This document shows positions 1-64,000 of a DNA stretch of 64,000 nucleotides, in pieces. The stretch spans positions 558,001 through 622,000 of the forward strand of contig NZ_FOGR01000001.1 in the NCBI RefSeq assembly GCF_900111275.1, written 5' to 3'. A program made the position numbers and the translations under genes. Each line of letters begins with the position of its first letter. Positions within the stretch are counted from its first letter, which is position 1. The notes under the pieces are model-generated. The model saw only the letters and a program-made list of their open reading frames with translations. It was not told where the DNA came from and did no database searches. The stretch comes from Rhizobium sp. NFR03. Lineage in GTDB: Bacteria; Pseudomonadota; Alphaproteobacteria; Rhizobiales; Rhizobiaceae.

Positions 1-636
1 ATCACCATGACCGATCTCTACAATGTGCTCGAACTGACCCGCGGCGGCGCCAGCCGCGCAGATCTCGACCCGCGCAGCGCACGCATCTTCGACGACGGGC
101 TGGTGCTCATATTGGACGAACTGCACGAGCGGCTGGATGAAGCCGTTGCGCAAGCCTATGGCTGGCCGTCTGGTTTAGAGAGCGCTGCAATCGTGACCCG
201 TCTTGTAGACCTGAATACCGAAAGATCACGAAGTGAGCAGCGCGGCCATGTTGCATGGCTCAGGCCGGACTACCAGATCACCCTCTTCGGCACAGATGAC
301 GAGAAAGCAAGAGCCCCGTCCCCGCAACCAAACTTCGAACCGCTGGCTGCTTGGGCGTTTGAACGGATACCTCCGCAGACGGCTCAACCGATCGAAAGCG
401 GCGGGACACGCAGGCCTCTTTTCCCCGCCCGCGACGACGCTGCCCAGACAGCGCTCGTCATCGATGCCTTGATTGCCAGCGGCGGTGCCGTGGATGCGGC
501 CGACATCGCCGCACGTTTCCGTCAGGGACAGCGCATCCGCCCGGCTGTCGCCAGCGTGCTCGCGTCTCTTTACCGGATGGGGCTCGTCTCCACCTCGGAC
601 ATGGGAAGAACGTTCGCCTTCCGCCGCGCCGCCTGA
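1..636 (+). CDS. C-terminal end of a large SAM-dependent DNA methyltransferase (partial)
   Basis: The reading frame is open to the first base of the window, so the gene starts outside it and only about 211 residues are seen. The segment TDLYNVLE...LDELHERLDEAVAQAYGWP, then RLVDLNTERS and GHVAWLRPDYQ, matches what I know of the tail region of large class I N6-adenine DNA methyltransferases (type IIL/BREX-like sizes of about 1000 residues or more). The catalytic NPPY region is not in the window. A winged-helix-like segment occupies the last 60 residues. Its 3' end overlaps the convergent FAD-binding gene by 67 bases. Whether it belongs to a restriction-modification or a defence system cannot be told from this fragment. 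Confidence 0.7.
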   Translation: MTMTDLYNVLELTRGGASRADLDPRSARIFDDGLVLILDELHERLDEAVAQAYGWPSGLESAAIVTRLVDLNTERSRSEQRGHVAWLRPDYQITLFGTDDEKARAPSPQPNFEPLAAWAFERIPPQTAQPIESGGTRRPLFPARDDAAQTALVIDALIASGGAVDAADIAARFRQGQRIRPAVASVLASLYRMGLVSTSDMGRTFAFRRAA

Positions 637-2003
637 GCTTTACCCAATGCGGTATCGGCAATGATCGCGCCGGCAACGGTCTGTGCCTGTACGCGGATAT
701 CCGGCACGGCCGTGATTTCCCAGAATTGCCCGGCTGTCAGTGCGCCCACGGCAAACAGGCCCGAACGCGTACTGCTATCGGCGCAGATGGCGCGCGACAT
801 CTCGTCGACCCGCAAACCGAGGCCTAACCGGTCGGGAAGGATCATCCCCTGATCCGCCATTTCGACCAACAGGGGCGAATGCCCGATACCGGCGCGCTCC
901 ATGCCGGTGCAGTTGATGACCCAATCGACGGGAAGAGACGCGATATCCGGAAAGCCGCGCGGTCGGTAGGCAAGGCACGGACGGTTTCCGTCGATGCCGA
1001 TCTCGCGCAAGAACCCGGCATGGATCTTCACGGAGCCATCGCGACGCAACGCATCGAACTGTTCGAACACGGGCGGCGCAACACGGTGACGATGGATGTT
1101 CCACCAGGACAGCGCGTGCCGCAAGAAGCGGGAGCGCTCGGACGGGGAAAGCCGCTGCCACAGCGCCTGTGTTCGCGGTCGCAGGCCATCCATCACCGAG
1201 CGCCACTCCGCGGCGGCGCGCACCTGCGCACGCAGCGCCTTCAGGATGCCACTGATCGTCAGCGGACCCTCGGGGAGATCCGGAAGAACGGGCATTCCGT
1301 GGTGGCGGGCATGCGCATGCGGCACCAGCCCGCGCCGCGAGAGAACGTGGATCAAGCCACGATGCCCACGGGCCCGCAGCGTCAGCACCTGATCGATCAT
1401 CGTCAGACCGGAGCCGAGAATACAGATCGTATCGTCAGGCTTCACCTTTGAAAGCCACTTCAGCCGCCAGGGATTGCGCACCAGCCGCCGCCGTGCAGCC
1501 TCGGCGATACGCTCCTCCCGGAGCGGCAGGTCCGCCGTGCCGACACCAAGACACAGGGCGACCACACGCGCATGAAGGCTCTCGCCATCCGCCAGTTGAA
1601 ACAGCAGCCCGTCTTCCTGCGAGCGCACACAACCGGTGGCCTTCGCCCTGATAAAATCGAGCTTGGCGCGGGCATGGCGGTCCCTCAGCAGCGAGGCGAG
1701 CGTATCGCGAAGATAGAGCCCGTAGTCGCCACGCGACGCAAACTCGTCGCGCGAGATCCCGCGCCCCTGCCGCTCCAGCCAGTTGAGAAAATGATCCGGT
1801 TCGTCCGGAAAGAGGCTCATGCGCCCGGCGGGAACGTTCAACCGGTGAAGGTGAAATTCCGTGCGGTAGGCTGTGCCACGGCCGAAGGCCGGATCGTCGC
1901 CGACAACCGCGATGGTGGCCGAAGGAGGCAGCGACCGCAAAAGGTGAACGCTGACCGCGATGGCCGAAAACCCGGAGCCGACGACCGCAACATCATAATC
2001 CAA
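570..2003 (-). CDS. FAD/NAD(P)-binding protein (PF13454-like), first paralogue
   Basis: About 477 residues. The N-terminus carries a dinucleotide-binding motif VVGSGFSAIA, and residues 60-90 carry HRLNVPAGRMSLFPDEPDHF, characteristic of the FAD_NAD_binding_9 family. A second GSG motif (ILGSGLTMIDQVL) near residue 195 fits an NAD(P) site. I chose the TTG start at 2003 because GGAGGG lies about 7 bases upstream and the Rossmann motif follows at once; a GTG at 2078 would add 25 unlikely residues. It lies downstream of ssuD on the same strand, 198 bases away. A paralogue sits on the other side of the ssu operon (6210-7664). Substrate unknown; a role in organosulfur oxidation is inferred from position only. 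Confidence 0.8.
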   Translation of the reverse strand: MDYDVAVVGSGFSAIAVSVHLLRSLPPSATIAVVGDDPAFGRGTAYRTEFHLHRLNVPAGRMSLFPDEPDHFLNWLERQGRGISRDEFASRGDYGLYLRDTLASLLRDRHARAKLDFIRAKATGCVRSQEDGLLFQLADGESLHARVVALCLGVGTADLPLREERIAEAARRRLVRNPWRLKWLSKVKPDDTICILGSGLTMIDQVLTLRARGHRGLIHVLSRRGLVPHAHARHHGMPVLPDLPEGPLTISGILKALRAQVRAAAEWRSVMDGLRPRTQALWQRLSPSERSRFLRHALSWWNIHRHRVAPPVFEQFDALRRDGSVKIHAGFLREIGIDGNRPCLAYRPRGFPDIASLPVDWVINCTGMERAGIGHSPLLVEMADQGMILPDRLGLGLRVDEMSRAICADSSTRSGLFAVGALTAGQFWEITAVPDIRVQAQTVAGAIIADTALGKAQAARRKANVLPMSEVETSPIR

Positions 2004-2144
2004 GGCAACCCTCCGTCTGTCTTCGAGGCGGCATAAAGGCGTTCCCCCGGGGTAAAACCGGGGAAACCTCACGAGCACACCATGCCCAAGGTAGAGACAT
2101 AACGGAGTTTGTCGAGTAAATTTATAGACGAACGAGCGGCGGAC

Positions 2145-2180
2145 GTCACCGATGCCATGCCGTGGGCAGGCATCGGTGAC
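2145..2180 (-). terminator. Strong hairpin 3' of the ssu operon
   Basis: Arms GTCACCGATGCC (2145-2156) and GGCATCGGTGAC (2169-2180) pair perfectly over 12 bp. Inside, TGCC and GGCA pair again around a GTG loop. The hairpin begins 21 bases beyond the ssuD stop. On the minus strand no U-run follows it; TTTTT lies on the other side (2188-2192), which would suit plus-strand transcripts. It could be a terminator or an mRNA-stabilising 3' structure. Confidence 0.45.
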
Positions 2181-2201
2181 GAGGATGTTTTTCAGACGAG
2201 A

Positions 2202-3371
2202 TCAGGACTGGCTGACCTTCAGTGTCGGTCGATGATCTCCTGCGATCGTCTCGCCAAAGGGTCCGGTATTGATCGATGTCTCGCGTGCCTTGACGGGATG
2301 CGCCAGCGGCAGGTTTGGGAGGACCAGTTCACCGAAACGGTAAGCTTCCTCGAGATGCGGATAGCCGGACATGATGAACGTGTCGATGCCGATCTCGCGA
2401 TACTCCTCCATCCGCGCCTTCACCTGATCGGGATCGCCGACCAATGCCGTGCCCGCGCCGCCGCGCACGAGGCCGACGCCCGCCCAGAGATTGGGGCTCA
2501 CCTCCAGCTTGTCGCGACGACCGCCATGCAGGCGGCTCATGCGGCTCTGACCCACTGAGTCCATCCGCTCGAACACCTTCTGGGCCGCCGCGATCGTGTC
2601 GTCATCGAGATACTGGATAAGTTCGTCCGCCGCTCGCCAGGCCGCTTCCGCCGTCTCGCGAACGATGACGTGCAAGCGAATACCGAAGGTGACCTCACGG
2701 CCTTCGCGATCGGCCAGCGCGCGGACTTCGGCGATCTTCTTCGCGACGTCCTCCGGCGGCTCGCCCCAGGTCAGGTATTTGTCGATGGTGCGCGCGGCAA
2801 CCTCTTGCCCGATGCCGGAGGAACCGCCGAAATACAGCGGCGGATGTGGCGTCTGGTAAGACGGAAACAGCACGCGGCCGTCCTCGATGTCGAAGTGCTT
2901 GCCCTTGTGGTTGACCATCTCGCCCTGAAGCAGTGCCTTGTATATATGAAGGAACTCCTCCGTCACCTCGTAGCGTTCGCCATGTGCATAGTGGATGCCG
3001 TCGCCCTTGTTCTCGATCGGATCGCCGCCGGTCACGACGTTGATCAGCACGCGACCTTCCGAGATGCGGTCGAGCGTTGCTGTCATCCGGGCTGCAAGCG
3101 TGGGCGACAGCAAGCCGGGACGCACGGCGATCAGATATTTCAACTTTTCGGTCAGCGGCGCCAGCGCCGAGGCGACGACCCAGCTGTCTTCGCAACTCTT
3201 GCCGGTGGGAATGAGCACGCCGTAATAGCCGAGCGAGTCCGCAGCCTGCGCAACCTGCTTCAGATAGGCGAGATCGACATTGCGGCCGCCGATGGTGGTG
3301 CCGAGATACCGGCTGTCGCCATGGGTCGGCAGGAACCAGAGGACGTTGATTTTTTCAGGCGCGGAAGTCAT
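2202..3371 (-). CDS. ssuD: FMNH2-dependent alkanesulfonate monooxygenase SsuD
   Basis: 389 residues, the usual size of SsuD. It belongs to the bacterial luciferase-like TIM-barrel family: [11 protein letters not shown] at the N-terminus, [34 protein letters not shown] and [14 protein letters not shown] are near-diagnostic SsuD blocks. The enzyme uses FMNH2 and O2 to cleave alkanesulfonates to aldehyde and sulfite in the cytoplasm. The ATG at 3371 overlaps the ssuB stop as ATGA, with GGAGA 8 bases upstream. It is the last gene of ssuACBD. The reduced flavin may come from the flavin reductase at 7878-8423. Expected to be induced under sulfate limitation (family knowledge). Confidence 0.95.
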
Positions 3372-4159
3372 GGCGATGTCTCCAGAACGAGTGAATGCTG
3401 TGGCCGGGTCTTGCTGTGAGCAGCAGGGGCCGAGGCGGAAAGGGAACGATCGAGCGCGCTGCGAACCTGCGCCCCGACCCGATCGAAATCGCTGCCGGCG
3501 CGCTGATGCGGCTGCGCGATGACGATCTCGTCAAGGATGCGGCCCGGCCACGGCTTCATGACGATGACGCGGTGGGCAAGCGAAACGGCCTCATCGATGT
3601 CGTGCGTCACGAGAATCATCGTCGCCCGCGTCTCCGACCAGATATCGAGAAGATGCTGCTGCAGTGTTTCGCGCGTCAGGGCGTCGAGCGCCGAGAAAGG
3701 CTCGTCGAGCAGCAGAACCTCAGGTCGCGTCACCAGCGCGCGGGCGATGGCAACGCGCTGCGCCTGCCCGCCGGACAATGCCTTCGGCAGCCGGTCGCCA
3801 TAGGCCTCAAGGTTCACGCGACAGAGCGCCTCGTGGATCCGCGATGCCTGCTCCGCCCGCGACAGATGCGCGAGCCCGAAGCCGACATTGTCCCGAACGC
3901 TGAGCCAGGGCAGAAGGCGGGGTTCCTGAAAGATGAGGTTGATCAGCGGATGCGGCTGCTTCACCGTTTCGCCATTGATGTTGACATTGCCGGCGGTCGG
4001 CGTGTCGAGCCCGCTGATCAACCGCAGAAGCGTGCTCTTGCCGCAGCCGGAACCGCCGATGACAGCCACGATCTCGCCCGGCCGCGCATCCAGCGTGAAC
4101 CCGGAGAGCGCCTGCACGCCACCCGTATACGTCTTGCCAAGTCCCGTGAGCGCCAGCAT
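3368..4159 (-). CDS. ssuB: Aliphatic sulfonate ABC transporter ATP-binding protein SsuB
   Basis: 263 residues. Walker [10 protein letters not shown] is near residue 35, the Q-loop is in FQEPRLLPW, the ABC signature [15 protein letters not shown] is near residue 127, and Walker [13 protein letters not shown] and the switch histidine LVTHDIDEA follow. It is the ATPase that drives sulfonate import through SsuC. Its ATG overlaps the ssuC stop (TGATG) and its stop overlaps the ssuD start (ATGA), so the operon is translationally coupled. The relative TauB is excluded mainly because ssuD is the partner gene. Confidence 0.95.
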
Positions 4160-5046
4160 CAGAGACCTCCCCGGCTGAAATTATCCTGCCAAGCAACAAG
4201 CGGCGCTGTCGCGCGCACTAAAAGCGCATCCGACAGCTTGCCGATGATCGCGAAGATCAGGATTGCCGCCATGATCTGGTCCGGCTTGCCCAGTTGCTGC
4301 CCATCCACGAGGAGATAGCCGAGCCCTTCCGACGCGCCCATGAACTCGGCCGCGACGACGAACATCCAGCCGAGCCCGAGGCCAGCGCGCAGCGACACGA
4401 TGAACGCAGGCAGTACGGCGGGGAAAAGAATGCGCCGCACGAGATCGAACCCGCTCAACCGAAAGATCCGCCCGACCTCCACGATCTTGCGATCGACCGA
4501 GAGCAGCGCCGTGGACACACCGAGGTAGACGGGGAAGAACACGCCCGTTGCGATCAGCACCACCTTCGACGTCTCGAAGATACCGAACCAGAGAATGAAA
4601 AGCGGCACCCAGGCAATCGACGGAATGGCGCGCAGCGCCTGTAAAGTTGGATCGACCGACGCATGCAGAAACCGGAAATAGCCGGTAAGGCTGCCCGCAA
4701 GCGCACCGGCTGCGGCACCGGCGAGAAAACCGAGCAGCACGCGAAGACAGGTCGAGGCGATATGATCGGCAAGTTGCCCCGCCGTCCAGAGGTCGGCAAG
4801 CGTGACAAGAATGCGGGACGGCGGCGGGACAAGCCGCCCGCTGGCCAGCCCGCTATCGACCGCAAGCTCCCAAAGAAGAAAGGCACCTGCCGGCAAAGCG
4901 ATGGCAACGGCAAACCGGACGAATGCATGGCCCCAGCGCCCCGTCAAAAAGGTCAGCCGCGACGACCGCCGCGACATGGCAAGCGTTTCCGCTCGCCCGT
5001 CATCGACGCCCACTGCCAGCCCTGGCTCTGCTGCGCCGATGGTCAT
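4159..5046 (-). CDS. ssuC: Aliphatic sulfonate ABC transporter permease SsuC
   Basis: 295 residues with about six hydrophobic segments in the SsuC/TauC/NrtB style. The binding-protein-dependent permease loop is seen as EVGRIFRLSGFDLVRRILFPAVLPAFIVSLRAGLG-type sequence around residues 195-230, and the C-terminal ILIFAIIGKLSDALL is typical. The inner-membrane channel forms a complex with SsuB and receives substrate from SsuA. The start overlaps the ssuA stop (TAATG) and the stop overlaps the ssuB start. The N-terminal 30 residues, before the first membrane span, are polar and somewhat long. Confidence 0.95.
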   Translation of the reverse strand: MTIGAAEPGLAVGVDDGRAETLAMSRRSSRLTFLTGRWGHAFVRFAVAIALPAGAFLLWELAVDSGLASGRLVPPPSRILVTLADLWTAGQLADHIASTCLRVLLGFLAGAAAGALAGSLTGYFRFLHASVDPTLQALRAIPSIAWVPLFILWFGIFETSKVVLIATGVFFPVYLGVSTALLSVDRKIVEVGRIFRLSGFDLVRRILFPAVLPAFIVSLRAGLGLGWMFVVAAEFMGASEGLGYLLVDGQQLGKPDQIMAAILIFAIIGKLSDALLVRATAPLVAWQDNFSRGGL

Positions 5047-6026
5047 TACTGAATCAGATCCTGACTGAAGCTCGGGTCGATGAGATCTGCGACGGTCTTC
5101 CGTATATCGGCATCGACAGGCAGAACGCCCGCTTCCTGAAGAGCGATGCCGGCCTTGGTGATGGTCTCGGCCTGCACGTCACCGATGCGCGACGTGGAAA
5201 GATCCGTGCGCTCCAGCTGCCGGTCAATAACCGCCTCGGGCAGTTTCGCGGCTTCGATGAGCGCCGCTTTCAACGCAGCGGGATCGGCAAGCGCCTGCTT
5301 GCGCGCCTCCTCATACGCGGCAAGAACGCGCCGGACGATGTCGGGATGCTCGGCGGCAAAGCTTTCCGGCGTGTTCAGCACGCCCCAGCTGTTGTTCTCC
5401 GGTTTGCGGTAGAACAGCTTGGCGCCCTCCTCCACTTCGGCCGCCGCCATCAACGGGTCGAGCCCGGCCCACGCATCCACATCGCCTCGGCTGAGAGCCA
5501 GCCGACCATCGGCGTGCTGCAGCAGCACGAACGTCACGTCCTTCGACGTCAGCCCGGCATCCGCCAGCGCCCGCACCAGAAACACATGCGGATCTGTTCC
5601 GCGCGTAACGACAACCGTCTTGCCCTTGAGATCGGCGACGCTCGCAATCGTCGAGTCCTTGCCCGTCACCAGCGCCGTCCATTCCGGACGCGAATAGACA
5701 TAGACGGACTTGATGGGATTGCCGTTGACCCGAGCGATCAGCGCTGCCGCACCGGCCGTGGACCCGAAATCGATCGACCCGGCATTCAGGTATTCGAGCG
5801 CTTTGTTGGACCCGGCAGACTGGACCCAGCGAATGCTGATGCCGTCCTTCTCGAACGCCTTTTCCAGCAGGCCTTCCTTCTTGAGCAGCAGACTGACCGG
5901 ATTATAGGTCGCCCAGTCGATCCGGATCTCCTTTACGTCAGCGGCAAGTGCGCCGGTCACCGCGCCGGCAAGCGCCACACCGGTGGCAAGGCCAAGTGCC
6001 AGGAATTTGCTCAAGATCGTCGTCAT
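5046..6026 (-). CDS. ssuA: Aliphatic sulfonate ABC transporter substrate-binding protein SsuA
   Basis: 326 residues. A Sec signal peptide covers the first 28 or so (hydrophobic stretch, then AGAVTGALA before ADVKEIRI). The mature part follows the NMT1/SsuA-type periplasmic binding fold: IDWATYNPVSLLLKK, GSNKALEYLNAGSIDFGSTAGAAAL and GTDPHVFLVRAL. It captures sulfonates in the periplasm for SsuBC. It is the first gene of the operon, divergent from the FAD-binding gene at 6210, so its promoter must lie in the 183-base gap between them. Confidence 0.93.
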   Translation of the reverse strand: MTTILSKFLALGLATGVALAGAVTGALAADVKEIRIDWATYNPVSLLLKKEGLLEKAFEKDGISIRWVQSAGSNKALEYLNAGSIDFGSTAGAAALIARVNGNPIKSVYVYSRPEWTALVTGKDSTIASVADLKGKTVVVTRGTDPHVFLVRALADAGLTSKDVTFVLLQHADGRLALSRGDVDAWAGLDPLMAAAEVEEGAKLFYRKPENNSWGVLNTPESFAAEHPDIVRRVLAAYEEARKQALADPAALKAALIEAAKLPEAVIDRQLERTDLSTSRIGDVQAETITKAGIALQEAGVLPVDADIRKTVADLIDPSFSQDLIQ

Positions 6027-6209
6027 ATCGCCGCCATCCTCCTAACCGCCGCACGCTGCCGCGAATGGTCAGGAAGGTAGAAAGGAGCCCTGCGAGTAAG
6101 AAGGAATGGCTTTCTATTATCTACCAAATCCTTAGAATTTCTACGTTTGCAGCAGACCTGCATTCGATGGAAACTGCGCCAACTCGAAGCGAACGGATTT
6201 GATACCCTC
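6027..6209. promoter_or_regulatory. Divergent promoter region between ssuA and the FAD-binding gene
   Basis: 183 bases separate two divergent genes. The part around 6100-6150 is clearly AT-richer than the flanks (TTTCTATTATCTACC, CTTAGAATTTCTACG), as expected for promoters. I could not assign -35/-10 pairs or a regulator site with confidence. Regulation by a sulfur-responsive LysR-type protein (Cbl/CysB-like) is known for enteric ssu operons and is only an analogy here. Confidence 0.4.
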
Positions 6210-7664
6210 ATGACGATCACCGATGTGCGCCTGTCCGCCGCGGTTCAGGTAGGCGAGACCAAGGCTGGCGCCCCCAGGACCATCGCCATCATCGGCGGCG
6301 GATTTTCCGGTGCGGCGGTCGCCTATCATTTGGCCGGCAATCCCGACATCGCCTTTCAGACAGACATCGTCGTCTTCGAGCCCCGCGCCGAGATCGGTCG
6401 CGGTCTTGCCTACGACACCGCCGATCCTGCCCATCGCATCAATGTGCCGGCAACCCGCATGAGCCTGCGCCCGGACGAGCCCGAGCACTTCGCGGCGTGG
6501 CTGGAACGGACGAACGCGACCGCCGACGACGGCGAAGCGAAGCGTGCGGATGGCACTCTCTACCCGCGGCGCGGCGTTTTCGGTGGCTATGTCGCCGACA
6601 GCCTCAGGCCGCACATCGAGAGCGGCGCCGTGCGCCACATCCGCGCAGCTGTCACCGCGATACGCAGGACTTCAGATGGGTGGAACATCGAGGACGACAC
6701 CGGCGCGCGCCGGGACGCCGCCCTCTTCGTCATCGCGACGACACATCCGCCACCGACACCGCCTCGCGCACTCGCCGAGGCATTAGGCGGTCACCCACGC
6801 TTCGTGCCGGATCCGACGCGACCCCAAGCCCTTGCGGCGATCCGGCCGGACGACGATGTGCTCATTGTCGGAAACGGCCTGACATCCGCAGACGTCGTTG
6901 CCTCGCTCACGGCCGCCGGTCACAACGGCCGCATCCTCTCCGTGTCGCGCCGAGGCTTGCGCTCTCGCGGTCATGCGCCGTCTCCGCAGGAACCTTTCGG
7001 CGACTTTCTCACCCAGCCTCCAATCTCTGCCCGTGACCTTGTCAAGCGTGTCCGCAACGCGATCCGCGCAGCGGAAGCCGGCGGCCTCACATGGCATGCC
7101 GTCATCGACCGGGTCCGCACCCAGGCCGCCACGTTCTGGCCCGATCTGCCGATCACCGAGCGCCGCCGTATCGTGCGCCACCTCCGGGTGTTCTGGGACG
7201 TCCACCGCTTCCGCATTGCCCCGCAGGTCGAACAGGCACTTGATTTGGCTATCGAGAACGGGCGCCTCGACATCCTGGCAGGCACCGTCCGGGGGGCCGC
7301 CATCGAGGGGGACCGCATCCGGGTCACGCTGAAGCTGAGGGGGGCGACCGGCACTATCGAGCAGTTCTTCGACGCCGTTGTCGTGACCACCGGCCCCGCC
7401 CATGGCGGCATTCTCGATAGTCAGGGGTGGCTGCGGGATCTTCGGAATGCCGGCCATCTCCGTCTCGACCCAACCGGCTTGGGCATCGATTGCGATACCG
7501 AATCCCGCGCGCTCGACACCCGCAGCCAGCCGAACGACAGTCTCCTGATCTCGGGCCCACTCGCGCGCGGACGCTTCGGCGAACTGATGGGCCTGCCGCA
7601 AGTCAGCGAACACGCGCGCCTCGTCGCCACCCGGGTAGCCAGCACGCTCAGGAACGGTTTGTAA
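6210..7664 (+). CDS. FAD/NAD(P)-binding protein (PF13454-like), second paralogue
   Basis: About 484 residues from the ATG at 6210; an ATG at 6147 in the same frame would add 21 residues not typical of the family. IAIIGGGFSGAAVAYHL (about residue 25) is the FAD-binding Rossmann motif. HRINVPATRMSLRPDEPEHFAAWL matches the same block in the protein at 570-2003, so the two are paralogues. A second nucleotide site is VLIVGNGLTSADVV. It is divergent from ssuA and precedes the flavin reductase on the same strand. An oxidoreductase working with the sulfonate genes is possible; the reaction is unknown. Confidence 0.82.
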   Translation: MTITDVRLSAAVQVGETKAGAPRTIAIIGGGFSGAAVAYHLAGNPDIAFQTDIVVFEPRAEIGRGLAYDTADPAHRINVPATRMSLRPDEPEHFAAWLERTNATADDGEAKRADGTLYPRRGVFGGYVADSLRPHIESGAVRHIRAAVTAIRRTSDGWNIEDDTGARRDAALFVIATTHPPPTPPRALAEALGGHPRFVPDPTRPQALAAIRPDDDVLIVGNGLTSADVVASLTAAGHNGRILSVSRRGLRSRGHAPSPQEPFGDFLTQPPISARDLVKRVRNAIRAAEAGGLTWHAVIDRVRTQAATFWPDLPITERRRIVRHLRVFWDVHRFRIAPQVEQALDLAIENGRLDILAGTVRGAAIEGDRIRVTLKLRGATGTIEQFFDAVVVTTGPAHGGILDSQGWLRDLRNAGHLRLDPTGLGIDCDTESRALDTRSQPNDSLLISGPLARGRFGELMGLPQVSEHARLVATRVASTLRNGL

Positions 7665-7877
7665 GCAATCGAGATCGCTGCATCGTAAGGACCAGCCAAA
7701 TCGAAAAACCATTCCCGAGAGAACGCTCGCAGTGGCATTCCCTTCTTTGTCTAGCGCTGAAGTAGACATTATCGTGCCGGGATGCTGGCGATAGGCAATA
7801 GATACGTCTTCGCCACATCGCCCATGCTGAACATATGCCGTCAGCTTCGAGCCCGGCCATTCCGGAAGGAAAATACA

Positions 7878-8423
7878 ATGAGCCTTGCCAAGACCTCTTC
7901 GGCCACCGACGCCGCGGCCCAGGCGCCTTTGTCCATCGTCCAGTTCGACGGGACCGAGCAGTTAAAGCAGGCCATGCGCCACGTCGCCGCCACGGTGTCC
8001 GTCATCACTGCGGGCACGCACGACCGGACCGGCGCCACGGTAACGTCCGCTACCGCCCTGAGTGTTGATCCTCCGACGATGATCGTCAATATCAATCGCA
8101 CATCTTCGAGCTGGCCTGTGATCGCGCGTCACGGCCATTTCTGCGTCAACATCCTATCAGACGACCAACAGGACATCGCCGATCGCTTCGCTGGAAAAGG
8201 CGGTCTCAAGGGGCCCGCCCGCTACGAAGGCGCCGAGTGGACCACACTCGCCAGCGGCGCCCCCGTCCTCTCCGAAGCCCTGTCGGCCATCGATTGCGAA
8301 GTCGAGCACATCATCGAACGCCACACCCACGCCATCATCATCGGCCGCGTCCTCGCGATAACCCAGAAGGACGGAGCACCCTTGCTCTACCACAATGGCG
8401 TTTACGGCACGTTCGAGCGTTGA
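7878..8423 (+). CDS. Flavin reductase family protein
   Basis: 181 residues from the ATG at 7878, which has GGAAGG 8 bases upstream; an upstream in-frame ATG at 7782 lacks such support. The flavin reductase-like (HpaC/DIM6-NTAB) split-barrel fold is shown by AMRHVAATVSVITAG, TGATVTSATALSVDPPTMIVNINRTSSSWP, FCVNILSDDQQDIADRFAG and the ending LLYHNGVYGTF. It reduces FMN or FAD with NAD(P)H. This is a different fold from enteric SsuE (flavodoxin-like), but it could serve as the reductase partner of SsuD. It lies 213 bases after the FAD-binding gene. Confidence 0.88.
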   Translation: MSLAKTSSATDAAAQAPLSIVQFDGTEQLKQAMRHVAATVSVITAGTHDRTGATVTSATALSVDPPTMIVNINRTSSSWPVIARHGHFCVNILSDDQQDIADRFAGKGGLKGPARYEGAEWTTLASGAPVLSEALSAIDCEVEHIIERHTHAIIIGRVLAITQKDGAPLLYHNGVYGTFER

Positions 8424-9171
8424 AAGCTGCCGGTTTGGGATTTCGTCTAGTGCCCGCCTGAAGACTCAAAATCGTGGCGTCGGGGTCCTTTCGAACCAAC
8501 GATGCTTGGCGTGAAGGCTTCCCGTGTCGTCAGCGAGCGAGCTTGCTCCTCACAGTGAAACGTGTGAGGGGAGAATCCCAAATAACGAAGGGTTCACAAG
8601 CACTAAGATTTGAGGTGGTAGGCCCGGAGGAAGTCAATTAACGCAGCGATTTCAATATGAATGCCGCCGTTTTGCCCCTCCAACCACCTATTGAAATTGC
8701 AAAGGTCTTTCGACCGCTGCCCTCGCAGATTGCACCTCAGGCAGAGCATCAAACCCTCACTATGCGAAGCCCCGTCCCGAACGGCGTCCGCTTCGCACAA
8801 ACCTAGCATTTCCGGCAACATTGCATACCTGTCGTTCTCGCCTGTTCATGATCTGTCCGACGAAGCGGTCTCAATCGGAGCAGCAAGTCAAGAGGTCCGC
8901 GCGCGTCTGCAGTCCAGGCTAAGCGAGACATGATCAGTGTAGCGCTTTGGATCGGAGAGCCCACAGACATCCAGTAGATCGAAATTGCGGACGAGTATGG
9001 CTCGGTCGTCGAGAGCATTTGTCGAGTAGACCAAAATGCTAAGGTGACATAGCGCTTCCGTCGCTCCAGAGTTCCTTCTATATTTTCAAAAATTGATTCA
9101 CTTGCATTCGTCAACCGTCAGACAGTAGGCGCATTATCGATCCCCTCCTCCAGCAGCATCAGGGCTTAACA
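8424..9171. other. 748-base stretch without a convincing gene
   Basis: This interval separates the sulfur genes from the AT-richer island. It holds only short frames without recognisable domains or good ribosome sites. One minus-strand frame at 8603-8821 (72 residues, with a CLRC motif) was considered and not accepted. No tRNA, repeat or clear terminator was seen. Confidence 0.5.
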
Positions 9172-10200
9172 TTGGCAACTCAAATTCGCAGAATCGCATT
9201 TGCCACCTTTGTGGCATTTTCGCTCCTCGCACTGCCGTCAGCCGCGGCCGAAAGGCTCTTCCCGGTCAGTCAAGACCTTCAGAAAGGCAGCACCAACGGG
9301 GTTGAACTGATAGCCGACAACCAATTTGAGACAGGGTTCTCAGCGACACCTGCGTGCAATAGCCCTGAAGAAAAAGAATGTGCGGACAACACGCGCTACG
9401 TGCTGAAGTCGCCCGCCTTTCCCAATATGGCAGATGTGAAGCCTGTTTGGGATTTAAGACAGTGGGGTAGCAGAAGCACATTCGGCGCCGTACCCATCAA
9501 GTACGGCGAGGGCTATGCCTGGATAACACCGGACAAACGCTTGGTTGTATATCCGGGTGGACGGATTGAAATGGCTGTCAGTGGAGAGAGCGAATTCGGT
9601 GGACAGTATCGAAACGAGCAGCCTTCGAAACCGAGCCTAATTGCTGGACAAAATATTGCCGCGCCGGGCCTTTATCACCGCGATACGGGATCCCTGAGCG
9701 GCATGAGTAAGCTAGTCTTCAACGTCGACTTTAAGAAAGACTATGATGACCAGAATCGAAAGCACGGGTACGACCCTAACCGGAACGCTATGATCTTTCC
9801 GGTAAATTTTACGGTTCAAAACCTAAAAGATGGAAGCGAAGGATATGGCCAGTTCGTGTGGCTACAGATCAACCCTTACGACGACAGAAACGAGGTAGCG
9901 GTCTCAAAGCAAGATCAGGAAATGACAGACATGGGTACAAGCATGTCAATCTATTTCGTCCCGACATCCAGCCTGACTAGCGGCAACGCGCACAGTGGAG
10001 AATGGGTTAATTTCAGAGGGGACATACTTCCATATGCGATACGATCGATTGAGATCGCCTATCGTAAGGGTTTACTAAAGTCCAACGACATCTCGGACTA
10101 CAAGATTGGCGGATTGAATATCGGCTACGAGTTGTCCGGCTTAAACATTGCAACACTCCAAATAAGAAACTTAAGCCTCAAGATGTTTTCAAAAAAATAG
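9172..10200 (+). CDS. Secreted protein of unknown function
   Basis: 342 residues starting at TTG (9172); no better start covers the signal peptide. Residues 1-26 form a classical Sec signal (RRIAFATFVAFSLLALPSAAA, with cleavage after AAA-E). The mature protein is soluble, rich in Tyr, Asn and Gly, and has two cysteines close together (CNSPEEKEC). Phrases such as FVWLQINPYDDR and SGEWVNFRGDILPY suggest a beta-rich, perhaps carbohydrate-binding, fold, but I do not recognise the family. Base composition is lower in GC than the sulfur genes. It opens the cluster of glycosyltransferase-like genes and may act on an extracellular glycan (inference). Confidence 0.75.
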   Translation: MATQIRRIAFATFVAFSLLALPSAAAERLFPVSQDLQKGSTNGVELIADNQFETGFSATPACNSPEEKECADNTRYVLKSPAFPNMADVKPVWDLRQWGSRSTFGAVPIKYGEGYAWITPDKRLVVYPGGRIEMAVSGESEFGGQYRNEQPSKPSLIAGQNIAAPGLYHRDTGSLSGMSKLVFNVDFKKDYDDQNRKHGYDPNRNAMIFPVNFTVQNLKDGSEGYGQFVWLQINPYDDRNEVAVSKQDQEMTDMGTSMSIYFVPTSSLTSGNAHSGEWVNFRGDILPYAIRSIEIAYRKGLLKSNDISDYKIGGLNIGYELSGLNIATLQIRNLSLKMFSKK

Positions 10201-10393
10201 TTCCTGTTCAGATAAAAGATTATCACTGGCGGGCCGGAAAGTTTGCGGGGTAAGGACAGGCGAGCTTTATAGGGTAGGTCAGCATGAGAGCCGCAGCGTT
10301 ACGAGGAACAGAACGCGTATCGATATCGTGAAGGTTGACCTAGTGCTATAGCGGCGATATCGGCATGGCGCGCGTAACGATATCAACACGAAA

Positions 10394-11533
10394 ATGCTTC
10401 ATATGATCGCATATGAACCGAACGTTGGAGAAGTAATTTTGTACTATGCGATAAGGACATGGCATGGGACGCATCTATACTTTGATGAAGTCGGACGGCG
10501 CATCAAGCATGGAATGGTGGAAGGGTTACATCGTCTTCTGATGGTCTTCGTTGAAGGAGATTCATTCCGCTTCGATATCGATCCAAGGGACTCTAGTCCG
10601 GCTGTAGCAGCACTTATAGATGGTTCATTTGAAGTATCCCGCTCCGGATTAGAATTTTCTCTAAAGACATCAGGCTGGATGTGCGCCGACTCGAATGGCG
10701 AAGTTCCCTTGGACCGCCCCTCAATTGGCGGGTGGGAGTTGTTTACGCTAGAAGCCTACGGGGAAGTTGCGCCTCGACTTGGACTTAGCATTAAATTTCT
10801 GACTATACCTAAATCTGTTGAATATATAGGGAAAATACCGAAGATTATAAACCAGGTTTTCTTATCCCATCCATTCTCTGATGATCTACCAGAAGCGCTG
10901 AGGGAAAATATATCAAGCTTAAAAGAGAGCAATCCGAGCTTTTCGCACCGTCTTTGGACGAACGAAGCCGTTTTGGAAGCAATAAAGGACTGGTTCGGTT
11001 TCGAGGTCCTGAGCGCATTTTTGCGCATCAATCCGCGCTACGGTGCCGCGAGGGCGGACTTTTTTCGATACGCCCTTATGTATCATTCAGGCGGGGTCTA
11101 TCTTGACTTGAAGAGCCATGCCGCTGGTCTTGATCAATTGATCAGAGCGGATGATGAATACATCATTTCAACATGGAGCGAGCACGAGCGCACCATAGGT
11201 ATTGGCATGCACCCAGAGCTCAGCGGCTCAAAACACGGCGAACTCCTGCAATGGTTCTTGATCGCGAGGCCAAGACACAAGTTTCTTGAGGCTGTTTTAG
11301 AGCTTATACTCACCAACATAACACGTTACTCCCGAAAAGAATTCGGCGTTGGTTGGATGGGCGTTCTTAAAACGACAGGGCCAATTCCATATACGCTAGC
11401 TGTAAATGATATTCTTGAAGATCACCCTCATCGACTTGTAGCGTACGAAGAGGTTGGCTTAATTTACTCACGCGTACACAAGCAACTGCCCGGAAACCAT
11501 TATAAAGACTTGAGCGATGATGTGGTTTTATAA
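10394..11533 (+). CDS. GT32-like glycosyltransferase (DXD sugar-binding region)
   Basis: 379 residues. The C-terminal half (about residues 150-370) has the OCH1/GT32 pattern: PKIINQVFLSHP, FSHRLWTNEAV, RYGAARADFFRYALMYHSGG and then VYLDLKS. The last is the DXD-type metal/nucleotide-sugar site in variant form DLK. The N-terminal 140 residues are a separate unrecognised domain, rich in hydrophobic and acidic residues. Codon use is AT-richer than in the flanks. The ATG at 10394 has no clear ribosome site; a second ATG at 10403 is possible. Probably transfers a sugar onto a surface polysaccharide; acceptor and donor are unknown. Confidence 0.72.
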   Translation: MLHMIAYEPNVGEVILYYAIRTWHGTHLYFDEVGRRIKHGMVEGLHRLLMVFVEGDSFRFDIDPRDSSPAVAALIDGSFEVSRSGLEFSLKTSGWMCADSNGEVPLDRPSIGGWELFTLEAYGEVAPRLGLSIKFLTIPKSVEYIGKIPKIINQVFLSHPFSDDLPEALRENISSLKESNPSFSHRLWTNEAVLEAIKDWFGFEVLSAFLRINPRYGAARADFFRYALMYHSGGVYLDLKSHAAGLDQLIRADDEYIISTWSEHERTIGIGMHPELSGSKHGELLQWFLIARPRHKFLEAVLELILTNITRYSRKEFGVGWMGVLKTTGPIPYTLAVNDILEDHPHRLVAYEEVGLIYSRVHKQLPGNHYKDLSDDVVL

Positions 11534-11594
11534 AATCCCTTCGCTCTGTTATGCGGGGTAAACATATGCAGTTGATACTGAGGTCATCAATACC

Positions 11595-12461
11595 ATGGCG
11601 CAAGCTTCTGGTTACCCCTTCGCAAAAGACGTGCGTTTAATCACGTATAATGCTGGGGACGGTCCGTTCCGGCTACCTTTTCGGCACATTGTTAAAAATG
11701 CTTCAGCTGGCGAATTTGGCCTAAGCGGTCTGCGAGAAGATATTGCAACGCTCAATGCACTTGCGGAACACGTCGGCTGCGTTGTCTATAATAACTACTC
11801 CGATAGAACACTCGTCTTGTTTGGCAGCAATCAAGAGCGCTTCTCGATGCTCAGCGGTGCAAGATTCATTGAGCACAACGTGGTCTGTTTTCAAGACATC
11901 TTCAGCCCTTGGTACGGCGGATCCAGCTTGTTGCCGGACATAAGAAATCTAGGTGAATTAATCACTGGAGGTGCTTTCGGGGACCGAAAGGTTTTGTTTG
12001 GACAATCCTCAGGCGGGTATGCTGCGCTTGCAGCCTCCAAACATGTCACAAATTCTGTCACACTCAGCATCAATCCGCAAACATTTTATGACGCTCATCT
12101 AAAATTGAAGATCCGAAGGCAGCCTGGGATTACCATGTCGCTTACGGATGAACAGGTAATCGACTTAGCAAAGTACCTTCCCGGGGCAACCAGATCGACA
12201 ATGCGGACGATCATGTTCGCAACTGGCGAGAGCCAGAATCCGGTAGCGTCATATTACTGGATGGACCAATTGCACGCGGGAAGAATCGGCCATCTGGACG
12301 AAGTCGAACTTCTACTGGTTGATGACCCAAAGCACACACTGGTGACCGGGCGGGTAGCCTTGTTTGCAGAGTGCCTAAAGGATCTCCTCAGCTGCGACAA
12401 TGATCAACAACGGCGCATTGTTCTGGACAGCCTCGCTACACGAGTTTCAGTTGCTTCCTGA
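11595..12461 (+). CDS. Alpha/beta hydrolase-fold protein
   Basis: 288 residues. The nucleophile elbow is VLFGQSSGGYAALAAS (G-x-S-x-G-G, Ser near residue 139). A late histidine in DDPKHTLV near residue 250 is a plausible catalytic base. The middle contains INPQTFYD, as in esterase-like proteins linked to capsule or glycan clusters. It sits 61 bases after the GT32-like gene on the same strand, probably in one unit. It may add or remove an acyl group on a glycan (inference); no substrate can be named. Confidence 0.68.
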   Translation: MAQASGYPFAKDVRLITYNAGDGPFRLPFRHIVKNASAGEFGLSGLREDIATLNALAEHVGCVVYNNYSDRTLVLFGSNQERFSMLSGARFIEHNVVCFQDIFSPWYGGSSLLPDIRNLGELITGGAFGDRKVLFGQSSGGYAALAASKHVTNSVTLSINPQTFYDAHLKLKIRRQPGITMSLTDEQVIDLAKYLPGATRSTMRTIMFATGESQNPVASYYWMDQLHAGRIGHLDEVELLLVDDPKHTLVTGRVALFAECLKDLLSCDNDQQRRIVLDSLATRVSVAS

Positions 12462-12714
12462 TCAAACCCTAACGAGCTCGTGGCAGGAGGGACTGTCGCA
12501 ATAGTTACCCATGTACGTAAGGACGAAAATCAAGAGCGGCGGATCGAATGTTTCGTGCGGAAGAGCTAGGCGCTCACGGCAGCGAATTTCGTGCTTATGT
12601 CGTGCATCCTAGATACCGGTTTCAAAATAGACCGAATCATCATCCGTAAATTCAAGCAGTGCTTTTTTGAAACTGAGGGTGACATCGACATCACGGTAGA
12701 TTAGGCAGGGACAA

Positions 12715-13665
12715 ATGCAATCCGCCTGCAACGAGGCTCTTATGATTTTCTCTCCGTTATTCGGAGGCCTTCTCGCCTCCAACAGCTTCCCCAACGAATT
12801 TGAGCGTGACGTTATGAGCCAAGAGAACCTCCTAAACGGCGTGACGATATGTGCAATAGCGAAGAACGAGGGCCGTTATATAGTTGAGTGGCTCGCCTAC
12901 CACTTAGCCATTGGCGTCGATCGGATACACGTTTATAGTAACGAGTCTGAAGACAATCAATCAGCCAAGCTTGATGCAATTGCTAGGCAAGATTCCCGTA
13001 TTACCTGGACAGAGTGGAAATCTTTACCGGGAGTATCACCGCAAGTCTCTGCCTATAACGACTTTCTCAAGCGCGTCTCGACGCCGTGGGTGTGCTTCAT
13101 CGACATCGATGAGTTTTTGGTCCCGCTGGAAGATGCGACGATAACCGAGTGGCTTTCTACAATTCCGTCCGACGTTTCATCTGTCCATATCAACTGGAGA
13201 GGTTTTGGGTCAGCGGGAGTTGAGGATAGTAACTACCAGTTGGTGACCAGAACGTTCGATATGGCTGCCGCAGTGGGCTGGGGAAACCATCATCACTTTA
13301 AGACCATCGCCCGGACAGATTTGGCTACGGAGGCCATGATCCATAACGTGATCACATCCAGTGGACGCAGCACTATCTCGGACTTCAGTGAGTTTGAAAT
13401 GGTTAATAACGGACTTTCTAATAGGATTGTGCATCACAGAATTCAGATCAACCACTACCAATGTAAGACATTCGAAGAGTTCTCTGCTCGGATGCGAAGG
13501 GGTGACGCAAATGTGCCTGACGGGCCCGGAAAACTGCGCGACGCCAGCATCGAAAGGTTTAAGCAGCTTGATTTAAATGATGAGAGAAACACCGCGATCA
13601 GGAGATTTGACTCAGAGGTCGACAAGCAGTTGGAGTGGTTTGACGCGATAACGGCTAAACTGTGA
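12715..13665 (+). CDS. Glycosyltransferase, GT2_4/GT92-like
   Basis: 316 residues if started at the ATG at 12715, which has AGGG 5 bases upstream. The family usually begins just before the motif, so the ATG at 12814 (283 residues) is an alternative. TICAIAKNEGRYIVEWLAYHLAIGVDRIHVYSNES is the hallmark of the Glyco_tranf_2_4/DUF23-like group, and VCFIDIDEFLVP supplies the DXD-type motif (DID). A conserved GWGNHHHFKTI and a late HHRIQINHYQCKT also fit. Probably a cytoplasmic transferase in the same surface-glycan cassette. Confidence 0.75.
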   Translation: MQSACNEALMIFSPLFGGLLASNSFPNEFERDVMSQENLLNGVTICAIAKNEGRYIVEWLAYHLAIGVDRIHVYSNESEDNQSAKLDAIARQDSRITWTEWKSLPGVSPQVSAYNDFLKRVSTPWVCFIDIDEFLVPLEDATITEWLSTIPSDVSSVHINWRGFGSAGVEDSNYQLVTRTFDMAAAVGWGNHHHFKTIARTDLATEAMIHNVITSSGRSTISDFSEFEMVNNGLSNRIVHHRIQINHYQCKTFEEFSARMRRGDANVPDGPGKLRDASIERFKQLDLNDERNTAIRRFDSEVDKQLEWFDAITAKL

Positions 13666-13888
13666 GCCGCAATGTTACGGCACTCCGTCTAGCAACTACC
13701 GAATGGTAGGAAAGGAGGCGAGGTGAATGCTGAACCGCGCCTAGATTAAATGTCGGAGGATGCAATTAAACTTAAATACGGACTAATTATGTGGCCTTGT
13801 GACAACGTTGGCTAAGTTATGTTTCTAATTTAATTGCTTTGTTCGCGTTGTAGTTACCTATTGAGTGGCGGTTCTCGAGGATTTCTTT

Positions 13889-14827
13889 ATGCTTGGATAC
13901 GAATGGAACGACGGGGGAATCAACAATCAAAAGCTAGCGTTGCTGGGTTTGGTTGTTGCAGCGTACGAGCAATCGAAGCCATTGTACCTCCCAAAGATGT
14001 TTAGCAAGGATCAGCGCGAGACGAGGTCGTCGCTCCACGATTTTGGCGAAATTTTCGATGAACAAATGTTTATGGCGCTGCTTGCCCGCTGGGATATCGC
14101 TCGCGTGGACAACCCAGCAATTGACTATGCAGACCGTATCGAGAGAAACGGATGGAAGTTCTTCGATTTCGGAGCCTGGATCTTAGGTTCTGGCGGGGGC
14201 AACGGTAGATCTCGAGATCTAGTGCCAGATTTCTTTCGATCCTTAGTCCCATTGGTGACGCGCTCGCCTTCTTTTTTAACAATTTGCTCTGGCGCTTTCA
14301 CCGAGCTCAAACTCCAAGTAGTCAACCAACTTCGGATAGAAGAAGACTGGAGGATACACTGTCAGTATAGTCTTGAGCCGACTATCAAACATCCCGAAGA
14401 CTATAATCTATCTGCCCCCGAAATAATTAAGAAGACAAAGGAGACGTTAGGAGTGCTTGAAGTACTAGTATCTTGCGACGAGAGGTACGTACATATCGCC
14501 AAGAAAGACCTTACCAAAGAGGTCTATGAGGCGACCGGCGTGAACATCTATTGGAAATCAGACTTTTTAGCCCGTGATGTTGCCGACGATCTGACGCCCA
14601 TTGCTGCTTCGCTAATCGACTTCGAGCTTGCTAAACTTGCGAAAACTTTCGTCGGTATGAGCCGATCCACATTTGCCAATCTAGCGACATTTGAACGGTT
14701 CTGCCGTAATCACCAAGACTACCGCGAGGACTACATATACAATCTTCCATCCTCTAGATTAGGTCTACGTGTCGATTTAGGTAGATCAGTTAATCCTCTT
14801 GAGGTGTGCGGAATTAGGGCACTTTAG
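13889..14827 (+). CDS. O-fucosyltransferase-like protein
   Basis: 312 residues from the ATG at 13889, preceded by GAGGA with 7-base spacing; a GTG at 13865 would add 8 residues. The N-terminus WNDGGINNQKLALLGLVVAAYEQSKPLYLP resembles the GDP-fucose-binding N-terminus of O-FucT/POFUT-like proteins, where bacterial members begin near GG-x-NNQ. The C-terminal block IDFELAKLAKTFVGMSRSTFANLATFER matches the conserved GDP-fucose site region containing S-TF. The donor is inferred from family resemblance only. It lies in an AT-rich stretch; the 220 bases upstream hold no other gene. Confidence 0.6.
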   Translation: MLGYEWNDGGINNQKLALLGLVVAAYEQSKPLYLPKMFSKDQRETRSSLHDFGEIFDEQMFMALLARWDIARVDNPAIDYADRIERNGWKFFDFGAWILGSGGGNGRSRDLVPDFFRSLVPLVTRSPSFLTICSGAFTELKLQVVNQLRIEEDWRIHCQYSLEPTIKHPEDYNLSAPEIIKKTKETLGVLEVLVSCDERYVHIAKKDLTKEVYEATGVNIYWKSDFLARDVADDLTPIAASLIDFELAKLAKTFVGMSRSTFANLATFERFCRNHQDYREDYIYNLPSSRLGLRVDLGRSVNPLEVCGIRAL

Positions 14828-15007
14828 TCGAGGACGGGCTTTAACGTGCGGTTGGCGTTGCACTCGATCTACCGGTGCCGCGCTGTTTATAATACTTCTG
14901 CATGTACGCATCTAAAACATATCGCCGAGGAGGCGTTTCATGGGTTGCAGGCCTCTATATAAAGTACCGTTCAGCAGAACGACGCTTCGCGCCCGCCGAT
15001 CACTGAT

Positions 15008-15316
15008 ATGAACCTTTCCACTTCAATCACTAATCCTCTGCGGTGGCGCAGGTCCAACCCTATTACTCACGCCGACTTCAGGGGATTCGATGAGGGTCGA
15101 GCCGTTGCACGCATCTACCTTGTTGTGTCTGACATCAGTTTGAATGAGAACTGGCGTAGGGAGCTGATAGCGCACCATGAGGGCATTACTTCCAACGAAA
15201 GGGCTGGGTACGCCCCTTCGCATACGGCAGCAGCAGAACGCGCTGAGTGCGCGTATGCGCAGCTACGGACAAGGCGTCATTACGGAAATAGCGATGGCGT
15301 CATCAGCGGTGATTAG
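15008..15316 (+). CDS. Small hypothetical protein
   Basis: 102 residues. The stretch FDEGRAVARIYLVVSD followed by W, and later AAERAECAYAQLRTR, resembles the layout of short rhizobial proteins with a 'G-x-x-V-G-R-I-Y ... A-F-x-x-A-W' pattern that I have seen without an assigned role. No signal peptide or membrane segment. The ATG at 15008 lacks a clear ribosome site, so the call is tentative. Confidence 0.35.
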   Translation: MNLSTSITNPLRWRRSNPITHADFRGFDEGRAVARIYLVVSDISLNENWRRELIAHHEGITSNERAGYAPSHTAAAERAECAYAQLRTRRHYGNSDGVISGD

Positions 15317-15433
15317 TACCAGTACAAAGAGTTCCCGACACTCAATAATGTGGTTTTCCACAAAGACGAGCGCCTGCCAAGCAGCCACTATGTACAGTGC
15401 CCCCAAGCCAGCAGGGCAAAGAATTGGACGCAA

Positions 15434-15745
15434 GTGACAGAGTTAGAAGCGAGAAAAGCAGCAAAGGTACTTGCGGCGGTCGCTGCTCCAATGCGGGTCC
15501 GGATGATCAAAATCATGCTGGATGGCGAAATAGCCGTAACCGAGATGGCCCTCCGTGTCGGACTCTACCAGTCCACGACTTCAATGCACCTAAGGCGCCT
15601 GAAGGCGGTCGGGATGGTCGATCAACGCAAATTCCAACAGTTTCGATACTACTCGCTCTCTTCAAAATGGGCTGGGTTGCTGAGGGTGATCGTTACGATT
15701 GCGGAGGCTCAGACGAACCGACGCGAACGTCCGTCCAGACCCTGA
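15434..15745 (+). CDS. ArsR/NolR-like winged-helix regulator, copy 1
   Basis: 103 residues from the GTG at 15434. A winged helix-turn-helix of the ArsR type covers most of it: AAVAAPMRVRMIKIMLDGEIAV, recognition helix QSTTSMHLRRLKAVGMV, then a wing QRKFQQFRYYSL. It has no metal-binding cysteine pair, as in rhizobial NolR. It is about 45% identical to the protein at 21295-21609, which also starts with GTG. The start was chosen by comparison with that paralogue; the upstream ribosome site is weak. DNA target unknown. Confidence 0.72.
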   Translation: MTELEARKAAKVLAAVAAPMRVRMIKIMLDGEIAVTEMALRVGLYQSTTSMHLRRLKAVGMVDQRKFQQFRYYSLSSKWAGLLRVIVTIAEAQTNRRERPSRP

Positions 15746-15931
15746 CAACTTTCACCGCGCGCATCACACGCTCAGGGTAGTTTATGCCACATCGCGCAAA
15801 TCAAGAACGAGGCACAGGCCTTCTATTGAGTTGAAGCGATGTAGCGCTGATGCGGGCGTCTGCAACTGTCTAAAGCTGTGTAATATAAGCCGTACCGTGT
15901 TCTCTGAGGCAATTTTTTCAAGCTGAGGCAC

Positions 15932-16174
15932 TCATGCCCAGTTCTCCTCGCCGTCGAGACCGGGGGAGGATGAGTTCGGTGCCGCTAGCCCGTAACGGCG
16001 ATCCAGGAAAGCTTTGCAGGCCGGCCAGTACCGTCTGTTGCCAAACAACGGATCCGGCACGGGAAAGCCTTCCTTGTCCAGCGCTAGGAGCGCTCCTTTC
16101 AGAATCTCAGACTTGACCCCAATCCGCGCAGCCAGCTCGGCTTCGGTGAGGAACATGGCTGTTGATATGGACAT
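15932..16174 (-). CDS. Small helix-turn-helix/excisionase-like protein
   Basis: 80 residues. MFLTEAELAARIGVKSEIL is a helix-turn-helix opening. DPLFGNRRYWPACKAFLDRRYGL is a block I associate with short phage-linked DNA-binding proteins of rhizobia. The ATG at 16174 was chosen because GGGGGA lies 5 bases upstream; an in-frame TTG at 16189 is weaker. It follows the 33-residue gene at 16186-16287 by 11 bases, probably as one unit. It could be a relic or an active part of an older prophage. Confidence 0.62.
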   Translation of the reverse strand: MSISTAMFLTEAELAARIGVKSEILKGALLALDKEGFPVPDPLFGNRRYWPACKAFLDRRYGLAAPNSSSPGLDGEENWA

Positions 16175-16185
16175 TAGGTCCCCCG

Positions 16186-16287
16186 TCAAATGAGAGCTTG
16201 GGCATTCTGCTGTTTGTCAGCCTGATAGGGCCGTTGATCATTGTCGCCGTAGTGGATTGCGCGAAACTGTCTTTCATAGGAGTTCAT
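16186..16287 (-). CDS. Truncated 'MNSYE' protein, copy 1
   Basis: Only 33 residues, beginning MNSYERQFRAIHYGD. It aligns with the first 33 or so residues of the 87-residue protein at 21646-21909 (MNSYESQFRAIVGED). DNA around both start codons is also nearly identical over about 30 bases. This copy stops early, so it is likely a truncated duplicate; it may still be translated, since the next gene follows closely. Function unknown. Confidence 0.5.
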   Translation of the reverse strand: MNSYERQFRAIHYGDNDQRPYQADKQQNAQALI

Positions 16288-16456
16288 GGCAGCGGCGGTA
16301 GGGTCGCGCTGCCCAGCGACTAGCTCCTTTTGATGAAAGCGATGTCCGCTTAGTGAACACGACGACCCGCCGAGCTGAGAAGATCTCGCCCATTGGGTTC
16401 TCGCGTGGCGTGGGTTAGAGAGTTGGCAACACAGCAAACGAACAGGTCACCCCCGC

Positions 16457-16930
16457 ATGCGGAAGCTACTGAAAATCGTGACCTACCCCATTCGAGCGGT
16501 CATCTTCGTTGGCACGCTGATCGAGTTTTTAGTTCGCCCGGTTTACGGGCCGTTGGTCAAGGCGGTGATGGGATTGCAATTGTTCGCCGCGATGGAGCGT
16601 CGAATAGGAACCCTTCCGAGGCTCGCAATACTAGTCTTGTTTGTGGTACCGTTCGCAATAGCCGAACCGATGAAGATTGCTGCAGTCGTGATCATCGCCA
16701 AGGGCCAGCTTGCGCTCGGTATGACCACTCTCATCCTTTCGTACCTGGCGACGTTCCTGATTGTTGAAAGAATCTACCATGCTGGTCACGACAAGCTACT
16801 GACTTACAAGTGGTTCGCATGGTCGATGAAGTACGTACGGATAGCGCGCGCCTATTTTGATATGGCCATCGCAGTTTCCATGAGGCAGGCGAGATCCGTT
16901 CAGGCTTGGCTCTTCGAAAAGACGCGATAA
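16457..16930 (+). CDS. Conserved membrane protein of unknown function
   Basis: 157 residues. At least three hydrophobic segments are visible: TYPIRAVIFVGTLIEFLV (about 9-27), LAILVLFVVPFAIA with the following IAAVVIIA (about 56-82), and LGMTTLILSYLATFLIV (about 87-103). The C-terminus is basic and amphipathic (YVRIARAYFDMAIAVSMRQARS). No known catalytic motif. It stands alone on the plus strand. The base pattern is ordinary for the host, so it may be a chromosomal gene between accessory pieces. Confidence 0.65.
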   Translation: MRKLLKIVTYPIRAVIFVGTLIEFLVRPVYGPLVKAVMGLQLFAAMERRIGTLPRLAILVLFVVPFAIAEPMKIAAVVIIAKGQLALGMTTLILSYLATFLIVERIYHAGHDKLLTYKWFAWSMKYVRIARAYFDMAIAVSMRQARSVQAWLFEKTR

Positions 16931-17002
16931 TAACAGTAAGCCTCGCTTCAGCGCGAACAAGTAGCCTCGCTTTCTTACAATCAGGAGAGAGGCACGGATT
17001 CA

Positions 17003-17218
17003 GACAATATCAAGCAGATGGCATGGGCGATCGTTGCCGAGCACATGACGCAAGGCTAGAACGACTGTGCCAAGTTGGTTGCTAAAGGAATCCAGCGAGA
17101 GCGCGATCGCTGGACAGCTGGCGGACATATTGCCGTTTCTGTTCAGGACCACGACGCCGCTGATGAAGAGCGCGTCTTTGAGCTTTTGAATAGACAGCAA
17201 ATACAATCGTCGACTTAA
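17003..17218 (+). pseudogene. Possible decayed small gene
   Basis: A plus-strand frame reads DNIKQMAWAIVAEHMTQG, then a TAG at 17057-17059, then continues in the same frame as NDCAKLVAKGIQRERDRW to a TAA at 17216. The two halves look like one helical protein broken by a single stop. The rest of 16931-17769 (about 840 bases) holds no other gene that I can support. Confidence 0.25.
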
Positions 17219-17769
17219 GGTTCTAGCCAACAATCTTCTTGTTCCGTTCCATTTGCGGTGGCTAACCACGCGGGGTGAGACACCAAGGCTGAAGCGGTAG
17301 CTTGGTGCCCCATGCCGGACTGAGGATTTCTAATCTAGTATTGCACTTAGCAATTTGTGGGACAAACAAACGCGACGCCAGTTTGTTATGCTTTTCAAAT
17401 TAGATGTCTCACAGTTTCGCAGAACGGAATGGCTATTGTCTCGTTATGGCGGGTTATTGACTGACAACCCGACGCTGTAAGCGCTAGGTTCGTTTGATGA
17501 CACAGCAGATGACCGGCAGGTATGCAAAGACTCCACTCTATTTCTTTCGCTCCGGCGATCCGAGTGCGGAGAGATCCCTTCGTTCCTAAGGGCGTAGGCT
17601 TCCCGCAACTCCTGCATTTCTGGTAGAAGCGATCTAGCTCAGTACTCGTTTGTTCCGGTTGTGTCTAACGAAGCGGTCCGCAAGTGGTCCGCTACTTCCC
17701 GACGCAGTGTGGGTCGCGGCCAACGGCTGCCACTCCCACTGCGGCCCTCACTTTTCACTTAGCAAGCGG

Positions 17770-18987
17770 TCAATCTTTCGTTGTAGCTCTGAAAAGTCTG
17801 TCCGTAATTGATTTTATGAAAAGCTTAGCCGAAGATGTTTCACTCAGCTCGTGCAATGGACTGCCATGCGTCTTCGTGTCCATTAGCCTCAGAGGGGGCT
17901 CATCCAATCTCGAAAGAGCAGAGGCAAACAATGCCTTCTCAAAAGTGGGATCAATTCGTTTAGCTTCCCGCCGGTATCCCTCATACGCCGTAGCGACAGA
18001 GGCTTTGAACGCATAATCTTCAGCTAGCCGGAAACGTTGGCTGATCTGTTTCGTGCTCAACCATGCGAACCATCCCGGTGCAGCAACACTGAAAATCGAG
18101 ATAAGAAGCTGAATCCACACACGCGCACTATCAAAAACCGGTCCGGTAAAAAGTTGCTCCATTAGAAAATAGCGGTAGCTTGCGATGATCATCATTATAA
18201 TTAGCGTTGCAGCCAAGATGACGGACCAGGTATTTACCGACTTTCCAAGCTCTTTCGCCCTTACGTCGAAGGCTGTTGCGAGCGAAATAGAAGTCGTGAT
18301 CCCGTAAGCATCGGACGCTTGCTTCACCAAGCTTTCAGCTTCGATCGCCATTTCTCGAAGTTGGTCGGAATGAGAAATTGATACATCGAGTATGTTTTTG
18401 ATGCGCCCTGACGACTCTGCCGATGTAGTTGCGATCGCGCGTATCTCAGCCTGCGTCGCCTTCAACTCCTGCAAATCCGTCGGCAATCGATCTGCCGCTT
18501 GCCTTGCGTCTAATATAACTTGGATGTGCGACGACAGCGCCTCTTTGTCCGGCGCCATTTGATCAATCTCTCGACTAAGCTTACTCAACTTTCGAACGAG
18601 TTGTCCGGGAAGCTTCGTATTCTCCACGCCCCACCAGGAGAGCATTGGGGTAAGAGCTATGCTAATATAAGACATGGTTGCCATGTAACCATTGATTGCG
18701 GGACCAAGGTTTGCACCGAAATTTGGCAACAGCTGCATCCGCAGAGCGGCTAGAGAGACGAGGATCTCTTCACATTGCTGTATCTCCTCGTTATCAAGCT
18801 CTTCTGTGTTTGCCGTACGTATAGATCGACCTAAATCATAGGGCATATCCGCCAGCTGTTTATACCCAATAGCCGGCATATGCCACGCACTGGATTCAGT
18901 GAATACCCGCTGCTCGGTTGAAAGTGCAGATATTTGCTGGCTTACAACATCTAGCTCATTGGCGATGTTTTGTAACAGTTGATGCAT
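17770..18987 (-). CDS. Coiled-coil membrane protein of unknown function
   Basis: 405 residues from the ATG at 18987 (GGAGGG 5 bases upstream). The N-terminal 240 residues are helical, with heptad-like stretches around RKLSKLSREIDQM and LQELKATQAEIRAIATTS. Two membrane segments follow (WSVILAATLIIMMIIASYRYFL, and WIQLLISIFSVAAPGWFAWL). The C-terminus FRLAEDYAFKASVATAYEGYRREA...LSRLDEPPLRLMD is cytoplasmic and resembles a tail I have seen in membrane proteins of unknown role near accessory loci. Standing alone beside a prophage, it may be a defence or cargo gene (inference). Nothing catalytic is visible. Confidence 0.68.
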   Translation of the reverse strand: MHQLLQNIANELDVVSQQISALSTEQRVFTESSAWHMPAIGYKQLADMPYDLGRSIRTANTEELDNEEIQQCEEILVSLAALRMQLLPNFGANLGPAINGYMATMSYISIALTPMLSWWGVENTKLPGQLVRKLSKLSREIDQMAPDKEALSSHIQVILDARQAADRLPTDLQELKATQAEIRAIATTSAESSGRIKNILDVSISHSDQLREMAIEAESLVKQASDAYGITTSISLATAFDVRAKELGKSVNTWSVILAATLIIMMIIASYRYFLMEQLFTGPVFDSARVWIQLLISIFSVAAPGWFAWLSTKQISQRFRLAEDYAFKASVATAYEGYRREAKRIDPTFEKALFASALSRLDEPPLRLMDTKTHGSPLHELSETSSAKLFIKSITDRLFRATTKD

Positions 18988-19233
18988 AAGTCCCTCCAAT
19001 GAGGTCAGCGTACAACTGAACGTGGATTTTTCTAGTTAAAATTTTTGAACAGGTTGAAAGGTGCGTACTCGCGTCGGTCTTCAGCTTGGGAAGCTTCCAG
19101 AACCGCCAGCCATTTCAAGGCGGCGTGTCACTCAAGTCCGTCCGGCGCGCCTATCCGCCCACGCGGCTTGACTTGGATTGCCGCAAGAACATACTGAGAA
19201 CGAAATCTCAGTCAGCAGGCAGCGAGTCCCACC

Positions 19234-19416
19234 ATGAGCGACGAAAACAGAACGGCATCTACCGGCAAGATGGAGATGTACGAGCACTATTGCGTCGAGC
19301 CCGGCTGCCGTGCCTGGGGTTCATTCGGCTATGACCGAGGCCGTGGCGTCACCGATTGGTGGTGCTTTGAGCATGTCCCACGCGAAGAGAGCGGCGAGCG
19401 GAAGATGAGCTACTGA
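19234..19416 (+). CDS. Small putative zinc-binding protein
   Basis: 60 residues. HYCVEPGCRAWGSFGYDRGRGVTDWWCFEH has the spacing C-x4-C-(about 18)-C-x2-H of a small zinc ribbon. It is the first gene of a closely packed plus-strand group ending at 21189; the next gene starts 10 bases later. No function can be assigned beyond probable metal binding. Confidence 0.6.
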   Translation: MSDENRTASTGKMEMYEHYCVEPGCRAWGSFGYDRGRGVTDWWCFEHVPREESGERKMSY

Positions 19417-19426
19417 GGTCCAACCG

Positions 19427-19894
19427 ATGGCCTACCCTAGACCAAGGCAAGTCCCCTATCCTGCTCACCTCAAGCTCGTTCGGCACAAAGACACTTGGCG
19501 CATCTGCTTCAAGGCGCGGGGCAAGATTGATGGTAGACCTGTAGAGGCGTGGCTTGCCGAGCCTGACGGACAGTTCTTCTGTGAAGTCTGCTACGCAGAT
19601 CAGGTGGAAGATATGCCTGAGGCCAACCGAGAGAATTTTTTCGGGGATCAGTTCGTACACGCCATCGACATGGTGGATGCGTCCGGCAAGCGCACGGAGC
19701 GTATGGCCGGCGCAAGCAATATCTATGCAGCGCGAGCGGCTTTCTTTGCTATCCTGCACTGGACGCCGAACCGTCGGATCATGCTCCGTCACGGCAGCCA
19801 CGTCATCTTGTCGACAGAGGCGCCCAAGGATCGCGACACGATCACGGCGGGGATTGAGGGCTATCGCGACCTTATCAAGTCAAATCGGCACTGA
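19427..19894 (+). CDS. Hypothetical protein
   Basis: 155 residues with GAGGT 7 bases before the ATG. No signal or membrane segment. The first 60 residues are basic, with a beta-type pattern (LKLVRHKDTWRICFKARGKIDGRPVEAWL). A second part (RMAGASNIYAARAAFFAILHWTPNRRIMLRHGSHVIL) looks mixed alpha/beta. It sits between the zinc-ribbon gene and the gene at 19951 in a probable operon with the SRAP protein. I do not recognise the family. Confidence 0.6.
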   Translation: MAYPRPRQVPYPAHLKLVRHKDTWRICFKARGKIDGRPVEAWLAEPDGQFFCEVCYADQVEDMPEANRENFFGDQFVHAIDMVDASGKRTERMAGASNIYAARAAFFAILHWTPNRRIMLRHGSHVILSTEAPKDRDTITAGIEGYRDLIKSNRH

Positions 19895-19950
19895 TACGGC
19901 CGGAACGAGTCACGCAGATTACGGTTGTCCACCCGAAAGGGAGACCCGTC

Positions 19951-20211
19951 ATGGAAGAAATCTTCAGTCCAAAGTTTGCCAAGGACCATCCAGACTACGC
20001 GCTCGAATGCGAAGAGGCCTTGGACCTTCCCGTGCAGGAGCTGATCGAGGACGCAGTTCAAGCCGGCTGGGATAACCGGACGATCTTCAAGGCGTTGGCC
20101 AAGCTCGCAGGGGCTAAGGCGCTCGCATACGAGGAAGACCCGGACCCGGAGGACGATCCCGCCCTGTCCGACAGCAGCACGCCGGAGTTCGGCACCTTTC
20201 CCGTGGAGTGA
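19951..20211 (+). CDS. Small acidic hypothetical protein
   Basis: 86 residues with GGGAG 7 bases upstream. LPVQELIEDAVQAGWDNRTIFKALAKLAGAKALAYEEDPDPEDDP is a helical core followed by a strongly acidic tail. The GWD-x-R-T/A-I-x-K-A pattern is one I associate with short rhizobial proteins of unknown role. It is followed 10 bases later by the SRAP gene. Confidence 0.65.
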   Translation: MEEIFSPKFAKDHPDYALECEEALDLPVQELIEDAVQAGWDNRTIFKALAKLAGAKALAYEEDPDPEDDPALSDSSTPEFGTFPVE

Positions 20212-20221
20212 AGCGAACAGT

Positions 20222-20947
20222 ATGTGCAATCTCTACAACGTCACGACCAATCAAGAGGCCATTCGCGCTTTCGCGAAAGCTGCGCGTGACGTCGTTGGCA
20301 ACATGGAGCCAGCGCTCGATGTCTACCCTGACCGGATGGCGCCGGTCGTGCACAATGCACCCGATGGTGTGCGTGAACTCGCGTCCGTGCGATGGGGGAT
20401 GCCAAGCTCCAGCCAGGCGCTTTATGAAGCGGCAACCAAGCGAGCGGACAAACTGCGCGCCAAGGGGAAGGACGTCGATTTCGACATGCTTCTGAAGATG
20501 GAGCCGGACGGCGGCACCACGAATGTGCGCAATACGGCAAGTCGGCACTGGAAGCGCTGGCTTGGCGTTGAGAACCGGTGCGTAGTGCCCCTCACCCGCT
20601 TTTCGGAATCTGATCCTGCCAGCAAGGTCGAAGGTGGCCGGACGCCGCTGGCATGGTTCGCCGGCGACGCGAGCGAGCCGCTGATGTTCTTCACCGGAAT
20701 CTGGGTCAAGGACTGGACCAGCGTGCGCAAGGTCAAGGAAGGGCTGATCACGTCAGACTACTATGCCTTTCTCACCTGCCCGCCGAATGGCGTTGTTGGA
20801 CCGATCCACCCGAAAGCAATGCCCGCGATCCTGACGACGGAAGCCGAGGTGGATGCCTGGCTGACACTGCCATGGGACGAAGCGAAGGGATTGCAGCGCC
20901 CCCTTCCCGATGACAAGCTCATCCAGCTTAAGCGTGAGGAGGCATGA
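20222..20947 (+). CDS. SOS response-associated peptidase (SRAP/YedK-HMCES family)
   Basis: 241 residues. The start MCNLYN exposes Cys2, the residue that crosslinks to abasic sites in this family after removal of Met1. Family blocks follow: RWGMP near residue 58, NVRNTAS (canonical N-x-R-x-E/T) near 101, RCVVPLTRFSES near 120 (canonical RC-P-x-x-x-F-Y-E, here with the glutamate in FSE), and PIHPKAMPAIL with the active-site His near 197. Known SRAP proteins shield abasic sites in single-stranded DNA. Codon use resembles the host. The stop overlaps the next start (ATGA), so the genes are coupled. Confidence 0.88.
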   Translation: MCNLYNVTTNQEAIRAFAKAARDVVGNMEPALDVYPDRMAPVVHNAPDGVRELASVRWGMPSSSQALYEAATKRADKLRAKGKDVDFDMLLKMEPDGGTTNVRNTASRHWKRWLGVENRCVVPLTRFSESDPASKVEGGRTPLAWFAGDASEPLMFFTGIWVKDWTSVRKVKEGLITSDYYAFLTCPPNGVVGPIHPKAMPAILTTEAEVDAWLTLPWDEAKGLQRPLPDDKLIQLKREEA

Positions 20948-21189
20948 CGATGGCAGGTGCAAAACTTATCGTGCTGGCGGCATTCGACAAGGACGACGAA
21001 GGCAATCTCGTGCCGGCGTTTGATCCCCGTCAGGTGGACACCGAAGAGCGGGCGAAGCGCGAAGCGCGGCTGATGGCAGATAGCCACGCTGGCGTCGTCG
21101 CATGGAGCCGGGACGCTGATCCAGGGCTCGGCGAGTATGGGCCGCCGGTCGTGCTGTTTCAGGCTGGTGACGTTCCTGAGATGGATTAG
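20944..21189 (+). CDS. Small hypothetical protein coupled to the SRAP gene
   Basis: 81 residues. The ATG lies inside the SRAP stop region (ATGA overlap). It opens AGAKLIVLAAFDKDDEGNLVPAFDP and continues with a segment RAKREARLMADSHAGVVAWSRDADPGLGEYGPPVVLF, a pattern of short rhizobial proteins next to SRAP genes. Possibly an accessory factor of the SRAP protein; evidence is only the coupling. Confidence 0.65.
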   Translation: MTMAGAKLIVLAAFDKDDEGNLVPAFDPRQVDTEERAKREARLMADSHAGVVAWSRDADPGLGEYGPPVVLFQAGDVPEMD

Positions 21190-21294
21190 CCAGCATGTCG
21201 GCCCCAAATGTAGAACTAGACGATGCTCTTACGTAATGAAATCCTTACTTTCTCGATTCGCCGTTGAAGCGAACAGGTGCAAAGGTAGGATGAC

Positions 21295-21609
21295 GTGACC
21301 GGTAGACAGGTAAATGAAGCTGCTGAAATGCTTGGGGTCTTGGCGAATGCGATGCGAATACGCATGGTGCACATCATGCTTGAAGGCGAGTTGCAGGTGG
21401 GCGACCTAGCAAATCGCGTTTCTCTATCGTCGTCTGCGACGTCTCAGCATCTCAGAAGATTCAAAATGGCAGGACTGCTTGTCCAGCGGAAAGACGAGCA
21501 GTCGAGATACTGCACGATTGCGCCGGATAAGGTCGACATCTTGCAGAGGATGATTTCGATTGCTGAAGCCCATCAAGTCAACCAGCCGGGAAATATTCCG
21601 AGGCCGTAG
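21295..21609 (+). CDS. ArsR/NolR-like winged-helix regulator, copy 2
   Basis: 104 residues from GTG, with AGG 5 bases upstream. MLGVLANAMRIRMVHIMLEGELQVGDLANRV, then SATSQHLRRFKMAGLLVQRKDEQSRY, gives the ArsR-type helix-turn-helix and wing, without metal ligands. It is paralogous to 15434-15745 at the protein level, but the DNA is well diverged, so the duplication is old or the two copies came separately. A convergent MNSYE gene lies 36 bases downstream. Confidence 0.72.
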   Translation: MTGRQVNEAAEMLGVLANAMRIRMVHIMLEGELQVGDLANRVSLSSSATSQHLRRFKMAGLLVQRKDEQSRYCTIAPDKVDILQRMISIAEAHQVNQPGNIPRP

Positions 21610-21645
21610 GCGCCCCCACCCTACAGAACAAACGCGCGGTATGGC

Positions 21646-21909
21646 TTAGGTCGCGCCTATCCGGTTGTGCGGCTCGCAGATAGCCTGCATCGCGCCTTTG
21701 TGGTCGTAGGTCGCCATTACCGACAGGTAGACACCCTGCTCTTCGCTCCAGCCTTCATACGTGATGAAAGACCCGTCACGGGTCACCTGCACCAGAGGCA
21801 TGCCAAAGATCAGAGCGGACAGCGCACGGGCCTGTTCCGCCCCGAGGTCTCTTGTCTGGTCATAGTCTTCGCCGACGATGGCGCGGAACTGGCTTTCGTA
21901 TGAGTTCAT
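21646..21909 (-). CDS. 'MNSYE' hypothetical protein, full-length copy
   Basis: 87 residues: MNSYESQFRAIVGEDYDQTRDLGAEQARALSALIFGMP, then a beta-rich end ITYEGWSEEQGVYLSVMATYDHKGAM. A truncated relative is at 16186-16287. It is convergent with the ArsR-like gene. No function known to me. The first half reads like a short helical DNA- or protein-binding region. Confidence 0.55.
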   Translation of the reverse strand: MNSYESQFRAIVGEDYDQTRDLGAEQARALSALIFGMPLVQVTRDGSFITYEGWSEEQGVYLSVMATYDHKGAMQAICEPHNRIGAT

Positions 21910-21945
21910 GGCAGTTGGATAGCGTCCAACGGGGCAAGATGAAGT

Positions 21946-22305
21946 TCAGACTTCGCTATCCTTAAATGTTCGGCCTTCTCTATACCCCGCCTCCCGAAAG
22001 TGCCGACGAGCAGCAGCCTCTGGATCTTTTTCATTCCGAAAATGCGCAAGGTCGCCGTTAGCGCGCAGATAGGCATCCCAGTCAAATCCCCCGTAGCCAG
22101 GGAAGCGGCCTTCGGCGAGGCCCATCTGTCGGAAGTGGCTCAATCCATCCTTGAACTGTCCCGCTCCCACAGCTGCTCTGACGTCCGGGTTCGCTTGAAG
22201 GTAATCCCGCTCATCAAAGAGACCAAAGGCCCGAACCTTGCTCCTCAAGTCCGCGACCTCCGTCTGAAGTTCTGCTGTGTTTGCCATTCTCGGTTTGAAA
22301 ATCAT
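21946..22305 (-). CDS. Protein with two 'NPDV...GxxEGR' repeats
   Basis: 119 residues. A short coiled-coil opening (AELQTEVADLRSKVRAF) is followed by two repeats: FDERDYLQANPDVRAAV...HFRQMGLAEGRFPG and FDWDAYLRANGDLA...HFREAGYREGR. This Y-L-x-x-N-P-D-V/HF-x-x-x-G-x-x-E-GR unit occurs in alphaproteobacterial surface and exported proteins. The ATG at 22305 has GGAG 9 bases upstream; the ATG at 22287 is an alternative. It follows the prophage lysis genes on the same strand and may be the last late gene or a lysogenic conversion gene. Confidence 0.62.
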   Translation of the reverse strand: MIFKPRMANTAELQTEVADLRSKVRAFGLFDERDYLQANPDVRAAVGAGQFKDGLSHFRQMGLAEGRFPGYGGFDWDAYLRANGDLAHFRNEKDPEAAARRHFREAGYREGRTFKDSEV

Positions 22306-22410
22306 CTGTGGTGTCTCCAGTGAAATCCTCCCGCGTCATTGCTAACACCTCGTTATCGTAATGCCCAGATGTGCCAAAACGATTCTCTTATTAACGTAAA
22401 TGTGATGGAC

Positions 22411-22740
22411 CTACCGGCCCCTACGGATGAGTTCCTCGCGCATTGCGTCGATGCTTCGCGTGAGATCGCGGATACGATCACCAAAGTCGTCAGCAGCGCG
22501 CTCGGTCGATTTCCTGAAATGAATTGCTTCGAGCGTTTGGGCCTCAATCGCCGCCGTGGCCTTGTTTAAAGCCGTAGGGTCAACAATTACGGCGGCGACC
22601 TGAGCGCTGTTGGTGGAGTGCTCGGGGCTCGCACGCTGCCCCTGCCATAGGCCGGCGTATCGCGCGAGAATGCCGAGCCCAATGACGGCGCCAAGGCCAA
22701 ACAAAGCTTCGGCGGGCAGCGACCTAAGCAGCTCTTCCAT
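22411..22740 (-). CDS. Small phage membrane protein, lysis region
   Basis: 109 residues from the ATG at 22740 (GGGAGA 8 bases upstream). One membrane segment (ALFGLGAVIGLGILARYAGLW) is followed by a cytoplasmic or periplasmic helical region ending DFGDRIRDLTRSIDAMREELIRRG, likely a coiled coil. It overlaps the preceding gene by 17 bases. The position after holin and endolysin suggests a lysis accessory or spanin-like role, but no lipobox or cleavable signal is seen. Confidence 0.65.
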   Translation of the reverse strand: MEELLRSLPAEALFGLGAVIGLGILARYAGLWQGQRASPEHSTNSAQVAAVIVDPTALNKATAAIEAQTLEAIHFRKSTERAADDFGDRIRDLTRSIDAMREELIRRGR

Positions 22741-23179
22741 TGCGGGTCTCTCCCTGATCATGCGCGGCACGATGAATGTTGGTCAGCTCCGCGATCACGA
22801 GCCAAGGATAGATCGCCGCCCAGGTACTGATGACACCTGAGCTGTAGAATCCGGCACAGACACCGAACCAGATGACGAGGCCAAACCCGGCAGCGACCTG
22901 CCGGATCTGAGGGGTTACCTTCTTTTTGGCGCCATTAATGAGAAGGGCGATCAGCCGCAACATCCCCAGGATCAGCATAATGGTGCCGAAGAGGGATTGC
23001 GTGCCGAAGAAGTCGCGGAAGCCGGCCCAAGACGGCTGCGAGAACAAGTCGTCGCCCACGAGGACAATGACTCCAAACGTTGTCGTTACGGCTCCTGAGA
23101 ACCATTCCATGTTCCGCGGACCGAACCTGTGTTGGATACGGATCCAGATACCTGGACCCGTGTAGCTTTCGCCGTGCAT
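22724..23179 (-). CDS. Phage membrane protein with about four spans
   Basis: 151 residues. Hydrophobic segments: AVTTTFGVIVLVGDDLF, LFGTIMLILGMLRLIALLI, VAAGFGLVIWFGVCAGFYS and IYPWLVIAEL. Four spans and a small size fit a late phage membrane protein. It sits 4 bases after the holin-like gene. Possible second holin or an exclusion protein; no decisive motif. Confidence 0.65.
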   Translation of the reverse strand: MHGESYTGPGIWIRIQHRFGPRNMEWFSGAVTTTFGVIVLVGDDLFSQPSWAGFRDFFGTQSLFGTIMLILGMLRLIALLINGAKKKVTPQIRQVAAGFGLVIWFGVCAGFYSSGVISTWAAIYPWLVIAELTNIHRAAHDQGETRNGRAA

Positions 23180-23183
23180 CCGC

Positions 23184-23684
23184 TCAGGCTCTCGCCGGCC
23201 CGCTGACGACCTTCACGAGATCGGGCACCTTGGAGGTGATGATCTCGCGCAGGGCATCCTCGCTGACCTTGAGTTTCGCCAGGGCATCGGGGTTCTTCTC
23301 GACAACATAGGTGGCGGCCGTCTCGATGAGCTGCGGCGAAATCACAGCCCCGGGCATGAGCCCCGCCTTGGCGATTGCGAACCGGATGGCGTTGGCGGCG
23401 GACGCATGCAGCGCGTTGCGCAGCTGCGCTTCGACTTCCAGCTGCTTGGCCTGGTCGGTGATCTTGAGCAGCGCGATCACGCGGGCGCCGATCCATGTGA
23501 CGAGCACCGGCCCGACGATCGAGACGAAGAGCACGACGAGCGGCTGCAGGATCTGCCAGAGATCGAACCAGATCGAGGAACGCGCCACTACAGGCGCAGC
23601 GTCCTGCGCAAACACGGCCGTCCCTACGAGCAGTGACAGGATGACGACGGCTGCGGCGCCCAGAATGAATGTAGAACGATGCAT
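23184..23684 (-). CDS. Putative phage holin
   Basis: 166 residues. A hydrophobic N-terminus with a signal-like segment (ILGAAAVVILSLLVGTAVFA) is followed by a second span (LVVLFVSIVGPVLVTWIGARVIALL). The soluble tail, rich in Ala and helix (QLEVEAQLRNALHASAANAIRFAIAKAG, then YVVEKNPDALAKLKVSEDALREIITSKVPDLV), is typical of LLH-type phage holins. It lies directly downstream of the endolysin, 20 bases away. Presumably forms the inner-membrane lesion that releases the endolysin. Confidence 0.72.
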   Translation of the reverse strand: MHRSTFILGAAAVVILSLLVGTAVFAQDAAPVVARSSIWFDLWQILQPLVVLFVSIVGPVLVTWIGARVIALLKITDQAKQLEVEAQLRNALHASAANAIRFAIAKAGLMPGAVISPQLIETAATYVVEKNPDALAKLKVSEDALREIITSKVPDLVKVVSGPARA

Positions 23685-23704
23685 GTCTTTTGACCTTTCA
23701 GGGG

Positions 23705-24508
23705 TTAAGCAGCCTTGAGGGCTGCATGGAATTTGCGGCCATAGCCGGCGACGGTGTCAGCGCTCTCGATCCCGTTGATGATCCGGCGAGCGTTGACCCA
23801 GTCTTCCGTCGTGGCATTGAAGTAAGTTTCGAGGCTCTTGCCGGTGAAATCGCCCTTGGACGACGCACCGTGCGTCATGCCCTCGATCATGACCTCGACG
23901 GCGATTTCCGGGTTCATGGCGTAGGTCGGATTGCCGACGAGATCGAGGCCAAGGATTGCGGACATCGTCCGGTAGTTCGCCTCGTGTGTCAGCTGCACGA
24001 GGCCACGGCCGAGCCAGCTCTTGCCATTGGCATCCCTACGCCAGTAGGGCGTCTTGACCCATGACAGCTTGCCAGCACCGAAGTTGCGATCGAGGATCTT
24101 GATCGCCTCGTCATCGTTCGCTGCGAACGTCTCGCGCACGGGCTGCATAGTGCGGCCGGTCTCGTGGTAGGCGGTCGCAAGCATGTAGGCGAGCCAGCGG
24201 CGGTCCGTCAGATCTGATCGGTCCCAGCCGTCGAGGATGATCTCGATACCCTCGACCTGCGACAGCTTCAGCGCACCGTTGAACAAGCCCTGTCGACGGA
24301 TACCGTCGAAAAGCACATCGCGGTTGATGCTGGCGACGGCAGGAGGAATAACCTCCGCCGCCCCGCGAAACTTCGCAAGCTGAATAAGAGCCGCGTCCAT
24401 TGCGCGGCGCGTATCGCCGCCATACTGGCCATCGGCGCCGGCCTTACCGACGTCGATGCCAAGCGAAAGCAAACTCCGCTGGAGATCCAGCGTCGTGGGG
24501 GTCGTCAT
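23705..24508 (-). CDS. Endolysin, GH19/lysozyme-like
   Basis: 267 residues. The N-terminal 50 residues (LDLQRSLLSLGIDVGKAGADGQYGGDTRRAM) form a peptidoglycan-binding-type domain. The catalytic part has WLAYMLATAYHETGRTMQPVRE with the likely catalytic Glu in HETG, then GRGLVQLTHEANY and NPEIAVEVMIEGM, the pattern of GH19-like phage endolysins. No signal peptide, so export relies on the adjacent holin. It cleaves cell-wall glycan strands at the end of the lytic cycle. Confidence 0.85.
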   Translation of the reverse strand: MTTPTTLDLQRSLLSLGIDVGKAGADGQYGGDTRRAMDAALIQLAKFRGAAEVIPPAVASINRDVLFDGIRRQGLFNGALKLSQVEGIEIILDGWDRSDLTDRRWLAYMLATAYHETGRTMQPVRETFAANDDEAIKILDRNFGAGKLSWVKTPYWRRDANGKSWLGRGLVQLTHEANYRTMSAILGLDLVGNPTYAMNPEIAVEVMIEGMTHGASSKGDFTGKSLETYFNATTEDWVNARRIINGIESADTVAGYGRKFHAALKAA

Positions 24509-24560
24509 AACGATGTCCTTTGAGATTGCCCGGAGGCGTGGTGACCGTGAGAGCGGCGCG

Positions 24561-24977
24561 TTATTCGGCCGAGGGCGTCTCAGCCGAAGCAGAAGCGGAC
24601 GACTGCATGGCTGCGATCTCCGCCTGCAGACTTTCGACCTCCGCGATCAGCGCCTCATTCTCCTGCGCCAGCAGCTCGGCATGCTTGTTCGCCGTCTCCA
24701 GCGTGTCAGCCGCCGCATTCACCTGCTCGGCTAGCTCATCGACGCGCGCATTGAGCGCGGCGATCTCGGCCAGCGCATCGCGCGTCGTGTCGGACATGAT
24801 GGAGCTGGTCGGGAAGCCGGCAACGTCGATCGGCTCGGCTGATCCAACCTCGTCCTTGATCACCTCACCATCCAGGGTGATGTGTCGGCGGTAAACTGCG
24901 TGGGCGCCTACGGGCTTGCCATCAAGGCCGTACCGCACCAGCAGTTCATACGGAATTTTCTTATCTTCAATTGCCAT
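24561..24977 (-). CDS. Phage protein with C-terminal coiled coil
   Basis: 138 residues. The first 60 residues (IPYELLVRYGLDGKPVGAHAVYRRHITLDGEVIKDEVGSAEPI) are beta-like. The rest is a clear coiled coil (IAALNARVDELAEQVNAAADTLETANKHAELLAQENEALIAEVESL) ending in a Ser/Ala tail. It lies between the fibre genes and the endolysin. Possibly a fibre accessory or chaperone; unrecognised. Confidence 0.7.
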   Translation of the reverse strand: MAIEDKKIPYELLVRYGLDGKPVGAHAVYRRHITLDGEVIKDEVGSAEPIDVAGFPTSSIMSDTTRDALAEIAALNARVDELAEQVNAAADTLETANKHAELLAQENEALIAEVESLQAEIAAMQSSASASAETPSAE

Positions 24978-25001
24978 GACGCTGGCCCTTCTGATGGAGT
25001 G

Positions 25002-25868
25002 TTAAGAGACGATCGCCCCGTCGGCGAAGCGCCAGTTGGCCCCGTCTGAAATGGCCAGACGTTTGCTGGCCGTACCGTTCGAGACATACACAATGCCTTG
25101 CGCAAATGCAGAGGCGCTGGGCAGTGTCGCGACCGTGTAGGACGGCAGTTTGACGGGCAGGTTGAACGCCATGACGCCCGTGGCGCGGCTGACCGTCCAC
25201 GGTGTCATCTTGTAAGCGCCAGTATCGGTATAGGCGTTGAGAGAGCAGTTGGAGCCCGCATCCGAGCCGGACTCTGCACTCCCGTCCCCCAATGCTAACT
25301 CCCAGCGGGTGAGCCCTGCAGTCGAGCCGACAACGCGCGAGGCTTGACCCGAGGCCGTCTTACTCAGGACTAGCGCGGCGTAGGTAGCTGTGACGAAAAG
25401 GTTCTGAGTGCCGTTGATGCGGGCATACCGCGCGTCAAGCTCCGCCAGCCCCCCGAGGACCTGCTCCCAGGTGGTCCAAGTGCCCAACTTGGCTCGACGA
25501 TACTTTATGGCCAGCTGGTGGTGGGTGATCTCCTGATGTATCGTGGTGTCGTAGCGTTGAACTTCCAGGATCCAGTAATTGGCGTAGGGCGTGTTCAGTG
25601 ATGCTGGATCGCACCGGTACCATCCGTTCTCAGCGGCCGCGTCGGCGTCGGCTACGGGTAGGCTGTCAGAGCGGACGCGAGCGGCCATGCGCGCGTCTGC
25701 CAAGGTCCCTGACGATAGATCGGAGGCCGACCGACTGGCCAGAAGGACGACGGCCCCGCCTGGGAGTCTGCCGAAGATCTTGAAGTCCGTCAGGTTGGCT
25801 AGGAGGTCTCCAATGCTAGCATCCGCAGCCGACGGTACTTGACCGGTGGTCAGCGAAAAGCGCCCCAT
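25002..25868 (-). CDS. Phage tail fibre protein
   Basis: 288 residues. The C-terminal block LPSYTVATLPSASAFAQGIVYVSNGTASKRLAISDGANWRFADG is the common end domain of phage fibres and neck-appendage proteins. The middle contains WYRCDPASLNTPYANYWILEVQRYD...KYRRAKLGTWTTWEQV, typical of receptor-binding fibres. Its ATG overlaps the stop of the upstream structural gene. Probably displayed at the tail tip for host binding. Confidence 0.78.
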   Translation of the reverse strand: MGRFSLTTGQVPSAADASIGDLLANLTDFKIFGRLPGGAVVLLASRSASDLSSGTLADARMAARVRSDSLPVADADAAAENGWYRCDPASLNTPYANYWILEVQRYDTTIHQEITHHQLAIKYRRAKLGTWTTWEQVLGGLAELDARYARINGTQNLFVTATYAALVLSKTASGQASRVVGSTAGLTRWELALGDGSAESGSDAGSNCSLNAYTDTGAYKMTPWTVSRATGVMAFNLPVKLPSYTVATLPSASAFAQGIVYVSNGTASKRLAISDGANWRFADGAIVS

Positions 25869-26725
25869 CAGAAGGCCCTCATGCGGTCTTTGTTCTCATC
25901 CCAGTCGAGCTTGGCCATCTTCATAAGATCACGGTTCGAAACCATGAGATCCTGAAACCAAGCGCGGCGGAAACTGCCGGTGAACGTGCCACCGGCATAA
26001 CCGGCTGGGCATCCGATCTTCGCCTTGCCAGCCGTCGTTTTTGCCAAGAAAGGGTTTCCACCCGAGGTCGGGAAAGCACCCGATGTCGCCACCAGTTGGC
26101 CATCGAGGTAAAAGCGCATGACGAAGGTGCTTCCATCCGCGCTTTCTTCATACTCGAAAACCAGCTGGTGAACGCCACTGTTGAAGATGTCGCCTGCAAT
26201 GTTGAGCGCGCTGATGAGGCTCATATCCCAAGCAACCGCCCCGCGCCGAAAGTAAGGGTTAAGATTGACCACTGCGTTAGAAGAGTTGCCGATCGGCGAG
26301 ATGACCCACTGGATCTCGTTTGCATCGCTGATGAAGCCCGCGATCACGTTGTTGAAGCCTGTTTGGATCGCTCCGTTCATCTGGAGCCAGAACCCCATGG
26401 CGAAATGCTTCATGCCAGTATTGAGCTTCCAGCAGTCAGGCAGGATCAGGTTGCGACCCTTCGTTCCGTCGTAACTGATCGCCCCGCCGTAGACCGTGAG
26501 CGGATAATCGAAACGGACAGGCGGGCCTTCGAACTCAACGCCAGTGGCATCGAACTGCTTGTAGTCTGCGGTTGTGCTGACAGGCGTGACGGCTACCTCA
26601 TTGGGCCACGTGTAGTTGTCGAGGAAGTCGATCACAGAGAGGGTCCCGACGTCCATGATGGCGTCGGGGTAGAGGATGGGCCCGGAGGCGCTGACATTGA
26701 GGAGCTTGGTGTAAGGTCCAGCCAT
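25868..26725 (-). CDS. Tail-associated protein with LamG/ConA-like fold
   Basis: 285 residues. Beta-sandwich style sequence with HFAMGFWLQMNGAI, HQLVFEYEESADGSTFVMRFYLDGQLVATSGAF and GSFRRAWFQDLMVSNRD, resembling laminin-G/concanavalin-like carbohydrate-binding modules. It overlaps its neighbours by one base on either side, so all three fibre genes are translated together. Likely a glycan-binding adhesin of the tail tip. Confidence 0.7.
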   Translation of the reverse strand: MAGPYTKLLNVSASGPILYPDAIMDVGTLSVIDFLDNYTWPNEVAVTPVSTTADYKQFDATGVEFEGPPVRFDYPLTVYGGAISYDGTKGRNLILPDCWKLNTGMKHFAMGFWLQMNGAIQTGFNNVIAGFISDANEIQWVISPIGNSSNAVVNLNPYFRRGAVAWDMSLISALNIAGDIFNSGVHQLVFEYEESADGSTFVMRFYLDGQLVATSGAFPTSGGNPFLAKTTAGKAKIGCPAGYAGGTFTGSFRRAWFQDLMVSNRDLMKMAKLDWDENKDRMRAF

Positions 26726-29391
26726 CAGAAATATCCTTTTGCGTTAAGGTGGTTGTAGAGCCCATTCGCCTCGGCCGTCCGGCCCAGGGCGTTCGGGTGG
26801 ATTTCATCGCTCTCCATCAGCGACGGCGGGGGGTAGCCCGCCGCGACCGCAGCTTGGTCTGCCGTCGTCCCGTTCGCCTGCGTCAGGAAGTGGCCAAGCA
26901 TGTCGAAGGTGTTGTTCGGATAGGCCGCAAGGCAGAGCGCTTTGAGCGCCAAATACGACTGGTACCCAGCCCAGTTTCCCAGGACTTCGCTCTTGGATGG
27001 CATTGGGAGCACGAAGACCCAATGCTTGGCGATGGTGGGGATGGCAGCGACGACGGCTTGAAGGTTAGCAAAGATCCGGAGATAGTTTTCCATGTCGTTG
27101 CGACCGAAGCCGAAAACAAGGATGCGTTGCAGCAGGTCAGGCAGCGCGGCACCTGTGCCGTTTTCGACGATAAGGGGCTCGAAAGGAATGCCACCGCGCA
27201 CAACTACGGCCGCGCCGTCCGTCGTTCGTGCGAAGGTGATCTTGCGCGTTGGCTTGTCCCACGAGAGAGTGCCCGGTACGCCCGCCCACGAGCCAGGAAC
27301 GTTACTCACGCTGGCATCGCCATAGAAGGAAAGGACCCCAAGCCCATCCAGGCTGTCAACCTCGACTGAGCCGGAAGCGGGGATGAATCCAGTGACGGAA
27401 GCGAGCCTCATGCGACGCCCCCCCAAACGTGTCGCCACATTGGCACTGGTCGCGCCCGATCTCCCGATATTGCGGTAAGGGATACCCGCAAGCGTGGCCA
27501 ACTGTGCACCATAGTTCGCCTCGACAAGACTGTCTCCCGCACCGAGCATCTCGATCATCGGGAACACACGCCGTGTCGTCACGCTGTCCGCCGCCGATGT
27601 CCAGAGCACCCGTCCGAAGTCGTCGGTGAGTTGCTCCCACACTACCGAGCCATCGGGTTCAAAGCGCGGATTGGCGTTTTCAGTGCCCGATCGAGACAAC
27701 TGCAGCCGCACCCCCGTCTCACGCCTCTCGGAAAAGACGTGCTGAAAGCCTCCGACCATCTTGGTATAGACGACGTAATCCTTCCATGCCTCAGAAGGCA
27801 CCGCCACCTCGCGGCCATTAACGATGCCGACCCCAGAGGTCTTCACTGCGTCGATTACACGGCGATCCTCATTCACCGTTGCCTTAATGTAGCCCGATCT
27901 GGATAGAGAGGCGGGGTTCAGCCCATCCCAAGCCTGATATCGGGTCGCGACGCCAGCGGCGCCAAGTCTCTCACGGCGGGCGGCGACATCCTGCCCACGG
28001 ATCAGACGCCCGGATTGATCAACAACAGCCGCCGCGATCCCGGAGCGGGCAAACTTGGCGCCGCTATCGATCCGGGTGGTTGCGCCAACTTCAAGCGCTC
28101 GCGCCGGTAGGACATAAGTCTGGTCGCGCTGGCGCAATCCAGAAATCAGGCGTCCGCCCCTATCAACGACAGCCGCGATCATGCCCGAACGCCGAAAGCG
28201 ATGATCCTCAATCAATCGCCAGCTGTTCGTTTCAACACCTTCACCGCCAACCACCATGACGCTGTCACGCCGGCGCCAGCCGAAGAAAAGACGACCGGCC
28301 GCGTCGATGGTCGCTGCGTCGATGCCCGAGCGGCGATACTTCGCCTCCTTCAACATGCGGATCGCATCGACGCTGGCGCCGAAGGCAGCCATCAAGCGGG
28401 CAAAGATCCCCTCGGCTGCGACAATACGGGCATGATGCTCGTTATCTGTCGTCTGCCGCGTGGTGGCCTCTTCTAGGATTGCACCCTGCAGACCGGCTAC
28501 ATCCTGTTTTCGGAAAGTCTCCTCGTCCTTTATCTTGCCATCGAGAAGAACGACCTCATCCTCAAGTGCCTCAATATCGACCTCGAGTGTATCGAGGCCG
28601 AGGTTCGTCTTTCCTTGAAGCTTCTGCTCGGCCGAGAGGCCCTGTGGGGCATCCACGCGGAGGCGGAGGCCAAGCGCGGTCAGGATCGTGGTCAGGAAGT
28701 TCGGGTTGTTCCCGATCGCCGCCGCTATCTCCGCGAAGGTGTCGAGGAACTCAGGTGCGGAACCGACGAGCTGGGCGATAGCTGCCGATCGTGCCGATGC
28801 TTCTGTCGCGACGGCTGCGGCGATGGCTGATGCCTGAAGAGACGACACCGGATACTCGCCGGGCGCCAGGTTAGAAACCTTATCCAGACCGAGGTTCGCT
28901 CGCCCACGCTGCATCTGAGCAGGACTCAGCCCTTGATCAGTATCGACCCGCAGCCGGAAACCAAGCTGAGCGAAAATCGTAGCTGCGAAATTCGGATCGT
29001 TGCCGATCGCGGCTGCGAAATCGGCAAGCGACCGCAAAAGCTCTGGCGCAGACCCCACGAAGTCGGCGAGCTCTTCCTCGACAGCCGCAGCGACGGCAGC
29101 ATCGATCGTCGTCAGGCCTTCCACGAGAAGGCGGATGCGCTCCTGAAACCGGGTGACATCCCCCTTCTGCTGGATGGCGTAGGGAGCATCTGTCTGCGAA
29201 GCGCCCGGCCACGGGAAGGCAAGCGTGATGGTTCCGCCTGAGACGGCCTCGATGGGGATTGCCAAGCCGACATGTGCACCGAAGAAGTCACCCTCCATCA
29301 CACGCGCCCAGCTGACGTTCTGCCCGGTTACGGCTTTCGAGCCAGTAGCAATCGAAGCCGTGCCGCCGCTGATCAGGTCCTCATTCGCCAT
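26725..29391 (-). CDS. Large tail fibre with C-terminal SGNH/GDSL hydrolase domain
   Basis: 888 residues. The N-terminus (ISGGTASIATGSKAVTGQNVSWARVMEGDFFG, with PWPGASQTDAPYAIQQ) is the virion-attachment domain common in rhizobial phage fibres. A repeated segment follows (APELLRSLADFAAAIGNDPNF at about 113 and APEFLDTFAEIAAAIGNNPNF at about 211), as does a triple repeat of the form 'RSGI-x-A-x-x-D-x-x-GRLI' between about 350 and 470. From about 610 on, SGNH blocks appear: LGAGDSLVE (Ser nucleophile), FGFGRNDMEN and DEIHPNALG (Asp/His). It could deacetylate or de-esterify host surface glycans during adsorption. Confidence 0.82.
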   Translation of the reverse strand: MANEDLISGGTASIATGSKAVTGQNVSWARVMEGDFFGAHVGLAIPIEAVSGGTITLAFPWPGASQTDAPYAIQQKGDVTRFQERIRLLVEGLTTIDAAVAAAVEEELADFVGSAPELLRSLADFAAAIGNDPNFAATIFAQLGFRLRVDTDQGLSPAQMQRGRANLGLDKVSNLAPGEYPVSSLQASAIAAAVATEASARSAAIAQLVGSAPEFLDTFAEIAAAIGNNPNFLTTILTALGLRLRVDAPQGLSAEQKLQGKTNLGLDTLEVDIEALEDEVVLLDGKIKDEETFRKQDVAGLQGAILEEATTRQTTDNEHHARIVAAEGIFARLMAAFGASVDAIRMLKEAKYRRSGIDAATIDAAGRLFFGWRRRDSVMVVGGEGVETNSWRLIEDHRFRRSGMIAAVVDRGGRLISGLRQRDQTYVLPARALEVGATTRIDSGAKFARSGIAAAVVDQSGRLIRGQDVAARRERLGAAGVATRYQAWDGLNPASLSRSGYIKATVNEDRRVIDAVKTSGVGIVNGREVAVPSEAWKDYVVYTKMVGGFQHVFSERRETGVRLQLSRSGTENANPRFEPDGSVVWEQLTDDFGRVLWTSAADSVTTRRVFPMIEMLGAGDSLVEANYGAQLATLAGIPYRNIGRSGATSANVATRLGGRRMRLASVTGFIPASGSVEVDSLDGLGVLSFYGDASVSNVPGSWAGVPGTLSWDKPTRKITFARTTDGAAVVVRGGIPFEPLIVENGTGAALPDLLQRILVFGFGRNDMENYLRIFANLQAVVAAIPTIAKHWVFVLPMPSKSEVLGNWAGYQSYLALKALCLAAYPNNTFDMLGHFLTQANGTTADQAAVAAGYPPPSLMESDEIHPNALGRTAEANGLYNHLNAKGYF

Positions 29392-29641
29392 TTGCAGCTC
29401 CCTTGGCCGGCGTCTTCTTCGCTGTCGCGACCCGCAGCTTGTCCTGCAGTTCGACGATCTGCGCGTTCATCTCGATCTCGCGAGCGCTGGCCTCGTCGAC
29501 CGCCTGCTTTGCGTTCTGAAGGAGCTGATCGCGATCAATGATGTGCTGCGCCAGGACCGCGACACGCCCTCGGAAGTAGGCAAGCTGGTTCTCCGCCTCG
29601 CGCAGTTGCGCGGCGGCGCTGATGGTCATCGCATCGCTCAT
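29381..29641 (-). CDS. Small coiled-coil tail protein
   Basis: 86 residues, almost entirely one coiled coil (AAAQLREAENQLAYFRGRVAVLAQHIIDRDQLLQNAKQAVDE), ending in a Lys/Ala-rich tail. The last 11 bases overlap the start of the large fibre gene. Position between tail tip and fibre suggests a fibre assembly factor or connector. Unrecognised. Confidence 0.65.
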   Translation of the reverse strand: MSDAMTISAAAQLREAENQLAYFRGRVAVLAQHIIDRDQLLQNAKQAVDEASAREIEMNAQIVELQDKLRVATAKKTPAKGAANGE

Positions 29642-29696
29642 GAAGTGTCCTTCCGGCAGTGGCCGGCCTATGTTGGAAACGGAAGTGTGCAGTCGG

Positions 29697-32600
29697 TCAG
29701 GCCGACGGAGGCAGGACCTTCTTGCCGACGATCGCCGTCATCGTTCGACGTCCAATCTGCAATGCGCTCGGACGGTCACTGCTGATCAGAAGCTGAAGGT
29801 TCTGCGTTCCGGCCCCGGAGATGATCGTTCCGCCGAAAGCGATCGTTTTGCCGAGCGGCGTCTGCTCATCGAAGGAGACCGTCGCATCGCCGAGAAACTG
29901 AGCGCCCCAATAGATTTCGACGGTCACATCTACCTTGGGATTTCCGCCAAGATCCGTGATCCTCACGCGAACATCCCCGGCAACGCGAACGCTATCGCGC
30001 GCTGTCTTCGTGACGGAGAGGAAGCCGATTTGCGACGTGCCCGTCGTATGGGGAAAGCTATTGGCCATGCTGAACGTCGGCATCGACATGGCCGCTTCCT
30101 GAGCAAGCGCGCTCGTCAGAACGCTGTTGTCGAGAAAGGTGATCTTGTCCGTCGTAATGTTGCGGATGTAGCCGGCATCGATGTAGAGGCCGCCCGCATC
30201 GACTGCGAAGATCTTGGTGCCGGTCTCGTCGTTCCCGACGGCCACGGCAAACAGACCGGCGTTGACGATCACCTCCGGCGGCTTGCTTGGATCGGAATAG
30301 GTCTTGAAGAACATCCCGGCCGACCGATAATCGTCTGCCGTCCCGAAGCGGGTCTGAATGGCAGCCAGCGCATAACCGGAGCCGTTCGCGTTGACCGTCT
30401 CGAACCTCATGCGGGATTGCGCGATGGCCGAGCCCACGGTGCTGCGGATACCAAGGATGGCCTCGCCTTGGGTGGTGATCGTTTCGCCTTGCTGCGTCAC
30501 AGTGCCTGTCAGTACCGACAGCGCCTCGAATGAGGCTTTATCGTCAAGCTCAAGCTCGATCTCGTTGATGATGTCGCCCTGAAGGGTGATGACGTCGCCG
30601 ATCTGCGAGACCTCGGAGACCAGCGATGAAAAGACCGTCGAGCCGATCTTGTCGGACAGCGACGTCGCCAGCGTCATCATATCCGCCGACAGGCTGGAGA
30701 TGCTGCCCTCGGCTGCCGTCACCCGTGCAATGGTTGTTTCGACGACCGACGCTGACGCCTTGTCCTCCAGCTCGGCTTCAAAGGTTGTCACACGCTGCGC
30801 AAGAGCCTTCGTGTCAGACGTCGCGACGTCGATCTGCTCCTGAAAGCGCGCACGGAGCTTGCCGGCTTGACTGACCAGCTCCCGGCGAAGCTGCTTCTTG
30901 TCCGAGTAGTTTGCGAGGTCCTGCTCGGAGATCCCCAGCGCCAGCGCCTTGCGGTCCTCGATCAGCTTGCGGATGTTGGTGTCGCGCCACACCCATTCTT
31001 CGAGCGCAGCAAGCTCGCTTCCGATTGCCTGCGAGATTTCCTGCAGGTGGAGATCTTGAGTCGAGAACCGAATGTCATCCGTCGTGACCGGCAACCAGGC
31101 GCTGGGCTCCGTTTCAACCGACAGCGAGTTTCGAAGAAGCCTGCCTTGCGCCTCATACTCCGTCGCCGGCAGAAGCCACACGCCTGAGAGAATCCACGCA
31201 TAGGGCGCGGCATAAAGCTGCTGGTCACTGTCGAAAACGATGGCGCCAGTCTCTTTCAGTCGGACTTTCACCCAGACGTTCCGTACGTCGTCAAGGTTGG
31301 CAGCCGCCGTCACGCGGATCGCCGGCCGCCGCGCAAGGCCGCTTGCATCGAGGATGGTCGTCGCAGTGACCGTCCAGCCTTCCATAGGCTGCGCCGGCAC
31401 CGGCATCGTGCCGAGATAGCCGGAGGCGAACGGCAGCTCAAACGTCGGCGACCAGTCATAGTCGGCCGGGTCGATCTCGCGGATCGTCACCATTTGATTC
31501 ATCGTGACTTCGCCCTGGATTTCGACGACGATGAACTTCTTGTTGACGTAGCCATTGCGCAGCGACGTCCATGCGATCACGTCGTTAGGCTCCAGCACCC
31601 ACGCCTCAGGCGGTAGCCAAAAGCGGTGCGTGCGGAAACGACGCTCCTCTTTGATCATCGCGCGGCGTATGCGCTGCGCCTGGCGCGGGAACGGCACAGC
31701 CGGAAGCTGGACGTCAGCCGGCAGCACCCGGTTGCCGTCGATCTCAAACAGCGACTTGCCCGTTGCGTCATCGATGATGCTCTTGGCAGACAGTGCCGGG
31801 GCATCCTTCGTGACCCACTTCTCTTCCGGGTTCGGGTAGCTGATGTTGATCTGGTTGACGGTCTTGTCGAGCGTCGGAAACGGCTCGAAGGTCTGGCCCT
31901 TCGTGATCTCAATATCCGCATCGGTGAAGCTGAAGACCGCCGCACCAAACGCGCCGACCTGGATCTTGAACACGCCACCGACTTCGGCGATACGCGCATT
32001 CGCGGCTTCCCGCAGAGTGTCGACCACCTGAAGCGGCACCATGTCACCGGTGATCTCAAGGCCTGCGCGAAACTGAGGTTCCGTCTGCGTTCCGGGGATC
32101 TCGATGAGGCGTCCAGCTTCGTTCGCTGCGGCGATCCAGTTCGACGCAGGTAGGCGCGAGGCGGCGAGGTTCTGACCGCCGAAGAACCATTCGTTCTCAT
32201 AGCGCAGGCCACGGACGACGTTGTAGGTCAGCACGACAGCATTGACCGACGGCTCCCAAGTGGACTGATCGTCCCACCGTTGAGGGCCGCTACCGCCGTT
32301 CGTCGAGTCCTTGCGGATGTCGTAGAGGGGAATGCCTCGCGACACGAACAGCGCTTCCGGAACCGTATTGAAATACTTCGGCCGGTAGCGGTACGTCATG
32401 ATGGCGTAAGGGACGCCGCGCCCGATCATGCTCGACAGCCATGGGCGGTCCTCCAGATCGCCAAACTTCTCCATCAAGAAGGGGTCTGTGGTGGTCTGCG
32501 TACCGTTGTAGAACTTGATCCACGCGTAATCGTCGATGCCGCTGCCAACATCGCCATCCCGATCGTCGTCGTCGCGAAATTCCTTAATCGGATAGCCGTT

Positions 32601-33062
32601 CTCATCCGGTGCTTCACCGGTCAGGACCGTGACCTTCTGGTCATCGATCCACAGTTCCAGATCCTGCAGAGCCGTCTTCGACATCGGCAGATTGCCAAGT
32701 TCAACGACCTGCGAAATCATCGCATTCGGGGTCTTTCTGAACTCGCCCCATGTCTGTACGTAATTGCGCTTCCCGGCCGTCGGGTAATAGCCAATGACTG
32801 TCGACACGGGGATGTCGTCGCCAATCTGGATGTCCAGCTTGACGCCAATGGCCTTTTGCTGCGGCGTCTTGGTCAGGGCCTTTTGCAGCAACGATACAGC
32901 GACATTAAAGACGAGGCCGAGAACGATCTTGGTGATCGCGCCGGCGCCTGCGATCGCCGTCGATATCACGGAAGCAAGAGCGGCAAGCGGACCCGCATGC
33001 GCAGGCTCCGCCGCCGTCAGCACCAACCATGCGACGTTCAAAAGCAGGATAAAAAATTTCAT
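29697..33062 (-). CDS. Tail tip/host specificity protein (gpJ-like)
   Basis: 1121 residues. A signal-like hydrophobic N-terminus (FILLLNVAWLVLTAAEPAHA) and a second hydrophobic stretch (LVFNVAVSLLQKAL) open the protein, as in other alphaproteobacterial tail-tip proteins. Residues 330-520 match the Phage-tail_3/TipJ region (VVDTLREAANARIAEVGGVFKIQVG, then WVLEPNDVIAWTS). Fibronectin-like modules and a long helical coiled coil (about 730-890) follow, then a C-terminal receptor-binding part with LYIDAGYIRNITTDKITF. It closes the tail and contacts the host. Confidence 0.85.
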   Translation of the reverse strand: MKFFILLLNVAWLVLTAAEPAHAGPLAALASVISTAIAGAGAITKIVLGLVFNVAVSLLQKALTKTPQQKAIGVKLDIQIGDDIPVSTVIGYYPTAGKRNYVQTWGEFRKTPNAMISQVVELGNLPMSKTALQDLELWIDDQKVTVLTGEAPDENGYPIKEFRDDDDRDGDVGSGIDDYAWIKFYNGTQTTTDPFLMEKFGDLEDRPWLSSMIGRGVPYAIMTYRYRPKYFNTVPEALFVSRGIPLYDIRKDSTNGGSGPQRWDDQSTWEPSVNAVVLTYNVVRGLRYENEWFFGGQNLAASRLPASNWIAAANEAGRLIEIPGTQTEPQFRAGLEITGDMVPLQVVDTLREAANARIAEVGGVFKIQVGAFGAAVFSFTDADIEITKGQTFEPFPTLDKTVNQINISYPNPEEKWVTKDAPALSAKSIIDDATGKSLFEIDGNRVLPADVQLPAVPFPRQAQRIRRAMIKEERRFRTHRFWLPPEAWVLEPNDVIAWTSLRNGYVNKKFIVVEIQGEVTMNQMVTIREIDPADYDWSPTFELPFASGYLGTMPVPAQPMEGWTVTATTILDASGLARRPAIRVTAAANLDDVRNVWVKVRLKETGAIVFDSDQQLYAAPYAWILSGVWLLPATEYEAQGRLLRNSLSVETEPSAWLPVTTDDIRFSTQDLHLQEISQAIGSELAALEEWVWRDTNIRKLIEDRKALALGISEQDLANYSDKKQLRRELVSQAGKLRARFQEQIDVATSDTKALAQRVTTFEAELEDKASASVVETTIARVTAAEGSISSLSADMMTLATSLSDKIGSTVFSSLVSEVSQIGDVITLQGDIINEIELELDDKASFEALSVLTGTVTQQGETITTQGEAILGIRSTVGSAIAQSRMRFETVNANGSGYALAAIQTRFGTADDYRSAGMFFKTYSDPSKPPEVIVNAGLFAVAVGNDETGTKIFAVDAGGLYIDAGYIRNITTDKITFLDNSVLTSALAQEAAMSMPTFSMANSFPHTTGTSQIGFLSVTKTARDSVRVAGDVRVRITDLGGNPKVDVTVEIYWGAQFLGDATVSFDEQTPLGKTIAFGGTIISGAGTQNLQLLISSDRPSALQIGRRTMTAIVGKKVLPPSA

Positions 33063-33065
33063 GGA

Positions 33066-33494
33066 TTATCCGACGCGAAAGGCGCGCGTTGCGGCGGCGC
33101 GGTCGATGTGGTTGATGCCGTTTGGGGCAAGTGTGAAGATCCGCTCGCCGTTGAGAACGCCAAGGGAATGGCCGAACGGCGTGTCGACAGGCATCGCCAT
33201 GATGTCGCCGATGTGGGCTTCGGAAGGGTGATCATACTCAGGGAGGTAGGCAGCGACCATGTCTGCAAGATCCGTGAAGCCCGCTGCTCGCATCACCCGG
33301 TAGGCCGACGCTGCGTCGTCGTAAGCTCCATCGAACTCGGCGTAGAGGTTCTCTCCCGTCAAGACCTCAACAATCCGGCCGGCAAACTTGCAGGCGCAGT
33401 CGTTTGTCTTCCAGTCGAACGGCGTCCGGCGCATGTCGTCCAGAACATCGTTGAACGGCCCGATCCACAATGGGCGACGTCTTAGCTCAATCAT
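33066..33494 (-). CDS. Phage tail assembly protein, DUF6950-like (NlpC-type fold)
   Basis: 142 residues. FDWKTNDCACKFAGRIVEVLTG carries the Cys of an NlpC/P60-like fold, and HIGDIMAMPVDTPFGHSLGVL gives the His-containing block. This matches the small DUF6950-type protein that replaces lambda gpK in many alphaproteobacterial phages. It sits directly upstream of the gpJ-like gene, 3 bases away. A cell-wall peptidase role in DNA entry is possible; catalysis is not proven, because the Cys context differs from active NlpC/P60 enzymes. Confidence 0.72.
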   Translation of the reverse strand: MIELRRRPLWIGPFNDVLDDMRRTPFDWKTNDCACKFAGRIVEVLTGENLYAEFDGAYDDAASAYRVMRAAGFTDLADMVAAYLPEYDHPSEAHIGDIMAMPVDTPFGHSLGVLNGERIFTLAPNGINHIDRAAATRAFRVG

Positions 33495-34113
33495 CTTGCC
33501 CCCAATTTGGCTTCCAGTTCTTCACCGCGCCGGCGTACTTGTTCCACTCGTCGCCCTGCCTGCGCTTCTGCTCTTCGGCCGAGGATTTGGCGGGGTTCTT
33601 CCGTGTCAGCATCGAGATGGCGTCGGACTTCGTGTTGATCTTGACGCTGCCATTGCCGCCGACCGGCGGCGTCTCGATCGGCGATCCGTCTACTTCTCCG
33701 AGCCAAACAAGCTCAGGCGGTGCGACAAGCAAGCGAGACGCCGGATCGAGAAGAGCGTCCCATATCTCGACCTTGGCTTGCCGGATGTTGCTGCCACGAA
33801 CGACTGTCTGAATGGCTGGCGAGATCTGGCCGGCTGTCACTGTCACGGTCTGGATCGTCAGGCTGGCAACGCGCGGGATGGGACTGACGACAAGGTTGAT
33901 GCCGCCGAAGAACAAGCGGGTGGAGGTGTCCCCGGTCAACCCGCTGGTGACCGTAATATCCTCGTCATCATTCTCGGACCAGAAGCTGACCGGCGCGACC
34001 AGCTCGCCTGTGGTATGCGATCGCCCGGTAATGCTCACCAGCTTGCGAGGCACGATCCCGCGTTCGCGCGCATTGACGAGCGCGGCGTAAAAGTCCGGAT
34101 GAGGGTTTCTCAT
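33487..34113 (-). CDS. Tail tip protein (gpL-like position)
   Basis: 208 residues. It opens MRNPHPDFYAALVNARERGIVPRKLVSITGRSHTTGELVAPVSFWSENDDEDI, a start I associate with baseplate/tail-tip proteins of siphophages (DUF2163-like position). Beta-rich throughout. It overlaps both neighbours (8 bases downstream, ATGA upstream), in the place where lambda has gpL. Structural hub role is inferred from order. Confidence 0.65.
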   Translation of the reverse strand: MRNPHPDFYAALVNARERGIVPRKLVSITGRSHTTGELVAPVSFWSENDDEDITVTSGLTGDTSTRLFFGGINLVVSPIPRVASLTIQTVTVTAGQISPAIQTVVRGSNIRQAKVEIWDALLDPASRLLVAPPELVWLGEVDGSPIETPPVGGNGSVKINTKSDAISMLTRKNPAKSSAEEQKRRQGDEWNKYAGAVKNWKPNWGQDD

Positions 34114-34763
34114 TTCTTCTGGATCACCTTAAAGCCGGCGCCCTCTGTGTGCAGTTTGCGGCCGGTTCCAGGATTATGGGACCCTGGGACGATGCCGCAC
34201 TTGCAGTAGGGCTTGGCAAGCCGGATGCTGAGACCGGCGCTAATGCCTGATGGAAGATGCGGGAAAACGCCGATCATACCTGTGACGCCAGAACCGTTCG
34301 CCGCGACGGTCTCCGAGATCTCGAAGAAGCCAACACGCTCAGGGTTACTGCCGTAAAGGATCGTAAGCTTGTCACCCAGCGTAAGCACGTAGCCGGCAGG
34401 TAGACCCGTGAAGGAAAGAGAAGCCCGATCCGTGGCGATGCTCAAAACCTTCACCGCGGCATTACCGAGGATGGCGCCGGTGCGATCTGACTGAGGATAG
34501 AGCGATAGCGGATCACTCAGGTAGATCGCCTCTTGCGTGCCGTGGAGCTTGCGGATCTGCGCGGCGATCTGCTTGGCGCGGTCGTTCGTCAGAAGGATCA
34601 GCTCGACGGTCGCCATCCACAGGGGGCTGGAAAGCTCTGCTTGCCAGATCCGCCCATCACCGCCAGCAGACATCTCATCGTTCCGCTGGATGTCCCAGAT
34701 GACCGTCGAGATTGCCAGTTGGTCAGCGAATGCGGAAAGCGAATATGGATAGACGACTGTCAT
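34110..34763 (-). CDS. Tail tip protein (gpM/distal-tail-like)
   Basis: 217 residues. It is beta-rich: YLSDPLSLYPQSDRTGAIL, SIATDRASLSFTGLPAGYVLTLGDKLTILYGS and ISAGLSIRLAKPYCKCGIVPGSHNPGTGRKLHTEGAGFKVI. It lies between tape measure and gpL-like gene, with ATGA overlaps on both sides, the location of the distal tail protein in siphophages. A Cys-x-Cys pair near the C-terminus is notable. Confidence 0.65.
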   Translation of the reverse strand: MTVVYPYSLSAFADQLAISTVIWDIQRNDEMSAGGDGRIWQAELSSPLWMATVELILLTNDRAKQIAAQIRKLHGTQEAIYLSDPLSLYPQSDRTGAILGNAAVKVLSIATDRASLSFTGLPAGYVLTLGDKLTILYGSNPERVGFFEISETVAANGSGVTGMIGVFPHLPSGISAGLSIRLAKPYCKCGIVPGSHNPGTGRKLHTEGAGFKVIQKK

Positions 34764-37700
34764 CGGGCAGCCCTGTTGTAGGGGTTGCGGTTATACTCAT
34801 GGAGCCTCTCCGGCATATACCGGTCATAGTCGTCGACAGCGTCGCGCGCCTCTCGCTGGCTTTCCTCGACGGCGATCCTCTTGACGTAGCCCTTGAAGTT
34901 GCCGTCATCGTCAACCGAAACACCGACATCAACCTTGACGCGGTCACTCCCCCGGCCAGCTGCATTCTCGTTACCTGCCTGACGGATCGTCGAGCGTCGA
35001 TCTGGGGTATCGACAGGGCCTCCGACCAGGCCACCGGCCGCATATCCAGCCCAGCCGAGCCGCATGCCCTCAACAGCGCCGATACCGCCCGCTCTGGCAA
35101 TATCCATCTGCGACCAGACGATCTCACCCTTGTGGACGACGCCGGCCGGCTCGTTGATGCCGCCCGGTCCGGTATAGCCACCGCCTGCTTTGCCCGTGAG
35201 CAGGAAGCTGCCTAGCGTCGTGTTGGGTGCCCAAAGCGAACTGGTGGGGCTGATACCGCCAAGAAGGCTGCCAAGACTACCCAGAAGGCTGCTCGGGCTG
35301 TTGGCGCCCGATGCTGCCGACATCAGCTGCTGGCTGAATTGTCCAAGACCCGTGCCGAAGTCGCCGACCCCCTTCATGGCGGTCGTCGTGGCGTTCGTCA
35401 GGCCGCCGAGGTTGGTTGCAGCCTGATTGCTGTTGGCTGCCATTCGCTCAACAGCGGCCGCCGCCGTGTCGGAATCCATGCCTTTGCTCTGAGCGCCAGG
35501 CCATAGAGAGCGTTGGCTGGAGTTCAGCCCGCCCTCCCAAGATCCGCCGCCCATGCCGACCTTCTTTCCGGCGAGATCGAAATGCATGCTGTCCACGGCG
35601 CCGTACTTGCCCTTGCCGCCGCCGAAGTAACCACCCCAGCGGAAGTCTTGGGCAAGTTCCGGGTACTTCTCCATCTGAACAGAGCGGGCCGTCTGCGCGA
35701 ACTGCTCATAGGTCCGGAAGCTCGATGCGTCCTGGTAGTTGCCGAGCATCTTACCGGATGACAGGTCCGTCAGCTTGACGTCGGTCGCCAGCCCTTGGCC
35801 GTGAAAGCGAGGATCGCCCGGACGGAAGCCGGACATGGCATCGACCTTGAACCCCGGGAAGCGCTGCGCGGCCGTGTTCAGAATGTCGGTCAATTTCGCA
35901 TCGACGCCGCTTTTGTAGTTGCCGACGAAGCTGAGAGCCGATCCAGCCGCACTCCGGACGGCATTGTCGTTCGCAGCAGCAGCGACCGTGCTCGCAATTC
36001 CGGCACCGGCCGAGGCCGCAGACGTGGATGCAGCGGCCGCAGGCGCTGCGGCAGCGCCGATCAGGCTGAAAATACCCGTGCCGGCCGTCGAGCCGCTTCC
36101 CGGCTTGCCGATTATGCTGCTGACAAAGCTGTCGATCAGGCTGTCAGTGATCCGGTTCGTCACCTTCATGAGGCCGTTCAGCAACGCGTTGCCGAAGGCT
36201 TCCCCGATGCTGTCGCCCTGCTCAAGCCCGTCCCGAAAATCGGTGAAGAAGCCTGTAATGCCCTCACGCAGCGACGCCAGCTGCATGTTCTGACGCATGA
36301 TCAAAGCGTCTTCCGACGACAGATCAACAGTCAGCCCGGCGCCGCGCTGGCGCGATGCAATCTGCTGGTCTTGGGACGAGCGATAAAGCTGGTCACGCTC
36401 GAACTGCAGGTCGTTCGACAGCTGCGCTCGCGCCCGTGTTTCGGCGAGGCGTCCATGGGCGGCAGCCGCCTGATTGACAAGCTCGATTTCCTGCCCAAAG
36501 ACTCGCTGGAACTCAGTCTCGGATGTGATGCCGTTGCGAGCAGCTTCAGTGCGTAGCTGGGAGAGGAGGGAATAAGCCGTCTGCAGCTCGGCCGTCTTGC
36601 CAACGGTCTGTCCAATGACGGCGACTTCAAGCTCCTGCTGGCGGATACCGTCCTGGATCGAGCGGACGCGTTCCTGCTGGGCTTCGCTCAGTTGATATTC
36701 CGCCTGGATGCGAGCCTGCGTACCTGCCATGGCAATCCGCGACTGGCGGGACGGTCCGTCCTCACCATCTACAATCTGTACACCGGCTTGAGCGCGCGCC
36801 GCCGCTTCCTTTTCAGCCGGCGACTTGGCGCGCATGGCCGCCATATCCGCATCATATTGGCGCACGCGCTGGCTCTGCGCCTCTTTCAGTTCGTATTCAG
36901 CACGGGTGAGAGCCTGCGTCTCCGCAAGTTGGATTCGCATACTTCTCGTAGCTGTGGATTCGAGAGGGTCATACGAATTTTCTTCTCTCATTCGCGCTGC
37001 AGCTGCATGCTCGGCCGGGGTGCGCGCTCGCATTTCCAATGCGTCAAGCTCAGCAGATCGATGCATCGTCAGCTGCCGGAAGTCCTGATCGGCTTGAAAC
37101 GCTGCACCTACCGCGCCGTAGTTCCGGCTACCTGCGTTCTGTACCGCGCGCTGGATGCGTTCCATTTCCTGCAGTGCGTATGAACCCTCACGGAACTTCT
37201 CAACCAACTTGCCAAGCTCGTCCGCCTTTTTTGCGTATTCGGGATCAAGGTCCGCAGTCTTGTAAAGGCTATCGTAAAATGCTTCGAAGTCAGGCTTACC
37301 GTCCTTAAATTCCTTGCGAAGCTTTGTGATGGCATCGTTGAACGGTTTAAACCCTGAACCTAGGAAAGCCCCGCCGTCGGCTACGTAACTCCCTCGATTC
37401 ACGCCTCCGATTGCAATTCCACCAACTTCAGAAAAGAATTCTTCCCCTGCAACTTTCGTGGCGTTCCGCAGTCCGCGAACATCCGATCCCGCCTGAAACG
37501 AAAGTGTGCGAATGCCTTCGGCATTGTACCCCTTCGCCATTTGGATGAGTGAACCGTATCTGGTTTCAAGCTGCTTGAGCGTGTTCTCGTGGCGCTCGAG
37601 AGCCTTTTCGAGGCTCTTGGCATCGCCTTCGGCATCCGTAAGGCCCATCCCAAACTGGATCGCAGCTGCAGCACCCGCCGTGAGACCAATTGTTGCAAGC

Positions 37701-38869
37701 GACAGCGGGCTGACCAATCCAGCAAGCGCCGCGCCGGTTGTAGCTGCAGCCTCTTTAAGGCTCATGCCAGCATATGCTCCGGCAATCTGAGAGCCCTGCT
37801 GGAGGCCAATCATGCCGGCATTCATTCCGCCGGCGGCGGTCACAGCGACATCTTGAAACTGGAACATCGCATTTGTCGCGGCGTGGTTCGGACTGTTGTC
37901 ATTGACGGGATTGCGATCCAAGCTGGCCACATACTGCTCGTGACGAGCGCGCGCCATCGTCTGCGCCTGAGCAAGCTCTGTCGTGCTGATTTCAGCGCGG
38001 TCGGCAAGCATTGCATATTCCGCCAGCTCGCTATTCAGCCGTGCCTGAGACGTTCCAACCGGGTCGAGTTGAGCCCGCAGCATCGTCGCCTTCTGCGCGA
38101 ATCGTTCCGCCTCACGCGCCGCCTCCTCAAACACAGCAGCAGAACCGCGCGCGGAGGTGCCATTGCCGTTGACTCCCAGGCGCGCGTTCAGATCGCTGGC
38201 AAACGCACCGCCTGTCTGCATGGCGCGAAGTCGCTCCATCTCTTCCCGACGAGCAAGCTCTTCGGCAAAGACGGATGCGGAGTCAGATGCGCGACCGCCC
38301 GCAGCGGCACCCACGCCGAGCGTCCGGTTGATGCTGGCCTGCGCCTGCGAAGCCGCCTGTTCTGCCGCCTGGGCCAGACGCGCCTCAGCTGCCATGCGCT
38401 GGTAGGATTGCGCTAGGTCGTCGACAGCTGCGCTCTGAGCCGTGATCCGACCGTTGGCCTCAGCGATCGCCTGGGACAATGCGGCGTTGCCCTTTGCAAC
38501 AGAATGAGAGGCGTCGGCCGCTACGCCGTATTTCCGCGAAAGGTTTTCCACGGCAACCGAGGCCTGCTCTGCGGACAGTCGCCCCTTGTCAAGGCCTGCG
38601 CCGACCGTCTTGAGGCCGCGGTCAAAGTCTGCCTGGGCGGCATACCCTGTCACGAACTGTCGCTTGATCCGCTCGATCCCGTCGGCGGCCGACGAGATCC
38701 TTGTGTTGGTCGATGCCGCCGTTGTTCCGACAGCTTCCATGGCCTGCGCGGCCTGCCTGCCGGACTCAGACATAGCCCGATCCGCAGCAACTTTGCGATT
38801 TGCACCTGCGGCATATCCATTCGCATCGAAATCAGCTGAAACGCGGAGGCTGCGAAGTTCAACGGCCAT
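34760..38869 (-). CDS. Tail tape measure protein with embedded M15-like peptidase
   Basis: About 1369 residues from the ATG at 38869 (AAGG upstream). Long Ala/Gln-rich helices fill the first 900 residues, with many ERAR/AQ-type repeats. A hydrophobic stretch is at about 385-410 (ALAGLVSPLSLATIGLTAGAAAAIQFG). At about 985-1100 an enzyme-like island appears: SGFRPGDPRFHGQGLATDVKL (H-x6-D layout of M15 D-Ala-D-Ala peptidases) and DSMHFDL. The end GGGYTGPGGINEPAGVVHKGEIVWS is the usual tape-measure C-terminus. It sets tail length, and the peptidase may open cell wall during DNA injection. Confidence 0.85.
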   Translation of the reverse strand: MAVELRSLRVSADFDANGYAAGANRKVAADRAMSESGRQAAQAMEAVGTTAASTNTRISSAADGIERIKRQFVTGYAAQADFDRGLKTVGAGLDKGRLSAEQASVAVENLSRKYGVAADASHSVAKGNAALSQAIAEANGRITAQSAAVDDLAQSYQRMAAEARLAQAAEQAASQAQASINRTLGVGAAAGGRASDSASVFAEELARREEMERLRAMQTGGAFASDLNARLGVNGNGTSARGSAAVFEEAAREAERFAQKATMLRAQLDPVGTSQARLNSELAEYAMLADRAEISTTELAQAQTMARARHEQYVASLDRNPVNDNSPNHAATNAMFQFQDVAVTAAGGMNAGMIGLQQGSQIAGAYAGMSLKEAAATTGAALAGLVSPLSLATIGLTAGAAAAIQFGMGLTDAEGDAKSLEKALERHENTLKQLETRYGSLIQMAKGYNAEGIRTLSFQAGSDVRGLRNATKVAGEEFFSEVGGIAIGGVNRGSYVADGGAFLGSGFKPFNDAITKLRKEFKDGKPDFEAFYDSLYKTADLDPEYAKKADELGKLVEKFREGSYALQEMERIQRAVQNAGSRNYGAVGAAFQADQDFRQLTMHRSAELDALEMRARTPAEHAAAARMREENSYDPLESTATRSMRIQLAETQALTRAEYELKEAQSQRVRQYDADMAAMRAKSPAEKEAAARAQAGVQIVDGEDGPSRQSRIAMAGTQARIQAEYQLSEAQQERVRSIQDGIRQQELEVAVIGQTVGKTAELQTAYSLLSQLRTEAARNGITSETEFQRVFGQEIELVNQAAAAHGRLAETRARAQLSNDLQFERDQLYRSSQDQQIASRQRGAGLTVDLSSEDALIMRQNMQLASLREGITGFFTDFRDGLEQGDSIGEAFGNALLNGLMKVTNRITDSLIDSFVSSIIGKPGSGSTAGTGIFSLIGAAAAPAAAASTSAASAGAGIASTVAAAANDNAVRSAAGSALSFVGNYKSGVDAKLTDILNTAAQRFPGFKVDAMSGFRPGDPRFHGQGLATDVKLTDLSSGKMLGNYQDASSFRTYEQFAQTARSVQMEKYPELAQDFRWGGYFGGGKGKYGAVDSMHFDLAGKKVGMGGGSWEGGLNSSQRSLWPGAQSKGMDSDTAAAAVERMAANSNQAATNLGGLTNATTTAMKGVGDFGTGLGQFSQQLMSAASGANSPSSLLGSLGSLLGGISPTSSLWAPNTTLGSFLLTGKAGGGYTGPGGINEPAGVVHKGEIVWSQMDIARAGGIGAVEGMRLGWAGYAAGGLVGGPVDTPDRRSTIRQAGNENAAGRGSDRVKVDVGVSVDDDGNFKGYVKRIAVEESQREARDAVDDYDRYMPERLHEYNRNPYNRAAR

Positions 38870-38872
38870 AGC

Positions 38873-38900
38873 TTTACCTTTTCTAACCATGCGCTATCGT
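38873..38900 (+). promoter_or_regulatory. Candidate moron promoter
   Basis: TTTACC (38873-38878) and TATCGT (38895-38900) are separated by 16 bases and lie directly before the plus-strand gene at 38929. Each box keeps 4 of 6 consensus bases. A gene facing against the late operon needs its own promoter, which supports the call. Confidence 0.4.
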
Positions 38901-38928
38901 CGCCTCTCGCAATAGGAGAGGGATGACT

Positions 38929-39333
38929 ATGGTTCGCAGAGCGCTACTAACGATTGCTCTTTTGGGACTGGGTTCAGGTGGAGCCACGGCTGGCGATCTG
39001 ATCTCCGCCTGTGAGCAGTCGCTTGCGGATCATCTTGTGGCGCCAGCGGGCTATCATCGTGTCAGTGCAACCCAAACACAGAAGACAGTAAGCCGGGACG
39101 ACTACCACAGGATGCTGATCGCGAAGATCGACTACAGCTACGAGAAGACCGAGCAAGGCCTTCGCGAGTACGATGCAGGCAAAGTCCCCGAAGAATTTTC
39201 TGTGCATCTCGTTTACGATGCACCCAACGCGTTCAACGCGCCAGTTCGCGGAGTAGTAGATTGCGTCTATGTCGCATTCGATGGCGACGTATCGGGCGCA
39301 AATGGTGCAAATGTGCGCCTGATATTCCCTTAA
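38929..39333 (+). CDS. Secreted small protein (moron) between tail genes
   Basis: 134 residues from the ATG at 38929, with AGGAGAGG upstream; an ATG at 38923 sits too close to that site. Signal peptide: RRALLTIALLGLGSGGATA before GDLI. The mature part has two cysteines (SACEQSL and VDCVYVAFDG), probably a disulfide. It is on the plus strand against all surrounding tail genes and is convergent with the tail-chaperone extension, 3 bases apart. It likely acts in the periplasm of the lysogen; function unknown. Confidence 0.72.
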   Translation: MVRRALLTIALLGLGSGGATAGDLISACEQSLADHLVAPAGYHRVSATQTQKTVSRDDYHRMLIAKIDYSYEKTEQGLREYDAGKVPEEFSVHLVYDAPNAFNAPVRGVVDCVYVAFDGDVSGANGANVRLIFP

Positions 39334-39336
39334 TTT

Positions 39337-39711
39337 TCAACCGCTGGTCTTGGACGCTTTCGCCTTCTGCGCCTCAATTTCCAGATGCACCCCATCCAGA
39401 ACGCCGATGAAGCGCCTGAAATGCTCGAACTCGTCGAGCGTGAGTCCATGGTCCCGAGCGTACTGGCTCATCACCATGTACGAGATCGGACTCTCGCCCC
39501 CCATGGCGCCATACTGCCGATCAAACCGGATGGCATCGAACGCACGGAAGTAGAATTCGTGCCAGGGGCGAGGCTCAAAGTCCTCGTCCCCGCCCTCATC
39601 TTCAGCCGTTAGCCACCCCTCGTCGGGGTAGGCTTCGGCAATCTCATCGATCCACGACTGGTGTTTCGCAGCCCCCGAGCGCTCTATGCGGTCTCGGAAG
39701 GCTGCTCGAAG
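39337..39711 (-). CDS. Tail chaperone T-like extension, read by -1 frameshift
   Basis: From 39711 a -1 frame reads LRAAFRDRIERSGAAKHQ, then DFEPRPWHEFYFRAFDAIRFDRQYG and DEFEHFRRFIGVLDGVHLEIE, to a TGA at 39337: 124 residues beyond the slip. It is protein-like throughout, has no start codon in its first two thirds and no ribosome site. It would be made only as a fusion with the upstream gene (131 + 124, about 255 residues), as lambda gpG-T. It lies directly before the tape measure, where gpT is expected. Confidence 0.82.
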   Translation of the reverse strand, partial: LRAAFRDRIERSGAAKHQSWIDEIAEAYPDEGWLTAEDEGGDEDFEPRPWHEFYFRAFDAIRFDRQYGAMGGESPISYMVMSQYARDHGLTLDEFEHFRRFIGVLDGVHLEIEAQKAKASKTSG

Positions 39712-40103
39712 TTTCCCGCTTCGTCCTCGTCGTATTCGACCTCGACCTCACTGACAGCCGCAGCGCACCATTCAACAGCCGAAATGACGTTCCGGTATTC
39801 CGGGTTGGTCATGATGTCGGCGGCCGCCGTCCGGTCATAGGCGACATCGAGGCCGCGCCAGCCGTGAAGGAGATGCTCGTGGTAGAGCTTGCCGAGCTCG
39901 ACGAGCAGGACGTTCGGCGGTACCGGCTTCTTCTTGTACTTCCGGCCCAGCCGTTGCATCAGGAGTTCGCGCTGCGTCCGGTAGACCGGCAGATGGAGGG
40001 ACGAGACGTTGAACTCGACGCCCGGCCAGTCGGGGAACTCGATCCAGTCGCCCTTCTCTTCGCGGGTCAGGTCGGCCTTGAGCGATGCAAGCTTGACGGT
40101 CAT
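39684..40103 (-). CDS. Tail assembly chaperone (gpG-like)
   Basis: 139 residues, nearly the length of lambda gpG. LTREEKGDWIEFPDWPGVEFNVSSLHLPVYRTQRELLMQRLGRKYKKK is the phage tail-chaperone type opening, and the end is strongly acidic (EVEVEYDEDEAGNFEQ). It starts by ATGA overlap with the upstream gene. Near its 3' end is a G-GGA-AAC slippery heptamer that links it to the downstream frame. It holds the tape measure during tail tube assembly (family knowledge). Confidence 0.8.
   Translation of the reverse strand: MTVKLASLKADLTREEKGDWIEFPDWPGVEFNVSSLHLPVYRTQRELLMQRLGRKYKKKPVPPNVLLVELGKLYHEHLLHGWRGLDVAYDRTAAADIMTNPEYRNVISAVEWCAAAVSEVEVEYDEDEAGNFEQPSETA
39711..39717 (-). other. -1 ribosomal frameshift slippery heptamer
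   Basis: On the minus strand the bases read GGGAAAC, phased as G-GGA-AAC in the gpG-like frame, a perfect X-XXY-YYZ heptamer and one base from lambda's GGGAAAG. Slipping back one base continues exactly into the open T-like frame. It lies 8 codons before the zero-frame stop at 39684. Confidence 0.82.
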
Positions 40104-40444
40104 TTCACTTCGTCCTTGTTGGTGATTTCGATGGTGACGGCGCCGTGAACGACTTCTGTGAGAAGCTCCCGGCCGTCGTGAGCGACATTGCCTTCGGGCG
40201 TGATCACGTGACGCTTTACCCAGCCCTCGCCAGCATCCGCTGTAAGAGCGCTCGTCTCCTGCCCGTTGAGGAAAATCTTCACCTTCTTCCGGTCCCCTCG
40301 CAGCATGCAGTAGGCGCGGTATCCAGGGTCGTCCTTCTCAGTTGAAAGACGTTGATAGCCAGCCGGCGCGTGCCCGGAGGCAAGCGCCACACCAGGCAGC
40401 ACGGCGACGGCTGGGGCGGCCTTCAGGAAACTACGCCTATTCAT
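40100..40444 (-). CDS. Phage protein with twin-arginine (Tat) signal
   Basis: 114 residues from the ATG at 40444, with AAGGCGG 9 bases upstream; it overlaps the preceding stop by 8 bases. The N-terminus MNRRSFLKAAPAVAVLPGVALASG is a textbook Tat signal (R-R-x-F-L-K, mild hydrophobic core, ALA-like cleavage). The mature part (YRAYCMLRGDRKKVKIFLNGQETSALTADAGEGWVKRHVI) is beta-rich with one Cys. It sits in the tail operon between a small gene and the tail chaperone. Known neighbours are cytoplasmic virion parts, so an exported protein here is odd. Function unknown. Confidence 0.75.
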   Translation of the reverse strand: MNRRSFLKAAPAVAVLPGVALASGHAPAGYQRLSTEKDDPGYRAYCMLRGDRKKVKIFLNGQETSALTADAGEGWVKRHVITPEGNVAHDGRELLTEVVHGAVTIEITNKDEVK

Positions 40445-40646
40445 CGATCGCATCCGCCTTCGGTTCATGAAGCTGCGTGCGCGGGACAATCAGCCCCTTA
40501 TCGCGCATCAGCTGAGCGTAGGTTTCGGGGACCGGCACGCTCTCGACGCCAGCAATGAAGCGGACCTTCGTCTTGTCGTCCGGATAGCCGTCGAAGCTCT
40601 CTGTCGGCGTGAAGGTGACGAGCTTCTCTTCAGGCTTCTTGCTCAT
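40437..40646 (-). CDS. Small phage protein in tail operon
   Basis: 69 residues: KPEEKLVTFTPTESFDGYPDDKTKVRFIAGVESVPVPETYAQLMRDKGLI. Short beta motif with a helical end. Coupled to the tail tube gene (ATGA) and to the Tat-signal gene (8-base overlap). A structural or assembly role is inferred from the place only. Confidence 0.65.
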   Translation of the reverse strand: MSKKPEEKLVTFTPTESFDGYPDDKTKVRFIAGVESVPVPETYAQLMRDKGLIVPRTQLHEPKADAIDE

Positions 40647-41575
40647 GCAACAGCCCTCGTCAGTGTCATCGACGCGGCCGTGGTCGGATCGAATTTCGCC
40701 TGGAAAGGCATTTCGATGATGACCGACTGATTGTTGCCGCGAACCATCGGGCCGCCGCTCATGCCCTTCATCTTCGGGATGGTCAGCGTGTACTTGGCGC
40801 TGGAAGCGGCGCCGAGGGTGAGCGACAGCGACAGGTCGTCGTGGTTCAGGATGGCGTTGTAGAGATCAAGGTTCTCGAACAGCGCCGTAATGGAACCGGT
40901 CACGTCGAAACGGCCGAGACCATGGCTATAGGTCTCGTACTGGCCCAGGACGTCGTTCGCATAGATGTTGTTGTTGATGCGGATGGAAGCTGCCTGAAGC
41001 TTCGGGGATGCCGCAACGCCACCGATCGTCAGCTCGCCGATATTGAGAGCCGCATTCAGCACCGGCGTGGTGGTGGCCGCGATATAGGTCGCACCCGTGA
41101 TCGGACTGGTTGCCGGCGCCGGGCTGCCGAGACCCATCACGCCAAAGTTGGCCGTGATGAACGCCTTGGCCGTCAGCTGCAGATCGAGCGTATTGATCCG
41201 GCAACCGCGGTACCGCGTGTAGGCGTCCGTGCTGCCCTGCTCGAACGTCTTCTCGAACGCCAGCGTCTTCGGCATCTTGCCGTTCTTCAGCACATCCGAG
41301 GACCATTCCGAGCAGAAGAGCGCGGCGAGCAGATCGTCATAGGTGCCATAGCTCAGCACGCCGTTGACCGGGCCCGTGACCGAGCGGCCGACGTCGACGA
41401 TATCCGACACGTTGCGATCGTCGCGGATCTCGTCGGGGATGGACGTCTGCTTGTCGAGCACGATGCTTTCGCTCGTGTAGCGCAGCGCCTTCCACGAGGG
41501 AGTGGCGGGGATCGTGCCGATGGTGGATTCGACAAGATAAGCAAGCCGCGTCTGCGACCCTTCAGCAACTGTCAT
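40643..41575 (-). CDS. Phage tail tube (major tail) protein
   Basis: 310 residues. The opening SQTRLAYLVESTIGTIPATPSWKALRYTSESI is diagnostic of the Phage_tube_2 family. Further blocks: DRNVSDIVDVGRSVTGPVNGVLSYGTYDDLLAALF and LYNAILNHDDLSLSLTLGAASSAKYTLTIPKMKG. It polymerises as rings around the tape measure. It lies after the tail terminator and before the chaperone genes, as expected. Confidence 0.88.
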   Translation of the reverse strand: MTVAEGSQTRLAYLVESTIGTIPATPSWKALRYTSESIVLDKQTSIPDEIRDDRNVSDIVDVGRSVTGPVNGVLSYGTYDDLLAALFCSEWSSDVLKNGKMPKTLAFEKTFEQGSTDAYTRYRGCRINTLDLQLTAKAFITANFGVMGLGSPAPATSPITGATYIAATTTPVLNAALNIGELTIGGVAASPKLQAASIRINNNIYANDVLGQYETYSHGLGRFDVTGSITALFENLDLYNAILNHDDLSLSLTLGAASSAKYTLTIPKMKGMSGGPMVRGNNQSVIIEMPFQAKFDPTTAASMTLTRAVA

Positions 41576-41716
41576 GGCTGTTCTCCAGGTAAGGCCGCTC
41601 TACAGCGGGATCGGCAAAATGCCGTTTAAAATCTTTCAGGTCGTAGTTCGGGGGAGCGCCTCGACTCGCTGATAAACCCATGGTTTGTTTTCGACGCGCA
41701 ATCGAAAGGAGTCGAA

Positions 41717-42028
41717 ATGATTGAAGCAAGTTCACAGCCGGCCGGCGGCATACGTATCGAGATAAACGGTCAGACCGAGGAACTGCCGGCTGACAAAGCA
41801 AGCGCGTTCATATCCGTGATGCTGCACAAGATGCAGCAAAAGGCGGCTGAGCTCGGGGACAACACCCCCACCGGGGGCGCTATCCTTTATCCCGATGCAG
41901 TATCCGTCGAGACCGACAAACAAAGTGGCGAGCAGCGACTGCGGTTAGGGTTCGGAAAGGCGCTTTTCGTGATTTCGATGCCTCCAGGCATGCTCAAGAA
42001 TGTCGACAAAGCGATAGAGGAAATCTAA
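41717..42028 (+). CDS. Small plus-strand gene (moron) between tail genes
   Basis: 103 residues with AAAGGAG 5 bases before the ATG. The sequence (GGIRIEINGQTEELPADKASAFISVMLHKMQQKAAEL, then QRLRLGFGKALFVISMPPGMLKNVDKAIEEI) is compact with no signal peptide. A short inverted repeat TTTCGA/TCGAAA (41689-41707) covers the ribosome site and may be an operator. It opposes the tail operon and ends in a 4-base overlap with the minus-strand gene at 42025. Function unknown. Confidence 0.65.
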   Translation: MIEASSQPAGGIRIEINGQTEELPADKASAFISVMLHKMQQKAAELGDNTPTGGAILYPDAVSVETDKQSGEQRLRLGFGKALFVISMPPGMLKNVDKAIEEI

Positions 42029-42207
42029 GCGCTGAATTTGAAGGTCTGGAAATCGTCAGTCCGAGGATCGAAGAGAACGAAGTCCATATCAGGCACGCTC
42101 GCTATTTTGCTGGTCTGAGTAGACGAGCACGATGCAGCTTCTGAAAGGGTTGCTGCGTCGGCCTCTTCTGCGGTCTGAGACTTTGATAGGCTAGGCTGCG
42201 TTTTCAT
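42025..42207 (-). CDS. Small Ser/Thr-rich phage protein
   Basis: 60 residues with AAGGAG 9 bases upstream. The first half is Ser/Thr/Ala-rich and disordered (SLSKSQTAEEADAATLSEAASCSSTQTS). The second half ends DMDFVLFDPRTDDFQTFKF. The strong ribosome site argues for translation. It lies between the tail terminator and tail tube genes, convergent with the plus-strand gene at 41717. No known family. Confidence 0.45.
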   Translation of the reverse strand: MKTQPSLSKSQTAEEADAATLSEAASCSSTQTSKIASVPDMDFVLFDPRTDDFQTFKFSA

Positions 42208-42272
42208 CTGTCTATCTCCTTAGACATACTGCGCTTGACACCAGGCTGGACAATCCAACCCATCAACTGCGG

Positions 42273-42686
42273 TTACGCGCTCGTGTAATCCTGACGGTCC
42301 CACGTGATCGTGGCCGTCATGGCGTAGTAATTCCCGAACGTGCGGCCGGGGTCGCCGGCGCCGATCGACATCTGGCGAGGGTGAAGGTCTTCAAGCGGAC
42401 GCTCGCGGAAGAGCATCGTCAGGCGCTCGGCAATGCCCCGCGCTTGGCGGCTGCCGGCATCGTTCGGCGTCATCACGTGCAGATAGATGACCCCGGACTC
42501 CATCCAGAGATTGTTGCCGGGTGCGCCGACGGTCTGCTGCTCGAGCAAGTCACCAACGACCTCGACGTATACGAACGGCGCCGGTACATCCGGCGTATCA
42601 AAGCCGTCGTTTTCCTCGGAAACCGGCGTCTCCGTCCATTCGGTGAGGCGAGCCATGATCAGGTCGTAGGCACTGAGGCTGGACAT
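42273..42686 (-). CDS. Phage tail terminator-like protein (DUF4128-like)
   Basis: 137 residues. SAYDLIMARLTEWTETPV, then PFVYVEVVGDLLEQQTVGAPGNNLWMESGVIYLHVMTPNDAG and a C-terminal MTATITWDRQDY match the small tail-terminator/completion family. It caps the finished tail tube for head joining. Its start abuts the stop of the preceding gene directly. Confidence 0.72.
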   Translation of the reverse strand: MSSLSAYDLIMARLTEWTETPVSEENDGFDTPDVPAPFVYVEVVGDLLEQQTVGAPGNNLWMESGVIYLHVMTPNDAGSRQARGIAERLTMLFRERPLEDLHPRQMSIGAGDPGRTFGNYYAMTATITWDRQDYTSA

Positions 42687-43337
42687 TCAGAACACCATGT
42701 TCATGACGACAGAGGGATAGGTGATCGGCATGCCCTTCTGCCGGTCTTTGCGGGTGCCCTCGCGCTTGAGGACGTATGGCATTTGCGGGTGGACGCCCGC
42801 GCGGATATCGAGCCACTTCGTCTCGAACTGGAAGGCAGCCGGCGTATTCCGGCCCTCGTTGCCGAACCGGCGAGCAGCATCACGTTTTGCGCCGTCGAAG
42901 ATGGCAAAGCGCTTGGTGCTGAGCTGTCCCGTCTCTGCCTTGCGGACATACGGCTGAAAATTCGTGATCACGACCTCAGCGCGGCCGCTGATAGCGTCGA
43001 AGTTCGTCACCGGCACTTGATCAGCCAAGACGATGAACGAATCCCTGAACCGTCCTGAGCGCGATGGCGCACGCTGGCGAAGACGGTCGAGCACGAAGGT
43101 GATGACCGGCTCCCACAGCGCAAATTCGTAGATGATCGGACCAGGCGCGACGACCTCATCCTCGGACGATGCGGCGCGGCCATTGACGTAGATGTCATAG
43201 ACCTTGCTCGCGCCCGCGTTCTGCGCCTTGTGAAGTTCCTGCCGGGCAAAGACGGCCAGCGCCTTACTGATCTGCTCTGGATCAAGATCCGCTGTCGCAA
43301 GCTGCAACTCACGGTCAAACGCGTCAAAGCGAGCCAT
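42687..43337 (-). CDS. Minor tail/neck protein (HK97 gp10-like position)
   Basis: 216 residues. Helical N-terminus (DPEQISKALAVFARQELHKAQNAG), then LRQRAPSRSGRFRDSFIVLADQVPV, the S-G-x-x-x-S pattern common in gp10-like neck proteins. A basic C-terminus follows (VLKREGTRKDRQKGMPITYPS). It lies between the connector genes and the tail terminator. Function from order and pattern. Confidence 0.68.
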   Translation of the reverse strand: MARFDAFDRELQLATADLDPEQISKALAVFARQELHKAQNAGASKVYDIYVNGRAASSEDEVVAPGPIIYEFALWEPVITFVLDRLRQRAPSRSGRFRDSFIVLADQVPVTNFDAISGRAEVVITNFQPYVRKAETGQLSTKRFAIFDGAKRDAARRFGNEGRNTPAAFQFETKWLDIRAGVHPQMPYVLKREGTRKDRQKGMPITYPSVVMNMVF

Positions 43338-43678
43338 CAGCCACGCACCAACAGTGTGTAGCGAACCAAGGCACTCTGCATCCGGATTGGCTTTGGGATC
43401 TCGATGTTAAGCTCGCGCCCCTCTACGAGGGCCTTATCGCCCTTTTTGAGGGGGACAAGGCCATCCAAACCTGTCGGGCTGACGATAACCACCAGATCGG
43501 TTAGCTTGATATCACCAACGAGTTCATCGTTTTTCACCGGCCGGACGAAAGCATTGACCGATACCTCATGCATTTTGGCTCGCGGGCTGCCATCGTAGCG
43601 ATAGAGAGATACCGTTTCGCCTGTCAGCGCCAAATCCTTATCCAGCTGGGCAACCGCTTCTTGTGCTGTGAACATCAC
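43337..43678 (-). CDS. Head closure/head-tail joining protein
   Basis: 113 residues. Beta-rich with VSLYRYDGSPRAKMHEVSVNAFVRPVKNDELVG, then TDLVVIVSPTGLDG...LKKGDKALVEGRELNIE, the pattern of small head-closure proteins (gpFII/gp16-like). It overlaps both neighbours (ATGA upstream, one base downstream). Probably forms the ring between connector and tail. Confidence 0.65.
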   Translation of the reverse strand: MMFTAQEAVAQLDKDLALTGETVSLYRYDGSPRAKMHEVSVNAFVRPVKNDELVGDIKLTDLVVIVSPTGLDGLVPLKKGDKALVEGRELNIEIPKPIRMQSALVRYTLLVRG

Positions 43679-44328
43679 GGACCCAACAGGTTGCGATACC
43701 GGATCAGCTGCCCCGCAACTACGGGCGGAACAGCAGCTTCACCGGCGCGGCCAGGAATCGCCCCGACCCAATAATCTCGTTTCGTGCGCATCACGTCCGG
43801 GACGTCGATTTCCTCGCTCTTTAGCGAGGGATCACGTGCGCGCTCCAGCCATGCGAAGCGGAAAAAGTCGAGCGCGGCCATCTTGAGGTCCGCCGGCACC
43901 TCTGCGAAACCGGCCTTGTACGTGACGACAAGCTTTCCGGAGCCCCAGGATACGACGCGATCGTCGTAGAGGCGGCGCACGATCCCAGCCTCCGGGTCGA
44001 CGTAGTGGTCGCTCGCGGTCAACACTGATCCGCTCACATCAAGCGAGACGATCTCTACCTCGTGACGTCGCGCAAGCAGCAGATCTTCGCCGCGAATGCC
44101 GCGAAACGTTTCTCTCAAAGTTTCCTGCAGCAGAGTGGGCGCAGACCCCGCTGCAACCGCAATGTTACATTCCGCGCAAATCGCCGCAGCGACACGCAGG
44201 TCCATCGCCTCAAGCAGCGCATCCTGAGAAACGTCCGTCGTGCGCAGACCAGCCGCAACGCGGCGCTCTTCCGGCGTCAGAAGCGCAAGTTCGGTCGCCG
44301 GCGTGACGATTTGTAGGATGCCCCGCAT
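43675..44328 (-). CDS. Head-tail connector (adaptor) protein
   Basis: 217 residues. MDLRVAAAICAECNIA..., TLLQETLRETFRGI, DDRVVSWGSGKLVVTYKAGFAEVPADLKMAALDFFRFAW is the HK97 gp6/phage_connect-type layout: helices, a beta excursion, and a final helix contacting the portal. Coupled upstream by overlap with the gene ending at 44328. It connects portal to the head-closure ring. Confidence 0.75.
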   Translation of the reverse strand: MRGILQIVTPATELALLTPEERRVAAGLRTTDVSQDALLEAMDLRVAAAICAECNIAVAAGSAPTLLQETLRETFRGIRGEDLLLARRHEVEIVSLDVSGSVLTASDHYVDPEAGIVRRLYDDRVVSWGSGKLVVTYKAGFAEVPADLKMAALDFFRFAWLERARDPSLKSEEIDVPDVMRTKRDYWVGAIPGRAGEAAVPPVVAGQLIRYRNLLGP

Positions 44329-44837
44329 CAGGCCTGCGCCTCGGACGCGGCCTTGAGCGCAGCCTGAAGTGCCGCAACGACGTCGGCCTTGGTCCGTGCG
44401 CCGGCAACATCGATGCCCCGATCGGCGGCAAGAGCCTCAAGCTCGCCGCGCGTCAGCTTCTCGAAATCGATCAGCTCCGGCGTCTCCGGCTCCGCAAGTT
44501 CCGACGCGTCCGCATCAGTCGTGCTCTGCGCCGCGATCAGATCAACGGCGAAGGACCTCGCCGCTGGGAGGTTCGGAAGAAACCCCTCGTTGAGGATGAC
44601 GCCGCCAGCATCGACGACATCGAAGCCACCGCCAAGAGAGGGTATCGCCTGCAACCCGCGCGGCATTTCTTCCGGGGACGGATGGCGAAACACTTCGACC
44701 TCAAGAAGGCCGGCCTCTGCGATTTCCTCATCCGTGGCAGCGACGCACGTGCCCATGGCGATGCTCGACGTCGCGGCGGAATACGGAAGGGTAATGATTT
44801 TGCCGGCTTCGCGGCCGATCAGTTGGCGAACGAACAT
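44328..44837 (-). CDS. Phage head-region protein with SAP/HeH-like C-terminus
   Basis: 169 residues. The N-terminal part (FVRQLIGREAGKIITLPYSAATSSIAMGTCVAAT) is structural-looking. The last 40 residues (LIDFEKLTRGELEALAADRGIDVAGARTKADVVAALQAAL) form a helix-extended-helix/SAP-like module known from phage head proteins and Rho N-termini. It lies after the capsid genes. Possibly binds DNA or capsid at the vertex. Confidence 0.65.
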   Translation of the reverse strand: MFVRQLIGREAGKIITLPYSAATSSIAMGTCVAATDEEIAEAGLLEVEVFRHPSPEEMPRGLQAIPSLGGGFDVVDAGGVILNEGFLPNLPAARSFAVDLIAAQSTTDADASELAEPETPELIDFEKLTRGELEALAADRGIDVAGARTKADVVAALQAALKAASEAQA

Positions 44838-44892
44838 GGGGGATCCTTCTGCTGGAGCAAGGCACCGCCGACGAGCGGCGGCGCGTCAGCAA

Positions 44893-45378
44893 TCAGTTGA
44901 TGATGGCGGAGGGCGGCGTTGCCTGCTGGTAGCGAAGATCGACCAGGATGAACTCGGCCTGGGTGATGTTCGCGGCATTCGAAGCGCCGGTGGTCAGGAA
45001 GATGCAGTCGAAGCCGTTGGCGATGTCGAGCTGCGCAGGATCGACCTCGAAGATCACCTGCTTGTTCTTCACTGCCGCGTCCGTGGTGTAGCTCACCGCG
45101 TCACCGCGGCGGATCAGCGTGTCGCTCAGCGACGTGTCGAGGTTCGCCCAGATCGGCACGGCGTTGACCAGAGCCTTGGCGCCCGTGCCCGCCACGTCCG
45201 TTGCCTGCATGATGGCAAGGGCAACGGTCGCAGCGTTGCCCTGTGCAAGGTGCACCTTGACGTAGGCCTTGCCGCAGCTCTTGAGGCTGATGATATCCGA
45301 AGCGCGGCCGGCAGCATCGGCCGCCGGCGCAAGGGCTTCGACCAGCTTCATCTGCTGGGGAAATGTAAACTTGGTCAT
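44893..45378 (-). CDS. Probable capsid decoration or head structural protein
   Basis: 161 residues, immediately after the major capsid gene. It is beta-rich (GKAYVKVHLAQGNAATVALAIMQATDVAGTGAKAL, then VIFEVDPAQLDIANGFDCIFLTTGASNAANITQAEFILVDLRYQ). The place and size suit a decoration protein. No certain family match. Confidence 0.62.
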   Translation of the reverse strand: MTKFTFPQQMKLVEALAPAADAAGRASDIISLKSCGKAYVKVHLAQGNAATVALAIMQATDVAGTGAKALVNAVPIWANLDTSLSDTLIRRGDAVSYTTDAAVKNKQVIFEVDPAQLDIANGFDCIFLTTGASNAANITQAEFILVDLRYQQATPPSAIIN

Positions 45379-45442
45379 TTCATTCGTCTCCTATGACGAT
45401 CTAGTGGAGGCCGAAGTGCCGGGCGAAACCCGGCGCCTCGTG

Positions 45443-46777
45443 TTACGCGCGGGTTTCAAGCGTGATGAACGGGCTCTGGGTGGCCGTGCCCTTGTAGGGC
45501 GTCATCGGGTTCGACCAGATGGGCTGGCCGTTGAACCGGTAGACGAAGCGGAAGCACGTTTCGTCGTAGATGAAGCGGACATGGATGGACGACGCGAACT
45601 GCGTCGGACCCTTGTCGATGGCGAGGTACTGCGACAGGTCGACCAGCATGATGTCGCCAGCCGTGCCGAGCGTTGCGGCGTACTCGACGGGAATGATCGG
45701 GCGGCCCATCAGGGTCGCATACTGGCTGCCGTTCGCGCCGGGTGGCGTGAACATGATGGCAGGAGCCGCAATGCCGCCGACATTCTCCGTGCCGGCCGCA
45801 TTCTTCACCTTGATCACGAACTGATAGAGCTGCGGCTCGACGTCCTGGTTGATGACCCAGACGGCATTCTTGCGCGACCGGGCCGGCATGCGGGCCCACA
45901 TCTTCAGGATGTTTTCGGCGACGATGGTGCCAGCCAGCTGGCCGGCTTCCTTCGGGACGGTGATCATCGAACCGCCGTTGAGGAAGCCGAGCGGCATGCC
46001 GGCGCCGGTACCGTTGATGATCGCATCTTCGATCTTGAACAGGAACTCGTCGGCGAAGGCCTGGCGCAGCCACGATTCGAGCGCCGTGGAATCCTGCAGA
46101 AGCTCGTCGGTCGCGTAGCAGAGGCCGGTGAGCTTATCGAGCTCCATCTTGATGCGACGGAACTTCGGCGTGCTGTCACGCTTCAGGCCGGCTTCGGCGG
46201 TCCAGAATGACTGGATGCCACCCCAACGCGAACCATTCGCCCGGCTCGTTTCATCGACGCCATTCATGTGAATGCCGTTGGAGTTCGGGCCGATGGGAAT
46301 GCGACGCACACGACTGGCGATTTCGCCGCCTTCGTAGGTGTTCTGCAGCAGTTCGTTGGAGAAATCGGTCTGCACGAGGAAGCCGCCATCAGCCGCAACG
46401 CCCTCCGACATACCGGTCGGGCCCGCAAAGATCAGCCGGGGGTCGGCATTGCCGCGACGATCGGGGTTGGCTGCACCGGCAATCGCAAGCATCTGTTCTC
46501 CGAGCGAGGAGAACCGTGCCCCTTCCCGCCCCTGGGCATTGTTGCGATCTGCGTTTTCGTTCGGGTCGATCACACTGCCGACGGAGCGTTGACGCTCCAT
46601 CTGGCGTTCGGCGCGAACGATCTGATCGTCGAGAGCGGTCAGCTCGGCAGAGATCGCGTCGTCGCGAGTTGCCTCCTGATCGGTCAGGCCGCGGTTTTCC
46701 GACGCCGCCAGATCGAAAGCGCTCTGCGCCTCCTTGACGAGATCGGCACGCTTCTGGCGAAGAACTTTGATTGTCAT
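45443..46777 (-). CDS. Major capsid protein, HK97 family
   Basis: About 444 residues from the ATG at 46777, whose GGAG site has ideal spacing; an ATG at 46783 is too close. An N-terminal helical delta domain (VLRQKRADLVKEAQSAFDL...EARDDAISAELTALDDQIVRAERQME-like, about 1-65) is followed by the HK97 fold: GGFLVQTDFSNELLQNTYEGGEIASRVRRI, RRIKMELDKLTGLCYATDELLQDSTALESWLRQAFADEFLFKIEDAIINGTG and PAIMFTPPGANG. The delta domain is probably removed by the S49 protease encoded next to it. Confidence 0.93.
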   Translation of the reverse strand: MTIKVLRQKRADLVKEAQSAFDLAASENRGLTDQEATRDDAISAELTALDDQIVRAERQMERQRSVGSVIDPNENADRNNAQGREGARFSSLGEQMLAIAGAANPDRRGNADPRLIFAGPTGMSEGVAADGGFLVQTDFSNELLQNTYEGGEIASRVRRIPIGPNSNGIHMNGVDETSRANGSRWGGIQSFWTAEAGLKRDSTPKFRRIKMELDKLTGLCYATDELLQDSTALESWLRQAFADEFLFKIEDAIINGTGAGMPLGFLNGGSMITVPKEAGQLAGTIVAENILKMWARMPARSRKNAVWVINQDVEPQLYQFVIKVKNAAGTENVGGIAAPAIMFTPPGANGSQYATLMGRPIIPVEYAATLGTAGDIMLVDLSQYLAIDKGPTQFASSIHVRFIYDETCFRFVYRFNGQPIWSNPMTPYKGTATQSPFITLETRA

Positions 46778-46904
46778 GTACATGCTCCGTTGATGAGAGA
46801 ACCGGGCGAATGGGGCGCAGGAAGTCAGCCCACTGTCCCGGCGATCGTGGGGCGCTGAAGAAATGTCGGTTGGATGCGGCCAATCGTGTCAGGGCCGCGC
46901 GGTA

Positions 46905-48035
46905 TCAGCCGTTTCGCGACCGATGGGCATGGCGCCGGCGCCGGAATGCATCTCTATCGCTCTCAGTTGAAGACGGAGCAGCCGCATCGAGGGGGCTATC
47001 GCCTTCCGGCGGCTCAGATGGAGGAATATCCGGGGCAGCGGTAGGTTCTTCCAGTTCGGTCGTCCCGGCCGTTGCATGCAGGATGGTGTCATGATCTGCG
47101 CGAGGGCCAGACGTCGTTTTCATGGAGGCGACCCGGCGCAACGTCTCGTCGAGCGTGGCAACCCGGTCGGCCATGCCGAGCTTGACGGCAACCTTGTCCT
47201 TTTCGACGCGCCCCTCTCCGAAACCACCGACGACGTCAGCAACCTTGACGCCCCGACCGCGCGCAACGTCCGTCGTGAAGTCGCGATAATAGTCGTCGAT
47301 CTGCGCTTGCAGCGCCTGCGTCGCCTCATCCGTCAGCGGCTCGTACTGGTTGCCTTCGACCTTGTACTTGCCGGCCGAGATGAAGGTGAACTTCACCCCT
47401 TGCGCTTCGGCAGCCTTCGAAACATCACGATGCAAGCCGTAGACGCCGATCGAACCGACCTGACCTCCGGGCGTCACGACGATCTCGTCGCAGGCCGACG
47501 CGATCCAGTAGGCCGCTGACGCTGCAAGGCTGTCCACCTGAGCGATGATTGGCTTCTGCCCCCGCGCCTTGAAGATCTCGTTTGCCAAAACCTGCACGCC
47601 ATGGACGTTTCCGCCAGGGCTATTGAAGCGCAGCACGATGGCCTTAACCGAAGCATCGCCCATTGCGTTGCGGAAGCTCCGCATCACGCGCTCGGTCGAC
47701 GTTCCGCCCGGCCCGCTGATGTCGTCGACCTCGGATGCGTGCTGGGCGATGATGCCGAACACGGAAATGACGGCTATCACAGAAGCGACCGGCGCTGGCG
47801 CTCCGCCCTCACCCCGACCAACGATGGCCACTTGATCCAGTGAGGTTGCGCTGAACAGCGTCGCAACGCCGTTCGGCTCACGCTCACCCTTCAGTGCTGC
47901 GATCTCGCTGGGCGACAGACGGATGCCCTCGGCACGTCGCTCCACGACTTCCGCAATCGCTTGAAGCCGGTCGGGTGTGATTGCCCAGGGGTGCTGGACG
48001 ATGGCGGCGTGAAGGTGGGGAAATCTAATTGTCAT
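46905..48035 (-). CDS. S49-family prohead protease (SppA/gpC-like)
   Basis: About 376 residues from the ATG at 48035 (GGAG 7 bases upstream); ATG at 48038 is equally in frame. ClpP-like SppA fold: FNSPGGNVHGVQVLANEIF, then DSLAASAAYWIASACDEIVVTPGGQVGSIGVY with the nucleophile Ser near residue 172, and SAGKYKVEGN with the general-base Lys near 221. It matures the capsid shell inside the prohead. The last 60 residues are Pro/Ser/Glu-rich and may act as a scaffold-like tail. The start overlaps the portal stop. Confidence 0.88.
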   Translation of the reverse strand: MTIRFPHLHAAIVQHPWAITPDRLQAIAEVVERRAEGIRLSPSEIAALKGEREPNGVATLFSATSLDQVAIVGRGEGGAPAPVASVIAVISVFGIIAQHASEVDDISGPGGTSTERVMRSFRNAMGDASVKAIVLRFNSPGGNVHGVQVLANEIFKARGQKPIIAQVDSLAASAAYWIASACDEIVVTPGGQVGSIGVYGLHRDVSKAAEAQGVKFTFISAGKYKVEGNQYEPLTDEATQALQAQIDDYYRDFTTDVARGRGVKVADVVGGFGEGRVEKDKVAVKLGMADRVATLDETLRRVASMKTTSGPRADHDTILHATAGTTELEEPTAAPDIPPSEPPEGDSPLDAAAPSSTESDRDAFRRRRHAHRSRNG

Positions 48036-49338
48036 CATCAGGCTCCGGGGCAATGTCAGAGATTGAAGGGCCGCCGTTATGACCGATCAGGGCGCTGGCC
48101 GTGTCGTCGGGCTGGTGGTTCGGCATATTGTCGGGCGTTGTGGTGTTAGTCGGGACCAACGGTTCATCAAGGCCATCCAGCGGATTGTACCCCAGTGCCT
48201 CACGCGCCTCATTGCGGGTGAGAATACCGTTGAGCACAAGGCGCGAGAAGAAATCCGCCTGCGCTTTGGAGTCCCCCGCGATCAAAGGCTCAACATCGAA
48301 AGCGGCCTCGTAGATGTTCGGCGCGAGAATGAGGTCGCGGCGGATCGCGCCCGTCCAGCAACTCAGCCACGGCATCAGATTGTTGCGCACGAACGCCAGC
48401 ATGATGGCTTCGACGCCAGTGCCCCAAGAGCTCGTCTTGGTCATGTGGTGCAACAGGACGAGCGGCACATCGAACCAGCGCGCAATTTCCTCGATCTGGA
48501 ATTCACGGGTCTGCAAAAACTGCGCTTCCTCGGAATCGAGGCTGATGCTTTCGAATTTGGCACCCTGCTCGAGGATCGGCGTCTTGCTGGCATTGCCCAA
48601 CCCGGAGAAGTTCGCATTCCACTGCGACTTGAACCGCTCGAACGCCGCGTCGCTCATCTGCTTTTCAACGGTCACGACGCCGGAGGGGCGTGCCCCGTTG
48701 GAGAACAGGCGAGCACCGTGCTCTTCGGCTGCAAGCGCCAGGCCGATGGTTTCCCTTGCATAGGCAACCGGGCTCACGCCAACCAGCCCGCCGGGTGCCA
48801 TATGCGACCGGAGATGCAGAATCTCGTCTTGCAGCAGGATCCTGTTTCCCTTGATGGGATCGGCGACCAGATAGCGAATGCTCTGGTCACTCAGCCGCTC
48901 GACATGCACGCGATCGGGGTGGATCGGCTCGAGGCTGTTGGCAAAACCGCGCGGCCCAGAGAGGATCTCGGAATAGGCATTCCCTCGCAGTGCGAGATGC
49001 CCCATCATCATGGCCTTGAAGTCCCATGCCGACTGCCAGTGGTTCGGCTGATACTCCAAAAGATCGTTCAGCGGGTGCGATGGAGCCTCCGAACGTTTCT
49101 TCGTCACAGGGTCGCGCTGATACATTCGCAGCGGAAGCGTCGCGACGGTCTTCGACAAAAGACCGATGCAAGCGTAAGCGGCCGACACACGCATCGCGCC
49201 GTCTTCGGTCACGCGGCGACCGGACAGGCTCATACTGGACACGCCGCCACCATCGTACCAACGATCGTCGTCGGCCGGCGGCGGCTTGCTGTCGGACGAA
49301 GCGCGCACGCCTCCGAGCATCGCCGAGAACAGACCCAT
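48025..49338 (-). CDS. Phage portal protein, HK97 family
   Basis: 437 residues. AMRVSAAYACIGLLSKTVATLPLRMYQRD, HPLNDLLEYQPN, EPIHPDRVHVE, then SWGTGVEAIMLAFVRNNLMPWLSCWTGAIRRDLI and RLVLNGILTRNEAREALGYNPLDGLDE are clear Phage_portal blocks. It forms the dodecameric DNA gate at the head vertex. The C-terminal tail is Asp/Pro-rich. It follows the small membrane gene by 2 bases. Confidence 0.92.
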   Translation of the reverse strand: MGLFSAMLGGVRASSDSKPPPADDDRWYDGGGVSSMSLSGRRVTEDGAMRVSAAYACIGLLSKTVATLPLRMYQRDPVTKKRSEAPSHPLNDLLEYQPNHWQSAWDFKAMMMGHLALRGNAYSEILSGPRGFANSLEPIHPDRVHVERLSDQSIRYLVADPIKGNRILLQDEILHLRSHMAPGGLVGVSPVAYARETIGLALAAEEHGARLFSNGARPSGVVTVEKQMSDAAFERFKSQWNANFSGLGNASKTPILEQGAKFESISLDSEEAQFLQTREFQIEEIARWFDVPLVLLHHMTKTSSWGTGVEAIMLAFVRNNLMPWLSCWTGAIRRDLILAPNIYEAAFDVEPLIAGDSKAQADFFSRLVLNGILTRNEAREALGYNPLDGLDEPLVPTNTTTPDNMPNHQPDDTASALIGHNGGPSISDIAPEPDDDN

Positions 49339-49340
49339 GC

Positions 49341-49535
49341 TTAGCGTCCGCCGCGTACAGTGCCGAGAACGGCAAGGCCGACAAGGATACCGCCAGCGAC
49401 CATGAACCCGGCTGGTGGGTAATGCAGCCAGGCGCCGTAGCCCGACAGGGCGGCGCCGCAGATGCCGATGATCTCGCGGCCGGTCTGGCGATCAATCTTG
49501 ATCGACGATGAAACGGCCTTGGTGTCTTCTGTCAT
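49341..49535 (-). CDS. Small membrane protein between terminase and portal
   Basis: 64 residues. A polar start ([21 protein letters not shown]) and one or two membrane segments ([35 protein letters not shown]). It overlaps the terminase stop (ATGA-type, one base) and is followed by the portal. The role is unknown; small membrane proteins in this slot recur in HK97-like phages. Confidence 0.68.
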
Positions 49536-51271
49536 CAGGCTACCCTCAATCCACGTTCTTCATAGACGGACCGGCCGGCCGCCTCGGGGTTGGTAATCAT
49601 GACCGTGACGGCATCAAAGAGCGCCATGGCCGGGTCGATCTTGGCGTCGCCAGCGTTCTGCTTCGTGGCCCGGATCGCGGTGGCGGTAGGCTCGATCTTG
49701 ATGTTGCCAATGCACCAATCCATCATGCGGCTGGCCGAATGCACGAACGTGCCGTTGGCCAGCTTTCGCTCCGTGGTCTTGATGGCGTTCATTAGCTTGT
49801 AGCCCTGCCCGACGCCCTCGATCTGGCCGCCCTCCGGCGTGATGCCAATCTTAGCAAGCTCCTCAACGAACTCACCGTACGGACCCTCGTTGTCGATCGC
49901 GACGCAGGCGAGCAGCCCGGCCTCGTTAATTTCTTCGATGATCTCGATGATCTCGCTGACGTCCTTCAGCTCGTCGTCGACGATGGTCAGGTCACCATCC
50001 GCCTTGAAATCCAGAAGGGTCGAGGCAATCGACTGGCGCCGATCGAGCACACCCTCATGACACCATGCGCGCGACACGCTGAGCCAGCGCCTCGTTTCCT
50101 TCTCGCGACCGAGTGCTGCAAACCCGAACAAGTCGTCGAGCCCTCCACCGTCGATGCCGACCACGATGACTTCCGAACGCTCCATCAGCGTCTTCATCGT
50201 GAGGGTCGCATCCGCCCGTCGATCCCAGAACTCCGCCCCCGGCCATGCATCGGTCTTGATGCCGATGCCGATCTCGATGTTCAGATGTTGGCTCGCCCAG
50301 TTGCGAATATCACGCTCGCCCTTGACCCGCTCGCCTTCCCAGTCGAGAACCAGACTGTGAAGACGCATTGACCGCCCGAGGTTCGGCATGACCATCCCCC
50401 AGTTCGCTGGGTCCTGCCACTTGAACGGGTCAGTGGCGATATCATCCGGGAACTCATAGAGGATCGGCAACATTGCCCGGATCAGCTTCCCCCGGTAGTC
50501 GCCGTTGCGGATCTTGCGCGCCGTGATCAACTCGTCGCGGAACACGCCGGCGGGCGCCGCAACGCTCTGCGTCGTGATGATGATCAGCAGGCCTTCGGCA
50601 TTTTTCTCCAGGCCGCCGCGGATCTGGCGCATGACCTGCGCCGCATGCGGGTTGCGTCCGAGCAGATGAAGCTCGTCGAGCAGGACGACAACGGGCATGG
50701 AGCCCGTCAGAATGTCCAGCGCAAAAGTTTTCACCTTCATCATCGAGCCGTTCAGAAGATCCTCAATCCGCTTCTCGTGCCAAACGATATGGAAGCGTCC
50801 AGACCGACCGGGGCCGCCGTAGAGTTCTGGCGCCGCCTGAATCATGCCGGCAGCCTGCAGAAAGGCACGGTCGGACACAGACTGCGTCGGCCCGATGAAC
50901 AGCATCTCGGCATTGTGCCGGCGGTTCATCAGCATGGCGACGATGATCAGGCCGCCGCTGTAAGTCGTCTTCGACTGCCCCTTCGGCACAAGCACAAAGA
51001 TCTCGCGGATCATGCGGATATGCTCGACCGGGTCGTAGCAGCCGAAGGCCGCCCGGACGATGCCGCGGAACCATGGCCCGCAGGCGTCGCGCATCTTTGG
51101 CTGGCCGATGACATCCGGCAGGCGAAGCTCGTCGAAGATCTCGACGGCCAAGTCCGCCTCTTCCTCGAACAAGGGCAGATCCGGGATCAGGGATTGACCG
51201 TTGCGGATCCGGTCCTCCCAGTCGACGCAACTCAGATCCCATCCGACGGGCTGGCGGACATGAACGCTCAT
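49535..51271 (-). CDS. Terminase large subunit (TerL)
   Basis: 578 residues. ATPase domain: [15 protein letters not shown] (Walker A variant, Lys in GQSKT, near residue 97), [14 protein letters not shown] (Walker B with DE). Nuclease domain: [16 protein letters not shown] (RNase H-like first Asp), [23 protein letters not shown] and late DAVTVM. This is the Terminase_1 family. It pumps DNA into the prohead and cuts it. It begins directly after TerS. Confidence 0.92.
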
Positions 51272-51272
51272 G

Positions 51273-51764
51273 TCAGTTCAGCTTGTCGCTGTCGGTTGTC
51301 CGCATCGCCATCAGGCGGCCGAGCGGCGTTGCGGTATCCGGCGTGCGAGCGTCCTGCAGGGCCTGCTCCTTCTTGCCCAGCTTCACTGCCTTCTTCGGCT
51401 GGCTCTGCTCGGCGACACGGCGGGCGAAATCGCTGTCGGCAATCGCAGCCTTGTCGATCTTCTTGCCCAGCTCCTTAATCGCCGCCACGTTGCCGGCCTC
51501 GACCTCCTCGTAGAGCCGCAAGAGCACCGTACCCTCCAACTGGAAGCGCGCCGTTTGTCGGCAGGCCAGCTCACGAAAATAATGTTTGCGTAAAGTCGGC
51601 TCTGTGATGCCGAGGGCGGCAGCGATCTCCGCTTCCTTCCGGCCCATCGCGAGCAACAGTCTGACTTTGCAACGCTTTTTGTCATCGACCAGATGAGGCG
51701 GGCGACCCCGCTTTCCCCAGCCTTCGGGAACCTCATCGCCGAAGAGGTCAAAAACAGCAGGCAT
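51273..51764 (-). CDS. Terminase small subunit (TerS)
   Basis: 163 residues from the ATG at 51764 (GAGAGG about 10 bases upstream). The N-terminal GKRGRPPH is an AT-hook-like tract. CKVRLLLAMGRKEAEIAAALGITEPTLRKHYFREL is the helix-turn-helix that recognises the packaging site. The rest (YEEVEAGNVAAIKELGKKIDKAA) is the oligomerisation helix region. It lies just before TerL. Recognises cos or pac. Confidence 0.82.
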   Translation of the reverse strand: MPAVFDLFGDEVPEGWGKRGRPPHLVDDKKRCKVRLLLAMGRKEAEIAAALGITEPTLRKHYFRELACRQTARFQLEGTVLLRLYEEVEAGNVAAIKELGKKIDKAAIADSDFARRVAEQSQPKKAVKLGKKEQALQDARTPDTATPLGRLMAMRTTDSDKLN

Positions 51765-51862
51765 AGAAAAAAAACCTCTCGCTCGCACCCAAGCGGTTGG
51801 GGCCCTAGGACCCTGTGGACTTTCGACCCCCTACCCCCTGTGGCGCATCTGCCACAGTCCGG

Positions 51863-52180
51863 TCAGGTCCGCCCCTCCGATCCGGACATCGCGTTGATGC
51901 CCTGCATAAGACCCTCGACCTCGGCCCTGACCTCGGGCCGGGCATGACTGATGAAGCTGTCTTCGAGGATTACTGTCCCGCGCCGACCGATCAGTTTGGC
52001 GGTGGACGACCGCCTCAGAATACCGATCACCTTGCACCTGCGCGCGACTGCGGGCCCACGTCTTTCTCGGATGCCATTGGCCAGCCAGCGGGCGATGTCG
52101 TTGGTGGCTGTGACAACGATGACATCGCCGTCTGGCAGTGCATCGATGAAAGCCTTGGCCTGATCCATCTGCTCACCCAT
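51863..52180 (-). CDS. Phage hypothetical protein between HNH and TerS
   Basis: 105 residues, coupled to the HNH gene stop (TGATG). QMDQAKAFIDALPDGDVIVVTATNDIARWLANGIRERRG, then VIGILRRSSTAKLIGRRGTVILEDSFI reads like a Rossmann-type alpha/beta fragment (VIVVTATN; TVILEDSF). No P-loop. Proximity to HNH and terminase suggests a part in packaging, unproven. Confidence 0.62.
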   Translation of the reverse strand: MGEQMDQAKAFIDALPDGDVIVVTATNDIARWLANGIRERRGPAVARRCKVIGILRRSSTAKLIGRRGTVILEDSFISHARPEVRAEVEGLMQGINAMSGSEGRT

Positions 52181-52497
52181 CAGAACCGCTCCGCCATCCG
52201 CTTGGCACGCTGCGCCAAGGTCTTAGTCGTATGGCACGAGCCGCAGAGAAGCCTGATGTTCGAGGGATCGAGCAACGGTCCGCCATCTTTCACCTCAACG
52301 ATGTGGTCGCCGAAGATCCGAGTGTTGATCCGACCGCACCCCACCTCTTCGCACCGCCGGCCTCGCTCAGCGATCAGGCGGCTCATCAGCAACCGCCATT
52401 CCGGAGACAGGTAGAAGGCGTCCGCCGTCTTTGGCTTTGGCTTGACAGCGCGGGCGTCGATCTGGCGGATGGATGACTTAATGGAGCGAAGGCGCAT
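52180..52497 (-). CDS. HNH endonuclease next to terminase
   Basis: 105 residues from the ATG at 52497. RGRRCEEVGCGR, then RIFGDHIVEVKDGGPLLDPSNIRLLCGSCHTTKT is a complete HNH zinc-type nuclease: two Cys pairs plus DH and N. HNH proteins next to terminase are needed for cos cleavage in HK97-like phages (known for HK97 gp74). It is the first gene after the terminator at 52505-52535, so its expression depends on readthrough or on a separate promoter. Confidence 0.85.
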   Translation of the reverse strand: MRLRSIKSSIRQIDARAVKPKPKTADAFYLSPEWRLLMSRLIAERGRRCEEVGCGRINTRIFGDHIVEVKDGGPLLDPSNIRLLCGSCHTTKTLAQRAKRMAERF

Positions 52498-52504
52498 ACT
52501 TCTA

Positions 52505-52535
52505 GAACACAAAAGGCGACCTCTTGGCCGCCTCA
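52505..52535 (-). terminator. Intrinsic terminator at the early/late junction
   Basis: On the minus strand AGGCGGCC (52533-52526), loop AAGA, GGTCGCCT (52521-52514) form an 8-bp stem with one G-U pair, followed by TTTGTGTTCT. It ends only about 8 bases before the HNH start codon and 180 bases after the NusG-like gene. Confidence 0.72.
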
Positions 52536-52713
52536 TCGTCTGGTCATAGCTTTCGCACTGGCCCTGAATCGATGCCTCTTATGAGGCTTTCAGGGCTGGG
52601 TCCTACCGGTGTACCGACCCGGAAGCTTTCGCTTCACTCGCCTCTGGTCGCATTGCCATCGGCTCTAGGGCTCACAATCAGGATCATAGGATCGTCCGTG
52701 GGCGAATTGATAC
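52536..52713 (-). promoter_or_regulatory. Structured leader between NusG-like gene and terminator
   Basis: On the minus strand three hairpins follow one another. GAAGC-GAAA-GCTTC (52635-52622) is capped by a GNRA tetraloop. Next come GGGTC...GACCC (52620-52598) with an inner TAC/GTA, and an 8-bp stem GCCCTGAA/TTCAGGGC (52596-52561) enclosing GCCTC-ATAA-GAGGC. Then comes the terminator. No open frame with a start is present. It may be the RNA target of the NusG-like protein made just upstream (inference). Confidence 0.6.
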
Positions 52714-53394
52714 TCACACTTTCTCGACGTCTGCAACATCTAATTCCATCGGCGTGCAACCGTTAAAGATCCTCACTTCAACCCTGATCCTGTTGCGATC
52801 CACATCTTGCGCAAGAACAACGCCGTGAAACCGAGAGAATGGTCCTTCAGTCACAAGAACCGTCTCTCCAACGACATAGCGAACCGGATCAGGGTCACGA
52901 TGATCGTAAGCACCATGATCAGCCTTCTGTATGAATTTGCTCATCAATCTGTCAGGAACACGGTGAACATGCCCACCTCCACCGATCACACCCGAGATAC
53001 GTTTTTGGCTATCGAAGTGCAGCACGCCTTGGATGGCGGAAGCGCTTGGGACACACCGAACGAGGACATATCCGGGGAGAACGGGCAGCGTCGGCGCAGG
53101 GATAACCCTGCCCCTTCGTCTTGTTTCTTCGCCTTTTCGCCTCGGGACAAGGGCATGCACGTCTTCAGACAACAGTGCCTCTTCCACAGCAAATTCACAA
53201 CGGCTCCGCAGTCTGAAGCACAACCATGCAGCCAGATCGGGGTAATCCTCGGCGATTCTCCGACTGGCCGACGCGAGCTGTGAGATCCTGATTCGGTTCT
53301 CACGCCGTGCCTTTTCTTGCTTGAACTCGGCATACGGACGGATCTCGATTGCCTGCGCTTTGTCAAACTCACCGTTCCTATGCTGCATGTTCAT
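52714..53394 (-). CDS. NusG-like transcription (anti)termination protein
   Basis: 226 residues from the ATG at 53394 (GGAG 8 bases upstream), overlapping the preceding gene by 17 bases. After a basic 60-residue extension comes an NGN-type region (AAWLCFRLRSRCEFAVEEALLSEDVHALVPRR..., then PVLPGYVLVRCVPSASAIQGV), and a C-terminal KOW domain: VGETVLVTEGPFSRFHGVV...IRVEVRIFNGCTPMELDVADVEKV. NusG paralogues (RfaH, LoaP) alter RNA polymerase elongation at specific operons. It is the last early gene, directly before a folded leader and a terminator that guards the late operon, so a Q-like late activator role is likely. Confidence 0.82.
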   Translation of the reverse strand: MNMQHRNGEFDKAQAIEIRPYAEFKQEKARRENRIRISQLASASRRIAEDYPDLAAWLCFRLRSRCEFAVEEALLSEDVHALVPRRKGEETRRRGRVIPAPTLPVLPGYVLVRCVPSASAIQGVLHFDSQKRISGVIGGGGHVHRVPDRLMSKFIQKADHGAYDHRDPDPVRYVVGETVLVTEGPFSRFHGVVLAQDVDRNRIRVEVRIFNGCTPMELDVADVEKV

Positions 53395-54601
53395 CGCCCT
53401 GTCTCCGAGTGGTGAGGTAATCCGAGATCGCATCCACGAAGCGCTCAAGGCCAGCAGCGGGCGCTTCACCATCTTCCACGGATGGGAAGTAGATCCATTC
53501 CGCAACGCGCCTGCGGTCAAGCGTGGGCCATCCACGCCGCTGATGCTCCGCCATCCATGCGTCAAAGAGCGGGCTATCCCGATGGACCTGACGGAAGTCG
53601 GAAGCAGCCTCTTCCAGCGCCAGAGGGCAATGCGTAGGGCGCCTGTCGGCTGCACTCTCGTGCATCGCGTTGACAGCTGGCCATCCGAACCGAATGAGCT
53701 TCTGCTCCCTGACCTGGGCCAGCGTCAGCTTCCCAGCTCGGATCTGCGCCTGCTCGAAGCCGGTGGGCCCGGGGATGTTTGTCGCATGTGGCAGCATGAG
53801 TTCTGCGAAGCGTGTTGCCATCCAGAGCTTGCCGAAAGGGCCCGCAACCGCCGACTTCGGCTTGGCCGCCTCAACCGGGTCAGGCGCAGCCGTCCAGAGC
53901 TTTTCCCGAAAATAGGTAGAAGGCGCAGGCACATGCGATTTCTTCTGCGCCTTGAGCATGGCCAGCCAAGCCGGGAACCGCACGGTAGCCTGCTCGCGCT
54001 CGTCATCGGTCAGCTTCATCCAGACGACGAGTGCCGGCTCTTTCGGCATGCCGTCGAAGCCGGGCCAGTTCTTCACCAGCCTCCAGAACGCAGCCTCCGC
54101 CTTTTTCGCATCGCTCAAAGGCTGTTCGTTCTTTTCCGATGCCTCGCGCCCGCCCTCTCTCAAATTTACTGGTTCTCTTACTGGTTCCCTTACAGGGTTA
54201 CTGTCCAGATTCTGGACACGGCTTTCGCCATTTTCTGGACACGGCTCGGGCTGATTTCTGGACACGGCTTCATCAGACCCGTGTCCAGTTTCTGGACCCG
54301 GCTTTTCCGCATTTTGCCGCTCGAATCCGGGTTCGAACGGGAACCGATACCGGGTGGATTCCTGCCGCCGCGTGCCCTTGCTGCGACGCTGCTCACGCGC
54401 AATCAGCCCCGCCGCTTCGAGATCGTTCAGGTGCACGTTCAATGTCGAGCGTGGCAGCTCGCAGTCCTCGGCAAGCGTATCCTGGCTCGGAAAGCACCCG
54501 TGGTCGGGATGGAAGCGGTCACACAGGTGCCAGAGCACAATCTTAGCCGCAGGCCTTAGCCCGCGCTGCTTGATCGCCCAGTTGGTGGCGTCGAAACTCA
54601 T
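53378..54601 (-). CDS. Winged-helix replication initiator-like protein (lambda O-like position)
   Basis: 407 residues from the ATG at 54601 (GAGGG upstream; ATGA overlap with the preceding gene). Residues 1-95 are a winged helix: FDATNWAIKQRGLRPAAKIVLWHLCDRFHPDHGCFPSQDTLAEDCELPRSTLNVHLNDLEAAGLI. A Glu/Pro/Asn-rich linker (about 105-150) follows, encoded by the DNA that carries the iteron-like repeats. The C-terminal part (AFWRLVKNWPGFDG..., LRRVAEWIYFPSVEDGEAP-like) is helical. The layout, with an origin inside the gene, mirrors lambda O. No helicase or primase motif. Confidence 0.75.
   Translation of the reverse strand: MSFDATNWAIKQRGLRPAAKIVLWHLCDRFHPDHGCFPSQDTLAEDCELPRSTLNVHLNDLEAAGLIAREQRRSKGTRRQESTRYRFPFEPGFERQNAEKPGPETGHGSDEAVSRNQPEPCPENGESRVQNLDSNPVREPVREPVNLREGGREASEKNEQPLSDAKKAEAAFWRLVKNWPGFDGMPKEPALVVWMKLTDDEREQATVRFPAWLAMLKAQKKSHVPAPSTYFREKLWTAAPDPVEAAKPKSAVAGPFGKLWMATRFAELMLPHATNIPGPTGFEQAQIRAGKLTLAQVREQKLIRFGWPAVNAMHESAADRRPTHCPLALEEAASDFRQVHRDSPLFDAWMAEHQRRGWPTLDRRRVAEWIYFPSVEDGEAPAAGLERFVDAISDYLTTRRQGDEHAA
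54202..54304. repeat. Iteron-like repeats inside the initiator gene (candidate origin)
   Basis: TTCTGGACACGGCT occurs at 54210, 54233 and 54256, exactly 23 bp apart, and a fourth copy with one change (TTCTGGACCCGGCTT) is at 54290. Inverted TGTCCAG lies at 54202-54208 and 54282-54288, each forming a palindrome TGTCCAG-n3-CTGGAC. The period is not a multiple of three, so the coding frame cannot explain it. The flank at 54157-54200 is AT-richer. Confidence 0.72.
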
Positions 54602-54903
54602 GATGCAGATGCCCTCTGCGCATCCCCATGCGCGATATCGATCAAACCCGTGCGGGCCTTGCGGCGTGCGGCGAGAAGCGCAGCAGGCACCTCGCCGGTC
54701 ATTGGGTCGCGCCGGGCGCTGCCACAGGCGATCTCGATGTCGAGCGCGTCCACGCCCCACTGGCAGCCACAGGAACGCAGGATGGCGCGTATGGAGATCA
54801 TCTCGCGAACAAGGATGCAGACCGGCGCTGCCAGCAGCCACGCCGCTCGCTCCGCGCCGTCCTGCGCGTCCGCAAGAAGCTCGACGATAGGAAGATGGCT
54901 CAT
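54598..54903 (-). CDS. Small phage early protein
   Basis: 101 residues, with ATGA overlaps to both neighbours. LPIVELLADAQDGAERAAWLLAAPVCILVREMISIRAILRSCGCQWGVDALDIEIACGS has one hydrophobic stretch and three Cys; a basic end LLAARRKARTGL follows. Unrecognised. Coupling places it in the replication operon. Confidence 0.68.
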   Translation of the reverse strand: MSHLPIVELLADAQDGAERAAWLLAAPVCILVREMISIRAILRSCGCQWGVDALDIEIACGSARRDPMTGEVPAALLAARRKARTGLIDIAHGDAQRASAS

Positions 54904-57509
54904 GCCGCCACCTCGCTTGCGACGGCCGCTGTCGAGCTGGCAGCATCATACAGGAACCCGCCGGGCAGATAGGCAGGGTCCGTTTCCCGACGCTGCAAGA
55001 TCCAGCTTTCGCGCGGGCCGTCTTCGGAGGTATTCAAGCCGAAAGGTCCGTCGTGTAGCTTGACCTTCTTCTTTCCGCCCTCCGTGAATTGCAGCGTGCA
55101 GACGCTTTCCAGATACGACCGCACATCGAGCCCTTCCGAGATCGTTTCGCCATCAAGGTGGCTCACCATGAAGGAACGATAGCCAGTGTCCGAGAAAAAC
55201 GGCTTGTCGAGATCGACCACATGCGCATCGCCGCCGCTGTAACCGAACAGCCCCGAATACTTGAAATCGACGCGGCAACCGAAAAGCTCGATGAGAAAGC
55301 GCCCGGGCTGACCGAACAGCGGCACATCGCCGTCAGGCGCGGCCAAGGCGTCCTTCAGCCAAGTGCTTGCATCATGCAGGCAATTGAACCGCCCGTTCCC
55401 GTCAGGAGGCCCGCCGCCCATGGAATGGAGAGGATCGAGCCCGAAGGCATGTTCGTAAATTGCCCTGATGCGGTCCGCAGCATCCTTCATGTCCCCGATC
55501 GCGCCAGCGCGAACAGCGCGGTCATAGGTCCGCAATTCTTCCCATGCTCGTCCGATCAGCCCTTCGTCATCAGCCGGCAAGGTCTCACGATAGGTCACGC
55601 GCAATGCCCGTTGCGTCTCTCGTTCGATCTCGAATTCGGATCGTTTTGGCGATTTGGGCTCTTTCGGCGGTTTTGGCTTTTTTGGCGGCTTCGGTTCCTT
55701 TGGCGGCTTACTTGCCGCAGCTGACAGTCGCGTGTCCGCCAGAGGCTTTGCCGCAAGCCCCCATTCTTCCATGCGCGCCTCGATCCATTTCAGCCCTGCC
55801 CGCGCCGCCGCCTTGTGCCCGGACGTGCAAACCGTCGAGGCGTCACTGATCACCGGCCGCAGCTGGCCAGCGACCGCCGCCAACCCATGACGAAGGGCAG
55901 ATTCGAATGTGCCGATAGTGCCGGTGAGCGGGCTTGCCCCGCCCCGAAATCCGGCAAGTTCGCATTCCGCCGCAATCGAATAGGTCGCATCGTCGTTGAG
56001 ATGCACCGAGAACCGCGCGAAGGACCCCTTGCGCATGCCGCCAACGGTAAATTCCACCGGCGCATTCTTTCCCGGTCCGGGCGGCAGTTTCGACGCAGGC
56101 ACATCCGGCGCCGGCGCAACTGGATTAGCCGCAGCGTCCGGTTTGTCGACCCCTCCAGCCTCGAAACCCCAGAACGACCAGGTCGGGCCATGGCGCACAT
56201 CCGCGAAGTGAAGGCTTTCTTTGCGCTGGAAGAGCTCCAGCTTCCGCATGTCGGGAAACAGCCTGTCGATCTCTTTCGCAAACCACATCGGCTTGCGGCT
56301 ATGCTCCGTCTTCACCTCGCTGTAGAGGCTCTCCGGCTGCGTCCCCATTTCCAAGCCCGGGAAATCACCCCGCTTGCAGATCAGCAGGTGCTCCGTCCGG
56401 TCCCGCACCCATCGGCCCATGCCGATGTTCACCTTGTCCCAGGTGATGGCCGTCACGTATCGGAAGCCCCACGCCTCAACGATGGAGAGCCCGTCCGCGA
56501 AGCGGTTCGTCGTCACCCAGAAGAACAGCAGAGCATCCGGCGTGAAGGGCGACTGGTCACCGGCACAGAGCGCACGCCCGTCCTCGACGGACATGGCCGG
56601 ATACATCAGGCCCCGGTCTTGCCCCGTAGCCTCGCTCCAAGCCTCCTGCTCCCACGGGAAATCGCAGTAGCCGATCGGAAACGCCGCGCGCGGCATCTCG
56701 CCTGCCGTCACCTTCCCATGCGCCGCGATCGCGTTGATGAGCCCTGTCCGGACCGCACGCTTCGTCGACATCTTTTCGGTGCGGATTTCCTTGGCTTCCG
56801 CCTCTTTCGCCTTATCGACCTCGAACAGGGCCCGGACATAAACTGTCTGCTCTTCCGCCCGCAGGCTCTTGAGCCGATCAAGTACGACGCCCTTGTCGTG
56901 CCGCGTGCCGCGCAGCATGCGCAGCGCCTGTTCCGAGATCTTCTCACCACGCTCGGAATCACGACGAACAGCGCGCTCTGATTGACCGGTAGCTTCAGCC
57001 GTTGCGGTGGCGAAGCTTTTCGAATCCACGTCGGAAAGGTGGCCAACTTGGCCACCTTTTTCATAGCCGCCGCGCCCAGTTGCACCCTGCGCCGTCTCCG
57101 GGTGCTTCATCAGGTAAAGCTCTTTCCGACGAAAAACGAACAGTGCCCTGTCCGCCGGCGTCAGTTCCGCCCGGCAAAGGTTCTCGTCGATCTCCCACAA
57201 CTCGGCATCGAACTCATCTTCCTCGCGCACCACGGCGGCGATCCATTCGCGGCCGAGCTGCCGGACAGCTTCAAGCCGATGCGCGCCAGCCGCCAAAAAC
57301 ATCTGGCGTTGATCATCACCCCCGAGGAACAGAGAAATGGGCGTGCGCAGACCGAGATCCGCGATCGACACCTTGAGCGCATCGACCTTGGCCTGGTCGA
57401 CGCTGCGCAGACGATGCCCGATGATGATCTCGTCGACCCGGACCGCCGTCGCCATATCGCCGCTTCCGGTCTTGATCGAGAATTCGCTTTCCCACACCAG
57501 CTTAGCCAT
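54900..57509 (-). CDS. ParB-like nuclease domain fused to MT-A70 adenine methyltransferase
   Basis: 869 residues. ParB/Srx-like domain at about 20-115 ([71 protein letters not shown]). MT-A70 domain at about 278-450: [11 protein letters not shown] (the usual DPPW is DFPW here), [46 protein letters not shown] and [28 protein letters not shown] tandem KPPKEP-type linker at about 606-630 precedes an unknown C-terminal domain (about 640-869) rich in aromatic residues. Likely methylates adenine in phage DNA, for self-protection or regulation. Confidence 0.85.
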
Positions 57510-57855
57510 CGACGCCTCTATCGATCATGCCGAGCGCGGCAAGGTACGTGTCGAGAATCGTCTCGAATTCCATCCGCTCATTCGGGTCCTGCTTGCGGAT
57601 TTTCAGCACGGCCCGCATGATTTTCGGCTCGAAGCCGGTGCCCTTGGCTTCTGCGAAAACCTCTTTGATGTCGTCGGCCACGCCGGCCTTTTCCTCTTCC
57701 AAGCGCTCGATGCGCTCGAGGAAGCTGCGCAGCTGGTCGGCCGCGACGTTCGGCCCGCCGCTGATGACCTTTGCGCGCGTCTCCCGGCGTTCACTCATCG
57801 CCTCGTCAGCTGGAACAGCCGGGTTTCGAGGGGTGTAGGGGTCGTATTTGCTCAT
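57502..57855 (-). CDS. GapR-like DNA-binding protein (DUF2312)
   Basis: 117 residues. After a polar 30-residue extension, [70 protein letters not shown] is a full DUF2312/GapR domain. Caulobacter GapR binds overtwisted DNA and aids chromosome replication. GGAG lies 7 bases before the ATG, which overlaps the preceding stop (TGATG). The ParB/MT-A70 gene follows with an 8-base overlap. A phage-borne copy may help phage replication or compete with the host protein. Confidence 0.88.
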
Positions 57856-58085
57856 CAGTGCGCTCCCCGCAGGCGCGCAAGATAGGCCCTGCCTTTGTTG
57901 GTGATTTCGATAGCGCGGCGGTTCAGGCCGGATGGTCCGACAAGACCGAGCGGCAGCAGCGTGCGGACGCTGTCGCGATCGGCCGGCGTCTCGATGAAAA
58001 GCCGACCGCCCGCGCCATCGAGCTTTCGCAGGAAGGCGCGGGCGGCGGGGACAAGGACGACCTCAAGCGTTGAGGGAAAGGACAT
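57855..58085 (-). CDS. Small phage early protein
   Basis: 76 residues from the ATG at 58085, which overlaps the CII-like stop (TGATG; GGAGG 6 bases upstream); an ATG at 58088 is adjacent. It is a winged-helix-like short sequence ([44 protein letters not shown]) with a typical 'T-x-x-G' wing ending. Possibly a small regulator. Confidence 0.62.
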
Positions 58086-58570
58086 CATGCGCCTCCCAGC
58101 CGCTTGACCATGTCGCGGACTAGACGCTTAAGACGGTGACACTTGTCGATGATCGTCCGCTTCTCCAGCGCGTCGATCACGTTGTCTTCCAGCGCTGAAA
58201 AGATCTCCTCCGCCAGACCCATGGCTTTGCGGGCAATCATGTGTGCGTCCGCTTCAGTAACCGCACCTTCGAGCTCTTCAGCAGGCGCGGCAGCCACGAG
58301 TTGAAAGCCCAGGATCTCACCATACGCGGTCAGGATAATCGGTGAACCGGCGGCACGATCCACTTCAACGGCGATGTCGAGCGGGATCAGCGTTTCGTCG
58401 TTCTCAGCGTTCGTCGATGCGTACTTCGAAAGCTGGCTAATGCTCGCGCGCGTACGCGTTGTCACCACGCTCACGCCACCGGCCAGCCGGTAGGCCGCCT
58501 CTGTCGCCTTCTTGATGGTGCGGACTTCTTCAGCGGAGATGCCACGCAAATGGTCGGATTTCAGACGCAC
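58085..58570 (-). CDS. Phage CII-like regulatory protein
   Basis: 161 residues from GTG at 58570; a TTG at 58585 is possible but poorer. RLKSDHLRGISAEEVRTIKKATEAAYRLAGGVSVVTTRTRASISQLSKYASTNAENDETLIPLDIAVEVDRAAGSPIILTAYGEILG is the pattern of CII-type regulators in alphaproteobacterial prophages: helix-turn-helix, then the conserved D-x-A-x-E-x-D segment. C-terminal coiled coil. It lies after the Cro-like gene, as cII does in lambda; probably steers the lysis/lysogeny choice. Confidence 0.75.
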   Translation of the reverse strand: MRLKSDHLRGISAEEVRTIKKATEAAYRLAGGVSVVTTRTRASISQLSKYASTNAENDETLIPLDIAVEVDRAAGSPIILTAYGEILGFQLVAAAPAEELEGAVTEADAHMIARKAMGLAEEIFSALEDNVIDALEKRTIIDKCHRLKRLVRDMVKRLGGA

Positions 58571-58695
58571 GAAAACACCCCGCAAAATGGCAAGGAAAAA
58601 AAATCGAATAAGGATTCGGTGAAGCGCGCCCGGAGGCGGCTTAGAGGTTTGCCATCAGAATTACGGAGGGCCTTGAGCCGATGATAACGAAAACT

Positions 58696-58899
58696 TCATT
58701 CCGCGCCTCCGGTGGCCAGAACGACCTCGTTGGAGCAAGAAATGAACGTCAAAAGCTTCAAAGCTGGACCACGGGGCCTGCTATGACCTGTCTCCCATAA
58801 AGAGACCGTGCTCTGGTCAACGCCAATCTCCGACGCGAGCTGGGCCTGCGTCATGCGAAGTTTGTCGCGGAGCTTTCTGACATCAAGTTCGGCTTCCAT
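58696..58899 (-). CDS. Cro-like helix-turn-helix protein
   Basis: 67 residues from the ATG at 58899. LDVRKLRDKLRMTQAQLASEIGVDQSTVSLWETGHSRPRGPALKLL is a complete XRE-type helix-turn-helix; size and first place in the early operon indicate Cro. No ribosome site precedes the ATG. The predicted +1 falls on the start codon itself, so the mRNA may be leaderless. The gap of 125 bases to the CII-like gene holds no other gene. Confidence 0.83.
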   Translation of the reverse strand: MEAELDVRKLRDKLRMTQAQLASEIGVDQSTVSLWETGHSRPRGPALKLLTFISCSNEVVLATGGAE

Positions 58900-58970
58900 C
58901 GCCAATCTATGAGTTTTCCATAGATCATTGTCAATGAGTATCCCATATCAGAATATGAAATAGTCACACC
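58900..58970. promoter_or_regulatory. Divergent immunity control region
   Basis: Three perfect palindromes: TCTATG-n7-CATAGA (58906-58924), TCATTG-T-CAATGA (58925-58937) and CATAT-n4-ATATG (58944-58957). Minus-strand promoter: TTGACA (58934-58929), 17 bases, CATAGA (58911-58906). Plus-strand promoter: TTGTCA (58928-58933), 17 bases, GAATAT (58951-58956). The two -35 boxes overlap in the middle palindrome, so bound repressor could control both. Confidence 0.78.
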
Positions 58971-59345
58971 ATGGAATTGCACGAACGATTGATGCGGGCG
59001 CGAATTGACGCTGGTTTTGAAACTGCTGTTCAGGCAGCGGCAGCCGTTGGCGTGCCTTATCCTACATATGCAGGTCATGAGAATGGAAGCTCAGGCTTCC
59101 GTGCCGATAAAGGCGAGATTTACGCCAAAAAATTCAAAGTACGCTTCGAATGGCTCATGAGCGGCGTTGGGCCGCAGAAGGATTTGGCGTCAAAGTACAG
59201 GGAGATCCTCCTTACTTTTGATAGCCTTCCTCCTGATCTTCAGGAGAGCTATGCCGATGTTCTGCGCAAGCTTGCAGCGCCTTACCAACAGCAAGGGCCT
59301 GCTCAAGCACCGGCTCAGGCAAAAGCAAAATCATCTTCAGAGTAG
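58971..59345 (+). CDS. CI-like repressor (helix-turn-helix only)
   Basis: 124 residues. An XRE-type helix-turn-helix: LHERLMRARIDAGFETAVQAAAAVGVPYPTYAGHENGSSGFRADKGEIYAKKFKVRFEWLMSG. A short C-terminal helix (FDSLPPDLQESYADVLRKLAAPYQQQ) follows, then a Gln/Ala/Pro tail. There is no S24 autocleavage domain, so induction does not go by RecA-stimulated self-cleavage as in lambda CI. It starts only about 8 bases after its predicted +1. Confidence 0.83.
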   Translation: MELHERLMRARIDAGFETAVQAAAAVGVPYPTYAGHENGSSGFRADKGEIYAKKFKVRFEWLMSGVGPQKDLASKYREILLTFDSLPPDLQESYADVLRKLAAPYQQQGPAQAPAQAKAKSSSE

Positions 59346-59493
59346 CATCTCTTTTGACGATCTCACGCATCTCGTAGAGCGAGAGATCCGCAGCCAAGGC
59401 CTTTAGACGGCCCATCGACACGCCGCGTGTTAACTTTTTTCGCCTCTCATATACGATCACTTCCGCCACCTGCCTCCGTAAAGGATCAGGCAC
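59212..59493 (-). CDS. Possible antisense gene overlapping the repressor end
   Basis: 93 residues. DPLRRQVAEVIVYERRKKLTRGVSMGRLKALAADLSLYEMREIVKRDATLKMILLLPEPVLEQALAVGKALQ is well-formed helical protein sequence, unusual for a shadow frame. It overlaps the repressor 3' end by 134 bases on the other strand. The rest of 59346-59734 has no other gene. Translation is uncertain. Confidence 0.3.
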   Translation of the reverse strand: MPDPLRRQVAEVIVYERRKKLTRGVSMGRLKALAADLSLYEMREIVKRDATLKMILLLPEPVLEQALAVGKALQACAEHRHSSPEDQEEGYQK

Positions 59494-59734
59494 ACTGACT
59501 CAATAATGAGAACATAACAAGAACTAAATTGTTGAGTTCATCAACCTCTGATTCGGGACCAACCATATTCGGAAGGCCAGATGTATGACTTTTCCATAAT
59601 AACTGTTGACCAAATTATGAGTTTCGCATAGCGTCTGCTCACCTCCCCGGACCCGGAGCGGCGCAGAAACAGGTTTAGCGTCCCGCGCCGCTCCACCGTC
59701 GAGGCCTTGCCCACGACAACAGATGGAGCGCATC

Positions 59735-59965
59735 ATGACCCCGACCACATACCGCACTTCCGCAACGGACGCCGAACTCAAGTCCGCTATGGCCGACAAG
59801 CTCATCCACTACGCTTCCGCCGGCCATTGTGCCACGCGCTCGCAGATGGAAGCGCACTTCACACCAGCAGATCTCGACCGCCTGGGTGCCGCCGCGGCCC
59901 GCGAAGCCGAAGCGCGCACCGAGCGCCAGACGATCGCACGCGTCCCGGCCCGACGCGCCGCCTGA
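59735..59965 (+). CDS. Small phage early protein
   Basis: 76 residues from the ATG at 59735 (GGAG 6 bases upstream). DAELKSAMADKLIHYASAGHCATRSQMEAHFTPADLDRLGAAAAREAEAR is helical with a possible helix-turn-helix (ATRSQMEAHFTPADLDRLG). First gene of the rightward early series after the repressor. Unknown role. Confidence 0.62.
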   Translation: MTPTTYRTSATDAELKSAMADKLIHYASAGHCATRSQMEAHFTPADLDRLGAAAAREAEARTERQTIARVPARRAA

Positions 59966-60033
59966 TCCACGATCCGCTTTCGGTGACCGCCCTCCTGTGG
60001 GGCGGCATCCGAAACGGATGAAGGATTCCCAAC

Positions 60034-60270
60034 ATGCCCCGATTGCCTGACAATGCGACCGCGATGCGGCTTCGCAAAAGCGGCACTGTGCCTTCGATCA
60101 AGACCTATCCTTACCGGCTGACATCGGCGAGCGGTGTCCAGTTCGACGTGCTTGCGCCGAATGAAGATGCCGCCCGGCTTTATGTCCAGCGTCGTCATCA
60201 GCGCATCCGCATTGAGAGCGTCACGCTTGCCGGGTCGGATCAGTCACAAGACTCGAAGAGGCTCGGCTGA
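60034..60270 (+). CDS. Small basic phage protein
   Basis: 78 residues. RLPDNATAMRLRKSGTVPSIKTYPYRLTSASGVQFDVLAPNEDAARLYVQRRHQRIRIESVTL looks like a small alpha/beta fold with basic surface. The stop overlaps the next start (TGATG). Confidence 0.62.
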   Translation: MPRLPDNATAMRLRKSGTVPSIKTYPYRLTSASGVQFDVLAPNEDAARLYVQRRHQRIRIESVTLAGSDQSQDSKRLG

Positions 60271-60449
60271 TGGACGTCCGCTCCCCAACGCGCGGCAAGG
60301 TCGTCTTTCACCCCGAAGTCGCAAAGACCCGCCGTCGCCAGCGCCGCATGCGTGCCGTCATCAAGGCGGCGCTCATCGCGGGCGCGCTTGCCGTCATCGT
60401 CGTTGTGGCGGTCGCTCTCATCGCTCTGTTCACCGGAGGCTATCGCTGA
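60270..60449 (+). CDS. 59-residue single-span membrane protein
   Basis: A very basic N-terminal half (VAKTRRRQRRMR) is followed by one membrane segment (KAALIAGALAVIVVVAVALIALF). Both ends are coupled to neighbours by TGATG overlaps (60268-60272 and 60447-60451), which supports translation. Possible superinfection-exclusion or small envelope protein. Confidence 0.6.
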   Translation: MDVRSPTRGKVVFHPEVAKTRRRQRRMRAVIKAALIAGALAVIVVVAVALIALFTGGYR

Positions 60450-60628
60450 TGATCAAACTCCCCGACATCACCGGCACCAACCATTTATGCCGCCCGCCGT
60501 CGCCGTGCCGCGGCATGGTCGCCGCTCTGCTCGGAATCCTCTTCCTCGCTCTCATGGCAGCCGTGCCGCTGGCAACCGCCGGCATGGCGCGGCACGCCGC
60601 CTACGAGCGTGCGGAGGCCCGCATATGA
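60449..60628 (+). CDS. 59-residue membrane protein
   Basis: Starts by TGATG overlap with the previous gene. The N-terminal 22 residues are polar with two Cys; then one membrane segment (MVAALLGILFLALMAAVPLATAG) and a basic/acidic tail. The stop overlaps the next ATG (ATGA). Unknown role. Confidence 0.58.
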   Translation: MIKLPDITGTNHLCRPPSPCRGMVAALLGILFLALMAAVPLATAGMARHAAYERAEARI

Positions 60629-60831
60629 AGCGGCTCGATCAGAACATGCTGGCCGCTCTGCTCGCTTGCTACGTCACGCCTGACGAAAAGTTTTGTGCGA
60701 TCGCCGCCGCGCACGGCGTCGATCGTGAGCAGTTGCAGGAGGAATGGTTCGATCTCGAAAAGCAGCGTCGCGCCTTTCGCCCGCGTCCGGCCTGGACGCC
60801 GGCACCTGAAAGGATGGCCGCCCATGCGTGA
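60625..60831 (+). CDS. Small soluble phage protein
   Basis: 68 residues from the ATGA overlap at 60625. MLAALLACYVTPDEKFCAIAAAHGVDREQLQEEWFDLEKQRRAF is a helix-turn-helix-like module (AIAAAHGVDREQLQEEW). The tail is Pro-rich. It overlaps the next gene by 8 bases. Confidence 0.6.
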   Translation: MKRLDQNMLAALLACYVTPDEKFCAIAAAHGVDREQLQEEWFDLEKQRRAFRPRPAWTPAPERMAAHA

Positions 60832-60997
60832 TGTCGAGCCCCAGCCCATCCTCCCTTTCCGCGTCCATTTCGAGGACGAGACGATCACGCCTGTCGATAT
60901 CGCCGCCTGCGACCCCGACGAGGCGCGCAAGCGCGCGTCTATCAGGCACCCCGGAAAGCCGATCAACAAAGTGAAGATCGTCAGGGAGAAGATCTGA
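60824..60997 (+). CDS. Small phage protein
   Basis: 57 residues: PILPFRVHFEDETITPVDIAACDPDEARKRASIRHPGKPINKVKIVREK. Compact beta-alpha-beta style. Start overlaps the previous stop by 8 bases; next gene 2 bases downstream. Unknown. Confidence 0.6.
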   Translation: MRDVEPQPILPFRVHFEDETITPVDIAACDPDEARKRASIRHPGKPINKVKIVREKI

Positions 60998-60999
60998 GC

Positions 61000-61518
61000 A
61001 TGTCGGTCTTGCCGCCCTCCCCGAACCAGAAGCGCATGGATGCGATACGCCGTCGCGTAGCCGCCGCCATGCCCGACTGGAAGGTGATGGCCGACGAGAC
61101 CGGCACGTTTGTGACCGCAGCGGATGGCCCGGACAGCGAGCGTGTCTATCGGCTCGAAGATGCCGCCAATCTCGACAACCGCGAGATGGCCATCAGCGCG
61201 CCTGACGATTTGCTCTTTCTGCTGCGCATGTACGACGCTCTCGTGAAGCGGTTCATGCCGGCCAGGCCGGCCAAGATCACACCGGAAAAGCCAGCGAACT
61301 ACGCCGCCGAATGCGCCATGCGCTGCGGCGAACGCAAGTTCCGCCAGTTCCTCAGCGTCTGCCACGGCGTCGATGTGTCCAACGACGAACGCATTCGAAC
61401 TCGCATTCATTTCATGCTCCGGATCAACTCCCGAGCCGTCCTCAACACCGACCCCGCCGCCGCCAACCGTTGGCGCGATCTCGTGCGGGATTTCGAATCC
61501 TGGGAGAGAAGCCAATGA
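61000..61518 (+). CDS. Phage early protein
   Basis: 172 residues. No recognised domain: NQKRMDAIRRRVAAAMPDWKVMADETGTFVTAADG, then a helical C-terminal half ECAMRCGERKFRQFLSVCHGVDVSNDERIRTRIHFMLRINSR. The stop overlaps the ParB-like gene start (ATGA). A replication or recombination helper is plausible from place only. Confidence 0.65.
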   Translation: MSVLPPSPNQKRMDAIRRRVAAAMPDWKVMADETGTFVTAADGPDSERVYRLEDAANLDNREMAISAPDDLLFLLRMYDALVKRFMPARPAKITPEKPANYAAECAMRCGERKFRQFLSVCHGVDVSNDERIRTRIHFMLRINSRAVLNTDPAAANRWRDLVRDFESWERSQ

Positions 61519-62333
61519 CAGCGCCAAAGCCTGCCATAAAGATGGAGATTGGCGAACCGCCCGAGCTGGCGTGGGTGCCGGTCACCGCGATCCGCATCGA
61601 CGACAGCTATCAGCGCGAGCTAAAGGAAAAGCGCGTCACGCAGATCCTGAGCGATTTCACCTGGGCGCACTTCGGCTCCGTCATGCTGGTCCGCCAGTCA
61701 GATGACACGTTCACCTGTTTCGATGGCCAGCACCGCGTAGAGGCAGCGCGCCGGCATCCGTCGATCATCGAAGTGCCTGCGGCGATCGTGGAGCTAGATC
61801 AGCCCCGCGATGAGGCAGGCGCATTCCTTGGCGTCAACGTCAACCGCACTGCCATCAGCACGGTTGAAAAATATCATGCCGGCATTGAGGCAGGTGACCC
61901 GGATATGATGGCCGTCTGCACTCTGCTCGAGGAAGCGGGCTGCGAAGTTATCGCGCGCCACGGCATCAAGCCGGCGGCAAACCGCACTGCGGCTGTTACG
62001 GCCGTGCAGCGGTCGATCAAGACCTACGGCGACGCCGCCGTCGTCTCAGCATGCCGGACCCTAGTTGCAGCATGGCCGAAGGACACCGGCGCCCTCCACG
62101 CCATCATGATCCAAGCGCTGGCCCGGCTGTATCGCAACAACCGCCAACACATCGACGAAGCACGAATGACCGCAAAACTGATGGGAAAGGATCGCAAGAT
62201 CCTAACGGGCGACGCCGAAACCCTGCGCAGTATCGGCGGGGGTGACGCCACCGCCAGCGTCGCGAAGGTCCTCGTCGAAATCTACAACAAGAGCCTTCAG
62301 CAAGGACAGATCCAGATCGGAGCAAACCGATGA
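61515..62333 (+). CDS. ParB/Srx-like protein (DUF6551-type)
   Basis: 272 residues from the ATG at 61515. WVPVTAIRIDDSYQRELKEKRVTQILSDFTWAHFGSVMLVRQSDDTFTCFDGQHRVEAARRH is a ParB N-terminal fold with the D-G-Q-H-R motif. GAFLGVNVNRTAISTVEKYHAGIEAG and a helical C-terminal half follow. This type lacks the full ParB CTP-clamp layout and appears in phages. A second, different ParB-like domain is in the fusion at 54900. Confidence 0.8.
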   Translation: MTAPKPAIKMEIGEPPELAWVPVTAIRIDDSYQRELKEKRVTQILSDFTWAHFGSVMLVRQSDDTFTCFDGQHRVEAARRHPSIIEVPAAIVELDQPRDEAGAFLGVNVNRTAISTVEKYHAGIEAGDPDMMAVCTLLEEAGCEVIARHGIKPAANRTAAVTAVQRSIKTYGDAAVVSACRTLVAAWPKDTGALHAIMIQALARLYRNNRQHIDEARMTAKLMGKDRKILTGDAETLRSIGGGDATASVAKVLVEIYNKSLQQGQIQIGANR

Positions 62334-63079
62334 CCCCCCATAAAGGTCAGCAACCAAACCGGATTGAAGAAGCGGCCCGCACGATCTTTGACCTGTTGCC
62401 GCACAACGGCGCAATGGGCAGCGCACGGCCTGCCTGGGATGAACCAGCGGCCGCCCCGCAGCGTGACGAGGCGCTGCGCTACGCTCACGCCGCCGCACCA
62501 TTCTTGTCGCCCACCCCATCACCCCAGGCAGATGTGGAGGCGCAGGTTCTTAACCTGCTGCTCGACCATCACTATCACGGGCACTTTCTGCCTGAAGGTC
62601 GATATCGCATCGCCACTCCCAATGCGGCCGACCAACCCCCATCGACCCAGAACAATGTGAAGCCGCTCGCCTGGGCGACTGTGCCGAAAACGGAAGGCGG
62701 ATGGCGTTTCGTGACGGACATCGAGGCGCAGGCGGATACGTGGCGGGCTGACGGGCATACCATCGTTCCGCTCGTTGAAGCCCCGCCACCCCAGGTCAGA
62801 AAGCTAGGCCACACGGCGGCGGACCTAGTTGCCAAGATCGCGCAAGTCTCTAACGCAGTCGGCTTCCAAGCGGGCGAACCGGCGATGGAGATGGCTGGCC
62901 TGATCGTCTCCATCCTTGCCGCCAACCCCGAGCACATCGAGCGCTTCATGACCGAAGGCTCGGAGCTTTTCTTGGACTGCACCTTCAACCACGAAAACGG
63001 ATCGCTGACCTATCGGGCCATGAACGGGTCGATCCTGTCGCCGTCCGTCCTTCGCGAGAAGAAAGGGCAGCAGCAATGA
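62330..63079 (+). CDS. Phage early protein of unknown function
   Basis: 249 residues. Pro/Ala-rich linkers separate short modules. A phage-typical APPPQV segment near residue 150 is shared with the next gene (EAPPPQ). C-terminal half: DLVAKIAQVSNAVGFQAGEPAMEMAGLIVSILAANPEHIERFMTEG. Coupled to both neighbours by ATGA overlaps. Unrecognised. Confidence 0.65.
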   Translation: MTPHKGQQPNRIEEAARTIFDLLPHNGAMGSARPAWDEPAAAPQRDEALRYAHAAAPFLSPTPSPQADVEAQVLNLLLDHHYHGHFLPEGRYRIATPNAADQPPSTQNNVKPLAWATVPKTEGGWRFVTDIEAQADTWRADGHTIVPLVEAPPPQVRKLGHTAADLVAKIAQVSNAVGFQAGEPAMEMAGLIVSILAANPEHIERFMTEGSELFLDCTFNHENGSLTYRAMNGSILSPSVLREKKGQQQ

Positions 63080-63879
63080 CCGCTACCCGAGATCGACTTA
63101 TCGGAAACCTCCTTGATCGTTGGGAGATGACACCCAACGACCTGAAGCAGGAAATGCGGGAGCATAGTTGCGGCAAGCAACTGGACGAGCTTTTGAGCCA
63201 TGTCGAAGCCCCGCCACCCCAACCGAATGTGGTGCCGATCGAACTCGACGGCGTTTCGAGGGCACTGGAAAACGGCGACGGCGTCTGGCGGTCATGCAGC
63301 GGTTGCCATGAACTTGACGAGGGCGTTGCAACCGGATCTTACAGCGATCTGATGAGGTGCCACCTTGGCATAGGCTGCAGCGAATGCGGCGGCATCGGTG
63401 CGATTTGGGATACGACCGATTACGCGGAGATGGGCGAATATATTGCGCTCACCTATCCAGACGCACCCCAACCGACAAAACCGATCGGCTATATCCCAAG
63501 CGCCTTCATTAAGCATCTGCGCGACGGAGTGCAGGGCAAAATCTTTATCTACACCGAGCCGCAGCCTTTGACGGTTGCACTGTACGTAGACCCGCCGCGC
63601 GAGCGCAATGTGCGGCAGCTGGATTGGTCCAACTTCGCTGGGCCGAAACGGAATGCCGAGTGGAAGCCGGACGATCAGGACCTGATCTACACGGCCATCA
63701 ACTTCCGAGACGATGAATGGGGCGATGCGGACGAAGACGCAGGTCAACAGATCGTCGAGCGCTTGCTTCAGGCGTGGCAGGAAGCGGAGATGGCGGCGGC
63801 CCACTATGCCCACCATCGGCGTGAGCTGCTCGATGCTGTCCAGCCCGCGACCCAAACGGAACAGCAGGAGACGCTTTGA
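63076..63879 (+). CDS. Phage early protein with zinc-ribbon-like cysteines
   Basis: 267 residues. CSGCHELDEGVATGSYSDLMRCHLGIGCSECGG contains two C-x2-C pairs plus one Cys, suggesting zinc binding. The rest (GYIPSAFIKHLRDGVQGKIFIYTEPQPLTVALYVDPP, with a later WQEAEMAAAHYAHHRRELLDAV) is mixed. Its stop overlaps the exonuclease start (TGATG). Unknown role. Confidence 0.62.
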   Translation: MTATRDRLIGNLLDRWEMTPNDLKQEMREHSCGKQLDELLSHVEAPPPQPNVVPIELDGVSRALENGDGVWRSCSGCHELDEGVATGSYSDLMRCHLGIGCSECGGIGAIWDTTDYAEMGEYIALTYPDAPQPTKPIGYIPSAFIKHLRDGVQGKIFIYTEPQPLTVALYVDPPRERNVRQLDWSNFAGPKRNAEWKPDDQDLIYTAINFRDDEWGDADEDAGQQIVERLLQAWQEAEMAAAHYAHHRRELLDAVQPATQTEQQETL

Positions 63880-64000
63880 TGCGCGATCTTATGATTGACA
63901 TCGAGACGCTGGGCAGCCGCCCCGGAAGCGTCATTTTGAGCATTGGCGCAGTCACGTTTGACGCCGAGACCGGCCAGTTGGGCGACGAGTTCTATTCGGC
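63879..64000 (+). CDS. DEDD-type 3'-5' exonuclease (start only)
   Basis: 40 residues before the window ends. LMIDIETLGSRPGSVILSIGAVTFDAETG contains the first DEDD motif (D-I-E-T) and the following strand of an RNase H-like exonuclease of the phage/Rv2179c type. Probably acts in phage DNA or RNA processing in the left-arm-like operon. Confidence 0.75.
   Translation, partial: MRDLMIDIETLGSRPGSVILSIGAVTFDAETGQLGDEFYS

Follow-up and report, generated by a model that had tools for sequence, protein, structure and literature searches.

At the junction between the early and late genes of a prophage in Rhizobium sp. NFR03, the gene of a NusG paralogue is followed by a structured RNA element, an intrinsic terminator, and the first gene of the late operon. 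All coordinates are those of the window, the whole stretch of 64,000 nucleotides that was analyzed. The features of the locus are the following:

53378..54601, minus strand: replication-initiation protein with an HTH, upstream of the paralogue
53394-52714, minus strand: NusG paralogue of 226 aa, the last early gene (ATG at 53394, stop codon 52716-52714)
52716-52545, minus strand: conserved RNA element of 172 nt, from the paralogue stop codon to GCTATG (match to model R1)
52687..52691, minus strand: 5' arm of helix P1, UCCUA (covariation)
52606..52686, minus strand: variable 5' domain within P1 (covariation; tracks the paralogue)
52670-52668 with 52620-52618, minus strand: helix P2, in the variable 5' domain (covariation)
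52635-52622, minus strand: P2b, GAAA hairpin in the variable 5' domain (covariation)
52601..52605, minus strand: 3' arm of P1, UAGGA (covariation; pairing across subtypes)
52561..52596, minus strand: helix P3, 7 bp, enclosing P3in (covariation)
52587-52583 with 52578-52574, minus strand: helix P3in, 5 bp (covariation)
52545..52560, minus strand: P4 tetraloop hairpin CAGUGC-GAAA-GCUAUG, near-invariant in sequence (loop classes)
52534-52513, minus strand: intrinsic terminator, 9-bp stem followed by a T-run (terminator scan and comparative support)
52180..52497, minus strand: HNH endonuclease, the first late gene, likely ATG at 52497 (profile matches)
51273..51788, minus strand: possible small terminase subunit (weak terS matches, a mostly positional label)
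49535..51271, minus strand: large terminase subunit (Pfam TerL_nuclease and TerL_ATPase, both above cut-off)
48025..49338, minus strand: portal protein
46905-48053: protease, after the portal gene
45443-46783: capsid, after the portal gene

The replication-initiation gene, whose start was set where its PHROG match begins, shares 17 nt with the paralogue gene. From the paralogue stop codon to the likely HNH ATG the distance is 216 nt, which corrects the 180 bases given by an earlier reading of the locus from its sequence alone (the sequence-only reading), and the T-run ends 13 nt ahead of the same ATG. The late operon consists of about 30 kb of minus-strand ORFs, and the window holds exactly one copy of the RNA element. 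The early region of the prophage also encodes a GapR-like DNA-binding protein (57502-57855, minus strand; Pfam PF10073, 3e-33) and an 869-aa ORF (54900-57509, minus strand) in which a ParB-like part, weak in Pfam and clear as PHROG 3264, is fused to an MT-A70 methyltransferase.

The paralogue has the NGN and KOW domains of the NusG/Spt5 superfamily. It matches Pfam NusG above the gathering score (4.6e-11) and, over residues 52-226, the PHROG 6386 profile “transcription antiterminator” (1.7e-29); its KOW part is weak by sequence, with 12.9 bits against a cut-off of 22.3. An AlphaFold2 model calculated from an 82-sequence alignment has a pLDDT of 92.9 and comprises an N-terminal extension with a helix at 20-42, an NGN domain at 54-160, and a KOW barrel at 169-226, the first 20 residues being of lower certainty. 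In structure comparison, the model resembles the NGN domains of NusG and RfaH and the KOW domain of NusG. These profile matches and the predicted structure bear out the claim that a NusG paralogue with both domains is the last early gene. Among the named subfamilies of NCBIfam, the protein scores below the cut-offs of housekeeping NusG (TIGR00922, 60.1 bits versus 135.7), LoaP (NF033641, 23.5 versus 125), RfaH (TIGR01955, 26.7 versus 144.5), and UpxY (NF033644, 46 versus 100). A second NusG match is present in the host genome at G000:C17. In the alignment, the N-terminal extension opens with a common MQH(K/R) motif, its positions 33-36 and 45-46 are basic in about half of the sequences, and NGN positions 93, 94, and 96 are basic in 79-90%; these basic residues of the extension and the NGN domain are candidate RNA contacts.

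The segment behind the paralogue gene (52500-52713, minus strand) folds at -82.7 kcal/mol with a z of -3.85, and 0 of 200 dinucleotide shuffles are as stable, which upholds the folded leader described before. Model R1 scores the window element at 166.5 bits, the window sequence being itself in the model. Among 133 listed elements the length ranges from 112 to 208 nt, and the plan of the RNA is a long-range helix (P1), a variable inner domain, and a conserved 3' module of two hairpins (P3-P4).

The helices are supported by covariation in three alignments. Alignment A1 contains 26 diverse elements of the window's subtype, aligned by sequence only and drawn from 65 subtype elements, of which 27 were left at 85% identity and one (L008, of another subtype) was removed. 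Over the 24 pairs counted, 94.9% of cells are paired, with double-sided changes at 14 pairs. The covariation score is 0.392; shuffles give 0.170, with none of 500 as high, and slid partners 0.02-0.14 (maximum 0.141). The structures were drawn with the aligned sequences in view, which favors this score somewhat. The inner helices of one subclass score 0.370 versus 0.158 in alignment A4, made of the 28 of 30 sequences that could be trimmed by regular expression. For P3 and P3in the values are 0.250 and 0.113 in alignment A2, where P3in is paired in just 67%; it holds 18 diverse 3' modules, 13 of the 15 from an 80% cut (L157 and L169 omitted) and five picked by hand. P1, formed by element positions 26-30 with 112-116, is paired in 130 of 130 cells of A1 and has double-sided changes at all 5 of its pairs. 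Across subtypes it is perfect in 93 of 105 elements, with 25 combinations of arms, while shuffled arms give a mean of 19.3 and a maximum of 30 perfect helices; 28 of the 133 elements, with no arm located by regular expression, are outside this count, and the 3' arm was taken as the best of few candidates, a slight bias toward pairing. Compensatory changes, which the sequence-only reading had proposed to look for by alignment, thus conserve the stems in A1, A4, and A2 and in P1 across subtypes. The P4 pairs are invariant in the alignments, so that covariation is silent on them. Its loops are of two kinds among the 133 listed elements, GNNA (93) and UNCN (39), with a single exception, which suggests an RNA tetraloop.

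Three hairpins had been read from the sequence. Two are conserved, namely the GAAA hairpin (52635-52622) and the stem of 7-8 bp that encloses one of 5 bp (52596-52561). The third, the GGGUC/GACCC hairpin of the minimum-energy fold (52620-52598), is not: 73.8% of its cells are paired versus 72.5% in shuffles, and its bases belong instead to P1 and P2, both of which covary. Two features had been overlooked: P1, with its long-range pairing, and the terminal hairpin P4.

No covariance model of Rfam 15 matches over the window element at E<=5 or, at E<=0.5, over the element of 12 relatives that represent several subtypes, the weak matches obtained falling outside the element; nor was a description of this RNA found in Rfam 15 or in the open-licence literature. 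For a boxA-like core, the best match in the window element is 5 of 8, and the 133 listed elements have no excess above shuffles; the core scanned for is the E. coli version, from which the boxA of the host may presumably differ. On the minus strand of one locus, L041 (about 1335-1394), P3 has given way to a GC-rich helix unrelated to it, GGAGAAGC/GCTTCTCC, a helix exchange with the flanking motifs retained. In phage PPF1 (L287, 4643-4795), a hypothetical protein, PPF1_92, is annotated within the RNA element and is probably a spurious ORF.

Relatives were collected from both the protein and the RNA side. A protein search (E<=1e-20) of 394 genomes of the host family gives 25 places, distributed over 21 genomes; one place (L010) looks like a housekeeping nusG. 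In the 3' flanks of these and other matches, strongly conserved sequence lies directly behind the stop codon. The motif of the element's 3' end, GAYTHANNNNCAGTGCNNNNGCTRTG, was scanned without regard to context over viral and genome contigs and yielded at least 120 stretches of viral and at least 116 of genome contigs. At least 255 motif matches are found over 285 loci, 49 of which came from the protein searches. In 174 of the 255 listed matches, a NusG-like ORF ends 60-260 nt upstream, and 81 are without a NusG hit. Inspection covered 39 of these 81, in which 6-7 of the 7 stem positions pair: 16 look like elements truncated near the end of the locus and 23 like chance matches, many of them in ABC-transporter genes. 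With identical sequences removed, there are at least 133 distinct elements with a paralogue, that of the window included; 94 of those listed occur in viral loci, 49 in genome loci, and 5 in protein-search loci only. They derive from phages, prophages, and viral contigs, and six named phages carry the element (Rivra, PPF1, phi2LM21, phi3LM21, vB_MseS-P1, and Nsp-JY10).

The linkage between RNA and paralogue is close. R2, a covariance model of the 3' module with 62 positions, has 29 hits among 247 host-family genomes, spread over 26 of them, with a gap in the scores between 39.8 and 28 bits. All 25 hits at or above 39.8 bits lie 55-116 nt behind the stop codon of a paralogue, while none of the 7 weaker hits (28 bits or less; 4 in the family, 3 in the class) is so placed. 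Eight of the strong hits belong to the sequences that make up the model, and the majority were already known from the protein searches; five (L298, L305, L308, L311, and L312) are new to those searches, and all five have a paralogue. The four weak hits in the family (L314-L317) were rejected for want of an upstream paralogue. Conversely, of the 25 protein-search places, 22 have a strong R2 hit, L041 has a weak one and only a diverged element, L040 has none, and the remaining one is L010. At L040, the paralogue is present without a recognizable element in its 3' flank.

The cassette is, in the genomes sampled, confined to the host family. Among 297 genomes of the order, R2 finds two positives, both from the host family and none from another, and among 337 genomes of the class it finds the element in the host alone, the three weak hits (28 bits or less) being without a paralogue; both searches used stricter filters, by which weak matches can be lost. 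Outside the family, the protein profile gives matches of 127-135 bits only, versus 255 for the window protein, and these begin at profile position 18-51; they are taken as housekeeping NusG.

Small RNAs derived from 3' ends often have this layout, a structured RNA that ends in a terminator directly behind a coding gene. The element could therefore be a stable small RNA that is released from the tail of the early transcript and acts in trans. In 11 phage or viral records searched over their full length there is exactly one element apiece, though, always at the same junction and co-evolving with the adjacent protein, and some copies have no terminator ahead of the next gene; a small RNA therefore has a very slight chance of being the explanation.

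Co-evolution was measured as the Spearman correlation of pairwise distances over 101 loci with a paralogue, a replication-initiation protein (rep), and an RNA, which are the 133 elements less 21 without a 200-aa protein or readable rep and less 11 near-duplicates. The RNA 5' domain correlates with NusG at a rho of 0.508 (0 of 300 permutations as high) and with rep at 0.033; NusG correlates with the variable part of P3 at 0.314 and with rep at 0.045. The first downstream ORF and the RNA give -0.074 over 85 loci, a weaker control than rep, since homology does not extend to all of these ORFs. The rho of NusG and RNA stays at 0.51-0.53 when the set is dereplicated to 47, 31, and 25 loci, with 0 of 2000 permutations as high in each case. 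Comparisons of selected pairs of loci give the same picture. Where NusG is >50% identical and rep <30% (108 pairs), the median RNA identity is 0.84; where rep is >50% and NusG <40% (130 pairs), it is 0.59, the background. Likewise, RNA identity is 0.82 where the downstream ORF is <35% and NusG >50% alike (140 pairs), and 0.58 where the downstream ORF is >60% and NusG <40% alike (117 pairs). The variable 5' domain thus tracks the paralogue and neither neighbor gene.

Within the paralogue, the signal lies above all in the NGN domain. Windows of 50 residues, taken over the 68 of 101 loci in alignment A3, correlate with the RNA 5' domain at 0.56-0.61 over the NGN region 33-146, 0.47-0.48 over 113-178, 0.36 in the first 50 residues, and 0.24-0.26 at the KOW end. 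The KOW end is closest to the RNA and yet has the lowest rho, the opposite of the order expected from linkage alone. The co-evolution is therefore read as cognate recognition that probably involves the NGN domain, to which other parts may contribute, and it backs the connection that the sequence-only reading had drawn between the paralogue and the RNA.

Two further explanations lose ground here. The first is that the RNA alone acts on the polymerase, as the put RNA of phage HK022 does, and that the paralogue is a general elongation factor next door. According to PMC9378689, put consists of two adjacent stem-loops, about 70 nt, and works free of protein, and the conserved P3-P4 module is likewise two adjacent hairpins; the co-evolution of the 5' domain with the paralogue rather than with its neighbors, and the paralogue at 25 of 25 strong R2 hits, make this quite improbable. 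The second is that the element is a DNA packaging site, cos or pac, as the adjoining HNH and terminase genes might suggest. It is scarcely credible: the sequence tracks NusG and not the downstream ORF (the weaker control noted above), its G-U pairs and GNRA or UNCN loops indicate RNA, and the records of PPF1 and Rivra run on downstream for another 0.6-0.8 kb before they end, although these may not be true ends, the Rivra record being filed as circular.

The intrinsic terminator rests on comparison. In the window, the terminator scan finds 2 sites versus a shuffle mean of 2.9, and in a second comparison 8 versus 8.0, so the scan alone, without excess over shuffles, is no proof. Behind the elements of relatives, however, a terminator by strict rules is found in 88 of 130 cases (3 of the 133 have under 120 nt downstream), compared with 51 of 706 control windows taken downstream and 39 of 650 shuffles that keep the mononucleotide composition, which lends the 9-bp stem at 52534-52513, noted from the sequence before, comparative support. 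Of the 42 elements without a strict-rule terminator, some have visible near-misses, and others, for example L033, L072, L124, L222, and L267, have no terminator visible by eye. Overcoming the one terminator therefore cannot be the whole role of the RNA, which is more constant than the terminator; this constancy is easier to reconcile with a general signal for modifying the polymerase than with an attenuator tailored to a single terminator. The late operon has 4 terminator-like sites on the minus strand in 20 kb, so few that the need for processive action is not obvious.

The RNA and terminator might merely end the early operon or feed back on the paralogue, with the late genes read from a separate promoter, for example one within the first late gene. 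Between 32.5 and 62 kb, the minus strand gave no sigma-70 consensus, in a scan that yielded fewer sites than shuffles and that catches rhizobial phage promoters poorly, and this poor sensitivity, together with the absence of the terminator in some relatives, speaks for a promoter of this kind. Against it, the T-run is followed by the next start codon after a median of 13 nt in the 88 relatives (30 nt or less in 68), too short for a late promoter there. The same 13 nt in the window leave no room between terminator and HNH gene for the strong late promoter that, in the sequence-only reading, would have told against a switch. A promoter within the paralogue gene would still require read-through, and a covarying fold of some 170 nt that evolves in step with the NGN domain would be superfluous for a simple 3' end. 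A separate late promoter is accordingly an unlikely explanation.

The position of the element at the junction is constant. A replication initiator gene lies upstream in 112 of 112 elements, and downstream on the same strand, among 78 elements, are terL in 58, terS in 49, HNH in 46, and portal in 43, with none of the four on the opposite strand; the terS and HNH counts extend to relatives the synteny first noticed here. These counts leave aside 55 of the 133 elements with <3 kb downstream and 21 with <1.5 kb upstream, and their labels are by similarity to reference proteins, which come from the window and the named phages and which, for some terS, were themselves assigned by position.

Taken together, the layout, the covarying RNA, its bond with the paralogue, and the terminator ahead of the late genes are best explained by processive antitermination. 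The probability that the locus is such a cassette, in which a phage NusG paralogue works with a structured RNA in cis, 3' of its gene, is put at roughly three in four. Early transcription would pass through the replication gene, the paralogue gene, and the RNA element and at first halt at the intrinsic terminator. Once enough paralogue is present, its NGN domain would read the variable 5' domain as the RNA emerges, and the RNA-bound paralogue would attach to the polymerase during elongation. The shared 3' module (P3-P4) probably steadies the complex or contacts the polymerase or host factors. The polymerase so modified would pass the terminator and transcribe the late operon. Binding, read-through, a role in timing, and a division of labor between the two RNA modules are all parts that we infer. 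The original idea of a candidate antitermination switch is supported to this extent, its functional step staying an inference, and the observation holds and exceeds what had been described.

Systems of a comparable kind are known. The closest, in principle, is LoaP of Bacillus velezensis with its hairpin: a NusG paralogue that binds the dfn/mln hairpin in the nascent leader and helps the polymerase past intrinsic terminators of long operons (PMC12691694). That hairpin has a UNCG tetraloop and is touched by both LoaP domains (PMC12691694). The combination of a NusG paralogue with an RNA hairpin is shared, P4 having GNRA-like or UNCN loops. The differences are that the window protein reaches 23.5 of 125 bits as LoaP; that its RNA is far larger (112-208 nt), with a long-range helix and an inner domain; that this RNA lies 3' of the paralogue's own gene, at the early/late junction, in phages of the Rhizobiaceae group; and that LoaP uses both domains on RNA, whereas here the co-evolution signal is in NGN and little of it in KOW. 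The LoaP-RNA crystal structure cited in PMC12691694 is absent among the structure matches listed, which excludes nothing.

HK022 put is also a phage RNA that suppresses terminators in cis, with two adjacent hairpins like the 3' module (PMC9378689), but it needs no dedicated protein and serves early promoters, whereas the RNA here has about double the length and is coupled to a protein. In the lambda N/nut system, too, an early phage protein and a nascent RNA site produce a termination-resistant polymerase (PMC7819879); the element here lacks a boxA-like core above shuffles (E. coli core scanned), and its protein is itself a NusG homologue. Lambda Q shares the control of late genes but engages the polymerase at a DNA site within the late promoter, while here the signal is an RNA structure and the junction showed no promoter. 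In Alphaproteobacteria, the Caulobacter gene transfer agent has GafZ, which likewise antiterminates a phage-like cluster and differs in its reported partners, host NusA, NusG, and NusE with the activator GafY (PMC11150451). The term “RNA structure” is absent from the text of PMC11150451, as is the term NusG (0 occurrences) from that of PMC5537653. PHROG 6386, whose “transcription antiterminator” profile the window protein matches, is a family label that brings neither the RNA element nor the mechanism. The kind of system, antitermination by a NusG paralogue and RNA, is known; the large RNA is the part for which Rfam 15 and the open-licence literature gave no description.

A bolder and tentative extension, given somewhat less than even odds, is that the RNA is bipartite, an interchangeable 5' specificity domain for NGN joined to a constant, put-like 3' module for docking on the polymerase, and that protein and RNA move as one exchangeable cassette between unrelated phage backbones, giving each phage a private late-gene switch. 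As to the cassette itself, phages of rhizobia and their relatives have a folded RNA after a NusG-like gene and before the late genes that is probably a read-through switch. If so, late genes in rhizobial phages would be controlled by a NusG paralogue and a large structured RNA, and an own cognate pair in each phage could possibly supply orthogonal antitermination parts. The more than 100 natural protein-RNA pairs offer material for studying how NusG-family proteins choose their targets and for asking whether NGN domains read RNA. One of these pairs, a rhizobial-type element with a NusG paralogue, is carried by the Nostoc phage Nsp-JY10 (L289, about 4637-4795), whose true host may be a rhizobial companion of Nostoc.
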